NCBI GenBank assembly: GCA_032433595.1
Contig: JASWJB010000001.1
Coordinates: 124,001 to 188,000, forward strand
DNA from: Conoideocrella luteorostrata
Taxonomy: Eukaryota; Ascomycota; Sordariomycetes; Hypocreales; Clavicipitaceae
Direction of reading: 5' to 3'
Length of the DNA stretch: 64,000 nt
Under the pieces are notes generated by a model. It saw only the letters and a program-made list of their open reading frames with translations, did not search any database and had not been told where the DNA came from. How positions within the stretch are numbered: the first letter of the stretch is position 1; every line of letters starts with the position of its first letter. Positions 1 to 64,000 of the stretch are shown piece by piece. A program made the position numbers and the translations under genes.

Positions 1-3000
1 TTGTTTGAGAGATGACTGTAAGCACATACCCCACGAACCACCAAACCCAAATGTAGAACCTACCATGTGTGATTTGTACACGGCCATAAACTCACAATGT
101 CTTCTTAGCTGCCTACCCCCTGATACCTTTGGGTTTACGCCCGTAGTGACCAATGGTAGAGTCTGCTTAAAGACAAACGAGCATCACAAGCCGACAATGT
201 GACGGAAGGCAGTTGCATACTACAAGTTTTGTGCATTAAATCCCGAATACTGACGAACGATAAGTATCTGCGGGACCCAAACCATCTTCGTGGTATCCGG
301 CAATGGCGTTGTTATTAGACTCGTAATAAGATATAAGCAACGATAAGTGCTGGAGTGGAGAGTCACTATTACTAGACGGCTTTGTTGATATGAATTCTCG
401 GCAACATGAATTTGAGTCATGGCGCTATAATAATCGGCAAAGGTCTGAGCATGCTGACTGACGAGCGGCTGCCACTAGACTATGTGGTAGCCTATGGCAT
501 GCTGTAAACAGGTACTATACAGAATGGGCTACAGTATCTCAAAAAAAAGAAAGCGCTGAGTCCACAGTGCGGCGGATCGCCTGAGGGTTCTCGTCCGTCA
601 TGGCTAGACACTCCACGTTACGAAGTAGATTTCGTCGATCAAACTGTTTAGGCTTTAACATGTGCTGCACAATCGCGGCGGTTCTGTGCATGGACAATCA
701 ACCCCCGTCAGATTTTAGGCATTAGTTACATATGACCCTTACCGAACGGCCCGCGCTGAGCATTCGTCTTAATGAACCTGTGTCGGTTGCGCTTTTTAAT
801 GGGTTGCTTTGCCATATCAGCTGACGATTACAGGCCAGTCTTTCCGTTGTTTAATATATTAATTTGCAATAGTCCCTACCCCTAATTGATTGGCAGATAT
901 ACTCATGTCATGCTGGGGAAACCAAGTCTGGCTAAATGCTGAACGTGTATTGTGAGTGAGCCAAAAGGTCGTACAAGCAGCGTCGGACTTGACACTGTTG
1001 CCGGGAAGCGAAGAGCCGGCTTGATGACAACCTGTTGGAGATCTCTAAACTCGCACTTGAAGGCGTAACAGTTAACGCTCTGTCACAAGCCTGGGGCAGA
1101 ATCAAGCACAGCTAGCCTCTCTGGTTGTGTAATGGGGCCTTCTATAGTGGTCCGGGGTGCCTGCCAGGTCTCCATTGCATGTGATTTCCCCACCTCAGGG
1201 GCCAGGACAAACACGTGAAAATCAACGGGCGTAAATAGCCCGTCGGTTTCATCTGAAGGGGCGGACGGTGGGTGGCACGGTGGGGACGCGAGAGCAGACT
1301 GTAGCGAGAAGGACCAGATTAGGGTTTTAGCTGCGACCACTGTTGCTTGTGATATGCTACTCCGTATCACGAGAGAAATGGGACGCTATCCACTGTAGAA
1401 TGCCCCAGCACCCAGCCTGCCGTGAGGTCCAAATCACTGCGGCTCACGTCTCTCGTAACTGATTGCCACTGAGCCGCAGTTGAGACATGGCTGAAAAGTT
1501 GCAGCCGGCTCGCGTCGTCCATGCTGACGGGAATGGCGATCTTCGGCGGGCAAGTGCTCCCGAAATCCGGGCTGAACTGTATCGTTGAACAGCCACGCAG
1601 TCCGGTCACACAACAGTGCTTTTAGTGAGAAGATGGCACCTGGGGTGGCAAAGCATTGCACCGCTTGTAGAAGGATGATATCGTCGGGCATAATGGCCGG
1701 AGTGTGTGCACTTTGAAACTCCGCAGTCCCCTGTGCTGTCGTCATGCCAAGTGTTGCTTGAACCACCAACAGCAACCAGCTGCCCTCCAACGGCTCTCAG
1801 AACGCAGGCGCTTGTTCCACATGCTCGAGCGAATCTCACCCTTCAGGCTGGCAGCAAGATAACACCTCGCTCATCCTCGCCGGCGTGGCGCACTGAGACC
1901 TGTCGGGGCTGGGGACAAATAGCACAGTCTGTTTGCTGTGTTAGAAGTGCCATCGAAGCGTGCTCTACCTCCCGATTTAAGGTGCCAGACCCCGTACTGA
2001 GCCGCTTTACAGAGTCTACGGCGAGAGGCGAGGTGACTACTCCGTAGAGTACTGTGGGGTAACGACTCACTGCGTACGGAGTGCAAAAAGCATGGTGCTT
2101 CTTCACGGGATTTTATTACCTAAGTTCCTAGGGCCGGCTTTGGTCTAACGGCGGTCGCGGGGATATGTACGAAGTGCTTCACTCAACAGCGCGCAAAGCA
2201 ACCCTCCGCACCGGTGCTTCGTACGGACGGAGCACAGTAACAGCAGCTTGAAGACGGAGTTTTGCAACGCACCCTGGGAGCCGATGTTTTGTTGGGGTAT
2301 GTTTGGCTTGGCTGACTCGGACTAGAAGCACAAACGACGGACGGTGCAGGCGGCTGGTGCCTGGATGGGGACTAGTCGACGAATGACGGCACCATCACAG
2401 GCCAGAACAAGAGAACGAGGGAAAACAGGGGACCCCGCCGCCCCCATGCCAAACCCAATGGGGTTGCACAGAGCATTGTAGGCACTGGCAGCGCCACGGA
2501 CGCCAATTGTTCAGAGCTTCAAGCGCCGTTGCTGGCTGTCCGAACTGGTACTAGTTCGCTATTCCGGAGCAGATTGTGCTGGCACTCGTCTGTTCTCCTG
2601 TACCAGACTGGGCTCCGGCTGGCAAGCAAACCGGATCGCTGTTGGCTGCGACGGAGAAAAACGAGCGCAGCCAGGCTGAACATTCGAGCAATCACATGCT
2701 CGCCCCCGAAACCAGTCTCCTTCCCAGGCCCCAACCCAACCAACACTCGATCCGCTGGGCTCGTTACTTATTACCCGCAGTGCGCAGCACTGAACCGCCT
2801 TGTACTACTGCATACAGAACCGTCCCGTATGAGACATCACTGTGGAAGTGTGCGCTGCACTGCCTGCCCCGGAGTATCGACGACAGCTTCTTCGCCTTGC
2901 CCAGATCCATACAAGCAAAGGCCTGTCCCTCCCCGTTACTTCATACACCGCCCACTATCCATACTATCGATTCCTCATCTTCACCCTCAGGCGGCTTCTG

Positions 3001-3306
3001 TCATATTGCCACCACCTGCAGCCATAAGCTTGCCATATCAACCTTCCCCCCCTTGTCCGCTGACCTCTTCTCCCTCATATACACCCTGGAGCACCTCGCA
3101 ATCTTGATCAATCGATCGGCATCGACCGAATCTTCCTTCGCGTCCGACGCTCCGTGGAAGGGCGAATAGGCTCACCACTTAGAACGACCATCGCCGAGTC
3201 CGCCGACGCTGGTGTGTTACCATCATCGCTGTCATCCACGAGCAATCTCCTCGGCTCGTCAAGCTACGTTCAGAGTCCCTGCTCTGGCCAAGGCGCCGCT
3301 GCTCCG
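1..3306. other. Upstream region of the Opi1-type gene, no gene supported
   Basis: I see no convincing coding region in these 3.3 kb. Several overlapping open frames lie between 1083 and 3169 on both strands, but none has a recognisable motif and several lack an ATG. The last 500 bp before the ATG at 3307 are rich in C and T, with few A/G runs, which is typical of a long fungal 5' leader; the regulator downstream probably has a long, perhaps uORF-bearing, leader. TACTCCGTA-type palindromes occur near 2040 and 2080. Confidence 0.5.
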
Positions 3307-5101
3307 ATGCAGTTCTCATCTCCTCCCGACGTCGATAGTCTTCCTGCTCGGCTCCCGCCGTTGACCCATCATGATAACGACAAGATACTTCCGTCCATAA
3401 GCACTGTCACCGGCGTGCATCCTCTTCGTGGCGACCCTCTTCGCGACGAACAAACTCACCAAGCTTCCCATCCACCACCGCAATTGCCGCCGCTGAATGG
3501 TCCTCTGGCTTATCGACAGCCTCCTCCACCAATCAATGCGACCCGAGCAGATAGCCCAGCAACCATGGATCTCGACGGCAGCAACAGTGTCACGAGTCTC
3601 CCGTCACCAGATCGCCAGAGCCCGAATAACAGTGTGAATCTTGACGACCCCGATGTCCGGCTTGCGGCAGAAGCACTTGGTGACTTACGAGCTGGTATGG
3701 CCCCATGCAATCTTTTCGTTTTAGTTCTTGTATTGTCGTTCTTGTCAACATCAGCGCCTTCATTGCGTACATCTGCTGACATACCTCTTTGCAGACTTCA
3801 TTTCCTCGCCACCAGATACCACTACTCTTGCGCCGCTGAGCCCCAAGATGAATGGACATCAGCGCACGCCATCTACGTCGCAATCCAGATCCCCCCATCC
3901 TGAACCCCTGTTGTCGCTTCTGACCACAGCCCATCCATTTGTAGCCAGCACCATCGGAGGCGCCAGTTCTGCATATGGTGGTGCCAAGAATTTCTCCCCG
4001 CGTTTCAAATCAGGCGCCGAGTACGTCGAAGGTTATCTGACGCCTATCGCCAAAACCGTGAACTCGGTCGGTCGCGCAACCGGCGTTGAGGGTGGTGTTC
4101 GGTGGTTTCTTGGAAACCGACGCCAGACCGACTCCACAGGTGCCATTACCAATGGCAACTCCAAGAAGCGGCGGAAGGTTGGCGAAGAAGATGAAGGCGC
4201 TAACAAGAAGAGCAAGGATATGGTGAATGGGGAGGTAGACATGACCCCTTCCACACCTCGAAGTGAACGTAGATCGTCTTCGGCGAGCACAGTGGACACG
4301 TTGCCTGCTTATGATGAAATACGATCACCAGCCTATACCGAGACTGCACCCACATCCCAAGAAACCCCGCGTTCATCGCCAGTAAATGGGTCTTGGCAGT
4401 CTCGACTCATCACGTCGACCTCTGGGTTGAGCGTTGCAATGAGTGCTGAAAGTTTAAAGAGTTTAAAGTATTGCCTGAAGTGGTTACGCTGGACAAATGA
4501 CCACATGAGTCAAGTAATTGGAAATCTCAAGACCACTGTGGAAGAATACGAACAAACCACAGAGGCGAATTCAGAGTCGACAGAATCGCAACAAAGTAGT
4601 GATGCGCTCAACAGCGAGGATGGCTCACCTAACGGCCGTACTCCCGAACAAGCCCGCACCGAACTGACCAACAAGATCAACACACTCAAGGTCGATGTTC
4701 TCAAAACACTCCAGGAGACCATCAACACCGTGTCAAAGTATGCAGGTGGTGCTTTGCCAGACAATGCACGCGTACTAGTGCGCCGCCACCTCACTAGCCT
4801 GCCGCAACGCTTCCGTGTGGCTAGCTTGTCGGACGGTGCCCCTGCGAATGGCGATAAAGACAGCGATTCTGCCGTACGCGAGGGTGCTCAAAAGGTCATG
4901 GTGCTGGCCAAGGAAGGGCTAGACATGGTAACTCAGATAACCGCCGTTTTGGATGGCACAATTGTCAGCGCTGAGGAATGGTGCGAGCGCATGGGAAAAC
5001 GGAGGCGACCTACAAACGACAGTGACCAGCTTGAATCTCCTCGATTTGAGTTACCTGCTGCGATTACGGAGCACAATGGTGACGTAAAGATGGCTGCTTA
5101 A
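3307..5101 (+). CDS. ccg-8: Opi1-family transcription regulator (CCG-8-like)
   Basis: Two exons, 3307-3694 and 3795-5101, joined across a 100-bp intron (GTATGG donor, CTGAC branch, GCAG acceptor) give 564 residues. The start is the first in-frame ATG; the frame is open further upstream but without an ATG. The central block from about residue 168 to 240 (TTAHPFVASTIGG, then YVEGYLTPIAKTVNSVG and GGVRWFLG) is the conserved core of the Opi1 family. A basic nuclear localisation signal KKRRK sits near 253-257. The N-terminal 130 residues are Pro/Ser rich and disordered-looking; after a second conserved stretch (LKSLKYCLKWLRWTNDHM) the protein continues to a predicted helical C-terminus. In yeast Opi1 represses phospholipid genes; in Neurospora the homologue is the clock-controlled regulator CCG-8, linked to lipid metabolism and azole response. 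The role here is inferred from that family. Confidence 0.85.
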
Positions 5102-6106
5102 GTTTCACGCGCCGAGGTGTGACCAGTCCAGAGGGTGACAAAAATCTGAAGAAGGGGGTTTAAAATCGGCAGAGACGAACCGACAAAAAGTTGAAAGTGC
5201 CTTGACCGAGCGAAGTAATCGGAGGAATTGGTGACTTGTTACGGAACTACAATAAGAGAAGTGTTCCTGCCGGGTGGAAATTGGCAAAAGTTTGATTGCC
5301 ACCCAAGCACTGTCTCAAGATGTGGAAAGATGACAGCTGCTACAAGCTAGGCGCTACATGCATTGCGGGGTTTACGCAGATTTGTTTGATCTGCCTTTTA
5401 TATGTTGTTCGAGATGATACCTTTTCAGCTATGTTTGGGCGACGAAAATTTTTATTGGGATTCCAAGGAACACTCATTCACTCCACCTCCCCGTGGAGGA
5501 CAGGTGTGGCATTACGACACCGCGGCAGCTTATCATCACTGCCTTTACTCTTTGGTTTTCGTTTCTAGCACGCTGGAGCCGAGGTCCTTTCTTTGATGTA
5601 CACATACAGGCGTTTAGGATATGAGTTCGCCTTGGATGGCAGGGTATTGTGTAAACGTACAAAGTCGATCAAGATTCGTTATGTTATTTGTTAGAATGCA
5701 ACGACGTTCCAACTGTCGTGTTATATTCGTCGCACCTATCCGTCGACTTGTGCCATAGATGTGACGAGACACTCGCCTTAAGCCAGCCGCAGATGCGAGT
5801 GTCTATCCTGACTGTGAAGCAGCGGAGAGTGCCGGCCCTGGACTCAACTTAACCATATGGACGTATATACCGTAAAGTACTTGGGCATTTCGTCAAGTCT
5901 TTCGCCTCTTTCGACTCAATTGACTTCCCCCTCCTTTGAAATTTCTTCCTTGTTGCTCCGTGGTGGCATAAAATTCGCAACGCTTATTTTCATTCACACC
6001 TCTACTTACTTACAGCTAGGGTACTTATCTACCTAGGTGTCTGCCTGCAAATCTGCCTGCAAATCATTAACCGTCTTGCATACATGAAATGTAGAGCAGA
6101 TATCCA
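5102..6106. other. Intergenic, 3' ends of two convergent genes
   Basis: This 1-kb stretch separates the stop codons of two genes facing each other. Small open frames at 5296-5662 have no motif and probably lie in 3' UTR. A 13-bp direct duplication (CTGCAAATCTGC type) lies near 6045-6066. Nothing else is seen. Confidence 0.5.
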
Positions 6107-7241
6107 TCAAATGTTGACCTTCAAGGCAAATAACCCTCTCTCAATACAATTAATTACTACAGTGCCCGACTTAAACCATGCATATGTACTCCACGCACCA
6201 TAAAACGCGACTTCGGGCTCGTCGTCATCATCGGGCCAGCAGTCAAAATACGCCAACTCTTTCATATTACCACCGGTAGGATCGTTAGGCACGCCAGAGA
6301 CGTCAACTACTCTTAAGCCGGATGCATAGTTGGCCATGTAAGCTACATGGTTGACGATGTATAAATTATGATCAATGGCGTCGACCGGACTCTTGTACGT
6401 GCCCGTCATGTTGGGATGAGTTAGAGACGATATATCCCATATATACGTCGTGGTTTTGGTGTTGAGGCCTCTATGATCGCGTTGCTCCTCGTCCTGTTCG
6501 TCGTCCATGAGCATGTAGCGAAAATCGGAGTCGAGTTCCCAACCTTGATGGGTGAATGCTCCTTTGCCGTCGATTCCGTCATAGTAGTTATTGGACAGGA
6601 TCGTGGTGTTTTTCCTATCCGTAACGTCATAGACCATAAAGGAATGGATGTTAAAAGTAAGGCAGATCTCGCGTCCGTGGAATCGGCTATCCGGGCCACG
6701 ATATATAACACATCTCGCGTCGTGGACGTAGTCCCCTCCACCGAAACAGCCCGTAAGGGTTGGTCGGGCGGGGTCTTTGACATCCATCATGAGGAGGCCC
6801 TCTTTGAGGTCTTTACATGTAGCGTCTTTGGCGCCAGAGATGAAGATGGTGTTTGATTCGGGGTTGGCGATGACGTTGTGCGCGCTACCGAGCTGATTGA
6901 AGTGGGCGGTCAGGTCGGAGTGGATGTCGAAGACCTTTGGTTGTTTACACTTGAGGGAGAGGAGTTTGTTGAGGTCGAACACCTGAATGCCGTGGCCGGG
7001 GGACTCGGAGCTGATGTAGGCGTAGTGGTCGATGACTTTGATGTCTCGCCAGATCTCGTTGCCGGTTTGGGTGGGCAGGCGGCCGAGGAATACGAGACGG
7101 CCACCTTTTAGTACCTCTGCGAATGCCGTGCCGTCGGTTTGACCGACGATGGCGAACTCTCTGCCGTCGGGGGATGTCCAGCCTAAATGGAAGTTAGCAG
7201 TTGCGCAGGCGGTGGAGAGGATTGCAATATCCATGTGATGG

Positions 7242-7281
<40 letters not shown>

Positions 7282-7616
7282 TGGGATAAGCCGGTGCTGA
7301 TTTGGAAGAGGATCTCCTGTGGTTTCGACATACCCCAGATATCATTCCCTTCTCGAGTACTGCTGCCCAGGGCCTCGTGGGTCAAGGATGCTTGTACGTC
7401 GACATTCTGGCATCCGTACTCGCCAGCATGGCCATCCTTGCACCTGGTCGGACCCATCGACTTGTATTTATTCTTCGCGAACACACCGGCATCTTGTTTA
7501 CTGCCATGAGCAGAGACTTTCAAGCCCATGTATCTGCTCATCGCGGCCATGGCAGACTCCGCAGCAACGTGGCAGATGGCAAAGGCCAGCAGGGTGATAA
7601 CACCAGCCAACTTCAT
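6107..7616 (-). CDS. Secreted choice-of-anchor B (LVIVD-repeat) protein
   Basis: Exons 7616-7334 and 7182-6107 join to 452 residues. The join restores a continuous conserved run reading REGNDIWG / WTSPDGREFAIVG, which identifies the family: a choice-of-anchor B beta-propeller of LVIVD-like repeats (IKVIDHYAYISSE, IFISGAKDAT, MVYDVTDRKN, YIVNHVAYMANYASG, LRVVDVSG). Residues 1 to about 19 form a signal peptide (MKLAGVITLLAFAICHVAA). Family members are extracellular or wall-associated propellers of unknown biochemical role. The 151-bp intron carries a (GAT)n/(ATC)n microsatellite, which creates misleading poly-Ser, poly-His and poly-Asp frames in the unspliced sequence. The acceptor (CATTTAG) and donor (GTATGT) are standard. 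Activity is unknown. Confidence 0.85.
7237..7281. repeat. (GAT)n trinucleotide microsatellite inside an intron
   Basis: About fourteen near-perfect GAT/ATG units run on the plus strand, wholly inside the single intron of the choice-of-anchor B gene (intron 7333-7183). Length changes here would alter only intron size, not the protein. Confidence 0.9.
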
Positions 7617-10600
7617 GATGGCAATACTAACCTTCTTGAAACTTGGAACCGTGAGGGAGCATACACCCCGAGAAGAAGATTAACACTTATAAACACAGCT
7701 GGGAAAAAACGTACAGTATTGCAAAATAACCGGACTCAGAACTAAAAGTCGTGGTACAAATCGTGGCTATTTATTTACCAGAGCCGTATCGAGATGCACG
7801 GCTTCACATGGCTCTTATACCCCAACTCTCAGCAACAGTAAAATACCAATCGTCATCCGCTTCATCGCTTCATTCCTACCAACTCCAACCAACTGACATT
7901 ATGGGTGTCTTGTGCCAACAATCGTCAGCACATCTCACAAGCCGTGTGGGGGAGGAGGGATGGAGGGGAAATGTTACAGGGCATGATGTAAGTCCTGTGC
8001 TGTTATGTACGCGAGTCTTTTTGCTATAATCATTTTTCCTGATATCTAGCCGTCCTTCGTTCTAGGCTATTGTAATGGACAGTTGCAAGGATAAAGACCT
8101 TGTTTTCGGAGATTGTGTCCCAGCGTTGGGTGGTTTCGTGGAAAGTAGTCACACACCATGCAGGGCAGCGGTCTCGGTCTGGATTGTGAAGCCACTTTCT
8201 GGAACAATCACTGCGAAGTAAACTCGCCGGCGCCCCCGTAATCTATTTAAAAAAGGGGGGTGGGGGAGGACATACTCTGAATAAAATCAGAACTCGTCTT
8301 TATTGTTCAGTCCATTGTCCCTCTCCCCGGCCCACTGAGATTGGACCTGTTTCAAAGGCATCGTGGAGGCGCAGTGAATATCGTGGGAAGACTAGCGGCT
8401 TCTTTATCGTCGTCGTGGCGGCTTGACCACAATTACAATCGGTTTGGCTTAAACATGACTACGACATTTTTTTAAAAGTGCCATTGGGAACAAAAACGTG
8501 GAGGCCAGCCACGTCAGGCACGGGCCATCGCATCTAAGCTTGCGGGTAACTCACGAACGAGTTATACGATTGACTTGGTGGGCACCGGATCAGAAGCGGC
8601 TGGCATATTGCTGCCTGCCGACTGCACCTTCATACTGGTCGCGTGTAAGTTGGACTGTGCTGCGTGTTGGTTCCTGTCTGTCGGTAGAGTGGCAAGGCTC
8701 GAACGTCGATTGTTGAATGACTCGGTTGGTCCGTTGTGTCGGTAGCCAGATGAGATGCTCGGGCTTTTCGATTGCGTCGGCGGCGTCGAGTCCTTGGCTG
8801 CTGTCTCTATCATTCTTCTTCCCACATGAGAGGAACTATATGGGCAGTATGTGTCAAACGTAATTAACGAGTGTTGAATAATGGTTCAACACAACCACTG
8901 ACTGAGTACTCTTCCTCACGCATCACACTGTTTAAATGGTGTTTTATTCTCAGTATTATGCAAGCGAGTGGCAACGCTGTCAGAGGTATCTGCAACTCTG
9001 GCGGCCATGGCGATGCTGTTGGTCGACAATGCCGGCTTCGCCTCAACCCACGGACAGCAAACAAGGTGGCTCATACGGAGCATCAAGCGTGTGGCTATTG
9101 TACCTTCTTGGCTTGATAACGTGTGGCGCTTTTCATACGTTGACTAGTCATAAAATGACTGGTTCTTTGGAATGGCGCTGGAGAACGGGCATGGTTATCT
9201 TTACAGCCGCGTGCGTGTTATGCAGGGGTTTGTGCGACGCAATATTGGTGCCATGGCGACTCATTCACAGATATTGATCCAACTATCTGATTCATTGCCG
9301 AAAGAGGAAGGAAACGGTAGGAAACTTGTTGGTCGTATGCTGGTCTAAGCTTTGAGAGTATGGAGCCGGCTGGACGGATACAATAAGTTGTCATGCTGGG
9401 CTTTGCTTTTACTGGGATATCATTGGTTTGGGATTCGGAACAAGCACAAAGGTTTAATAAATCTTGGAAATTACGCTGGGGGATGGAATCTCTCGGTCAA
9501 TTCTGCATGATTCTGTATTATTTCGACTGTGTCTCTTGATGCTTTTGCAAGCCTGGAAGCTCCTTCACGTAAAGCCACGAGGCCAAGGCCGTCATACTAT
9601 GCTACTTGTATATACAGCCCGGAGAAACTACTGCATCATCGCGTCTTCTTTTGCAGTACTGAATACCAGCGAGGTTCCCATCGCAGCTCTGCTATCTGAT
9701 ATGTTGGTTGTCCACGAAGTTGAGTCACATCCACCGCCCTTGAGGTTTGACCATCACAAGGAGATATTGAGGTGGCGCGGTTTCAAGGTCAGAGACGTTG
9801 GCATCATCCCCCGGCGCGCAAACAAGATAAAAGAAGGCGAAGCGAGTCATGGTCCGCAGATGTATTTTCTGCGGTAAGTTGAGGTTGCTGTTGTTTACGA
9901 TATTTTGAGCAACCTCCGCAAAACGCGCTGCACGGTCCGGGCAATCTCCCACGTCGAGGCTAGCGAGACCAGGACGTGCTGGGTGAAAATAATGTGTGTA
10001 TTAAATGGAGATGGAGTTACGCGAAGTGCTGGAACGCGAAATATGTAGAGATAAGAATGCGGTTCGCATAAAAATTCCTGCCATTCAATGCTGTTGGCGC
10101 TTAGATGTTTTGTATATCGTGGACAATTAGCTGCAGTTCAGGCTCGTTCGCATCGCCGCTCAAGCTTGTTATTCTGGCTTGCTATCGGCTTGCAAGGTTT
10201 TGTGAGTACTTCGCCTTGAGCATTTAAATGAGCTTCTATGGAGTTTCGCTTCGTCTCTAGCATCTTGCTCTCAGGACATGTTGAGAACTTCACGCACAAA
10301 TTGTCATCATTGTTGTCAGTTCCGGATTTTAAGCTTTTTAGATCCCGTCGGGGATACTCTACTGAATCACTCAGCGTTATATATGTCCCACTTGTTCTGG
10401 GTAGATGCGACTGCTGTGTTTGTTGTACTTTACTGTATTGGGCTGTATTTTCCCCTTGCTACGGGCTATCTTAGGCCTCTCTCTGCTGGAGCTCACTCCA
10501 GATCGCAACACCAGATACATGTTCCTTCGGAACTATAACCCTATTATCAATTGGTTGAGCACCACATGGTCATGCATAGTTCTTTTAGGATTGGTTCTCT

Positions 10601-12006
10601 GCATCTCAAAAAGCCACCACTTTGCCACGGTTGCCGTCACGAATTTACAGATCAGAAAGGCTAGAGCTCCTCTTCCCCGGTTTACTTTGTTAAATGATCA
10701 TACGGAGGGCAGTAGTTCTTTACATTAACGTAAGAACTAGTTATGCATTCGGCTGATGTGGTATGGATAAGTCTGTCTGTATATTCTGTGCTTCGTCATG
10801 CGAGCATGTTTTTTTTTGGGGGGGGGGACAGCCTCGAATCTAGTGACTGTACGGAGTAGTGATGCTGTCGATTATTCTGCCTCACGAGTGTGCCGGAGGA
10901 TGCGCTGAAACTGCAATACAAGGTACACAAAGAGAGCGTTCTCGAGCGAACATCGGGAATCGTCACCTATGAACATACACACTGCAATTAGAGCAAGATA
11001 ATGCGAATCAGTGCGCGGAATGGGCAGTAAGGCGCGAACGAATTAAAACTTATCGTGCTTCACGTGGAGAATACGAAGTATTAGAGACGTCATGCGTCTT
11101 GTAGATGCGGTGGTTGTAGTTTGGGTTTGAGAAAGATGTAGGGTATGTTGAGCATCACACGGAATGCGTTTATACCTGGTGGTTTACGCAGCGTGTGTCC
11201 GCCCCCCCGTAGCGCGCCAGAAGTTGAGCTCCGCCACGAACAAGCGAACCGCGAACCAGCGAACCGTTTGGTCAGGCTAAGGCATGCGCCGGATAAGAAA
11301 TCAACATAATCATGCGGTTGGCAACGGTGCCCAAGACGCCCGAGCCAAACAAGAAAGGCAGGATATTTCTGTATGACGTTTGATGTGTTGATATGTTGAT
11401 GGGCTCTTTGCTGGGAAAAGCACTGTTCTATGTGCCGAGGACGACGATGACGATGCACAGCTCAAAAGAGGCATACGCCAGCAACAAGTCTGCGGCGAGG
11501 TTGAGCAGGGGGAGAGGCAAGACACCCCACTCTGTACCCACTCTGAGCCCAACTGGTCCAGACAGACTGCCTTTCCGCATCGACACCAGAAGCACAGCCC
11601 TGTCCGTATACATCGTATCACCGCAAGACCGTCGACACGGTGACCTCAGCTTGCCTATTTGCGATATTTCTCTGCATCAGCCTTACCATAATTGGTTACC
11701 ATAGCCATGCAAAGCGTCGGTAGTCTAGGCACTCCATTGTCCATCACGATGGAACATGGCAGGCATCTCCCGTTTTGGGATCTACCATTATGATGTAACT
11801 AACCAGCCCCGGGTAGATTCTGTGGTCAGCCTCGACAGGCAGCGGCGTTTGAAATGTGCCATGAGTTCAATCAATAGAAAAATCCCGGACGGGGCTAGAA
11901 TACAGCATTATTTATATCGAGTCTGGTCCCGCGGGATGTTGGAGACTCTAGCCTCATTGTATATTATCCAACACACCACCCATCGACCACTCCATTTGTG
12001 GTAATC
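7617..12006. other. 4.4-kb gene-poor interval
   Basis: I find no gene I can support. Open frames at 8562-8825 (minus, Ser/Pro-rich), 9464-9877 (plus), 10238-10728 (plus) and 11090-11621 (minus, a hydrophobic stretch at 11428-11613) lack recognisable motifs and mostly lack good starts. A T run followed by a nine-G run lies at 10807-10828. A TACGGAGTA motif lies at 10850. The interval could hold a non-coding transcript, a decayed gene or long promoters for the flanking secreted-protein genes. Confidence 0.45.
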
Positions 12007-13858
12007 ATGAAGTTCTCAGCTGTTCAGCTTATACTTTCACACGTCGTAGGCTCTACCGCCACGATATGCAGTAACAGTTCGGCGCCAACCGCTACGCTGG
12101 ACGCCGGACCAATCTTTGGCACGACAACTCAATTACCAGGCGCAGCTGGCCCGGTGAACAAGTTCTTGGGCATACCCTATGCAGAAAACCCAGAGCGCTT
12201 TGCCCTTTCGAAGCCACCCAAGAAATGGACCTCTCCCAAAAATACGACCGCCTTCGGCCCTTCATGCTATCAGCTTTCTGTTACCAGTGGTAAGTTTGTG
12301 GCTGTAGCTAAGCGGCTGCCGAGTCGAGTAACTAACACGTGTGGCACGCAGATGTCGGGCCATCGCAGGAGATTCTGGACTCTCTCTTCAACACACATCC
12401 GAAAGAAAGCGAGGATTGTCTTTTCATGAATGCTTTTGCTCCCGCCACACAGGGTCCGGCTGGCGGCCGTCCAGTCGTCCTTTTCATCCCCGGTGGCGGG
12501 TGGGTGCAGGGCAATGGCATTCTCGACTTGGCTGGATTCGCTGGATACGAGGATATTGTTGCCTTTACATTCAATTATCGAACAAATAGTATGTTCAATT
12601 GGTTAATATCCTTTTGTGTAATATTGTAGAAACTGATTGTATGTGCAATCTCAAGTCTTTGGCTTTCCCAACGCAGGCGATCTGCCTCTCCAGGAAAGAA
12701 ACCTCGGCCTTTTCGATCAACAACTTGCGATACGGTGGGTCCAGCAAAACGCCAAAGCTTTTGGCGGCGATCCGTCCAAGGTAACGATATGGGGTGAATC
12801 TGCCGGGTCTCTCTCCGTCGACATCCACATGCACGTCCATGCGAATAGCAAGAAGCCACCCTTCCGGGGCGCCATCATGTCCAGTGGTGAATTCTCGTTT
12901 GGCATGCTAGCCACTACCGGCAGCCCCAACGACACGGCTAACTGGGATAACATAGCCAAGGCATCCGGCTGTAAAGACGGCAAGATTGAGTGTTTGCGAA
13001 AAGTGCCCGCCGAGAAGCTCCTCAACACTACCATTGCAACCGGCGCAAGCTTCATGCCTATTCAAGATAACAAAGCTGTCCCGGCAGGTCGAGCTTCAGC
13101 ATGGAGACAGGGCAAGGTGGCCAAAGTGCCTGTGTTGGCCGGCACGATTGCTCAAGAAGGCCGATCTCTCGTCAATCGCAACATCTCTTTGGAACGTTTC
13201 AACCAAGTCTATCTATCCGAGCCGCTTGTCACAAAGAAGAAGCTCGGTGAAATTTACCAGTATTACAGACAGCAGCCGGATTTGAAGAGTGATTTTGCTC
13301 TGGCGAGTGCGATTTATACTGACCTCCTGTGGCAATGTGTAAGTTCGCCGGTGTAATACTCAGTTTACAAGTTTTTTTTTTTTTTTTTTTCATGAATCGC
13401 TCTACTAACAAGACCGCTTTTAGCCTATGCAGAAAATGACGAACGTTTCTGCGTCCATCAAGAACCCAACCTGGCGATACTATTTCAACATATCCATGGT
13501 AGACCGGCTTCCGAAGCAGTTCGACTTTCTTGGAAAATTCCACGGCAGCGACGTTATCCTTCTCTTCCTGTCGCCCACCTATGATGATTCCGTTCCTACA
13601 GGCGCGTTGTACACGCCAATGTTGTCCACGTTCACGAATTACTGGCGCGGTACCATAGGTAAATTCGTGCGCAACCCAACCGGAGGACCTGGGTGGCCCG
13701 CCGTTGGGTCGTCGTACAGGCCGTTTGATCTGGTGACGTTGGGAGATGTGGGAGACGCGCATGCGGGTGGTGCAACGCCGGTGAACCAGACGGATGTGGA
13801 CACAAACTGTGGTGTTTTATGGGATGTGTTGGATATGTATGAGAAATACAGCGGGTAG
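12007..13858 (+). CDS. Secreted type-B carboxylesterase/lipase (alpha/beta hydrolase)
   Basis: Four exons (12007-12289, 12352-12588, 12656-13338, 13424-13858) give 545 residues, the usual family size. A signal peptide occupies about residues 1-19. The oxyanion-hole loop reads FIPGGGW; the nucleophile elbow GESAGS places the serine at about 222; the acidic member is about Glu341 in AQEGR; the histidine is about His441 in FHGSD. The whole Ser-Glu-His triad is therefore present. Family members hydrolyse carboxylic esters or lipids outside the cell. Introns are 62, 67 and 85 bp; the third contains a run of about 20 T. The gene has no evident partner, but its neighbours also encode secreted proteins. 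Substrate cannot be predicted. Confidence 0.88.
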
Positions 13859-14249
13859 TAGCGTTCTGTTAAGTTTTTACTTTATTTTCTTAGGATGTAT
13901 CGGTATTACATATTTACTTCACATAGTATTGGCAGCAACGTCGCCGTACCACGAGGTCAACAGAACAAGAGTAAAGTGCACATGTTACTATTTATACGGT
14001 GGTAGCGAATTAGTAGGATGATTAGCCAACTCCGCTTCCTCACCTTATTTGTACAAGGAGCTGCGCGGTCACTTCGAAAGACGAGCAAAAGCTGTAAGTA
14101 GAGAGAACAAAATAGATTCATTAAAAAGTCTAAACCTCCTCTATTGTCTTGCATCCAAAAGAACAGGCCAAAAACGAAGATTACAGTATTTACAATGATG
14201 CCAGAACGCAGACATGTTCATGATCCCGTCGGTAGAGTTCCAAAGCAGC
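13859..14249. other. Short intergenic between convergent genes
   Basis: This AT-rich 390-bp spacer lies between the stop codons of the carboxylesterase and the minus-strand hydrophobin. No further feature is seen. Confidence 0.5.
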
Positions 14250-14662
14250 TTACACGTTGATGGGAATGCAGCTCAAGCCGATGAGGCCCTGCAGAAAATA
14301 ATTGTCAGTCAAGTCCATCGTCTTAGTTTTAGTGGCGATAGAGAAGGAATAAGTATTTGGAGACTTACGCCCTGGGAGCTGTGGCCGCAGCAAACGCTTT
14401 GCTGGCTGCACGCGGGGTTGACGTTGGCGGCACCGCCGGCAATAGCGCCGGTAATATCGCTGCACTGGCCGAGCAGGTTCTGGAGGTCTCCCGTGATGGG
14501 GATGAAGCCGCGGCTGGAGACTTCTTTGGCGGTCTCGGCGTTGCAGCAGTGGACGGTCTGGCCGTTGCCGCAGACGTCGGGTTGGTCGTCCTGGGAATCC
14601 CAGTTGGTGGGGATGGCGGCCGCAACGGCAGCGAGGGCGACGAGGAAGATCTTGGCATACAT
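14250..14662 (-). CDS. Class I hydrophobin (copy 1)
   Basis: Exons 14662-14369 and 14288-14250, joined across an 80-bp intron (GTAAGT, CTGCAG), give 110 residues. A signal peptide covers about residues 1-17. Eight cysteines follow the hydrophobin order with spacing C-x7-CC-x26-C-x17-C-x5-CC-x12-C, which matches class I rather than class II (which has about 11 between the first pair and the fourth cysteine). The second exon encodes only the last 12 residues, including the final cysteine. Hydrophobins coat aerial hyphae and conidia and self-assemble at air-water interfaces. A paralogue with identical spacing and intron position lies at 18379-18811, transcribed the other way. Confidence 0.92.
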
Positions 14663-14811
14663 TTTGAAGAAGGCGGAAGAGGTGATTGTTTGTTTGTGAG
14701 TGGGTGGGCTGTGGTTTTGGTTGTTGAGTAGGAGGATGTGAGAGTGTGTATGTGAGAGTGTGTGAGTTGATGATGAGAAGGATATGAGTAGAAGGTCGGG
14801 GTATCGTTGGA

Positions 14812-14819
14812 TATTTATA
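14812..14819 (-). promoter_or_regulatory. TATA box of hydrophobin copy 1
   Basis: TATAAATA on the minus strand, 150 bp upstream of the ATG and followed by a CT/CA-rich leader, a typical arrangement for a strongly expressed fungal gene. Confidence 0.65.
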
Positions 14820-17800
14820 TTCGAGATGAATGCTTCCCGGACAGGCTGATTCCATGTACTGAGCTGCTTCCGCCAATCCCCCCGTCTTGTTACCTGGTTT
14901 ACTTCCCATCCAAACAGCAGCCCGGACAAGCGAGGAGGTGAGTTAGTGCGGCTTTGTCTGGAACATGTGAATAGGGTCTAATTTTACTTGATGTGATGCG
15001 AACTTAGCAGTAGAGAAATGTGTGCCGGACCTGGTTGTATGGCTAATAAGAGCATCGTAAGATTATGTCTCGAGATTTCTTACCAGTGTTTTGTGGCATG
15101 CGTTTCTGCTCGTGCTGTAATGGCTCTGTCTGACCAGTTTGGGACGCGTGAGAAGTAAACGCCCTGTTTTACTTTTACGGAGAATTTTGGATGAACGGAA
15201 CTGAGAGAGTAGGTCGGTTATACTATACCGCTATAGTTCTCGAATTACGTTACAGAGCACAAATTTATTATATGAAGTACGGCAGTGCAAGTGAGGGCTC
15301 AAGCAAAGAGACGCACTCGGCTGGGCAGAACGCGCAGATTGAACAAGAGCTCTATTGGCGACGGCATAACTAGCGATAGGGCAGATATACGAATGACGCT
15401 ACGCCAATGCTGCCGTCAATATCATCATCGCAATTGTTGGCCGACAGTCCGTGAATGAATGCGCGAACCGCCCTCACACGCGCAACCGTTTGTGCATGAT
15501 GGGTTCGACCGTCCGAAAAAAGAAACTATAGACGTTATTTCCCGGCGGTGTGGCTCCTGCAATGCGAGCGTTATTGGGATGCTCAGCTTTTTTCCCCCCC
15601 GCAAAAGCAAGCCAGAATCCACAGTTCGCTGGTTATTGTATGAACCTGGGGCAATCCGGTTCAAGGAAGAGCACGAGCGGCGTCTGTCTCGCCACGACAC
15701 GTCACTAAGACAGGTTTTACCATATGCCATGGCGGTTGGGAGGCGCAACTACCCCGTAGGTTGTCTTGGGCTTGTCTTGTTGTAAACAGGCTTTTGTGCG
15801 TCTGCTCAGAAACGGAAATGGTGCTGTCCGGTTCTAGATTGGCGTTTTACCCGTAATTTTCACAGGCGAACTATGAGCCGATGTTCTTGAGTGGTACACA
15901 GGGACTTTCTTTCCTTGGCCTTGACTCTCCATCGGGAGCTTCTTGGGGGTTGCATGTATTTTGTGAGAGGGGCTGAGGTTGGGATTGTGATGAGAGGCGA
16001 GAGGTCTGTCGAGTTGTATCTTTCATATGAGAAGTCAGTCACAGAGTTGCTGATACCTAGAATAGTAGAATGTCAGCACGGTACGTATCGTACGGTAGGC
16101 ATTTAGCTATAATACATCTCGTAAAGCTACGAAATAATTCCGGAATCCGGGGTACGGAGCGGTCAATCCCCGAACGATATTTGGCGTCATGAGGAAGACC
16201 TAGCGTGGTCCTCCCTTCGCTCCGGTAGCTGCCCACACACTGCACGATTATCGCAAGTGAAGGCGCATCGTTGGTAAACAAGTTATATCGTATTGTTTAC
16301 CAGCGGCCATTGACTGCCGTCTTGACGTGCAATTCTCGCTGACACGACATACAGGTGCATTGATTAATTCTACCCTATTTGCCTTTGCCCACAAGCCGTC
16401 CATAGCGTTCTGCAGCATCGCCGGCTTCAAGCAGCACCGTCGACGAAATTCCACGAACTTCAGGGTAGCTAGGACTCCGTTCTGTCAAGCTGCGATGGAT
16501 CCATGGCGGCCCGCAGCGCGTTTGTTGGACATTGACAGGGCCGCGACCGCCGTCCTGCTGCCCCTCCTGCGTTGTTCGCCTAACCCCGCGGCGCCTGGCT
16601 CTGCACTCTGGCGACTCTGGATGAACTAAACAACGACCAGCCTCAGAAACGCGTGCTGTTCCCCTACTTCCCCCCCCCCCCCCCCCTCCCAATCATGATC
16701 TTACCAGACGCGACTCATTGCGGGTGGTGTTTCACGCTGATCACTCAGCCTGACGCATTTGCCACTTCGCCACAAATTGTACGATGGCTCTAGATAGAAA
16801 ACGACCCCTGAGTGACCCTGAATCTCACTTCGAGTGCTTGGATGAAATTGCCCGCCTGGATGTATCAACTCACCAGGCGGATCTGGGAACATGGTGTCTC
16901 TCAATAAAGGGGACCATGGGGGAAGCGAACTCGCCAGGTAAAACGACGAGCACAATGGGCAAGACGAACCACGAACTAGCTAGTTGGCGAGCATAGGTTG
17001 TGTTTCATCCCGGGTGTCTCTCCTTGTGGGCAACACCGCTCCGCCGTGGTTGTGTGTGGATAGATTACTGCACAGTGAACAGTGAACGACGCAGCAGCAT
17101 CAAAATTAGGGTTCAAAGTATGGAGTAAATGCCGCTATTCATTGTAATTGCCTAGTCCAGCCCAGCCCAGTCCAGTCCAGTCCCGAGCATGCGGCAAGGG
17201 ATACGTTCCACTTTCACGATGGCATCTGCTCGGTCAAGGTAATAAGCGTAAATAAACTCGGGCCATGCTGGAAGCGCAAACGCCTCGTGGCGACGGCCCG
17301 GAAATTGCAACCCAGGCAAAACTTACCACATTTGGCAAGGCACTGGCCCCCCCTCGCGTGCAAATCAATCAGTACCGTAACTCACGACACACGGAGTGCT
17401 TAGCCATACGCGGGCATGCATGCATGCGCATGTCGGCACGGCACGGCGGAGCATGGCTTATTCCAACTACCGGGAACCGTTACCCAAGTTGGGTGTGACC
17501 TGATCGCCAGCTAGGGCCCCGGACTCGCTCGCATGTCTTGAACCTCAAATGACGGAAAAAATAAAAATAAAATGAAAACTTGTGCGGATTATTAGACATT
17601 TTCCGCCTTGTTTTTATGCTTTTTGCAGCCCCCACCGTCCGCGCTGTGACGTCCCCGAAAACCCAAACTGGGGGCACGAACGAGACAATGTCCCACCAGC
17701 AGCGTTTGTTGTTGGCGTTCGGGTCGCGTTCGGCGCCTATTCTAGGCACAACTCGTGTTGCTTCTGCCCTGCTGCCTGACAGCTGCGTATGCTCAAGCAA

Positions 17801-18210
17801 TAGTTCAACATTGCACGTGTCGGGTTGTACTATACACCGCACGTTTTTACGCGTGGGACCAAGACACCAACGCCCCATGTGGCAAATAAGAGCTTCATCT
17901 GGTCTGAGTCCCATGTCTTATCATGCAGCACTTAGGCATGATGCATAGGAGGCATTTGTCAACTGTTCCTGCATTTTTCATTTGAATTTTTCATTTGCAT
18001 CTTTCGTTTGCGTTTCTTTTTTTTGATCATTTTTGCTTTTGCGTAGAGCCAAGTGCGTGACACGGCGTGAAGTGAATGCGCCTACTGCGGCCGAGTAGTT
18101 GGCATATGCTGAGATACAGCAAGTAGAATGAAATGACAACGACTGGATAAACCAGAAGAATACACCTGGGATATACATGGAGGCTCGGGGAATAGTCAGC
18201 TTGCTTCAAT
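14820..18210. other. Interval between two divergent hydrophobin genes
   Basis: These 3.4 kb separate the two TATA boxes. No intact gene is found; open frames near 15459-15785, 16327-16692 and 17480-17948 lack motifs. The stretch contains a run of about 16 C near 16671-16686, alternating purine-pyrimidine sequence (GCATGCATGCATGCGCATG) near 17413-17431, and a short CCAGT/CCAGC repeat near 17157-17182. It may be a large shared regulatory region. Confidence 0.5.
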
Positions 18211-18218
18211 TATAAATA
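18211..18218 (+). promoter_or_regulatory. TATA box of hydrophobin copy 2
   Basis: TATAAATA 161 bp upstream of the ATG at 18379, followed by a leader rich in CATCACTCTC-type pyrimidine runs. Placement mirrors that of copy 1. Confidence 0.7.
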
Positions 18219-18378
18219 CTGAGCGACTTCGCTCCGAAATCCCAAATCTTCTTTTCATCATCACTCTCATCTTAGATCATCAATCAGCCTTCATCACTCT
18301 CATTAACCCACATTACAAACACCACACTCGTTTATCACCTTTCCCAAACAACAACAAACACCACCCACCACCTTCACC

Positions 18379-18811
18379 ATGCTCTTCAAGGCCGTCATCC
18401 TCGCTTTCGCTGCCGTCGCAGCTGCTGTCCCTACCAACTGGGGCGACTCCAACGGCGACGATGGCCAGTCTGTCGGCGATGTCTGCGGCAACGGCAACAC
18501 CGTCCACTGCTGCAACGACGAGAGCGCCAAGAAGCTCACCAGCGGGGGCCTCATCCCCCTCACCGGCGACCTCCAGAACCTGCTTGGCCAGTGCAACGAC
18601 ATCACCGGCTCTGTCCTTGGTGGCGCCGCCGCCGTCAACCCTGCCTGCAGCCAGCAGGCTGTCTGCTGTGGCCAGACCGAGCAACACGTAAGATTCCCCG
18701 GGCCCCCATTTCTGAGAGCCATCCATCTACTTGCCTCCTTGGTTGCTTGTACTAATTTGTCTGTGATTGCAGGGTCTCGTCAACATTGGCTGCTTCCCTA
18801 TCAACGTGTAA
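18379..18811 (+). CDS. Class I hydrophobin (copy 2)
   Basis: Exons 18379-18687 and 18773-18811 join over an 85-bp intron to 115 residues. The signal peptide is about residues 1-17 (ending AAAVP). The eight cysteines have exactly the spacing of copy 1 (7, 26, 17, 5, 12 residues between cysteine groups), and the intron falls at the same codon, so the two genes are duplicates. Long stretches such as GDLQNLLGQC and VNPACSQQ are shared. The mature N-terminus differs, with an extra acidic run (DSNGDDGQS). As a secreted amphipathic coat protein it acts on the hyphal or spore surface. Confidence in the family is very high; division of labour between the copies is unknown. Confidence 0.94.
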
Positions 18812-20062
18812 GCGACGCGGGGTGGGGGATGTTTCACGACGAAAGATTCAAGCGTTATGAGTTGCATGAGATGCAGGAGTTTGGCACTTTAATTTCGGAC
18901 TGCATTTTCTCTTCTTCTGTGTATAGAGAACAGAACAGCTTCCTTGTTTTAATACATTTTTTTTTCTCGCATTGCTGCGTACACAAATTATTTTCAAGCA
19001 AATGAACGTCGATGGAGATGTCTGTGTCTGTGTTGTGCCTGTTTGTGACGTGATCGACTTCCATTGTCTGGGATATCACTATTGAACTATGAATCGAGTG
19101 CAAAAGCGCCCAGACACAACAATTTCGCTGGTTGAGCAGAATATTGAGATTGACTGTGTTCCGTGCACAGCCTCTCCTAACTCTCCTCTTGATCCTGTTC
19201 TTGGAGTGTATCTGGAGCAGTGACTGAATTAGTTTGTAGGCGCTGTGTTTCTCGGCCTGTTTTCTAGCTCAAGACATCCGAACGCATTGTTTCTAGTGCC
19301 TTGATTTGGATTTGGTAGTTGCGTGTGTTTGAGCTGTGGTGCCGAGCGCGCCAACAGCTGTCCAAGCCACCGTAGCAATCAACTAACGGTATGGTGGAAG
19401 GAGATAAAAGTGGTCCCAACTTGGCCAAGTTACCGTATGATTAATTAGTTAAACGCTCTTAAGAGGAGGTATCCGGACTTAACCGCCCAAAGTTGCCTGG
19501 ACTAAAATCGACACAAACGTCGAGGTGGGTATATGGTCCCTTAAGTCCGTGATCCCAATTGTTTCGTTTCCACAAAAAGTGGGAAAGGAGATGGGAGCAG
19601 GCTTTCCCACTTGACTACTCCATACGGATTGATGTGTGCAAGCCTGCACAAGGAGGCACAATTATAAATCAAGACGCGGAGAAGGAGTGCCGAGGAAATA
19701 AAGCCGACGAGTAAGCAGTACGTTTGGTCTGTGCCAGCCCACGCTGTCGGCGTTAAGCTCCCGGTCCAGAAGCTAGTTCCGTCGTGACATCAGACTTGGC
19801 TGAGATGCCGCGAGGCCCCCTCCTCATACGCAACAGATATTCTCATAGTCAATAAAGAAGGTGGCTTTCGGTAGATCGTAGCTGTGAGAATGCGTATAAA
19901 TATCCATGGCGCACCTGCCGTCGCTTGATTATACATTGAGGGCGTAGGATCAGATTACAACGGCCAACCAACACACTGACTGTAACGAGCAATTATAAGC
20001 TTGTGAACAAGAATCTGACAAACAGCACCTCCAGCCCAATCAAGTAGTACTCGCGTCGCGCC
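18812..20062. other. Intergenic with a potential hairpin
   Basis: No gene is seen in 1.25 kb. An imperfect inverted repeat around 19472-19548 (CGGACTTAA facing TTAAGTCCG, with a nested TCGAC/GTCGA pair) could form a cruciform or hairpin. A TATA box of the next gene lies at 19895. Confidence 0.45.
19895..19902 (+). promoter_or_regulatory. TATA box of the aldo/keto reductase gene
   Basis: TATAAATA 168 bp before the ATG at 20063, in the same relative place as in the hydrophobin genes. Confidence 0.6.
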
Positions 20063-21209
20063 ATGTCCGTCCCCACACGAACCCTCGGCAGAAACGGCCC
20101 CCAAGTCAGCGGCATTGGGCTCGGTCTCATGAGCTTTGCCGGCTGGTACGGCCAGAAGGACACCAGCATAGAGACGTCGCTCAAGTTTCTCGACAGAGCG
20201 CACGAGATTGGCGAGAGGTTCTGGGATACGGCGGACGTTTACACCGGCAGCGAGCAGAGAGTTGGCGAGTGGTTCAGACGGTCGGGAAAGCGATCAGATG
20301 TCTTTCTCGCTACCAAGTTCGCCATGCGAGCACTGCCCGACGGGTCGCGAGGCGTCTTCAACGACCCTGCGTGGGTGAAGCAGGCTTGCGCGAATAGCTT
20401 GGAGAGACTCGGAACTGACATCATCGACTTGTACTACTGCCACCGCATTGATGACAAGACACCCGTGGAGCACACCGTGCAGGCCATGGCGGATCTGAAA
20501 AAGTAAGTCTGATACGCGCCAGGCTCTGGGCTCCGATGTCCGATCTCACCGCTGACGAACTCAACTAAAAGGGAGGGTAAAATCCGATACTTGGGTCTCT
20601 CCGAGTGCTCGGCCGCTACCCTTCGCCGCGCTCACGCCGTACACCCCATCTCAGCATACCAGGTCGAGTACAGCCCGCTGTTCTTGGACATCGAGTCCGA
20701 ACAGACCGAGATCCTCAAGACCTGTCGCGAGCTGGGCATCACAGTCATCGCCTACAGCCCCGTTGGCCGAGGCCTCTTGACCGGCTCCATCAAGTCGCTG
20801 AGCGATCTGGTCGAGAACGACTGGCGCCGCGGCGTCCCCAAACTGACGGGGGATAACTTCCCCAAGATCACGGCCCTCGTGGAGAAGATTGAGTCCATCG
20901 CCAAGAAACACAATGCCACCCCTGCGCAGATTTGCCTGGCGTGGGTGATGGCTCAGGGCGAAGACTTTATTCCCATTCCGGGGACCACAACTATCAAGTA
21001 CCTCGAGGACAATACGAACGCGATTAACATCAAGTTGTCCAAGGAGGAGGTTCAGGAGCTGCGGAAATATGCGAATGATACGGAGCTTCCTGGCGATAGG
21101 TATCCAGCCGGGTAAGTGCTTGTTGGGTGTTTGGCTGAATGGCTGCACTGACTAACTTGTGCGCAGAGGGACATCGTCACTTTTCCGAGACGCAGTACCG
21201 TTGAAATGA
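20063..21209 (+). CDS. Aldo/keto reductase
   Basis: Exons 20063-20502, 20572-21111 and 21167-21209 join to 340 residues. It is an NADPH-dependent (alpha/beta)8-barrel oxidoreductase of the aldo/keto reductase superfamily, closest in look to the fungal YakC/pyridoxal-reductase-like group. The catalytic tetrad is visible: Asp55 and Tyr60 in [12 protein letters not shown], Lys85 in FLATKFA and His127 in YYCHRID. The cofactor-binding end appears as [15 protein letters not shown] and the usual GDRYP near the C-terminus, which continues through the small third exon. Introns are 69 and 55 bp. It probably reduces aldehydes or ketones in the cytosol; the substrate is not predictable. No partner genes adjoin. 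Confidence 0.9.
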
Positions 21210-21815
21210 TGGCTTTTGGGAATGTGACGGCGTGGTATAAAGCCTACAAGCCGTGTGAGGGAAGATGCCCATGTTGAAATGGCGATCTGCGTTACTCATC
21301 AGCGTTGAATTGCAAATTCGGGCCCACGTGTGCAGTTATCGCAGAACTGGCCAGATTTGTAAATACATAGAGTATTGTATGTAAAATCCAGGCAATAGTG
21401 ACAACAATAGCACTTCCCCAATCACCATCTTCGGACAGATCCTTCTGCGGGGACTTTATACCGGGCAATGAATGCCCTTGGCATTAGTGTCTTTTCGCGC
21501 TCAGAAAATGCTGCCTGTTCGTACGGTTGGGTCGTCCTCAACATTCTATACCTTTGGTGCACAGCTACTAATTATAACTGTGGAAGATGAATGTTCATAA
21601 ACAAGTCATAAACATGATGGTGTCTGGGCCTAGACGGACGTGAGCATGATACGGGCACCACATATTGGCCAGGAAGCCAATATAGGAGGACTCTGGGACC
21701 ATTCACTGTGAACACGGGAATGGCCATGTAATGATGATTTGAGCGCACTGTACCGTAGCCCTTGCTCCGATTCCGCGCAAGCATTTGCCATCTACGGAGA
21801 GAGGATTGACGATGG
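21210..21815. other. Intergenic, nothing supported
   Basis: About 600 bp downstream of the reductase. A minus-strand open frame at 21572-21874 has no motif. Confidence 0.4.
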
Positions 21816-21905
21816 ATGATCCTCTCTGCAGAGATATCGAGGGAGTCTAGACTGGTCGCCAATAGCTCCAACACTTTTAAATGTCCAGGCTGCTGTGATA
21901 ATGGT

Positions 21906-22200
21906 TGGCTATGTACACCAAGCTACTGCGTGGGTAGGGAGCCTGGTGTACGCTGTGAAGATTCGAGATGCGACTCTAAGCCGCGTGCAAAGAGACCCAA
22001 TAACGGGAACAAATATGTGGAAGCACATCGCGGAACGACCGTATGAAACGAAGTGGTCGTAAAGAACACAGCATTGCGAGATAAGTCAGTAGAGCAGCGT
22101 GGGCTAGGAGCACGGAGTAGTTTGTTACTTTGTTTCGACATGGAGGTAGTCGGCGCTCTTGCCGACTTCCCGTACATGGTTATTCGTGGGATATTCAATG
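21906..22200 (+). pseudogene. Relic of a PNP_UDP_1 (nucleoside-phosphorylase-like) receptor domain
   Basis: One reading frame runs through 21816-22221 with a single TGA at 22044-22046. Downstream of it the translation reads KNTALRDKSVEQRG and then CFDMEVVGALADFPYMVIRGI. This matches the C-terminal part of the PNP domain of the intact receptor next door (ARVRDKLAVEKG, then [21 protein letters not shown]). The segment HRGT before the stop corresponds to its IHYG. After Gly-Ile the similarity stops at short TCCGATA repeats, where the family would continue with a C/S-DYADSHKN run. It is therefore a truncated, stop-bearing fragment of another NLR-type gene, on the strand opposite to the intact receptor and 1.35 kb from its 3' end. 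Confidence 0.7.
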
Positions 22201-23553
22201 TCCGATATCCGATATCCGACTAGCTACGGAGTACTGCGACGGCTTTTCTACCATCTACCATCTACCATCTAACTCCCAAGAACATGCGGAATGAGTAAGA
22301 GCTATGTGGCGCTTGGAGTCAGAGGAGTGTAAATATGCATATAGCTTTTGTTTAGCTCTTTTCTGCAGTGCGTCCCAGAACCGCTGAGCATACCAACCGT
22401 TCAGATTAGAAACTTATCTTATATGCGGTAGGGGCTCTCTTCTTAGGGTAACCAGGTGCTCCGTGCCTGTGTGTACAATCACGTTTTATATGCGACGGCA
22501 CCTTTATTTACCAGTGAGTTGCGTGCCAAGTCTGCTTAAGCAACCGGAACGCGAGGAATGGTCTTCTAGACTAATATCTAAGATTGAGCCCCCTTATTAA
22601 ATGGAGGGTAGTTGTGCGGATCAATTCACTAACCTGAAAGTTATCGCTGTCTTAGCAGGTATTTTGCTCCCAGTCTGCGAATATGCAGTGCTGCGGATGC
22701 ACCATTATGGGGGGTCGTAGGCTGCGGAATATGTGTGCTGATTGAAGAACTCTACGGGGTACTCCGTGGCTCCATCGGATATGCGGCCCCTGTACAGAGT
22801 ACGGAGTAGTGGCAAAAGGAAGAGGCTTTGTGCTCTTCTTCTGTAGCCAGTCAGCGATGGGACAGCGCAGTATAAATAGTGCAAACCACGTGTTCAACAA
22901 GTCAGGTTATGGATGACCAGCAATGGCGCGAATACACTTTTAGCGGAATCCCTTGGCTTCCAACCTCGATTATCCCTCCGACCGGTCCAATGGCTATAAA
23001 AGCCGACCTGCAGAGTGGCGAGGCAGCATGACTGCTCTTGAAACTAACAGGTGCGTAAAACGACAGGCGGGTCAACAAAAAACAACCCTGGAGGTATCCA
23101 TTATGAATTTGAATTGACAGTCTCCCGGCGTAAATGTATTAGAGCCAGGCATGTAATTCTACTACATATTCCGATGCGGTCCTTACTGCGAGCGATTCTA
23201 AGAAAGATTTAAAGTATTAACTAATCCAACAACACCATACAAGAAATTGGAAATCAAGTGAGACAAGGTTGCTAAGCGCCTCGTCGCAAAACGGATATCC
23301 GTGTCAGAATATTAACAGAACTTAAACTATAACCATAGATTACGGAGCACGAAAGTCCATAATATTCTAATGCTAAGGCGCAAGAGTAAAAACGGGGTAT
23401 TATCCCCATCTTCCAGAAGGCTTCACATCTTAGCATAAGACTCCAGATGTGATGGATCATAGGTAAGAGCACAACAGGAAGAAAGAGAAAACAAGGGCAG
23501 TGAGATGACTCCATCACTAGGGCTCGATGGCAAAGGTACACCAAGTGAAGCCT
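22201..23553. other. Intergenic with short tandem repeats
   Basis: CTACCAT is repeated about 3.5 times at 22248-22271, and TACGGAGTA-type palindromes occur near 22227, 22757 and 22795. No gene is supported; the last 300 bp probably include the receptor's 3' UTR. Confidence 0.45.
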
Positions 23554-26500
23554 CTACCTGTGGGATGTACGATGACGATCCCCTTGTGATGGTGCGGAAA
23601 GGCCGGACCTTGAGCCAATGCCACCCGCATTAACGTCAGCGCAGTGGCTTAGTAAAAGCTGCACAATTGCCTCGTGGCCATTCGCTGAAGTAGTCTCAAG
23701 CGCAGAGCTATAGTTGTTGTCGCGGGCATTAACGTCGGCGCCGTGGTCTAGCAAAAGCCGCACAATTGCCTCGTGGCTATATAATGAAGCAAGCTTGAGC
23801 GCAGAGGTATATTTATCGCGGGCATTAACGTCGGCGCCGTGGTCTAGCAAAAGCCGCACAATTGCCTCGTGGCCACGCGCTGAAGCGGCCTCAAGCGCAG
23901 AGCTATAGTTGCCGTGGGCATTAACGTCGGCGCCGTGGTCTAGCAAAAGCCGCACAATTGCCTCGTGGCCACGCGCTGAAGCGGCCTCAAGCGCAGAGCT
24001 ATAGTTGCCATGGGCATTAACGTCGGCGCCGTGGTCTAGCAAAAGCCGCACAATTGCCTCGTGGCCACGCGTTGAAGCAAGCTGAAGCGCAGGCTCATAG
24101 TCGCCACAGGCATTAACGTTAGCGCCGTGGTCTAGCAAAAGCCGCATAATTGCCTCGTGGCCATTCTCTGAAGCAAGCTGAAGCGCAGACTCATAGTCGC
24201 TACAGGCATTAACGTCGGCGCCGTGGTCTAGCAAAAGCCGCACAATTGCCTCGTGGCCATTCTCTGAAGCAGCCTGAAGCGCAGACTCATAGTTATCACG
24301 GGCATTAACGTCGGCGCCGTGGTCTAGCAAAAGCCGCACAATTGCCTCGTGGCTAGCCATTGAAGCAAGCTGAAGCGCAGACTCATAGTTGCCACAGGCA
24401 TTAACGTTAGCGCCGTGGTCTAGCAAAAGCCGCACAATTGCCTCGTGGCCACGCGCTGAAGCGGCCTCAAGCGCAGAGCTATAGTTGCCGTGGGCATTAA
24501 CGTCGGCGCCGTGGTCTAGCAAAAGCCGCACAATTGCCTCGTGGCCACGCGTTGAAGCAGCCTCAAGCGCAGAACCATAGTGGTTACTCGCATTAACATT
24601 CGCACCATCGCATACTAGCCTCTTCGCTGTGTTTTCAAGGCCTTCAAGGCATGCAAAATAAAGGGGTGACGCTTGAGGTCTACCTGGATTCTCATCCCAC
24701 GATCTATGAGGATCATACAGCCTAGCCCAGACCCGAAACTTAGGTTCATCCTGGAGGAACTTTACGACTGCCTCTAGAGTTGATCTTGATTGTTCGGCAT
24801 GTTTGGCATGGCCCATCCAGATCTCTGCTGCGCGCTTGGCTAATGGGTATCGCGACCGTAAATCCTTAATATCTTCTGCATTATTATCCGCATGTATGCT
24901 CCCAAGATAGATTAAGCATATATCCGTAATAGTTATCTTGGGATTGGGGAAGCCGTTGATGTTAGGAACAACGAGATACTCTTTGACTGAGAAATGAGCC
25001 AGCTGCAGCTCGAGTCCTCCGCGTTCCTCTGAAGCTTGTACGAGCGAGACCAGGCTAGAGCAGTAACCTGTAATTTCTTCAGGACATGGCAATCGATCGT
25101 TTGCGTCAAAATAACCTGCTTCAAAACGCTTCTCATTAAGACGAACCGCGATGACGTCTACGGCCTCTTCAAGAGCCAAGGGTCGCTCTGAGTGGGCGAG
25201 GAATTGTAGCAGGTGGATGGCCTTCCTTTTTCGTTTTTCAGGGATATTCTCGAGAATACTTTTATATGTCGCATTCAAATCTGGTGGCAGGGATTCAAGT
25301 GCATCCTCTAGTTCCTCACGATTGAAGCATTCTGCCAGGGTGTCCAGTTGACAGGCTGCCCACATGAACCTAAAAATATTTTGTTAATGAGAAGCAAATC
25401 AGCATTTGGCGAGGATTCGAAAGACTAACATGCCATTGGCTTTCTCGCTGACTTTCTCTCTGACCCGCTCTAGCACGTCTGGTGATGTGGCCCACCTCTT
25501 GAATTCTAGGCCATCCAGTCTAGCGTTGACATAACAGCGAATATCGTCATTTACTAACACCTTGCTAAGAGGAAGGCAGTTGGCTGGACCAACCCAGCCA
25601 TGAAGATTGCGCTCGAACCCGTCCTCTAATCGGCTAGTAACTAAGAATTGAACATCCGAGAGGGTAGGGATATACTCCTCCATCCATTTCAACAGCTCCC
25701 TTCTCTGTGAGCACTCATCTAGAGCATCCAACAGGATAACGAGTTTCCCGGAAGGCTGCACGACAGCCTGCAACATATTTTCGAGGCATGCAGATAGCAA
25801 ATCTGTGTCTGGTTGCCTTTTCCCACAGTCATGGGTCGTGAATAGACCGTCAAGATGCTTTTGGGACTCTTGGCGCGCACCATAGAGTTGGAAGGCGATG
25901 GAGTGCAACATGTCGTCTAGCTTCTGCTTCCTGGTATCGGTAAAGTTGAAGAAGAAGAAGAGTGTTACGTAATTTGCCATCTGTGTAAGGTGGTCCAAAA
26001 TGGTGGAGGTGAGGACGGTCTTGCCACATCCTGGTATGCCGTAGAGCCATAAATGTCGACGCGAGCCATGCTTCCACTCGGTAAAGGGGTCGCTCCGAAG
26101 AAACCAGGTCCCAGTTCCAGCATACCGAGACTTTCTCGCGTTGTTAGCATCGGTGGAGGGGTCCGCGGGTGACAGCCAGCGCTCGATGCTCACAACACGG
26201 CTATCAATTATCATCGCGTGTACGTTGGTCTTGATTTTATGTGATTCTTGCTGCAAATGGGCTAGGTCTCTTTGCACTGAAAAGGAAAGGTCAGAATAGC
26301 CGCCATTAAGTTTGGGCTACTTACTTTCGCTCATCACTTCACTGATTTTCCTCTCCGATTCGACCTTGTTCGGCGGGATCTGGAGTAAAAGATCTTTTGC
26401 GTACGCGGCAGCAGCCATGGCTGCATAACCCTGCCACTCTTTGTTCTTGTGCGAGTCGGCATAGTCGCAGATACCACGTATCACTAGGCACGGGAAGTGG

Positions 26501-27318
26501 TCCATTAGCCCTGCTGCCTCCATCTCGAAGCACTGGACACCCTTCTCGACCGCCAGCTTGTCCCGGACCCGCGCATCTTTCATCAGCGTGTTGGCCGATG
26601 CAATCAACCCGTAGTGGATGGTGAGGTTGTCTTCGCCCGCATCTTGGTCTCGTCGATGCCGCAACACCAAGGTACAAGGGTCATCCCCGCAACCGTTGAT
26701 GCAGTCTGCATCCTGGACACGGTGCGTGAAATCAGATTTGTACAGTCTGTCGCTGTCGGCAGGCGGTCGAGAGTACTTTTGCCGAAGCCGAACCTTCTTC
26801 TGCAGTACCTCAGTGATCTCTTTCTCCAGCTGGTGGCCGTCTGACTCGTATCTGGTTTCCAGTCCGGCGATTGCTGTGAGCACTACTAGAGGTGGCTTGG
26901 TTGTGGTTCCTATTTCGAGAAGTGCCTGATCCTGTATTGCCTTGTTGAAGTCATACTGTATCACGCCTGTCTTCCCGTCGCCCGGGCAGCTGACCACGAC
27001 ATCGCCGAGTCGGACATCGTGTTGAGGACTTGGAGCGCCGCCCCCAATTCCCACCATAAGTCCGATTCGGATATTGGGAAAGGTATGTAGCATGTCTTTT
27101 GCGACAGAGGTGGCATTAACGAGGCCATACTCCCCACGCGGCAAGACGGCGATAACCACGTTGTGACTCCCGATTCTTCCTAGCGCATAAGAATTGTTAT
27201 CGTGCTGAGCGACCTCCGCTGGCGGGCTGTGTCTCTCGTCGAGGAAGGCTTGCACGGCGACGGATTCGGTTCTAAGAGCGCAGATGCATCCGATTGTGTA
27301 GTTCTGAGGATTCGACAT
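23554..27318 (-). CDS. NLR-type STAND receptor: PNP_UDP_1 - NACHT - ankyrin repeats
   Basis: Exons 27318-26325, 26276-25430 and 25369-23554 (introns 48 and 60 bp) join to 1218 residues. The ATG at 27318 is chosen; the longer frame has no earlier ATG. Residues about 8-315 are a nucleoside-phosphorylase-like domain (YTIGCICALRTE, VGIGGGAPS, CFEMEAAGLM, VIRGICDYADSHKN). Residues about 360-620 are a NACHT NTPase with Walker A GIPGCGKT at about 411-418 and Walker B LVILLDALDE; the exon 2/3 splice restores the usual ANGMF-MWAACQLD motif. From about 850 to 1195 there are eleven ankyrin repeats, ten of which are nearly identical. In fungi this architecture belongs to receptors implicated in non-self recognition and programmed cell death; the PNP domain is the presumed effector and the ankyrins the sensor. 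Ligand unknown. Confidence 0.92.
23627..24600 (-). repeat. Homogenised 96-bp ankyrin-coding tandem array
   Basis: The block beginning GCATTAACG recurs on the plus strand at 23627, 23726, 23822, 23918, 24014, 24110, 24206, 24302, 24398, 24494 and 24590. The step is 96 bp throughout except the first interval, 99 bp, which contains one extra Asn codon. The units encode 32 residues with an almost invariant core (HEAIVRLLLDHGADVNA) and a few variable positions after VNA and before HEAI. The 24590 end is the most diverged unit. Confidence 0.95.
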
Positions 27319-27743
27319 GCTGTCGATGCGGCTAGGGAGGGAAGCACCTCCAGAGAGCAAAGAAATCGTCTGTCATCAAATAGTAGGAAGAGGAAACAAA
27401 ATAGGCAATGCAGGAAACGCACACAACTGGATTTGCCTCGTGTCAATCGTTGAATTGCAGGTTTGACCAGACATGCAGTTGGGCTCTTGCAGGCAGCACA
27501 GGCTCCCGCAGCCACACGCGTGACGAGCGTTACCCCGCAGCCACTCATTCTGCCTTGTACGATAAGGCTCTGCCATTTCGTCATGAATACAGACAAACCA
27601 GGCTACTCAGCAAGTGTATTGCAAAGAAATATTCAAACCGCTTCTGAACTGAGGCTACAGCAACTGCGGCTGCGCGCACACCTAGGGTTACGTGGTGACA
27701 TTTGCAGTCGCGGTGTAGAAGAGAATAGCCACCCTGTAGATTC
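27319..27743. other. Promoter side of the receptor gene
   Basis: Upstream region of the minus-strand receptor. Open frames on both strands have no recognisable motif. Confidence 0.4.
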
Positions 27744-28040
27744 TCAATCAGCATCATATACGAGTGCTCCCTGGGGGTGGATTACAGACGTCTTCTCCGC
27801 AGCAAGCACAATTGAGATGATGGCGTAGATAACGGATATGCAAAATGGTACGCTGCCGCCGAGAACGGTATGCAGACCAGATAAGCAATTCCATTTAAGT
27901 AGCATAGCACCCCTGAGGCAGACTATGCTCTGAAAGCAGATGCACGCGTTCAGCGGTGTCAAAGTCACAAGGAGCATGACCGGGCTCCGCCCGTACCAGT
28001 CTGCTACGTAGCCCATAGGATGGACGAAATCAGCAATGGT
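27744..28040 (-). pseudogene. Relic of an MFS drug:H+ antiporter-type transporter
   Basis: The minus-strand translation reads GYVADWYGRSPVMLL, a loop 2-3 motif of MFS carriers (G-x3-D-x-x-GRR-x-V). About 45 residues later comes CLSGLHTVLGGSVPF, followed by ISVIYAIISIVLAAEK, the order and spacing of TM4-TM5 in the fungal DHA1-like family (L-x-W-L-S-G, GGG, P-E-E-K-R). The frame then shifts and ends at 27744, and neither a start nor the other membrane segments are found. Only about 90 residues of a roughly 500-residue carrier remain, so this is a fragment. Confidence 0.55.
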
Positions 28041-29750
28041 GCAGGTTGTATAACTTCAAGACGTGAGAAAAGATGTTGGGAAGAAGGGAAGATTAATCGT
28101 TGCCTTCGCTTTCAAATGTCGATTGTCGATTGCCAGCAATTAACGTGGCTACCTCTCCCTGCAGCAGCCCATTTTGCACGGCATCTCGTCGATGCTACCC
28201 CGCCCCTCCCAGGAAGGCTTGGATCAATTGTAGTAATTTCAGACAGTAAATCCGCTCGGACGCACGAGTTTGCTCTAATTCAATCGGCTTGAATCCAGTA
28301 CCAAGAAGCATTAGACACAGTAATGTGGGCTTTGATAGTGGATGTCTTTCTTCGCTTGATATGGACTGGCTGATTTGGGAGGCTCTTAGCAGGAGAGGGG
28401 AGTGCAGATGTTTCTGAAGAGTTTATATGGGTATGAGACCGCACGCCTTGTCGGAGTGAAACGATTTAATTTCTTCTCTACTTTTTCTTAGCAGAGCATG
28501 TCATATTGTTAAGGTCTTTGACGCCACTGTGACTGCAGTCCAAGGCCTGGCAGGGCAGGGACGTAAGATTAGGGTTGGTTTTGGTGACAGCGCCGTCGAC
28601 TTGGCGACGGATAGACCCGTCAAAGTAGCTCGGCCCCGTTCGGAGCTAAGCACTGATTTCGAGTAGGCGCAATTTCAACCGCTACCTGGAGCCCCAGCGC
28701 ATTGTGGATCCATATGTTGGGCCAAATAATTAAAGGCGAAGAACTTATCAGCCGTTGAGCCGTAAGTAGTTTATAACTTGAACTGGCCCGAACCAACTTC
28801 TAGCTAAAGCGTGGGCGACGCGCCGCTTTGCACATCTCCTTCGGTCCAGAAAGCTTGAGGCATCAACGATAGCCAATTATCGAGTTGGGTGGATAGCCAA
28901 GCAAATGGTGGTTTGCTCGTCCAGGATAAAGTTTGCTCCTGGAGTCTACATAGTTCGACTGAATCTGCATGTATCGACTCCATCGCCACTATGCACCACG
29001 GGTGCCTTCTCTTGCGTGAGTCAGCGGCCAAGAAACTTCAAACACCAAATGGTTTCTGAGATGTGCTTTCGTAGTAACCAGTGTGCGTAATGAGCCATGT
29101 GCCTTGTTATCGCGAAGCATGATTTGCTTCATGAAACCAGTATGTGCCAGCAGTGTGCTGCTGCCCGCCGGTTAGTGGCAGCAATCGGCGTGCTGCGTGC
29201 GGTGGCTCCCCGCCCGCAGACAAATGCTGTGGAATATAGTAGTGGGAGGCTGTAAGCAGGCAGGGAGCTCACGGACATCTATTGTGTACCTGCCGCACTC
29301 GAGTTGACAATAGCACAACTCTCCAGCTTGCCGGTTACAAATTTTAGACGTTCAGAATGCATCTACCCGAATGTTGGACACTCTTCTTCAACCAACTTCC
29401 ACAGCCCTATTTTCTCGACGAGGGACTGCAACAAAGTTTAAATATGGTAAAGAAATCTTTACTTTCGTCTTTCTTCCTCCTCTTCCTTCTTCTCTTTTTT
29501 ATTTAAAACAAGCTCCAAGTAATGGGGATTCTCACCATCTAAGCCTTTTAGGCGAATGTCTGCGGCCCTGACTAGCGGCATATATTGGGTTTAGAACAAA
29601 ACACCACGGTGAGATTCTCCTTGCCTAAATATGGCATAGTTTGACTTTTGTCCTGACTTGTGCACTGCAAGTTAGCGGGAAAAGATCGGCCAACACTCCT
29701 TATCCCGGGAATCACACCCTACGCAAGACCCGCACGAGGCAAATGCCGGC
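28041..29750. other. Gene-poor interval
   Basis: No intact gene is found. A minus-strand frame at 28804-29031 has a stretch faintly like the middle region of fungal transcription factors (LSTQLDNWLSLMP), but it is too short to call. Other frames lack motifs. Confidence 0.4.
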
Positions 29751-30004
29751 ATGCCAAGCGGGGGACAGTTTAACTGAGCCATCGAGGTAGCATTAACTCC
29801 GCACGAGATTAATGCCTTAGCGACCAAAAACAAGATTAAAAAAAAAAAAAAAAAGGTAAAGCTATTATATAACTTAGATAGCTATTTAGGTAATAGATTT
29901 TATTAATAACAAGCTTTAATTGCATCTGTGGTGGCCGTTCGAATTGAAAGGGTCAATTTGACAATGTGGACGACATGGCTCAGTTAAACTGTCTCTCGCA
30001 TGCC
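29751..30004. mobile_element. MITE-like element with 32-bp terminal inverted repeats
   Basis: The left end at 29751-29782 contains ACAGTTTAACTGAGCCAT. The right end, read in reverse complement from 30004 to 29973, contains the same 18 bases; over 32 aligned bases 28 match. The roughly 190 bp between are AT-rich, with a run of about 17 A near 29837-29853 and no coding capacity. Size and structure fit a non-autonomous DNA transposon. I could not identify a clear target-site duplication or superfamily. Confidence 0.6.
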
Positions 30005-31454
30005 ATGCTCCTAATATGGAAATCTCCGATGTAACAGTGCGGGATGCCGACATTTTGCAATATGCGAGCCTCCGAACCCAGCAACGCAGGTGAGACTGTG
30101 CCGGTAACTAGCAAGGTACTTTTCCGTCCTCGAAACGCAACTGCCGGCCCAACACGGCATCTCCCCGTGTAGATCGAAAACAACACAGCAATGGGACAGC
30201 CCACAGCTGTTATTGCCCCTTTTTTCCAACAAATTCATATGACTGTGCTTTTAGGCTAGCATGGCCGTAATCCAAAGGGTGGGGATAGAAGGCGTGAGAG
30301 TTTCAACCAATGCCTGCACTGAGGGCCGAGTTTTCTTCATGTGGCAAACGGCTGTCTGCACAATGATGTGAAGCGATTACCATCAGCAGCTAAAGCGGCC
30401 GACAGGTACGACTTTCGTTCTTGATTACTGTAGTTGTGGGCATTGTCTCAGGATCCTGGGCATGGCAGCTTGCGGCCAGCCTATCCAACCACCGTGAAGT
30501 CGTGGCGCCAACATCTCACTTCATCCGGCCCACATATCAGCAACTCGTGGAGGTGAAACATGCAGTTACTGGTTTGCTCAACCGCATGTTGCAAAAGTAT
30601 AATCGAATTAATTACGCCCGGCTTGCCCAAGGGCGACACGTCACTAGTCCGAAATTTCAAAGCGCCCGCAGAATTAGTCAATCGAATTCGCAAGGTTGTC
30701 GGCCCAATTACACATAAGAATAAGAGGCACTTATGACGCAGCTTGGAGTACGGAGTGCGTCGTAGACGTCTCCAGCCAAAAATTGGGGAAACAAGGGGCG
30801 GTCTAAATTTGACCGGCTCCTCGGGCATTTACAAGACGAGCGAATGACTCGTTTCCCAGGCAAGCATCAGCATATTGCGGAGATCCGGGGATCGCCAATC
30901 ATTGGCCAGTTGCCAAGGTCCAGTTTGTGTTTAGTTCACAGCTATTGCAGGTGTCTCGCACACAGTAGTAACACCAACTACTGGGATTACCTAAGAATTC
31001 TTCCATTTAGACCAAACAAAAGCATGATACTCTAAGAGAGAGACTGTCCTAATCGTCTGGTCTCTTTTGAGGCGTCTGACAGCGTTAGTGACACACAGGT
31101 TGCACATTTCAGGTTTAACTGGAGGGCCTTTTGTCTCTTGGGTCAGAGTAGCATCGCGTTCCACTGACTCGTCGTTGGTTGATTTGTTGGTTGAGCAACT
31201 CTAATTGGAGGTTGCATTTCCTTGCAAGGATGAAGGAAGGATTTCGGAGAAATGCTGGTATCCTACGTGATGAGTACATCAGTGCAGATCTTCAGTCCTG
31301 GAACGAGGGAGCTGCACGATGGGCCGCGTGTTTGCGTCTCTTCAATGGACTTTATGACATCAACGAGCAACGTAATAGTTCCGAACCATGATGGATTCTG
31401 CCTTGTTGTACAACAACTTGGACATTGTTAGGCAGCGAGGGACCTCAAGAAAAC
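30005..31454. other. Gene-poor interval before the Cys-rich protein gene
   Basis: No gene I can support. A plus-strand frame from an ATG at 31230 to 31391 encodes about 53 residues that look compositionally coding but match nothing I know. A TACGGAGT motif lies at 30745. Confidence 0.4.
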
Positions 31455-31460
31455 TATAAG
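31455..31460 (+). promoter_or_regulatory. TATA-like box of the Cys-rich protein gene
   Basis: TATAAG 128 bp before the ATG at 31583, followed by a CA/CT-rich leader. Confidence 0.5.
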
Positions 31461-31582
31461 AAGGGGCAACACTCCCACCAAAACCGTGGAATCTGTCAAA
31501 CTCAACTCATTCATACACAATACATCACATACCGAGAACACAAACATATCCTCTTAGTTCAAACCTCCCTACTTTCACTAAA

Positions 31583-31918
31583 ATGAAGTTCTCTGCCTCC
31601 ATCATCGCTATCGCAACCGCCTTCTTCGCAACAGCGGAGGCTTGCCAATGCCACAAGGGTACTGGTCTTGATACCGGTGCAACCTTCGATTGCTGCTATT
31701 CAGCTGGCGGAAAACCCACAGGCGACCAATGCCCAGCCGGTACCATCAGCGAAAGGCTCAGCGACTTTGCCAGCTGCTGCCGCAGCCGCGGTGCTTACTC
31801 TGACTGCAACTGCTCGCAGGGCTGCAACAAGGCTCTCGACGCTATGAGAGAAAGCAAGGGCGAGGCTGGCCTCACTGATGCTGAGGTGCAGGCCGTGATC
31901 GCCCAGTACTCGGTCTGA
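31583..31918 (+). CDS. Small secreted cysteine-rich protein
   Basis: An intronless frame of 111 residues from ATG 31583. The signal peptide is about residues 1-20 (MKFSASIIAIATAFFATAEA). The mature part of about 90 residues has ten cysteines in a C-x-C ... CC ... C ... CC ... C-x-C-x3-C arrangement, implying a disulfide-stabilised fold. The C-terminal 35 residues are cysteine-free and probably helical. It differs from hydrophobins in cysteine order. I do not recognise a named family; size, secretion and cysteine content fit the broad class of fungal small secreted proteins, some of which are effectors. The TATA box and clean leader suggest it is expressed. Confidence 0.75.
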   Translation: MKFSASIIAIATAFFATAEACQCHKGTGLDTGATFDCCYSAGGKPTGDQCPAGTISERLSDFASCCRSRGAYSDCNCSQGCNKALDAMRESKGEAGLTDAEVQAVIAQYSV

Positions 31919-33041
31919 AAACCGAGTGCAAGGATGACAAAGGGCCTTTAACAACTGTTTTCATCAATCTCAAGTGGTCCTCATGACAACACTTCGTTTT
32001 TTCATAGCATTCGCACCGGCTACATCCAAGGAACAGTCGAGGTTATTTTGGGGTTTTCTCTATCCGAAAACAATGGCTATTCCGTGTGTTTTGCTCGAGT
32101 CCGGTGGTTAAACAACTCTCGTTTATATTAGTGCTATTTACATCCGCTCAATATATTGCTTCTATATATTGCTAACAGTCTTCACACTGTAATTGCTGTG
32201 CCCCTGCCCAGAAATGTTTTTTGTCAGAAATATTAGTGCCGTAGATAGCTGAGCTAGTACAAAAACAATGTCAAACAGCTTGATGAGCTATCGTGTGGCT
32301 GCAGGAACTTTCAGCCTGGCCATGTATCATCCGGTATCACTGAAAGTGAAAATCTAGAGGCCTAAGTTTCAAGGATAAATCGAATGAAACTCCTGCATAA
32401 TCATTAATTCAATTAATTCGTGCCATTTTTCACAGTACGAGGCGCTCTATGACTCTGAACATCCATGACGCAACAGCATTGCTATTAGAAAGAGCCACAA
32501 ATAGAGTTAAGCATTGGACTCGAGTAAGAGCTAGTTAGGGAGTAGCAAACATCAGGAGGCACCTGCAGTCAAAAAATGTTATCCTATTCAAAAGGCGGTT
32601 TGCGAAGGCGGCAGCGTTGTGGAGGGCGTTAGAGATAGTTACTAGTGAGACAATTTGTTAACCTTTACTCCGTAGCCACCGCAGGCGCTTTATTTACCAG
32701 GCTGCCCGGCTCCGCATTAAATACTTTTCATTTCAATTGGCTCCTGGAGCGCGCGGTAACAATGAGATACTCGTTCTGAAGAGAGTTGCAGAGCGGCAAC
32801 ATCACGTGACTGTACTTACTTGGTTGTTGGAGCTTCCCGAGTGAGTACACGGCCATCTTTTCACTTGCCTGCTTGTTAGTGGAAGTCCACCAGCCGCCAG
32901 ATCCAGCTCAGATAAAAATATAAACCCCAGAGCGTCACCTAGGCTATTTGAATAGTTTACCGTATTACTCCTTATTTCACTTGTCAATGATGTTCTGACT
33001 CTAACTCTTTGTCGTCGTTGGACGCTACCTGGACCCCAATT
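31919..33041. other. Intergenic, AT-rich
   Basis: No gene is seen in 1.1 kb. A TTACTCCGTA motif lies near 32668. Confidence 0.45.
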
Positions 33042-34271
33042 ATGATCAATCCTGAGGAGCGACTCTGGGCTGGAAGCGGCAGCCTGCTCATCGGTGGCCC
33101 TTAAACATGGCATATTACCGATTTTGATCAGCGGAGGCATTTTTCTGTCACATATAGCCCGTCAGAACCGGTGCAAGACGTTGAAGAAACCGAGGATATC
33201 TGCCTGGCAAAGCTTCGGAGGCACCTCGACCATCTTGGACCGGATGTTTTGGGAATTCGCTTCTCAGACCCGGACGGGCCAATCACTGTGTCTACGGACG
33301 AAAAGGACGATGTGACATGGTATGTCAACTGCCACCCGCTGTCAGCATTAGAGCTCCCTTTCCCAGTCAAGACTATCGGAGTAAGTAGCTTGACCGAGCT
33401 TGACCGACTGGGCCCGCAGGTGGACCTCGTAACGTACCGTGGAGATCCGACAGTTGATGGCATCGTGAACACAAAAGCTGTCTTCAAATACTGGTTTATG
33501 GCAAACGGAATGTTTCGAAAGTGGTACGAGCTCCAATGCTGGAGTCGACTGCCCCGGGACCATCCGCACATCGTCCCGCTTGACGCCGTTGTGCTGGACG
33601 ATGTCAGAGGTGGTGTCGTCGGGTTCACAAGCCTCTATATCCCGGGCGGCACTCTCTTAGACAACGACGCCACAGCTCGGCCGTTTCGTCTACTGTGGTT
33701 ACAGCAGCTCTTGTCTGTCGTAGATGATCTCAACTACCGCTATGGCATCATGCACCAAGATATCGCCGCACGCAATCTGCTTATCGATGAGAAGGAGAAT
33801 CTGTGCATCTTTGACTTTAACTTTTCTATCATGATTAAAGAACACTACACACCAGACCGTGACGACCTGAAAGGCGTTGTCTTCACTTTATACGAAATAA
33901 TTACTCTGGATGAGCATTTCCGGGAACTGCCTCATGCGGAGCAAGACGCTGAGGCTTTGCTGCGGCTTGAGTGGGTGAAGCACCCAGACGTAAAATTAGA
34001 TAGTAGTGTGCAGGCTTTCCGCGAGATGCTGGATGCGTGGGTTACCAAGAGAAGAAGGCGTGAATATGACGTCGTCGACACATGCATACAGTGGCCGTGG
34101 ATGCCGAAGGAGCCGCCGGCGCCAGTACTAGTGACAGGCCCCGACGAAGCTACCACAAGGACGGAAATGAGGTCTATCCCAGTCTTGAGTCGCTCAGATC
34201 TGGTGCAAATGAACGAGCCATACTTTAAGTGGGAGCGGCCGGCAAGTTATCAGCTCACCGGGCATAGATAA
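33042..34271 (+). pseudogene. Protein-kinase-like gene with an in-frame stop
   Basis: From ATG 33042 the frame continues to 34271 (410 codons) except for TAA at 33102-33104. Coding-like sequence lies on both sides of the stop, in the same frame. The downstream part carries kinase landmarks: a catalytic loop HQDIAARN (His-x-Asp at about codons 238-240, Asn at 245) and FDFN in place of DFG. A plausible beta-3 lysine lies in AVFKYWF. Kinase-like ORFs with MHQDI-A-RN-L loops form an expanded, poorly characterised fungal family. No GT-AG intron I tried removes the stop while keeping frame. CAA to TAA would explain it, a C-to-T change in the CpA context favoured by RIP. Translation from the internal ATG near 33498 is possible but would lose the N-lobe start. 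Confidence 0.65.
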
Positions 34272-34291
34272 CTGTGTACTCTGACAGATCG

Positions 34292-34727
34292 TTATGGCAT
34301 GTCTGTCACCTCAAACGTATGGGTCCAATATTTAAGCCAGGGGTCATCAAGCAGTTCTTTAGCGGTGCTTCACTCTTCTGGTGCCCAAGCGAGCATCCTT
34401 TTTGCGAAATGAATGAAGAGCATCTTCTCTTGTCCGTCCATAAACGTGGTCTTGTTAGAGAAGTTGAAGTCTTCCCCAGGAATAAGATCCGGATACTTGA
34501 ACAGCCCTTGGTTGCGTTAGCTTGACCCCTAAATTGCAAACTCTGTGACCCTTGGCATACCTTGCTCGTCACATAGATGGGAATATATATCTTTGTCCGC
34601 TCGGGAAAGAAGCTCAGCTGGAGGGGCCTCTAGAAGGCGGATCATTTGCGCGAACCGGGTCAAGTAGAAGAAACTTGGGTTTCCGGGTGATTTGCCATCG
34701 GCCTCGAAAGTTTTATAGTTATGGCTA
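34292..34727 (-). pseudogene. Relic of an SRPK-like protein kinase (C-terminal part)
   Basis: The minus strand encodes QMIRLLEAPPAELLSRADKD, then, across an intact 54-bp intron (34560-34507, GTATGC to CCAAG), GLFKYPDLIP and FAKRMLAWAPEE. A TGA follows at 34372-34370, and then STAKELLDDPWLKYW to a final stop at 34292. This is the order of motifs at the end of SRPK-type kinases (subdomains X-XI). The TGA stands where the family has Arg (CGA to TGA). Nothing kinase-like is found upstream of 34740, so the N-lobe and catalytic loop are gone. It is truncated and interrupted, hence non-functional. Confidence 0.75.
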
Positions 34728-35739
34728 GCATCTACAAAAAAACCCAGCCTGCTCGGGACTATGCCGATATAAGGAAGAGGTAGGCAGTGTATGTTTACAT
34801 ATCCAGTCAGATTTTTCGTAGATACACGCCAGTAGGAATATTTACCTGAACAGGTCTGACATTACAGGAGTGAAAATAAAGACTACATGTGATCCGGTAA
34901 AAGTCGGCTATAACTTGTAGCCCGGGTTTCCAGTAGGGCTACAGCGGACGTAGAGCAGAAATAATGACGCCCATTGAGGTATGTCTACTGCTGAATGAAC
35001 GCTTCGCAGATGCCGGTTCGACGGTGGCTCGCTTGCGACTATGGCCTGCTATCCGGTCTGGAAGTCCCTGCATATCTTCACATCATTATCTCGGCTGCAC
35101 TTTCTTTAGCCAGAAATAAAAGGCCACGTCTCGCTGATACTAGACGACGTATCAAAATCCATGAGCGCGCGGCCCTCGTGCCGTAGGGGGCGGATTGAAC
35201 TGAGAGACACGGAAAGCTGTTGAGGGATGTGTTGGTCCAGCAGCGTGCTGACCAACACCAACTGGCGATGTTTGAGGCAGCGCAGGATCCCAGGACCATG
35301 CCATTATTGGTCACTGTCATAACTAAGGGGCACGGAGCACCGAGTAGAGGGTGGGTCAGACTCCCCCGGCGCGGAAACACCCCAAAAACCTTCACCATCC
35401 AGGCTTGAAAGTGGGACACGGGCCTGTCAGCCCCCCCGTCGATCTTCGCCGCCCCGACAGGCCGATCTGTCATCACGCCAGCGCCTGCCTGTTTGTACCT
35501 CCCTTTTGTCCCCTTTGTCCCTCTTGGTCCCGGTCCAGTCCTGCCTAGACTGTTGTTGCATATCCGACCCGTCCATTTTTATGCGACCGACGGAGCCACG
35601 CATCGAGTTGGGCGATATCCCAGCATGGCTACCACTGCACTGTGATATGAGAAAGCACGTGGGCGACCCAACACTATACCATACTGCATAATCGAAAAGG
35701 TAGTTAGATGCATTTCTGTAATATCGCGTAATATTGGAT
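34728..35739. other. Intergenic, nothing supported
   Basis: About 1 kb between the kinase relic and the 3' end of the GT90 gene. Short open frames near 34995-35548 show no motif. Confidence 0.4.
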
Positions 35740-38655
35740 TTATACGGTTTGGTCCATCTGTGGACGAGGTTTGCCTTTTGAGAACGCTGGCCGCTCGGGA
35801 TCCTGTAACCTCGCCAACTCTAGCAGTAAGCGATACACATATACACTCATGTCGACATTCCTCAAGGCTTGTGAGAACCACTCTCTTCCCTGGTCTGCGA
35901 TTTCCTTCGCCCTCTGCTGCCCTTGTTTTGTCGAGGTCAAATACATGACCAACTCAGGGAGCTCCGTCATGCCAAGGCTAACGGGGATAAAATGCACCCA
36001 TGGCAAAAGGCGATCGTCGTGCCATTCGCGAAGTAGAGTTTGCTTCATCGGCGCCGACTTGGAGGCCACCATTTTATACCATCGGCCACTGATACCGTTT
36101 CCGTCGAGGTCAAATGTCAGTCTTGATCGGAGGGCTTCATCCTTATCTGCCCATGACTTCATACGATAGGCAAATGACTGTTCACGACATGGCCTTGTGG
36201 CGCACTGGAAGATTTTCGTAAAGGCAACGTCAAATAACCTGCTGTTGAGAAACGATGATGTCACACGCTGAACAATACCGCCTTTGTCGGCAAGATATAG
36301 GTGCTCTTTGCCATCTAACATTTGTACTAGGCTGACAAATCGCTGCCGGTGGTAATCTTCCCATTGAGAGTCCGTAGCAAAAGCACCTGATGTAGAGCCG
36401 GCCCAGTAAACATTGTTCGTTTTACTCGACCAGTCCAAGTCTTTGTTGTCGCTGTACACAAACTCAGACTCTATGTATGCGGGGCTCGGAAATAGAATAT
36501 CGCCCATGGTAGACGGTGATCCAGTGGAAAGCACAGGAACCATGCCCTCAATCAGCCGGAAAGAAGTCGGGCTTATAAACAGGCCATGCATTTGGCGGTA
36601 GCTGGGATGTTTGCAGATATCCCTGGAGGAAGATATGTTTTGAACCCAAGGCAGATCAAACGAGTTGACTGCGTTGTCCGAGTTGGCAGCAGTTGTGTGC
36701 TCATTTTCGCTGCAATACTGCACCAGAGAGGCCCACGTTGGCGTTCGCGATAAGTCTTTTAATCTGACGCTGGGTTTGGGGTCATATTGTTCCTGCTTCC
36801 CCGGAAACATGACTCTTGGTTCATCCAAATGATTGACCAAAAACTCCACGTCAGGTAGGACTCCCTTGATATCGCCCATGAGCTGTGCAAACAATTTGCT
36901 TAAATGCCTATCAAAACTGCGCCAGTTATGAATGCAATCCGTTTTGCCCGTCCGGCCAGAGAATTTACATGTCCAGACCTCGTTTTCCGGAGAGAGCTGC
37001 ACAGCTCTCATAGCCTGACGAATTTGTTCGCCACTAAGGCTCCATAAAGGAGTGATTGATTCGTACATGACGTCGAAATCGTCGATGATTTTTGAATCGT
37101 GGGCATTGGCATACTTGAACCACTCATCAAAGCCAGGTGGAGGATCCAATTCGTATCTCCGGCGATATTCCTCGCAGGCGATCGTGTACGATTTGGACTG
37201 GCGGAGCAGCAAATGATTGAAGTCGGCCTTTGCTTGTTGAATAATCGTCTCGACGGGATGTTCGTGTGTATTTGCAAAGATGACGGTTCTTAGGTGGGCA
37301 GTTCGAATGGCAAACATATTTGCTAGGTAAGGGAGAACAGGAATGACCATCAGAGCCCACAAGAGCTTTCGGTGGGAGACTTGCTTGGGAATCAGCGAGA
37401 TCAGTTGCCCTAGTGTTAAGCTAGAGCAAACAATATGGGAGAGAGCCTGCATCTCAGATGACTGTATGAACGGGCTGCGCGTGGCGAAGATGACGAAAAT
37501 TTTGATGACCGCTGCTGCAGTCCAGGACAAATGGTGAGCCTAGAGATATTAAAATAGAGTCTACAAAGCGGGAGCGAGACAGGACGAACTGTTTCTATGA
37601 CAAAATACCAGGAGGCGGCTCTTGCGACACTGGCCAGCAGCATCGTGCCAAGATCAAACGGGACAAATCCGAGCAGAAGCGACCGAAGTACCAGCGCCGC
37701 CAGCATAACACTAGCGACTCGCGGAGTCAGCGACGCAACATCGGTCTCCATATTGACAAAAGGTATGGCCACAGAGTTTGATGCCTGCTTTCGGAGGAGA
37801 GTGCCGTAGAGAGCTAGCAAAGCAAGAAGCTCAACAACGGACAAAGCCAAGCTTGGCAAGTTCCATTGAGCCAGCGTATGAATGCCAAGCAAAGAAATGG
37901 CCGCCGCACTCCATGTCGTGGTGGTCGCGTGGCTTGTCCATGCCTTCGGTTGTTTTATTCTTGATGTCGAATGTTGGGGATTCGGCTGCTTCTGGATCAA
38001 AAGCAAGGCAGGCGTCAATGCAGGCTGCCAACAGTCAGTATGAATTCGCAGGACACGGTCAAAAATCATGCAGCCTCACCAGTAGAGGCCCAACGAAATC
38101 ATTCTCGGCAGAGCAAAGCGCTGCAGCAGCTGTGGCCACAGCGACAATCCAGTAGGCACCTGTCCTGGGCTCGGCTTCAGGTTGCAGCGACAAATCCACG
38201 GCCTTGGCTCTTGTTCTCGGCCGGATGTTATACGTGATGAAGAAGAATAGCAAGATCCAGCCAAGTGTCTCGGACTCAAGCTGGGAAGATCTGGAGGCTG
38301 TCCAGTACTGGGTCGCGGCGGCGGTGAGCACGCTTTTCGCAATTGACGGCACGATGCGACCGGTTTCAGCTTCCCACATCTTTTGGCGCGATTCGCGAGA
38401 GGACGAGATCGGGACGCAAGCTTCAGAGGGGAGGGAGGGGCCGTCTGGCTTATCACTCGAGGCGCCAATTGTTTGTTCTATCTGATTGCGTCGAAAAGGG
38501 GTTAGAACATGGCGTACGGAGTAACTACGTAGTACTAGCCCTCCGACCCATGTAACCTGAAATCCGTGCCCCGCTGGAACGCTGAAGATGCGCCCATGCG
38601 GCACTGGCGTAGACAGCGGGCGTACAGAGGAGCGAAAACCCCCTTCTCTCCTCAT
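35740..38655 (-). CDS. CAP10/GT90-type membrane glycosyltransferase
   Basis: Exons 38655-38080, 38024-37590 and 37539-35740 (introns 55 and 50 bp) join to 936 residues. The N-terminal roughly 370 residues hold several hydrophobic segments (for example WILLFFFITYNI, YWIVAVATAAAAL, LALSVVELLALLALYG), so the enzyme is membrane-bound, probably in the Golgi. The C-terminal domain has the GT90/CAP10 signature: DLDWSSKTNNVYWAGSTSG, then RFVSLVQ, and near the end LTFDLDGNGISGRWYKMVASKSAPMKQ followed by WVHFIPVSLGMTELPELV. Cryptococcus CAP10 and its relatives are beta-1,2-xylosyltransferases; the sugar used here is inferred. The second donor, GTTCGT, is unusual but restores the only workable frame. 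The start ATG is uncertain: a probable LTR lies just upstream. Confidence 0.82.
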
Positions 38656-38689
38656 GATTAATGCAATTTCTATAGACGCTAGTTGCAGC

Positions 38690-38951
38690 AGCCACTAGGC
38701 CAGTCCTTAACAAATTTATCTCGGTCTTAATTCATTATTGATTCTCTGGTCAAGCCCATTTACTCTTATATATAGCGCGGGCACACAGGCCACGCAGCTT
38801 AAGGAGCTAGAATTAAGAGTAAAGAAAGGTCTTAGTTATCACAACTAGCTACAAGATCGCATCTCCCTTCTTGTACGTAAAAACGAGTAAAATAATCAAA
38901 TAATGCATGGGCCTCCTGCCCATGTTGCGGGGTGGGAGCGCGATCCATAAC
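38690..38951 (-). mobile_element. Probable solo LTR (copia-like), about 260 bp
   Basis: Read on the minus strand, the sequence begins TGTTATGGATCGCGCTCCC and has a TATATATAAGAG promoter-like box about 175 bp in. It then runs through CAATAATGAATTAAGACCGAG toward a TG/CA-type terminus at the other end. Length, TATA position and terminal TGTTA resemble Ty1/copia-type long terminal repeats. No gag-pol sequence adjoins, so it would be a solo LTR or relic. The exact 3' end and a target duplication are not clear. Confidence 0.4.
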
Positions 38952-39761
38952 ACACTATCTCAGCTTTTAGCACATTATTATGCATTTATGTGCTTGTTAT
39001 TGTACTCTCTTAGAGAGTCCTAAAAAGATAAAAGAAGAACGACTACCAAAAAACAAAGAAAAAAAGACTGAAAGATAGGATCTAAAGTTTACAGAAGATA
39101 AAGATAAGGAGGACAGCCTATATTGGAACTGCGCTTCGTATTTATAAACCTCGCCAAGCTTCTGTTTTGTTGAGGCTGTAGTGACGGGAGGCAGACTGCT
39201 AAAAACAATAGTAGCGGGTGAAATGGCCATCGACGGGCCTGTACTCCGTAGCGCAGCTAGGATTAAAAATGGCGCCATGACTGGCGCTGGGGTCTGCGGA
39301 GGGGCGACAATTGTCGCCTGATTGGGAGATCAAAACCGCAACACTTGGCTTTATTATATAGTTTTAGTACTAATAATATTAAATCTATTCTCTATTATAT
39401 AAGTCAACTTATAAAAAGGCAAATTTACAGTATCAATATTTCGAGACGATCTGATACCGCATACACCCGCTCGGGCGTAGGCGTCTAACGGACATAACCA
39501 CCCAAATGTGACAGCCTAACCCCTCTCTTGACCCCTCTTGGTATATGCATGCATCTGCGTTTGATTCGACTCAAACATGCCTATTTAGTGGCACCCCGGC
39601 GTCAGTGAATAAACCTGTCTTTGACGACTTTCTATTGGGCCTGTGCTGATGACTGATCGACAGACATCAAGATGCCTCGCTTACGCCACTACTGCCTCAT
39701 CCTCGCCAGCTTTGTCGACCCTTCTACGTTGTGCAAAAAAAGCCGCGGCCGAACATAGAAC
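38952..39761. other. AT-rich, repeat-derived-looking interval
   Basis: The segment has long A/T- and purine-rich tracts (about 38990-39110 and 39345-39430) broken by GC-richer pieces, including the palindrome GGCGACAATTGTCGCC at 39302-39317. That composition is seen in old, mutated fungal repeats. No coding region is recognisable. Confidence 0.4.
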
Positions 39762-42700
39762 ATGGCTTCGGGGGAGAAGGTCAAGGTGTACCGGCTTCAA
39801 GGAATCCCATCCGATCTTCAGAATGCAGACGAGGTCGCTTGGTACCTGTCGGAGAACTGCCCAGAACTGACCGAATACGACATTAAAATATGCTCTCTCG
39901 CCAGGGCCTTGACCTCGGCAGCCCCGTTGCCTTGGGTAGCCACGGTGATGTTTCACCCTCAAAAATCTATCGATGGTGATTTAATTCGTTCACTGCCAGT
40001 GAAACTAGCAGAAGCCGTATCTAAGATTCATGATGGACTCAATATTGACGATCATTTTCTTGGCTTGACACCATTCAACGACGTCAGACCTGATGACTAT
40101 GAATACGAGTAAGCACTAGGATTCCACTTGCTTCTTCTGCCCTTCCCTCGCGACTGTCTGACAGAAAATCTTTTAGCTGTGTAGCTGTATCTGGTATCGG
40201 CAGCCATCCATTTGGGTCCTGGCAGCCCCATGATGGTGATAAACTGTTCATGTGGATCAGAGACATTCTACCCAAGCTTTTCCCATCCACCAGGGCAATG
40301 ATATATGGGTATGACACGGAACTCTCCAACACGCATTCGTTCCAGCAGATTCAGGATCTTGCCATCTCCTTTATTGACCACTTGCGGGTGGTGTTCGAGT
40401 CTTCGGCAACTCGGCGGTCCATCATCTTAATTGGGCACAGTCTCGGCGGCATCGTTGTCAAACAGGCGCTGGTCATGCTTGCTGACAGTTTCCATCCTGC
40501 AGATCAGTCGCTTCTCAGGGCGATAACGGGAGCCGTCTTTTTCGGGGTCCCCAACCACGGCATGATGATTTCTCATCTGCTCGCGCTGGCCTCTAGACAG
40601 CCCAACAACTTTATGATTGAACAGATCGGAGTGAATGCACCCTTTCTGACTCGACTAGAAAATAAATTTGCATGGTGGTCGCGGGAAGGAGAGTGCTTCA
40701 GTCAGAAGAACTTCTTCTGGGGTTATGAAACCCAGGAATCGGCTATCCCTGTAGTAGGTTCCTAGACTTGATACACACGCGGCGTAGCTACCATCCAGAA
40801 ACTAATGATCCAAAATAGCACAACCCTGCTGACGGGAAGTGGACAGCAAGACATCCGAATGCTCCCTGGCTGAAACTTGTGGAGCGTGATTCTGCAACGC
40901 GAGGCTTGTGGAAAGACCCCAGCAAACGCCATTTCACTTTCCAGGTCAACAAAGACCACTCTAGTATGGTCAAGTTTGTGAATGCCTATGACCCCAACCT
41001 AACTGTAGTCATCAGGAAGTTGAGCGAGTTATTCGAATGTCCTCTGCCGGATAAACTCATGTCAAGTGCTGCTCACCTCCAATTCGGAGGACAATCGACC
41101 GCCGACTTTGCTACAGAGCTGTCTGCGACGCCATCCTCCTCAATGACATCAGAACCACCTGGCGAGCGCGCTAAGACCTTCAAACTACCTTTAGAAAGCC
41201 TTAACATACCAGAGATATCCTCCTTACATAGCAAGGACTCCGAGCTGGCAGCGCTTGCCCAAATCTTGGACGGAGACGCTACCAACAGTCGTCTAGCCGC
41301 ATCGGTTTATGGAGCCCCAGGCATTGGCAAGACGCAGCTCATCGCACACTACGTAAAGAACCATCGAGACGCATACGATAATGTCTTCTATATCGACGGT
41401 TCCAATCTCATCCGTATTCGCTTGACCCTTCGGAGAGAAGTCAACCGCATCAAACAAACCTGGTCTCAATTCTTCAGCGCTCTTCGATCCCGGGATACGC
41501 ATTCCTCCGACATCGAGCGCTTCTGTAATTTTTTGAACAGCAAGGGAAATACCAAGTGGCTTCTGGTCATAGATGAGATGCAAGACTCTCCTTGGATCAC
41601 CGTTATCTTCGACCAGCTGAAGCAAGGCACTGTTATTCTTGCGTCGACGAGCTCTCAGTTCAAGGAGAGATTTCCTGCCGTACGAGTAGCCCAATTGAGT
41701 CCTGATGCGGGCAATCAGTTACTTCTCAATCTAGGACCTGGTTCAATTGCAAAAACGAGTAAGCAGTTCTTTGGCGTGACCATTGGGGAAGCTGCGTAGA
41801 GGTCATTGACAGTGATCCATAGACCACCACGAATTGCTGTCACGATTGGATTGCCACCCCATACTTATACGTCTAGCGGCCCCAAAGCTCATGGGATTCA
41901 AGACTTTATCGGTTTTTCTTAGGCACTGGCGGGACGGCGAGATGGAACTTCCCACTCAGAGCTTCAGCAGGTTGAATCGCATCCTAGAGTTCGAGTTTGG
42001 CGAAGCCATACCTGCATCTCAGATGGACGTTCTGAATATCTGCCTCCTCTTTGACTATAAGGCGATGTCATACGACTTTCTCGAGTACCTTGGCATCTCA
42101 GGTTTGGAATCGTTTTTCGGTAACACTATCGAGCGTCTCGCGCGGCACAGTCTCATCGAGACGAGGCTTCCAGACCGCCAATCTGTCACATTTAGCTTGT
42201 CTGAGCTTCTCTACCAGTTCCTTAGGCAGTCTGCTACCGTCTGGCATTCTGTTGTGCGTAGGGCTGCCAGTCTGTTAGCGGAGAAAGTGCCGAGAAGCCA
42301 CAAGGACAACTATCGCGAGCGCATCGAGCTCCTAGCACCGCACGCGGTCATGTTCTCCAAATATATTCACACCACCCAGAAGTCCGTTACGGGCTCGGCT
42401 GAGTTTCTTGACAACCTCGAACGTATCGCTTCTCTGCTCCGATTGCTAGACAAAGATGTCGATGCCATCAAACTGTATGGCCTCATCCACCAAGAAAACG
42501 CAAAGCTGCCGAGTTCCATGCAGCTCACGCCTTTGCGAACGGCGGAAGTTTACAATAACATGGGCCTGTCCTGCATGAATGAAGGCGACATGAAGCTTGC
42601 TCATTCTTGTTTCGAGAAAGCAGCGCACGCATTACCGACGAAGGAGAGCCCGGAGACGAGGTTGCAGATCATTGCTAACACAGCTCGATCTCTGATGGAG

Positions 42701-43621
42701 ATGGAAGAGTACGCCACTGCAGTGATCCTTTTATCAGCGACCCTGGAGAGCAACCAATCCACGGACAAGGTCCTGCTTGTACCTCTGCAGCATGCTTTGG
42801 GCTTTACGCATGTACAACTGGGTCGCGCCGACCTTGGGATTCCTCTATTGGAAGAGTGCCGCTCAGTGAGCGAGTCTGAACACCAGCGGGTTGGAAAGCG
42901 GGTAATATTCACAATTATGCATGACCTTGCCACTGCGTGGCGCGACCAGAAGAAATGGGATGACGCAATAATCCTGTACGAAAAGGTAAAGGAATGCCGA
43001 GAGAGCTTTCATGGACACACTCATCGCTACACCATGGAGACTGCCGGAGCACTAGCCGTAGCGTACCAAGGGAGTGGTCAGTTAGTCCAGGCGGCGGTAT
43101 GCTTTAAGAAAGCCTTAAAGTGGCAGTGTGAGAGACTCCGTCTAAACCACCCGGATACGCTCCAAACCCTTCAAAACTATGGCATATATCTCAGTATGAC
43201 GGGAGATCTGGAAGGCGCAAAGAAAGCACTGCACCTGGCTCACACGGGCTGGGTAGACCAGGACAGGAAGATCAAGAAGATGACATGGAATCGAATCAAC
43301 TCGGGGGTCAGCTTGGCGTTGGTACTGCAGGACCTCGCGGACTTCAACGAAGCCGAAAGGCTCTACCGCACGGCTTTGAAGTGGTACCGAGAGCCAAAGG
43401 TGAAAGAGAATCCTAGAATGACCTACCGGTACTCCAAAACCGTCTACTTGTCTGGAAGGATGTACGAGATTGCGGGACGAGCGTGCCTAGCACGCATGAG
43501 ATATGAAGAAGCCACAAACGTGTCCATGGCCGACAATGATGAGGCTAGCTACTGGAAGTGTCTCTCTATTAGGGCAATGCACAACCTCAAACCGGCAGAG
43601 GGCAAGGTTGAAAGCTTTTAA
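39762..43621 (+). CDS. STAND receptor: lipase/esterase-like - NB-ARC - TPR
   Basis: Four exons (39762-40108, 40177-40753, 40819-41758, 41823-43621; introns 68, 65 and 64 bp) join to 1220 residues. After a 115-residue N-terminal region of unknown kind comes an alpha/beta-hydrolase domain beginning VAVSGIGSHPFGSW, with the nucleophile motif GHSLGG (Ser at about 204). The NB-ARC/P-loop domain has Walker A GAPGIGKT at about 473-480 and Walker B LLVIDE at about 556-561. From about 780 to 1150 there are TPR-like helical repeats (AEVYNNMGLSCMNEGD, DDAIILYEKVKE, HPDTLQTLQNYGIYL, NEAERLYRTALKWY), typical of the kinesin-light-chain-like TPR in fungal receptors. The presumed logic is a TPR sensor, an NTPase switch and a lipase-like effector acting on membranes. 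Intact in frame. Ligand and partners unknown. Confidence 0.9.
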
Positions 43622-43824
43622 GAACACTAGGCGATCACCCGGGCTTTCTGCTCGGAAGGCCCCATGACCAGCTGTCATAGCTTACCCAAGCGGATAATTA
43701 CTGCTGTATCATATGAAGAATACCCTGAACCGTCTTTTTTCTGGAGGTAGTTGTATAAATTAATAGCGATGAGAATATATGTGTATGCTCGGTTTGTAGA
43801 CAAAAATTGGGAGAAGGTAGAATC

Positions 43825-44395
43825 CTAACCCTTCTTGCCCTTGACATTGGCCTTTGGGGCAGCGCCATTCTCGGTTCTCTGGCTGGGGAGATTCGAGCTG
43901 TTGGGCTCGCTAAAGTTTAGGTGGTCTTTCAGCACACTGCTAATTCCTCGGCCATCGTACTCGTCACCAAGACTTCGATCTCCGTGGTTGGTCATGGTAT
44001 AAGGTTCGGCCAACCCCTCGCCCTGATCATCGTCCAGCAGATCATCGACAAGGGTCTCCAGCTTCTGTTTGAGTTGCCGGTCGAAGTCGTCCATGGCTAT
44101 GATCGAGCCTGCCGGCCGAGTGAGCGCACACCAGTGCCCGCGCTGCAGTTTGACGCTGGGGTATGGACTTCGCTCCAGTACATAGTGCCGTCGCATTCAC
44201 ACTTAGGAGACTTATCAGTCAAGATGTGACCACCAATTCGCCAGGCTCTAGAAGAGGGGAGAGAAAGAAAGTGGTAAATAGTGTGCGACCATGCGGGATA
44301 CGTACACATTGCCGGCTATTCATCAATGTCTGGTTTGTTCGGCAGGAGGCCATATGCTCGTGGCCACATTTGAAGTTGCGACACCGGAATGTCAT
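43825..44395 (-). CDS. Small Cys-rich protein gene with unresolved splicing and apparent frameshift
   Basis: The first exon (44395-44306, 30 codons, MTFRCRNFKCGHEH...) ends at a good GTACGT donor, and a pyrimidine tract ends in CTTCTAG at 44248. Downstream coding-like sequence continues as WRIGGHILTDKSPKCECDGTMYW, then, after a one-base change of frame near 44143-44148, as RGHWCALTRPAGSIIAMDDFDRQ to a Lys/Gly-rich end at 43825. Joining exon 1 to exon 2 at the obvious sites also gives the wrong phase. The Cys/His pairs (C-x4-C-G-H, C-x-C-D-G) suggest a small zinc-binding module. Either the gene is damaged, the assembly has indels, or an unusual splice is used. I do not recognise the family. 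Confidence 0.5.
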
Positions 44396-45633
44396 GTTGA
44401 GATCTGCGCAGGGGGGATTTCGCGAATCCTGGCTGAATGCCTGTAATGAGTTTGGAAGCAGGTGGGAACTGGTACTAGTTGGCTCTAAGCACACAGTGTA
44501 GCCAACTCCTTATGGCATATCAAATACAGGTGGCCGAGCGGGTGCGATGCACGCACAAGCTGAGGAGATGCAGGATGCGAACCCCGCCGCCAGACACAAA
44601 TGACGTTGGTTGCCTTTGTGAGGCTTGGGTGAGCCGCCTTGTCGTACACAGCCCCTCCGAGAGCTTAGTGGCGGTTGTATCGCGCCAATACGTTTGGGGA
44701 AGGTTCCTCCCATATCGCAACGATACACCTCATGTACAATTTCTAAATTTTGTCAATGGCTCATAGAGGCTCCTACGTGAGCATTGACAAAGTCACTCAC
44801 TCGGCGCCACGAAACCCATTTTGAAGTGCCGCTCCATCGCCGTGGACCCTGCAACACAAAGTTCATTCGATCAAGACGAGATCAGTATACCCAATCCGGA
44901 CATTGCCATCGACCCGCATTACGATTCGGACAAGAGACCTTCCCTCTAATTTACCTACATTCCTTCCTTGTAGGTCGAGGACGCATCTTTCCGAGAGTCC
45001 TGTCTGGCTCAATTTGTCACTTCTGATGCAGTGAGTAGGCGTCGAAGTAAGTAGGTCCCCAGACTTGCTATGCGCCAAAGAGTGAGTGACAAGCGAGATT
45101 CATTGTAGTGGAGTTGCTTCCAAGCTATATATATTCCGACCAGCAAAACCAAAGCAGAGAAAAATTCCAAACACCACTAGAGTAATTGTAGGTACATCTG
45201 TCGGGGGCATCTTGGAAGCTGTCTTGTTTTACCAACAATGTTTTGTTATTATTCTACAATATTTTTACTTAGTTTTATACCACCTGTACTTATTTCTAGG
45301 GTAGTTATCCTAAACGCTTAAAGTAGTCAAAGCTTGTAGTTACAGCTAACCAAGCTTCTGTTCACAAGGAATAGGTGCTCGCGTTTCCATGTGTCACAGG
45401 CTAATATTGCGCAATTTATCGTAGTAAATCTTATGAATATTAAGGCTAACGTTTGCTGCCGCTGCCTGGGGAAAGGACGAGTTAATTGCAAATTAGAAAT
45501 TAGCGCCAGGTGGGAATGGACGGTCTGCAGAGAAATGTCTAAAGCGGCGGGAGGGTGAAAGTGGGGCAACGGCACGGCGCGTTCCCGCTGCGGACAGGCG
45601 GTCAAAAACGGCAACGAAATTTGCAGCGAGCGA
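44396..45633. other. Intergenic, nothing supported
   Basis: About 1.2 kb without a recognisable gene. A tRNA-like D-arm string near 44530 does not complete a tRNA fold. Confidence 0.4.
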
Positions 45634-47455
45634 CTTTACCAGATGTTATGCTAATGTTGATCTTTTGGAGAACCTGTTGCTCTGGTCGCAATGGGTAGGA
45701 AAAATGCACATTTTCGAATACTATTTCCATTCCTCTTAAGTCCTCGGTGGCGGGATCAAGTTGAAAGTCAGCATCATCCTCACCGCTAGAAGAAATGCGA
45801 TCTCGGCGTAGTCGGAAGATGTAGGAAATTGCAGTGCTGGCCTTTGAGATATTGGTTGTGTGCTGAAACGATATTGCCGCAGCTTCACTAGAGAAAACAA
45901 CCGAAAGGTAGACAGTGTAAACCTGACTGGATGTGTACTCGGCTGCGGATACGAGCTTTCCACCGTATCAGAAACCAAACCCCATGGCAAGCATGGAGAC
46001 CGACTGACTGACTGAGTAGAAAAAATCTTATAGCCCAGACTTTTAACAGCATGGCGTACAATGCCTTGAAGACTTTTCTTGTATCGTTCGACAACGGTCC
46101 GTTCCAGAGCAAGCGAAGATATCGTGCGGATACCCATCACAGCTTCAGAGGCCATAGCATTACTCGTTGCATATCGCTCAACAGTGTCTTCCTTAAACTT
46201 GGATTCAAGTCGGATGCGCATGTACCCTGACCCTACGATAACGGGCAGGGTTCCACAGGTAAGGGCAAGTCCTAGTTTCCAGCCGTAGATAATAGCGAGG
46301 ACGTAGCTAGAGATAAGATTAACTACGCAAATAAGAATATGGGATATGTTTATAGGTAAGAGCTCTTGTAGGCTGGTTGGCTCTGATGCCAGTCTTGACA
46401 CAAGAGCACCTGTCCCGTTCTCAGGCTCATCAAAAAACGACATGTCTTGTTGAAGGGTGCTACTGAAGACGTCGCCGCAGTAGATCTCCATTACATTTCT
46501 TAGTGAATTAATTAGTCAGGGAAGCCAAGTATGATAAGGAGCCTGAAATGAGAGCCCGCATACCTGAGCAACAATGTTGGATAGCCAGTCGATAATAGAG
46601 TATACAGCCAAGTTACCAAGCGCAACAACGAAGAACATCAAAGCAATAGAGTTCGTCTTGGTTACATCGGTTGTTTCGTAAGCTTCCAAGGACTTCGATA
46701 GCAACACTGCTAAAGCTGGGTACGTGATTCCTGTGGAAATTTGTGCTTAGTGAACAACGAAAACAACAATTACTGGTCATCTTACCTCCAGCCAGACAGC
46801 ACATGAAGATGATAGAAGATGGCCTCCATAGCACCCTTTGTTCTCCCATGATCGAGGAAAGTCTATAGAGTAAACCATGCATATGAGCGAGATCTCCAGG
46901 GTTATTTCTATCGCTGTTGTGGCTTGAACCGCTGTTAATTCCGAACGTGAAGTCGTGTACTGCCTCCTTCTCTGACTGTCTTTTTCATTGTCGGAGGTGA
47001 CTTCGATTGAGAAAGACTTCTTCCTAAGATCTTGTGCCATAACGAGTCTAAAATAAATACCCCTGAGACTAATCAGCTCATCGTATGTACCATTTTCGAT
47101 TATTTTTCTCTGAGCCATGATAACAATATTATCAGCATGCCTGGCGGTGGATAATCTGTGCGCAATGACAATCATAGTGCGACCCTTGGTGACGTTATTT
47201 AGAACCGCTTGCACCGCTTCCTCGGCTCTGGGATCCAAAGAGCTAGTTGTCTCATCTACTAGCAGCACTTTTAGGTCAGAAATAATGCTACGAGCAATAG
47301 AAACGCGCTGCTTCTGACCACCAGACAATGAAGCACCTCGTTCACCAATCCAGGTCTTATAGCCATTTGGAAGATTGGTGATAAAATCATGGGCAAAAGC
47401 TGTCTTGCATGCTTTGATGACAAGAGCTTCGGGAGTTTTTGGGGTTACTGATCAC
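45634..47455 (-). pseudogene. ABCB-type (MDR) multidrug transporter pseudogene
   Basis: The fragment starts in the middle of nucleotide-binding domain 1. It reads AHDFITNLPNGYKTW, LSGGQKQRVSIARSI, VLLVDETTSSLD (Walker B and D-loop) and AHRLSTARHADNI (H-loop). It continues through transmembrane domain 2 (MSFFDEPENGTGALVSRLASEP; VMGIRTISSLALE) and ends after VFENVHFSYPLRPEQQVL, the first strand of domain 2. Walker A of domain 1, all of domain 1's membrane half and the rest of domain 2 are missing. Lesions inside include a TGA where the family has Trp (GF-W-YGG), an in-frame TGA near 46509-46512, and a frameshift near a CAGTCAGTCAG repeat at about 46000-46015. Two introns are still recognisable. 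It cannot make a transporter. Confidence 0.85.
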
Positions 47456-48226
47456 GGAGCTATAATGCACGCTGACGCAGTCAACTCGCAGGTCAGCGTA
47501 GTACAATCTGCAATCAAAGGCGTAGGGGGGGTGCACAAGTGGTGCGACGTTTTTCATATAGATTGGTCTGATTCCGGTCGACATTCTCGGCCCCGAATAT
47601 CAAAGCTACGGTGCTTCAAAACCAGGTGGTGATACGTGTACTTAGAGATAGGAGGAATGTTGTCTGTCGGTTACACGAGATACACACTCCACCAATGTAA
47701 AGACTGCACCGAGTCTTGGAACCATCAACAGTAAATGCGAGACTTGCGGACCCGTCAGTCTCTAGACCTTCCGGGTATCAGAGTCCTTGCCTTCACCTGC
47801 CCTAGCTGCATGCAGCATTGCTTACACTTATACAAATTGTGAATGTAATTTCCCTATCGATGCTTGTTTAATAGACCAGCCAATGGTAACATGCAAAACA
47901 AACGAACAGACGAGGAAATATTATTTTGTAACAGATACCCTCCATAGGCCAAAATTATATGGCACTAAAGGATCTCATCACAGGTTGATGGTGGATCATA
48001 GACATCTTTCATCAAATGTATTACATCTATCAGTATTATATTGTGTCATTTAACGCTTTGGCAGTGATTTGCAGGCCTCTATTGAACACATATATACTAC
48101 AGCATCCTTCGCCCAAACCCTTCTTCAATGAATGCGATATTTCAGGGATTTTCTGCCAATTTTTTTGTAAGTAATTGAAGACCGAAATCCCCAATAGTAT
48201 ACGAGATTGGTCCACAAGTGAGCACA
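47456..48226. other. Intergenic
   Basis: About 770 bp between the ABC relic and the RTA1-like gene. Short plus-strand frames have no motif; decayed remnants of the ABC gene may extend to about 47630 but cannot be aligned by eye. Confidence 0.4.
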
Positions 48227-49433
48227 CTAGCGGCGGACAGCCTGAAAGTCATCAAGCTCCTGAAACGATCGCTTCTTCGTCCGCTTGCGAAACATAATGC
48301 CAAAGGTTAAGATACATGCAATCTTAGCAAGGAGTGACCTGTCATCGACGTCCTCTGTGTCCGTTATTTCAGTCTCTCCATCTGATGACAAGTGAACGTT
48401 TGAGCTACTAGGTAGAGAACGACCGGGATGCCAGATGTTCCATATGACTGAGTTGATGAGCATGAGGCTAGCTTCGAAAATGTAGAAGTACACCTCGTAA
48501 CGTAATATGGGACTCAAAGCCTCGAGGTGTGTCAGATCGGTGATATCCACCGTCGTATTTCCCGCATGTTCCACCAGTCGATAGATGCAGCGTGCCAAAA
48601 TCAGCGCCATGCTGACATACAGCACGACGAGAGTAGTGAATACAACCTTGACGTGCAGGTCGGCCTTTTTGCAACGCAGGTGGAAGACACCGGCGAGCAT
48701 GACAAAGATGACAATGACGACAAGTTGAATTACCAGCGCAGCTATTGTTAGGTTGCTGCCCATCTTCTGCTGATCAGTATCCGCTGATGGGTTAGAGCTC
48801 AAAGCCACTCCTACAGCGTTCAAGGCTTCGACAAGTGCCATCAAGCCACCGAACGTGGCCAAAACTCTTCCAGGAGGCATAGGAGCAAAATATGGTACAT
48901 AGTAGAGCACCCGGCCGAGGACATGGTAGTTGGCTAGCTCGAGGAGAGGGCTTTGCGTCGCAACGGGGCAAGGATTAGTTTAGAAGATAATCTAGCTTTC
49001 CATATGGGAAGTATTTTACTTACGGGCATATAAATATAAAAACTTGGCTGAGTATATATAGAATAAGGTTCCGGTCACTATACAGATAGTTAAAAGATCC
49101 ATATTCCCGCAGAGCATAACCGGCAGTGAACAAGATGGCGCAAAGCGGATGCAGTCCGACTAGCTTGAAACTTTTATATTTACTGGTTCCGAAAGTAAGC
49201 CAAGGCTTGGTTCGTCTACGACGGACGTGAATAAAATGAGGCCACTCACATGCACTGCCAGACATGGCCGATCGCTGAGAGACCGAATGCGACGGCGAAG
49301 AATACGGGTGCGGCTCGGTTAGGGGCATAGACATAAAGACTTCCTAAAACTTTGAAAATCGTTAATACTTGGATTTTTTTCACAAGGGAGATTCAAGGGG
49401 TTAGGAATACTTACCAGGCTGTCCGCTTTCCAT
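48227..49433 (-). CDS. RTA1-like seven-TM lipid-translocating protein
   Basis: Exons 49433-49415, 49343-49250, 49182-49024 and 48950-48227 (introns 71, 67 and 73 bp) join to 331 residues. The splice-restored N-terminus reads SLYVYAPNRAAPVFFAVAF and HVWQC. Next come GLHPLCAILFTAGYALREYG and LLELANYHVLGRVLYYVPYFAP, the hallmark of the fungal RTA1 (RTM1/RSB1) family, with seven hydrophobic helices in all. The C-terminal 60 residues are cytosolic, acidic then basic. Family members move or sense sphingoid bases and other lipids and confer resistance to toxic lipophiles. A longer frame begins at ATG 49637 but its extra sequence is unlike the family, so 49433 is preferred. Confidence 0.85.
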
Positions 49434-50568
49434 ATTGAGCTGCAGTGGCAATCCGAAAAGGGAGACAAGTGTGCGGCTTCGGCCTGACCCGCTCTTCAGC
49501 TTTCGTGATAATTTGATGACCGGCGATTCTTCAAGCTCGATACAGGAGCAATTGCGCAGTAGATAATCTGTTGTGTAAAAAATATCAAGTTTGCGGATTG
49601 TGCCTCGACAATACTGAGCTTTCTTAATAGCAGCCATGCTATGCAGTAATTGGCTGTGCCTGTGACGCAGCCGTTACTTGAGACGCTAATCCCAAATAAG
49701 ATAATAAAAATGCCAAGACACTAATATTTCCGTGGCGCAGTCATCGGTGACAGGGGAGAGTAATGCGGAGTACTCCGTACAGAATCCAAGTACTCCGTAC
49801 CCATACGTACAATACTGTACTGAACTACGGAGTATGGAGCCTAGTGCTACGATTGCAGCTGGCTCAAGCGAAAGCTTTTCTATTTGTCTCTTGTTTCTAT
49901 TCAGGGTGATGGGTTGCCCTCTAACTGGTTGCTGCAGATTGCTTCATTGGAGACGAGCACGTTGCCCAACAACCTCGGCAGGCAGGTGACAGGAAGATGC
50001 CCAATTCCAGCACTACTGTCAACCCCCTTGCATTATTCAGAGTAGTTCGTATAACTATTTTGTCGACCCAAAGCACACACCCACAACTCACGTATACTGG
50101 TGTCTGACACACAACCAGCAACGCTCCGTAACTCGGTGAAAGGTTCTTGCAAAGACGTTCCGTAATTCATAGAGAACTCACTTGTGATGAGACCAAATAG
50201 TCTGACAGCTTGCCCAAAGATCATCAGGCTGCTGTGCACTTTAATGGAGAAATTTAATCACAACAGACAGTGGAGCAAGACGTTTGACAAAGACACAATT
50301 CTTGAACACGCGAGAAAACTTCTTGATTCCATGATAATGTGCCAACAGGCAGGATAAGCCCCCTGCTTATAACTATATTATTTGATCTGACCAATCCGGT
50401 AAAGTCCAAAAACTCACGTGAACTCATTCCGGCCACCCCAAAGGCTCCTTTCCGCCCACACATCATGTAACTACCTACTATACAATACGGAGAGGGTACA
50501 GAAATATCGCGCCAGGTCGCAATCAACGGAGCATTGGCCGCCAAGTTCCCAGCTGTATAGTTCCGGTG
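49434..50568. other. Intergenic with a cluster of TACTCCGTA palindromes
   Basis: The motif TACTCCGTA or its complement occurs at least three times in 49765-49836, interleaved with GTAC repeats. No gene is supported; frames at 49921-50544 on the minus strand lack motifs. Confidence 0.5.
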
Positions 50569-51538
50569 CTATCTCCGTTTGGATAGCCTCATAGGCAGCC
50601 CCTCGTTAGGCTTCAGGTCGAATACATTGTTCATCTGTAGGACCGTGACCCAACGACTATCACGGAGCCTTGCATCCAGCCTCTCATCAGCAAGAGCCTC
50701 GCACTTACGCTGGTAAAAGGACGGATCAGAGCCTTGGTTAATATCCCTCCAAATTGGGAGAAGATTTAACGCCACGAAGTTGATGTAAATTCTCGTCTTG
50801 ACCGGAAGTTGAACAGCTCCAGTTGCTGTCTGCACAACTTGTGACGACGCTGTTTCCCGGTGGACATGACGGGCCGTACAGCCGTAACGTTTCAAGCATG
50901 AACGCCATTATGCGTTTCGCTCGCGGGAAGAGAGCTGTGTACTCCATAGACTCTGAATCTTCACCGGCCGTGGTGAGCTCATTTACTTCTTCAAGAAACC
51001 ACCCCTGCCATATAGGATATCTTGCCAGAAGAACCATAGCGTAGGTCAACAATGGAGCTGTTGTTTCGAAGCCTGCGACAGTAAAAATGAAGAGGTTGTT
51101 AGTCATCTCGGCTTCCGATAACGGCTGACTAGACTCATCGCCTTCTTCTGGAATATCTAGTAGCTTTCTAACGATATTGCTCACCGGGCCAGATGTTTTC
51201 CCCCTTGCCTTGAGACTTCGTTCCTGGCGTAGAATTGATTCGCTGCGCCTCTATACTTCGATCTTGACTCGTCCAATTGATTTAATCACATCATGTCCTG
51301 TTAGCCAAAAATGGCGACAGATAGCCGTTTCCATGCTTGATTTGGTAGGGTTCGTCGAAAGACGACTTCTGTTGAGGGGAGCTAGTATCAGCCAAGGCAG
51401 CTGCGTTTGATCTACCGGGACGATACCCATTGGCAAACCAATGGTCCAGCCGTTGATGACATTCCTTATGAAGTTGTGCAAGAATTGGGACAGATATACC
51501 AAAACCAGAGCAGCGATCGCCTTCATCACATAAGCCAT
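50569..51538 (-). pseudogene. Cytochrome P450 pseudogene lacking the haem-binding loop
   Basis: From ATG 51538 the minus strand encodes a membrane anchor and the N-terminal motif IVPVDQTQLPWLILAP. About 150 residues of the usual P450 are then missing. SNIVRKLLDIPEEGDE leads into the I-helix AGFETTA and the K-helix ExxR (ETLRLYGP). A frameshift at about 50880 breaks the frame. RHVHRETASSQ and VALNLLPIWRDI continue in the new frame, but the sequence jumps from DPSFY to the C-terminal end (DSRWVTVLQMN, LKPNEGLPMRL). The Phe-x2-Gly-x-R-x-Cys haem loop is absent. With two internal deletions and a frameshift it cannot bind haem. The rest shows that the parent was a microsomal fungal P450. Confidence 0.8.
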
Positions 51539-52182
51539 GATTGGATATAAATTAAGCACGTTCTTGATAATGTGTAATTGCACAGCCGATATCACTATCA
51601 GGAAGAGCTCCTGAGACAGCTATTGCAAGGCGATGAGTCGGACACAAATTGAAGAAGGTAGAATACACGAACTGGGAAAACACCGTTTTCTGACTTGCGA
51701 GCGTCGAGCGCGGAATTTGCTCCAGTCAACCTCAAAAATTCTTCGGCCCAATACCTGTATTCTCGAGCAGCCAGCCGCCAAGATTAAGTAGTAGTAGCCT
51801 GCGTACTCTTCTTCGAAACGATAGACAACGTTGAGCATCCCCGGCATCCAGCTACATACCGGGCTTTTCCTGGCCAGAGCATCTGGCAGCCGCGGTAATT
51901 GTTATACCGTGCGGGGTGTGGCTATTTGCGGACTAAACTTAATGACAATGATGAAGGATGCAACATAGTTAGCTTATGAGGAGGCTCCGAGCGGGGAAGC
52001 GTTTCCGAGGTTAAGACCAGAAATGGAAATATTGACCCCGCGTCCTCGGCACGCAAGCTCTACCTCGTTGTCCTCATGCAATTGAGCACTAACTGCTCGG
52101 TAGTTAGTTTAATACACAACCTCCCTTTGTCTTGGTCGTCTTTTCGACGAACAGAAACTATTCATCGTTTCGTAATTCGTCC
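51539..52182. other. Intergenic between the P450 relic and the 2OG oxygenase
   Basis: About 640 bp. A palindrome-like CGGGGAAGCGTTTCCG lies near 51990-52006 and could be a regulator site for the oxygenase; no other feature is seen. Confidence 0.4.
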
Positions 52183-53362
52183 ATGACAATGTCCTCATCA
52201 CCTGCTGACACCGTAGCCGCTACTTCAAAGTCGTCGGAATTCACCCAGCCACCATTCCCCGACAATGTGCCTACTGCTCCCTTACTCCGCTTGTCTCTGG
52301 GCAAGTTAATGAACCGGGAAGCCGACGAAGTCAGCCAGTTCACGCGTGCTTGCGAGGATCTTGGCTTCTTCTACCTTGACCTTCGTGGACCAGGCGATGC
52401 CATTCTCGAGCAGTCTGGCAAGCTGTTCGACGTAGGCAACGAACTGTTTGACTTGCCTCTTCAGGAAAAGAAAAAATACAATTTCGAGAAGTTCAACAGC
52501 TATTTAGGTTACAAGCATATGGGTGCTAACATTGCCGACAAGGACGGTAATCTGGATCGAAATGAATTCTACAACGTTAGTGTATCGATCGTCAAGCATA
52601 CAGATGACCGCCATGGAAAATCCGCAAGCAGCTCATACTAACACATGACAGGTCGGCAAGGATGACATATTCGAGCTCTGTCCAAAGTGGCCCGCTCCAG
52701 ACGTGCTCGAGTCTCGGCGCAGCCTCATCAAGACGTTCATGGCGTCCGCATATTCCATCGTCTCCCTTGTTCTGGAGTTGCTGAACGATCACCTCAGCCT
52801 ACCTACCGGTACACTACAGTCCATGCATCGCTTAGAAGGCCACGGAGGGGATCAAGTGCGCTTCATCAAAGCACCGCCTCAGCCACAGGATGATCGGAGT
52901 ATCGCGCTGGGGGAGCACACAGACTTTGGCAGCGTCACCGTACTGTTCAACCGTCTAGGCGGCTTGCAGATTCTCCCACCAGGGCAGGATGCGGAATGGT
53001 GCTATGTGAAGCCGCTCCAAGGACATGCTATCATCAACCTAGGCGATGCCCTGGTCAAGTTCACCAATGGGCTGCTACGGTCCAATATTCACCGCGTTGT
53101 GTCTCCGCCCGGAGAACAGGTGAACTGTACCAGATACTCCCTTGTGTATTTTAATCGGCCTGAAGATCATGTTATACTGCGACGGCTTGCAAACAGTGAT
53201 CGCATTCCCCGTTTGCCAGATGGTGTGGTTGAAGAAGAGGTCACGAGCAAAGACTGGATCATTAGACGGGCTCTGGGGTCGCGAATTTCCCTGCATGGGA
53301 AAGACGCCCTCGATTTCAGCTTGCATCGTGGCACAGAAGCTATTTCTCAGCGCGCGCATTAA
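52183..53362 (+). CDS. 2-oxoglutarate/Fe(II)-dependent oxygenase (isopenicillin-N-synthase-like)
   Basis: Exons 52183-52575 and 52652-53362 join over a 76-bp intron (GTTAGT donor, CTAAC branch) to 367 residues. An N-terminal DIOX_N-type region (PTAPLLRLSLGKLM, ACEDLGFFYLDLRG) precedes the jelly-roll core. The iron ligands are His220 and Asp222 in GEHTDFGS and His278 in SNIHRVVSPP; Arg292-x-Ser294 (RYSLVYF) binds 2-oxoglutarate. All cofactor residues are present, so the enzyme should be active. Relatives hydroxylate, desaturate or cyclise small molecules, often in secondary metabolism. A defunct P450 lies just upstream and divergent, so the pair may once have belonged to a biosynthetic cluster. 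Substrate not predictable. Confidence 0.9.
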
Positions 53363-53525
53363 TGTCACGTCTTCAGCAAAACTGGAGACAAAAACACAGA
53401 GCCCTTTGTCGCGGGAACCCGCTCAACGCCAAATTGTATTTTATCGAAGCTATATACAAGTAGGGACGACTGTTGGTTCCTCATTCTCAATATACACATA
53501 CTACATCAACCTACATACAATTTTG

Positions 53526-53597
53526 AAGGTTCTCCCATGCTCTATGTACAATTGTAATAATATACAAATTTTAAGGTTTTCCCATGCTCTATGTACA
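53526..53597. repeat. 25-bp direct repeat in the oxygenase 3' region
   Basis: 53526-53550 and 53573-53597 are the same 25 bases with one mismatch (core CCCATGCTCTATGTACA), 47 bp apart. They lie in the probable 3' UTR of the oxygenase. Confidence 0.85.
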
Positions 53598-53645
53598 GTC
53601 GCAAGCGAGAAAAGACTGCTCGCAGCCCGCCGAGCAGGCTCTACG

Positions 53646-54188
53646 TCACCAGCGGCGGGAAATGATGAGAGTCGCGTCCAAATAGTGCGTGCTTAAATGA
53701 TACAAAGTGTCATCAACAACCTCCCAGCTGAAATCGATGTGCCCCGCAAAACATGCTTGAGGAGAAAACTCACTGAGAGCCGAATAGCTAAAGTCCAGAC
53801 CTGGCGCACCGGCCGCATTCCATTTACCATCTGGTTTGCCCTTACCACAGCGTTCACAGCCATCGCAGATGAAGAAAGGCATGTCGAACTTCTTCCGAAT
53901 GGTGACAACGACCCTCGTTGCGCAGTACTTGTCGAGGTTGCCGGTCAGAGCGGTGTGGCTCATAGCCACGACGTAGTTGGAATTGATTAGGTTCAGGGAT
54001 AAAGATTTGGAAAAACTGCACTGAACATAGCCCTTATTCATGTTTGTAAAGTCTGCGCCGCAAGCTTGTATTTGCTCAATATCGTATTAGTAGGTGCCGA
54101 AGCTTTTCCCCTTGGAGATGGTGGCCCAGGCCTGAGCACCAGTTGCAAGAGCCAAGCTGCTAGCTAACGTACTGATTCGAAGCTTCAT
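53646..54188 (-). pseudogene. Secreted double-psi-barrel-like protein gene with one premature stop
   Basis: A single frame runs from ATG 54188 to 53646 (181 codons) and is interrupted only by TAA at 54089-54087, codon 34. The start encodes a signal peptide (MKLRISTLASSLALATGAQA). Downstream come LNLINSNYVVAMSH, NLDKYCATRVVV, ICDGCERCGKG, GAPGLDFSYSALSEF and ISWEVVDDTLY-like sequence (here DFSWEVVDD). This order of NCG/CG motifs and G-LD-S resembles RlpA/expansin-like double-psi beta-barrel secreted proteins of fungi. The stop lies between two TAC codons where the family seems to have a Tyr run. A short TACTAAT-containing intron from the GTGCTC at about 54139 might skip it, but that would cut into the mature N-terminus. 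Most likely a recent nonsense mutant. Confidence 0.65.
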
Positions 54189-54983
54189 TTAGAGGTTGCG
54201 ATCCTCCGTAGAGGTTGAGGAAACAATTTAATGAGAATTACAGTCGGAAATATCACTTGTCTGGACACTTGATCATCAAGAAGCGGTTATACAATGTAGT
54301 CTGGTCAAACATAGTTATAGATGGCAATCGCAATACTTCACTATGGGTGCATCCGCTCTTCACCTGCTTGACTTAAACGGCTGACAATGGATGACCGATG
54401 CAAACGTCTCATTAAAGTTCGCCGAGTCTAAAAATACAACCAAGACGATGGATTTAACATCATGGACTAAGCCGAAATAATGCCCCGTGTCAACCTTGCC
54501 TACACCACATCCGCATTGAGGAGGCTTCAGATTTGGTGGACGGCTCGAAGGAACGCCATCAAGCTTATCTCACCTTAGGCGTTTGGAACGGCCCTAAAGT
54601 GATAGCGCTTTAGCTTGGATCATAGGTCGATGGTGCAATTGAGGTCAAGTGTCAGGGTTTTGCCGTCTCGTGGGAGAAATATTCCTCCACTTGTCTCCAG
54701 GCGTTTTCACTGATTACTCGTCTTTCAAGTCATCTTGGGGCAATCGGCTCCGACTTGCTGAGCTCTTGGGTCTAGTGCAAGCCGTCAAAATTATGAGACC
54801 TAGATGTGGTCCTTCACGACAGTAACAACGTTCCGCTGCACGGGTCTAGACCGAAATTCGAACCAGCTCATCAATTGTCGTCATATCTGCGGAAATACGG
54901 TAAGTCATAGGCCATGTTGACTTCTCAGGTGCTAGCAATGAACAGTTGGCGCCATGAACTGAAAGCGACAGCAACAAGAAGTA
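54189..54983. other. Intergenic, nothing supported
   Basis: About 800 bp between the 5' end of the secreted-protein pseudogene and the 3' end of the transporter. No motif is recognised. Confidence 0.4.
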
Positions 54984-56649
54984 TCAAAATGTTGTTCTTT
55001 CATCCCGAACTTCTCTCCTCTCAACTCCCCCATCCCCACCATCAAATACGCGGTACAATAACTTCCAGATCAAAATAACAACGGCGGCAGCAATTGCACA
55101 GGAGGCCGCAATCACAATTCCGTACACGTATCGTGGTGCGTCTAGATCAAGCACCTAGTTAACATGTCGATCTCGACTTATGGTATTCAAGAACTTTACC
55201 TTGCGTGCGGAACAACTGGTTGCCCACGAAATTGGCCAATTGGATGCTCATCACGTATGCAGCTAGTGCTACGGGCCGCTTGTAGTCTTCCATCTTTGTC
55301 GTAAGCCATGCGGCACTGATGGCTTGCGCGGATCCCATTCCCATTTGGGTCCAAACGACGCCTCCTGGACAATATCAGCAACTTGGAGTGAGAAGGCGTC
55401 GTCACCGAATGATTATCGCTTACTCACCATATAAGGTCCACTTACTCACGGCGTTAGGTGCAAGCGCGAGCCAGAGTAATCCAGCAGCCCCTGCCAAATA
55501 TCCGACTGCGATGTGAATCCCTCGCTCTCTAGTCTTGTCGCTGCTAAAAGCTAGCGATACCGACAAGATTAGTGAGCATAGGCTTCCCACAGAGTTCAGT
55601 CCGTTTGCTTCTAGTCTTGTAAACCCCAACGATTTGATGATTGACGGTGCATAGGTGTTCATGGGTGCAATCATGACCATTGACAGAAGACCGGCGACTA
55701 GATGCCCATATAATCGCCAGTCTGCAAAGGTCTGCACAATATGACGAGGCAGCACTGGCTTACCATAGCGAAGGGCCTTTGTCGGATCATTTCGCATTAC
55801 ACGAGTTACCAAAATAGAGCCCTCCCTCTCACTGAAGATATTGAACGACTTGCCAAAGAAGGACTTGGGTCTCGCAGCGCTGTGCGGGAGGTACCAATAG
55901 GCAGTGACGCCAAGAGCGCATGTCAGAATCCCCTCTAGAAGATCATTAGCATCCAGTATGACGATATTTTAAACACTCTTCGGCTCACCGATCAGAAAGA
56001 GCCATTGCCATCCTTCAAGGCTACCTCTCCCCTTGAGTGACAGGAGCCCAATGGACAGCGGTCCTCCAAGAGCACCGGCAAACGCATTCGACGCCCAGAA
56101 AATAGCAAATCGCAATGCTAGTTCGTCATTCGTGTAGTACTTCGAGATGTACAGCGCAAATCCGGGTATGTAACCACCTTCCAGTGCACCGACGAAGAAT
56201 CGGGCCACACATAATCCTGTAGCGTTTGTGATAAACACCTGAGACCATGTGACTGTTCCCCAAAGAAATATGGTGATCGGCAGGAATCTCTCTGGCCCCA
56301 TGTATCTGCTGATTAAGTTGAATGGTAGTTCTGTGATCACGAATCCAACAGTAAAGAGTGTCTGGGCTAGGTTGATATCCGAGTTGTTGACATGGATATC
56401 TATCGCTAACGTGTCGGTAAGTGCATTCCCAATGTTTGTCCTGTCAAATTGGAGAAAACAGAAGCATAGCATGATAAATGGCATGATGCATAAGTCGACT
56501 TTCAGCAATGCCCTTTTTATCTCCCGAGGTTCGAAACCGAGATGAGCATCGTAGCCAGGGATGCCAAGAGCTTCCTCTGGACCAACGTCAAACTCGTTGC
56601 CCACATCGTCCACCTCTTGTCTAATCCCCTTTTCCTGTATAAAACTCAT
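54984..56649 (-). CDS. Dal5/allantoate-permease-family MFS transporter
   Basis: Four exons (56649-55989, 55934-55428, 55364-55200, 55141-54984; introns 54, 63 and 58 bp) join to 496 residues, the full family length. The frame is open upstream but ATG 56649 is the first start. Family marks are RALLKVDLCIMPFIMLCFCF, LQFDRTNIGNA, VGFVITELPFNLISRYMGP, FLWGTVTWSQ, ARFFVGALEGGYIPG and ISKYYTNDELALR. TM7-12 follow, with SAQAISAAWLTTKM and a hydrophobic last helix (VIAASCAIAAAVVILIW). This anion:cation symporter family imports organic anions such as allantoate, nicotinate, pantothenate and, for yeast Soa1, sulfonates. The gene is divergent from the arylsulfotransferase-like gene at 57257 and shares its promoter. 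Confidence 0.9.
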
Positions 56650-56956
56650 TAAGATGCAGGTAGTTGTCCGTATGTTAAGCTTGTGAGGTACTTTGTTTTG
56701 CAACTCAGTGCATCACTTCCGCTACATCGAGGTTCAAGTCATGGTGGTTTCCAGGCTCGCAGCCTTTATAATCCTTCGGCGACCTCTGGCAACGCGAATC
56801 CTATCTCATATCTTTGATAGCAATATCTGTCGAAACATTGAAGATATCATGTCTCCAAGAATGGCGTGCTGATAACAACTCCTGAATTTGCAAAACCCGT
56901 CTCCAATCAAGAGGTGCTTCAAGAATCTGATCGCCGCGGAGCAGCATCACTCCGTC

Positions 56957-56977
56957 GGCATACCGTCGGTAAGCCGA
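56957..56977. promoter_or_regulatory. Two adjacent CGG-N4-CCG inverted repeats (candidate Zn2Cys6 site)
   Basis: CGG at 56957-56959 and CCG at 56964-56966 enclose four bases; one base later CGG at 56968-56970 and CCG at 56975-56977 again enclose four. Zn2Cys6 dimers commonly bind paired CGG triplets with fixed spacing. The pair sits in the 607-bp divergent promoter between the transporter and the arylsulfotransferase-like gene, and a Zn2Cys6 gene is the next locus. Confidence 0.5.
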
Positions 56978-57256
56978 CGCCTTCCCGTGGGGCGGCGTCG
57001 ATAGCTTCAACCTGCCTGGGACTTTCCACACAGTCCAGAATTATTAGGCCATCGATTATCACAATCCTGTAACTAGCCCGCATTAAAGATAAACAAGCCG
57101 CCGAGATGTTCACAGGATCGCAGATATAAAGTGGCGTAGTAAACATCATCACGAAGGAGCCTGCTATTTTGCAGCCACCTCCATTATCCATCCTCTCTTC
57201 ACCACTCTCGAGGGTTTCTTCAATAATCTTATTAGGTTCCGCTATCTATTATCTCG

Positions 57257-58402
57257 ATGGAGCAAAACACTTTGAAAAGACGAGGTGTAGGCCTCATTGG
57301 AGTCGATGCACAAACTTCCTTCGGAGGCTATACACTCTTCTGCCCGTTGACTAGCGACACGGCGCATCTTGTTGACATCAACGGCAAAGAAGTCCACGCG
57401 TGGAAGCTGCCTGGAAGAATTGGTCGACACGCCAGAATCATGCCCAATGGAAATCTCGCCGTCAATACATTGCGCCAATCGCCGGAACAGAAAACCCAGA
57501 ATGGCGGGCCTTTCCCGTTTCCCTTCTTCAACAAATACGGGGGTGGAGTAATGAGCGAGCTCGACGTTAATAGCAACGTGGTTCGTCAATTCACCGATCC
57601 TTTTGGTCACCATGACCAATATCACTTAGGCAACGGCAGCATCTTGTATGCTAGTCTGGAGGCCCTTTCGCGGGAACAATCTGCACAAGTCATTGGCGGA
57701 GTACCTGGCTCTGAAATTGATGGCATTACCTATGCGGACATGATCAATGAAGTCGATGCCAATGGCAACTTAGTCTGGCAATGGAAAGTTTCTGAGCGTT
57801 TGCCGCGTGATGAGTTCCCTCTTCAGCCACATTATACTCGTGAGCACTATCCACTCATCAACTCCGTCCTGCCTCTTCGCGACGGCAAACATATCCTTGC
57901 TTCCATGCGTTCAGTATCGGCAGTCATCATCATTGAAAAGTCCACCGGCAACATCGTATGGAAACTCAGCTCGGACATCCTCGCGCAACAGCACAATGCT
58001 ACAGAGTTAGAAAATGGTAATATTCTCATCTTTGACAATGGAACTTTTCGAAAGGGCGAGTCAATGACATATACGCGCGCAATTGAAGTTGATCGTGAGA
58101 CCAAGAAAATTGTATGGGAGTATCGTGACCGCTCATCCCCAATTTGCTTCTTTACTCCCTTCATGGGAAGCGCCCAGAGATTGGCAAATGGAAACACATT
58201 AATGTGCGAGAGCGCTTTTGGGCGCATTTTTGAGGTTACGCGAGACGGATACATATGCTGGGAATTCGTTAATCCTCACTTTGCGGCGTATCCTGATGAC
58301 GAGACAGCCAAGATTTTCCCAGGGGAGTCTAATGCTCTGTTCAGGGCATATAGGTATTCGCTGGAGGAGATACCCTGGCTGAAGGCGAAATTAGACAAGT
58401 GA
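57257..58402 (+). CDS. Arylsulfotransferase-like (ASST-type) beta-propeller protein
   Basis: An intronless 381-residue frame from ATG 57257. Repeated blade motifs with Asn-Gly-Asn turns recur (RIMPNGNLAVN, HLGNGSILYAS, DANGNLVWQW, ELENGNILIFDNG, RLANGNTLMCE), each followed by a W-type strand. This is the pattern of the arylsulfotransferase (ASST) propeller family. The run QQHNATELENGN holds a His in the position of an active-site-like HD/HN motif. No signal peptide is evident, unlike bacterial ASST, which is periplasmic. Bacterial members move sulfate between phenolic esters; fungal members are little studied. It is flanked by a Dal5-type transporter (divergent) and a Zn2Cys6 regulator (convergent, 36 bp between stops). 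Confidence 0.8.
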   Translation: MEQNTLKRRGVGLIGVDAQTSFGGYTLFCPLTSDTAHLVDINGKEVHAWKLPGRIGRHARIMPNGNLAVNTLRQSPEQKTQNGGPFPFPFFNKYGGGVMSELDVNSNVVRQFTDPFGHHDQYHLGNGSILYASLEALSREQSAQVIGGVPGSEIDGITYADMINEVDANGNLVWQWKVSERLPRDEFPLQPHYTREHYPLINSVLPLRDGKHILASMRSVSAVIIIEKSTGNIVWKLSSDILAQQHNATELENGNILIFDNGTFRKGESMTYTRAIEVDRETKKIVWEYRDRSSPICFFTPFMGSAQRLANGNTLMCESAFGRIFEVTRDGYICWEFVNPHFAAYPDDETAKIFPGESNALFRAYRYSLEEIPWLKAKLDK

Positions 58403-58438
58403 GCTTAAGACTGTATGATGGTCAATGAAAATTTTATT

Positions 58439-60437
58439 TTATTCAGCACACTGCGGCCATGACATCGCATTGTCAGTAACGGCAAACAGATCCAACCCAA
58501 TAAAATTTGGACACGAGAATCCCATGCTCGATTGATTGGCTTCATCAAACATGGGTAAAGCCCCGTCAACTCCCATCAAGTCGTACCTCTGCGTCGTTTC
58601 AGCTGGTTGGAAATTGGGTCTCAATTTCTGGAATTGCACTGATACGATATCGCCCAGAATATGGGCCGCGTGGCATCTTAAACCAATTGAGCTGAACCAA
58701 TTGATAAGAGTATAGACAAGAGAATCCAAGGCGTATAGGTCGTAGCTTGCGGCTTCAAGTTGGGATTCATAATTGTGCAGTAGTTGGCAAAGTGTGAGGG
58801 CAGAAAAAGTGACCGTGTGATAGATGTGATCTGTCAAGTGCCGGGTGCGCTCGTCGGCCGTATCAATGGCAATGCTGATAATATTTTTTGATAGACGGAC
58901 CATTTCGTACAATGAGGTGTTGTTCATGACTGTTTGTGGTGATCTAAAGGATTGATAGTATGCAAAAAGATGAGCGAAATAAAAGCCCATCTGGAGGAAC
59001 TGAGACCGGGGTTGTTCTGTCACATCTGGTCAATGTTCCTATTCCACGTAACGCCGCGTAATAATTACCTACCGAATAGACTGCTCCACTGGTGCTTCCA
59101 TAATTGTAAGGCTCTACTCGTTTCTGAGATATTGATTTCATGAGCACAGCATTGCTGATAAACGACCCAGAAGAGCTGGACCTCAGCAACCATTCTCGTC
59201 TCATAGTTATTTGCATGATCTGTCTCTAGTAGTCTAATACAGCGGTCAATCTGAGATTGGTTAAGCATTGCTTGCCTCCGCATTCCAACGCAAGCCCTAC
59301 CGTGTACTGTTAGCGACAAACATGATGCCACTTAACGACAGACTCACTGCAGATGAGCCATGGTGAGATGGTTCCAAAGACACCATGCATCACAATGCGC
59401 CTTCGTTACAGGCAAAGTTTGGCCGTGACTGAAAGCATCTATGAAAAAAGGACTGGCCAGGGCTTGTTGAAGGGCAAATCCTGTCAGCATCCAGCTATCG
59501 ATACTCAGTGGTACTTGGCCTATTGTCGTAGACCAAAGACTCAGAATGATGGCTGCTTGGTAGAACTCAATTGGTTGCGGCACCACCAATAGTGCAGAGC
59601 TTGTAAGACGTTTTGCTTCTTCAAATAGCATAGGAGCAAGCCTATCAGCAAGTTGGTCCGTAGTGTGCCTCACAGCAATCAAGAAGATGCTGCATAGGAG
59701 CAGAGGCGATCGGCGCACTTGAAAGAGAAGTGCCTCCGTAGATATGTCGTCCGAAAACCTTACCCACCGTCCATAGTGAAGGTGAAATCTAAAACCATTT
59801 AACTTACGGATACCGATGTTCTGATATCAGCATCATACATACATTTTCAGTAAAGTATGTGCCGTGGGCATTGGCACAAGTCCCGCAGAGATGACATCTA
59901 ATGTCGACAAAGTAGTGTCAGCCTGCTCTGGAGATCTAACGCCAGCATCTGTACATGCATCACGGATAAGAAACACTGGCGCAGGATGTCTGTCTGCCTG
60001 TTCAGAGAATGAAGGTATTGCCGGTATACTATCACTATCGCTGGGTGGAGGAGTGCGACGAAGTTGTTCATTCTGGGCTGGAACTAGCGCCAAGGTCTGA
60101 ATAGTTGAATCAAGACGGTTAACTAATTTTTCGACGATACCTTCCAATCTGTCGAGCCTAGAATTATGTAAGAATGTAACAAGAGTGGGTAGAAAGAAGC
60201 ACTTTGCTTAATATACCTCGTATCCACCGTCGCAGGTCTTCCAATTCTCGTCTCATTTTCTTCCTGTTCAGAATCTTGGGGTTTTTGGTGTCGCTCACTC
60301 TCAAGAGAGCATCCTAATAGCAAGGTCTCGCATCGCAGGCAGGTTCCCTTGGTGTTATCTGAAGCATAGCACCTGGTTTTGTTCTTGCGGCACGAATCAC
60401 ACGCTTTCGAGGCTCTGCCGGCCCGAAATGCAGGCAT
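58439..60437 (-). CDS. Zn2Cys6 transcription factor
   Basis: Five exons (60437-60217, 60157-59843, 59788-59348, 59296-59073, 59025-58439; introns 59, 54, 51 and 47 bp) join to 595 residues. The binuclear zinc cluster has cysteines at 13, 16, 23, 33, 36 and 43 (C-x2-C-x6-C-x9-C-x2-C-x6-C), preceded by basic residues and followed by a linker and a heptad-like stretch (LDRLEGIVEKLVNRL) suited to dimerisation. From about residue 185 the protein resembles the fungal-specific middle homology region (FHLHYGRWVRFSDDISTE, CSIFLIAVRH, QALASPFF, CDAWCLWNHLTMAHLQ). It should act in the nucleus on CGG-triplet sites; it is the likely regulator of the neighbouring transporter and arylsulfotransferase-like genes. 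All splices stay in frame, so it appears intact. Confidence 0.9.
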
Positions 60438-61181
60438 GACTTGAACAACCTGCAATGGGGATGCAGGGTTGCCACGTGCATAGTACGTCCCTAATGTAAC
60501 AGTAAGAGCGAAAGGTGCTCCGTATCGTGAGAGAATAGGGGAGAAGCCAAAAGCCCCAGATTCCCCAGATTGCGACTTTGCTGATAAGAAATGACGTGCT
60601 AACTAATTACCATCACGTGTGAGACTCGACTAAGTTGCATCGGTGAGGTCCGTCATGGCTACCCAAGTTGGATTTCGCATACACAAAGTCCGGCCTTCCG
60701 TTCAAGATCCAAGATCCAACAGAGGCGAAGTATGACAGTGCTTTGTTTTTTTTTTGTGTTGGTTTAATTGATTTATTTTGTTATGCTGTTGTTCATGGCT
60801 ATCCGTGCTTTCAAGCGGCTGAATGTACCGAACTCGGTAGCGGCGAGTTCAAACGCATGAAGGACACGGCGAACCAATGTCTTGCGCACGGCCTCGAAGG
60901 ACTTTAGCGCTTGTCTGCATCGCTACTTCCGCTGCGATGCTGCAAACAGAATGCAGAGCTATTTTCCAAGGTTAATTGAATAAATGTGCTACAGAATGGT
61001 GCCTCGTTCACGTAATGAAAGTTAGGTTCTAATAATGCCAGATCATGTTTTTGTATTTTTCTCGGAGACAGGTCGCAATATTTCTTCGGACACAATTCCC
61101 AAGGACTCAACATCATTGATTCATTTGACTTTTCAGTCATAGTTTCTCCTTTTACATCATAATTTGTCCCCTCGTTCCACT
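60438..61181. other. Promoter of the Zn2Cys6 gene and spacer
   Basis: About 740 bp. CCCCAGATT is repeated twice in tandem near 60555-60573. An open frame at 60668-60907 has no motif and no evident start context. Confidence 0.4.
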
Positions 61182-61953
61182 TCAAGCTCCAATGGCCTTC
61201 ACAATGGCCTCACCAACGGCCTTCGCTGAAGAAGGGTTCTGGCCCGAAATAATTAAGCCATCTACGACAACCTTTTCCCCCCACGGCTGATCAGCAGCAT
61301 GGAAGTTAGCACCAACCTTCTTCAACTCATCCTCAAGCAAGAACGGCATCGCGGCGGAAAGCTGAACCTGGTCCTCCTCAACGTTTGTGAATCCAGTGAC
61401 GTTCTTGCCCTTGAGCAGCGGCTGGCCGTTGGCCTTGGCGTCGCGGAAGACAATTGGGCCGTGGCAGACGGCTGCAACGGGCTTTCCGGCATTGTGGAAC
61501 TCCTCAATCAGTTTAATAGAGTCGGCGTCCGTAACCAGGTCGTACATGGGGCCGTGACCACCAGGGTAGAAGATGGCGTCGAATTCACCAGATCGGCCGA
61601 CAAACTCCTTCAACGGCTTGGTGTTCTCCCAGACATGCTTGTTGTTCTTGAGGAAGTTCACAGACGACTCGTCCGACTTGAACATTTCAACGGAGCTGGG
61701 GTCGAGAGGAGCGACACCTCCTTTGGGAGAGGCGACGACGATCTCGGCTTTGGAGGCAAGGACATCGTAGGGATGGGCCAACTCGGGCTGGCAGAAAGTT
61801 AGCTAGACTGCGTCGCGGACCTCGCGGACCTCGCGCGAGCGTATAGAGCTCGCGTAATTCTGAATGCGTGCATACCAAGTACCATCCAGTAGGCTTGTCC
61901 AGCTTGACAATTTTGTCTGCGCTAGTGAGAACGACGAGAATCTTCTTGGCCAT
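61182..61953 (-). CDS. DJ-1/PfpI-family protein (Hsp31-like glyoxalase III/chaperone)
   Basis: Exons 61953-61876 and 61787-61182 join over an 88-bp intron to 227 residues. The joined N-terminus reads KPTGWYLPELAHPYDVL, placing the conserved glutamate at position 28. The nucleophile elbow AAVCHGP gives Cys134 followed by His135, and FYPGGHGPMYDL is the usual partner loop. This is the Hsp31-like branch of the DJ-1 superfamily, whose members convert methylglyoxal to lactate and protect proteins under oxidative or stationary stress. All catalytic positions seem intact. The intron contains two copies of GCGGACCTC in tandem. TACGGAGTA palindromes lie upstream. Cytosolic location is inferred from the lack of a signal peptide. 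Confidence 0.9.
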
Positions 61954-62894
61954 TTTAATGAAAGTGTGCGATGGTTAAGTTTAGCTTGGTTGGATATATC
62001 ACGGGCGTAGAAAATAATTAACGATGCTGAAGCTAGGAGCGGGGTATTAGACTTCTTTATGGAGGGGGGGGAGACAACCACCGGCAATTGTAGAAGTCAT
62101 ACTTTCTGTTCATTGGAAACTCTTCGTCTCTTTTATAGTTACCGTATTGACCCAATTAACCTGCAGTGGACTAGCTTTCTTTCTTGGACGATTTGATTCC
62201 AGACTTGAGACAAGTCGGTTCAGCATTACAAAGCTCCATGCGGAGTACCCGTAGTTTGTAAGCCCGAGTCCACCGAAGTGACGTCAAGACCTCAGTGAGT
62301 TTACATCTACGGGTGGCGCCAGCGATCCAACAACTACGGAGTACTTATTAGTTTAAAATTACTTGGTTTCGATCAGAGAAGAACCTTGAAGTCCATCAAC
62401 GCGCAAGGAGACTCGGACGTTGTTCGGGGATAAATGGGTAACTGCAAGCTCCCAATGGAGGCACCAGGCAGCTCAGCTCCGAATCTCCATTGGGTAAGTC
62501 AGTTCAATCAGATACAGAAAAAAAAGTGCGGTTTTAAAAAATGGATTTAAAGGCTTTCATGGAAGTTGCATGCACACGTAAAACTCACATATTTTAAGTG
62601 CATTTTCTAGGATATTTAACAGGCAATAAAGCAGGCAAGAATAAATGCCGCGTAAGCCAGAAGCTCAGGTGAACAGAAAGGAACATAGTATTCAATAACT
62701 TGACTCATATTACATTCAGCAGCCACGGTGTGACGGTTAGCATGGCTTCCGTTCAGCCGACTCGGGTTTCCCGATGGCCGAATTCTTATTTTGCCTTTTA
62801 GCCAACAACAAGACCCATTCCGTATTTTAGCTTTCCGTCTACGGTTCATCATAATTTATTTCCGGCTTTTGAATGATAGAAAACTGCTGTGCGT
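61954..62894. other. Intergenic
   Basis: About 940 bp with no supportable gene. GGAGTAC motifs lie near 62240 and 62337. The frame at 62616-62852 (minus) has no motif. Confidence 0.4.
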
Positions 62895-63495
62895 CTAGAT
62901 TCCGGGGCTAACTGTTCGAATTACACAAGAAGCCTCCGTCTCGCCTCCAACGCCTTGTTTTTTCGATTGAACGGTGGCATCTTCTTCATCGTCTGAAATG
63001 TAAATCCACTCAGATGTTGCAGCTGAAGACTTACCAACATCTGCATTATTCCTGCCCCTCGCATCACGGCGCAAACTAGTCTTCATCTCGCGCAATACAT
63101 CTTCGTCATCCGGTATCACAATGCAATTCTGCCTAGTATTTCCATGCTTTTGCAACTCGTTATTCTCATCATTCCCGCAATCGCCATCGCCCTCATCAAG
63201 TTCCCCATCTGTGACATGCGCATAATCTGCCTCCGTATAATGCTGTTTTTCTGCCACATCCGTTAGTAATAATCACGAAGCTGATGCCAATATTGATCGC
63301 ACCCCAGACAGGAAAGTTGTTTAGTTCTTCCCAATTTCCCTCGGCACAAAGCTCAACAGCCCTGTGAAATTGACCAATAGGCAGATAAATCTCGTGGTAA
63401 ACGCCACTGTCATCCGTGTAAGACATCTTATTTGGGTGGATGTTGATCTGGTAGTTTTTAATGAGTTGCTTGGATTTGGGTGCTTGCTGCTCCAT
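62895..63495 (-). CDS. Unknown acidic protein
   Basis: Exons 63495-63303 and 63250-62895 join over a 52-bp intron (GTGCGA donor, ACTAAC branch, GCAG) to 182 residues; the splice converts two partial frames into one. The N-terminal 65 residues mix hydrophobic and charged residues (IKNYQINIHPNKMSYTDD, HEIYLPIGQFHRAVELC). The rest is acidic and low in complexity (DGELDEGDGDCGNDENNE, SDDEEDATV), suggesting a disordered tail. No signal peptide or membrane segment is present. I do not recognise a family. The unusual donor lowers certainty; without splicing the first frame would end after about 99 residues. Confidence 0.55.
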
Positions 63496-64000
63496 GATGA
63501 TAATTAATGGAACTCAATTAGCAAGGGGATTCTCGTATGGAGACTTCGAGTTTTCTTGGGTCATTCATCAGCTCAGGGCAGGAATAGGTGAAAATAAAAA
63601 ATACTGAAAGATGCTGTCAATGATGTTTTGTACTGAAGTAAAGACGCTACTGTCAAGTCACTAGCTAGCCATGCGCCTTGGAAGGATGTCGAGAATTCAC
63701 GAACTAAACTGGGAAAGCGCAGCCTCTAACATGTAAGCTACTGAAGTATGGAGTAACTACTCCGTATGTCAGGCGCAAATGCTGCCTACACGGACGTCGC
63801 AAATTCCAAAAATGCGACAACTTATAAAATGCACAACAGTACTCCGTACAGGAGAAAAGCTATATTTTTAGCCAGTACTTCTTGAGAGAGACACCTCCGT
63901 TGATGAAAAAGAAAGTATGCTTCCGATTTTTTAATGCGTATATAAATTACTTTTTATCTTTAAAGTACGGAGTACGGAGTATTTGTTAGTAGAATGGGAT
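63496..64000. other. End of window, palindrome-rich intergenic
   Basis: TACTCCGTA-type motifs occur near 63750, 63840 and 63965-63981 (the last is two overlapping copies). No gene is seen. Confidence 0.5.

Follow-up and report, generated by a model that had tools for sequence, protein, structure and literature searches.

A recently homogenised ankyrin array of unusual 32-residue period in a PNP_UDP/NACHT/ANK receptor gene of Conoideocrella luteorostrata

The C-terminal part of a gene of Conoideocrella luteorostrata consists of ten consecutive ankyrin units with a largely invariant core. The gene lies in contig 1 of a 620-contig assembly with a total of 46,424,744 bases, within a stretch of 64,000 nucleotides that was analysed as a whole and is called the window in the following. 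According to the splice model the host gene of the array (27318..23554, minus strand) has three exons separated by GT..AG introns (Table 1) and encodes a protein of 1218 residues. In a protein database search this protein was matched by QQS21_000047 of Conoideocrella luteorostrata with 100% identity and coverage; no literature on the gene was found in the titles and abstract openings searched.

A sequence-only reading of this DNA had assigned the array to an NLR-type receptor, and this was borne out by Pfam, with all domains above their cut-offs: PNP_UDP_1 (PF01048; residues 8-296, 31.2 bits versus a cut-off of 25.1), NPHP3_N (residues 385-547, 143.5 versus 24.8), NACHT (residues 406-548, 34.5 versus 26.7) and the C-terminal ankyrin repeats (PF00023, 203.9 bits). 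The gene is a fungal NLR (STAND) receptor of the PNP_UDP/NACHT/ANK class, carrying all three domains of that class. It fits the class as described by Dyrka et al. and therefore belongs to an already known kind. The PF01048 piece of this gene scored 23.5, below the cut-off, in a six-frame search of the genome, which returned 50 PF01048 matches at E <=0.001 (6 of them below the cut-off), to be counted as exon pieces and not as genes. The C-terminal tail, GGIGSRSGLSAPSQGDRHRTSHR, may conceivably be a decayed final ankyrin unit, judged by its letters.

Table 1. Positions in the window of the exons of the receptor gene and of the parts of its ankyrin array.
Feature	Position	Strand	Description	Basis
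Exon 1	26325..27318	-	Start codon and PNP_UDP (nucleoside phosphorylase/nucleosidase-like) domain, residues 8-296	Splice model, Pfam PF01048, public protein match
Exon 2	25430..26276	-	NACHT/NPHP3_N NTPase; Walker A GIPGCGKT, Walker B LDALDEC	
Exon 3	23554..25369	-	End of nucleotide-binding module, helical linker, ankyrin array, short tail, stop	
Ankyrin array	23626..24588	-	Ten units, nine of 96 bp and one of 99 bp	TRF, in-frame reading
Unit 1	24493..24588	-	Starts SNHYGSALEAASTRG	
142-bp block, first copy	24410..24551	-	Crosses a unit border; part of units 1 and 2	
142-bp block, second copy	23834..23975	-	Part of units 7 and 8	
Units 8 and 7	23821..24012	-	One nucleotide apart	
Unit 10	23626..23724	-	99 bp/33 aa; most divergent unit, of the length standard in the family	
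C-terminal tail	23554..23625	-	GGIGSRSGLSAPSQGDRHRTSHR and stop; candidate decayed unit	Sequence, inference

The window holds further genes of note. A second NLR-type gene lies 13 kb away (40250-43621, plus strand), where neighbouring open frames encode a PGAP1/Abhydrolase_6 alpha/beta-hydrolase-like N-terminus, an NB-ARC-like ATPase and TPR repeats; it is perhaps a sesB-like/NB-ARC/TPR receptor, and TRF reported no tandem array in it. Elsewhere we observed a hydrophobin-like open frame (18379-19005, plus strand; PF01185, 27.5 bits, cut-off 23), 15 consecutive TGA triplets of the plus strand (7236-7280), which read as poly-His on the minus strand within an open frame that matches an LVIVD repeat, and open frames for a Glycosyltransferase 90 (35740-37530, minus strand), pieces of an ABC transporter (45736-47328, minus strand), an RTA1-like protein (48227-48910, minus strand) and an arylsulfotransferase-like protein (57257-58402, plus strand).

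The motifs of the effector and switch domains are widely kept. Among the 120 listed family proteins, the RGICDYAD-type motif is present in all and the FEMEA-type motif in 116, the window protein included in both cases; the Walker A motif is retained in 115 and Walker B, in its strict form, in 76, and an N-terminal A...E..A motif is found in 110 with a loose pattern and in 24 with a tighter one. The region with the FEMEA and ICDYAD motifs aligns weakly with MTA/SAH nucleosidases of known structure (best E 4.9e-05; four distinct nucleosidase sequences at E <=0.01), and the catalytic acids of the nucleosidase fold are presumably among the aligned residues. Against a cut-off of 169, the NCBIfam model for MTA/SAH nucleosidase, PRK05584, reached no more than 58.9 bits. 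None of the 13 NCBIfam models that matched the protein, bacterial ankyrin models included, passed its cut-off; these matches are put down to general similarity among ankyrin repeats or, where the model is of a nucleosidase, to the PNP domain.

At 23619-24581 TRF placed a 96-bp unit in 10.0 copies. Read in frame on the minus strand between successive VNA motifs, the array has ten consecutive units, of which nine measure 96 bp/32 aa and the last 99 bp/33 aa; both this and the variants HGNYSS, RDNYES, CGNYES and CSDYES had been claimed from the sequence and are all present. The units had also been called near-identical, which holds for the core and for some pairs but not overall, as mean pairwise identity is 85.8% for nucleotides and 76.2% for amino acids (minima 77% and 59%). 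Units 7 and 8 differ by 1 nucleotide and units 2 and 8 by 2, while units 9 and 10 carry private codons. Twelve of the 32 codons (4, 7, 12, 16-19, 22, 24, 26, 30 and 31) are identical at the DNA level in all ten units. Three or more residue types occur at eight positions (1, 2, 3, 5, 9, 10, 13 and 14) and two types at another eight (6, 11, 15, 20, 21, 25, 27 and 29), where the rarer type is confined to one or two units each.

Dyrka et al. (2014) reserved their class of highly conserved repeats for those that share more than 85% identity along 100 aa or more. Amino acid identity to the consensus is 86.3% for units 1-8 (256 aa), 84.7% for units 1-9 and 83.4% for units 1-10, and the corresponding pairwise means are 79.9%, 78.3% and 76.2%. 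By these figures the 85% level is passed against the consensus by units 1-8, whereas all ten units and the pairwise means stay below it. TRF also gave a period of 288 bp. Mean differences at lags 1 to 7 were 11.9, 13.6, 13.6, 16.3, 12.6, 10.2 and 16.7; since there is no clear minimum at lag three, a fixed three-unit tandem order was rejected and none is claimed.

Are the units alike because the protein is constrained, or because their DNA has been exchanged? Silent sites were compared over the last 28 codons of each unit in five arrays, the window's included, out of 12 loci entered; the four others come from 20 ankyrin stretches fetched from the genome, in 4 of which the motif reader recovered at least four units. 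These stretches were fetched because most of the loci L003-L031 ended short of their ankyrin part. Within the window array pS was 0.08, compared with 0.75-0.92 to the four other arrays, while pN was 0.13 within and 0.26-0.33 to the same arrays. The four other arrays had pS of 0.13-0.34 within and 0.40-0.85 between them; two of the six pairs were clearly lower (0.40 and 0.43), and arrays are thus not always saturated against each other at silent sites. Purifying selection on a shared scaffold, together with codon bias, might keep units alike with no need of exchange, and the core is indeed conserved at the protein level across the family, as judged from its consensus. Selection on the protein alone would not, however, hold silent sites uniform, and the contrast between 0.08 and 0.75-0.92 largely refutes this explanation; a long exact repeat that crosses a unit border also speaks against it, and we regard it as very improbable. 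Recent homogenisation is the reading that the silent sites support.

This longest exact repeat measures 142 bp (24410-24551 = 23834-23975). When codons were shuffled among units within each column, the longest repeat averaged 60.0 bp, with a maximum of 94, and 142 bp was reached in none of 2000 permutations; a chance origin of the block is excluded. Units were further compared over their last 28 residues in the 81 of 120 family proteins with at least five readable units (39 proteins with fewer were left out), 856 units in all. The nearest unit lay within the same array for all ten units of the window protein, and within the same protein for 67.5% of the 856 units, versus 1.4% in 20 shuffles of the labels. 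A DNA search of the 46.4-Mb assembly, of a type that can miss common words, returned a single match, the array itself. This search shows no exchange with other loci, and to that extent exchange has stayed inside the locus. Together, these data support recent homogenisation of the array by exchange between its units. The exchange that the sequence-only reading had proposed is to that extent upheld by the silent sites and the border-crossing block. It is recent, as the single nucleotide between units 7 and 8 shows, but to call it ongoing goes beyond the data.

An array of this kind may be partly a product of assembly, namely a truly homogeneous array of which the number, the order and some types of units were made by short reads. 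The published genome of the species, strain ARSEF 14590, was assembled with SPAdes from 2x150-bp Illumina reads (PMC12352038), and SPAdes assemblies of similar receptors are stated mostly to omit or create repeats (PMC12222747). Between 23554 and 24700, 80 different 77-mers and 16 different 127-mers are repeated, and none of 150 bases; the 142-bp repeat is just shorter than one read. Against such an origin, neither the gene nor the window contains an N, the frame is unbroken throughout the array, units 9 and 10 have their private codons, and the low silent divergence is independent of unit order; moreover, the assembly analysed (46.42 Mb, 620 contigs) may be another than the published one (47.39 Mb, 864 scaffolds). 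We consider a partial artefact possible, though the less probable case. With short-read assembly and repeated k-mers, unit number and order are nevertheless provisional, and the unit-by-unit reading of such arrays in short-read assemblies is unsafe. The silent-site result is less sensitive to assembly error than these two.

Next we consider where the units differ. The exon 3 frame (23554-25365), modelled with AlphaFold2 from 38 sequences, had a mean pLDDT of 88.0, with 79-98 in blocks of ten over the ankyrin part, and the best structural matches in the PDB were DARPins and ankyrins, the first being 6mol_A. In modelled unit 1 the inner helix spans positions 7-14 and the outer helix positions 17-25; some units have an inner helix that is shorter by one residue. 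The eight hypervariable positions are confined to residues 1-15 of the 32 (one-sided p 0.0006 for random placement, with a boundary picked post hoc); each belongs to the hairpin loop or to the inner helix, and the outer helix has none of them. The claim that variation is limited to surface positions does not strictly hold, given that one or two units differ at each of positions 20, 21, 25, 27 and 29, but variation is concentrated on what the model supports as the likely contact face, the hairpin and inner helix.

For the ten units together dN/dS was 1.26. The whole-unit pN/pS, bootstrapped over codons, had a median of 1.23 and an interval of 0.70-2.50 that includes 1, with 23.7% of replicates at or below 1, so that positive selection on the variable codons is only suggested. 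Among the five arrays compared in the genome, pN exceeded pS in the window array only. In the variable codons pS was also high (0.32), and part of the variation may therefore be locally relaxed or hypermutated. Transition and transversion allelic pairs were nearly equal at variable sites (31 and 25). One RIP index, TA/AT, was 1.14 for the array and 0.76 for both gene and window, and the other was 1.50, 1.35 and 1.25, respectively. As the two indices point different ways and transitions about equal transversions, RIP is not claimed as a source of the variation.

The same data bear on a simpler history, in which one 32-residue unit recently expanded in tandem and the copies are now decaying, with neither continuing exchange nor selection on a binding face. 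The near-copies among units 2, 7 and 8 would agree with this, as would a pN/pS not significantly above 1. Yet the recent block copies (2, 7 and 8) stand alongside more divergent variants with an identical core, dN/dS is 0.57 in the core versus 1.51 in the nine variable codons (picked after inspection), the variation is concentrated on one face, and relatives show the same likeness within arrays. We therefore hold expansion with decay to be unlikely, and homogenisation of the scaffold by exchange remains the preferred reading.

The period of the array is itself informative. Among the best 119 of 6846 protein matches (own protein excluded), 18 were not counted, having fewer than three units that could be read; of the 101 others, 99 had a modal unit of 33 residues and two of 34, and only 11 of their 929 units had 32. 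Among 114 further proteins, the best listed of 7926 matches to the ankyrin part alone, 26 were unreadable and 3 of 88 had a mode of 32, one of them tied with 33; internal identity in these three was 0.56-0.64. A homogenised 32-residue period is thus an unusual feature of the window array. The sequence-only reading had set the 32-residue units against the usual 33 and described the 99-bp unit as carrying an added Asn codon. The first part stands for nine units, but unit 10 is better read as having kept the family length, since 99 of the 101 readable relatives have 33 residues; its two AAC codons could still be a fresh duplication.

On the simplest reading, a hairpin codon would have been lost in one unit and the short form then copied through the array, with the last unit spared. 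We tentatively propose, at somewhat short of even odds, that one ancestral unit of 33 residues suffered a one-codon deletion in its hairpin and that unequal exchange spread this form to all units but the last, giving a homogenised 32-residue sensor in which the shorter hairpin may shift the binding face. If true, the deletion sweep would be a natural marker of the extent and speed of conversion in an NLR array; the 32-residue period serves as a marker for tracing exchange.

How exceptional is the array within its genome and family? TRF found tandem arrays of 96-102 bp in 19 of the 20 ankyrin stretches fetched by match to the window protein, with a period of 99 bp in 15 and of 102 bp only in four. 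Neighbouring copies at 96-102 bp matched at 67-89% in the fetched stretches and at 87% in the window, a value equalled by L046 and surpassed by L044 (89%). The window array is therefore at the homogeneous end of this range. Within the family, by contrast, 29 of the 81 proteins compared rank above it in internal identity, which puts it only at place 30. The emphasis that ordinary ankyrin arrays diverge does not hold here, tandem ankyrin arrays being frequent in the genome and homogeneous ones known in fungal NLRs (PMC4986451).

Larger arrays were observed in the same genome: L044 (C181:43500-46500) has 13.5 copies at 89% matches, L049 (C83:99000-102500) has 20.3 copies at 81% and L037 (C228:34000-38000) has 17.5 copies at 85%. 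In L033 (C89:52900-56500), a 96-bp tandem of 3.4 copies at 83% matches (872-1201) lies beside a 99-bp array; it is the only other 96-bp period among the 20 fetched stretches.

The closest listed relative is from Ilyonectria sp. P0013 (64% over 91%); among the 120 listed proteins no near-identical second protein was found, the other relatives being at most 64% identical. Like the window gene, those of Ilyonectria sp. P0013, Trichoderma P0042, Fusarium P0006 and Colletotrichum P0004 are PNP-NACHT-ANK, but their units are mostly of 33 and some of 34 residues, and of other sequence. When relatives were paired at 90% identity or more over at least 500 of the first 800 residues, 65 of 66 pairs differed in total length, three of the 66 by a multiple of 33 (198, 132 and 33 residues); unit counts by the strict motif are lower bounds. 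These lengths hint at repeat-number polymorphism, to which short-read assembly may contribute. P0082 and P0093 of Fusarium oxysporum f. sp. raphani have identical first 800 residues and differ by 33 in length, which would fit one ankyrin unit or else two assemblies of one strain.

We consider it probable, at roughly 80%, that the gene is a fungal NLR whose array is homogenised in its scaffold by exchange and varied in hairpin and inner helix. Such a receptor would sense through its ankyrin solenoid and be switched by its NACHT NTPase, with the N-terminal PNP_UDP domain as effector. Unequal exchange or gene conversion within the locus would overwrite blocks of units and so make the scaffold codons uniform, while hairpin and inner-helix codons differ among units, and reshuffling of units could create new binding faces. 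By analogy with the family, the array would bind a protein ligand on its concave face, binding would lead to NACHT assembly, and the PNP domain might then act as a nucleosidase, for example by depletion of ATP or dATP, with growth arrest or cell death following non-self recognition.

PNP_UDP was described in bacteria as an immune ATP nucleosidase (PMC10197012). The window protein has a domain of the same family as these effectors of bacterial defence systems and keeps the motifs that align with nucleosidases; by analogy its PNP domain might cleave ATP or dATP. Closest in architecture are Pa_2_8180 and Pa_3_8560 of Podospora anserina, likewise PNP_UDP/NACHT/ANK, whose repeat number is polymorphic among isolates, as Dyrka et al. 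(2014) state (PMC4986451). The same study puts the share of ANK repeats with high internal conservation in fungal NLRs at 10%, and reports that Podospora ankyrin repeat numbers range from 7 to more than 16, that 33-34 residues are typical of an ANK unit, that varied positions map to inner helices and hairpin loops, and that the hairpin/inner-helix face holds, with one exception, the sites that are selected and polymorphic in one ankyrin NLR of Podospora (PMC4986451). The window gene shares the three-part architecture, the homogeneous repeats and the variable inner helices and hairpin; it differs in its homogenised unit of 32 versus 33-34 residues, and is known from one sequence.

The HNWD genes het-d, het-e and het-r of Podospora likewise encode NLRs whose repeat sensor evolves in concert and has a few hypervariable positions (PMC12222747), but this sensor is of WD40 and not ankyrin repeats, and the N-terminal domain is HET and not PNP_UDP (PMC4986451). 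For het-d and het-e the ligand, HET-C, is known. The array extends a known regime, in which the scaffold is homogenised and the contact face varied, to a clavicipitaceous insect pathogen with many ankyrin arrays, and the silent-site contrast offers a simple test that is workable from one genome.

The best fold match of the array is to DARPins and designed ankyrins, in which hairpin and inner-helix positions are varied on a fixed scaffold of 33-residue units, position 26 among those varied. The natural array and the designed ones share the fixed scaffold and the varied hairpin and inner-helix positions, whereas the window array has an invariant His at position 26.
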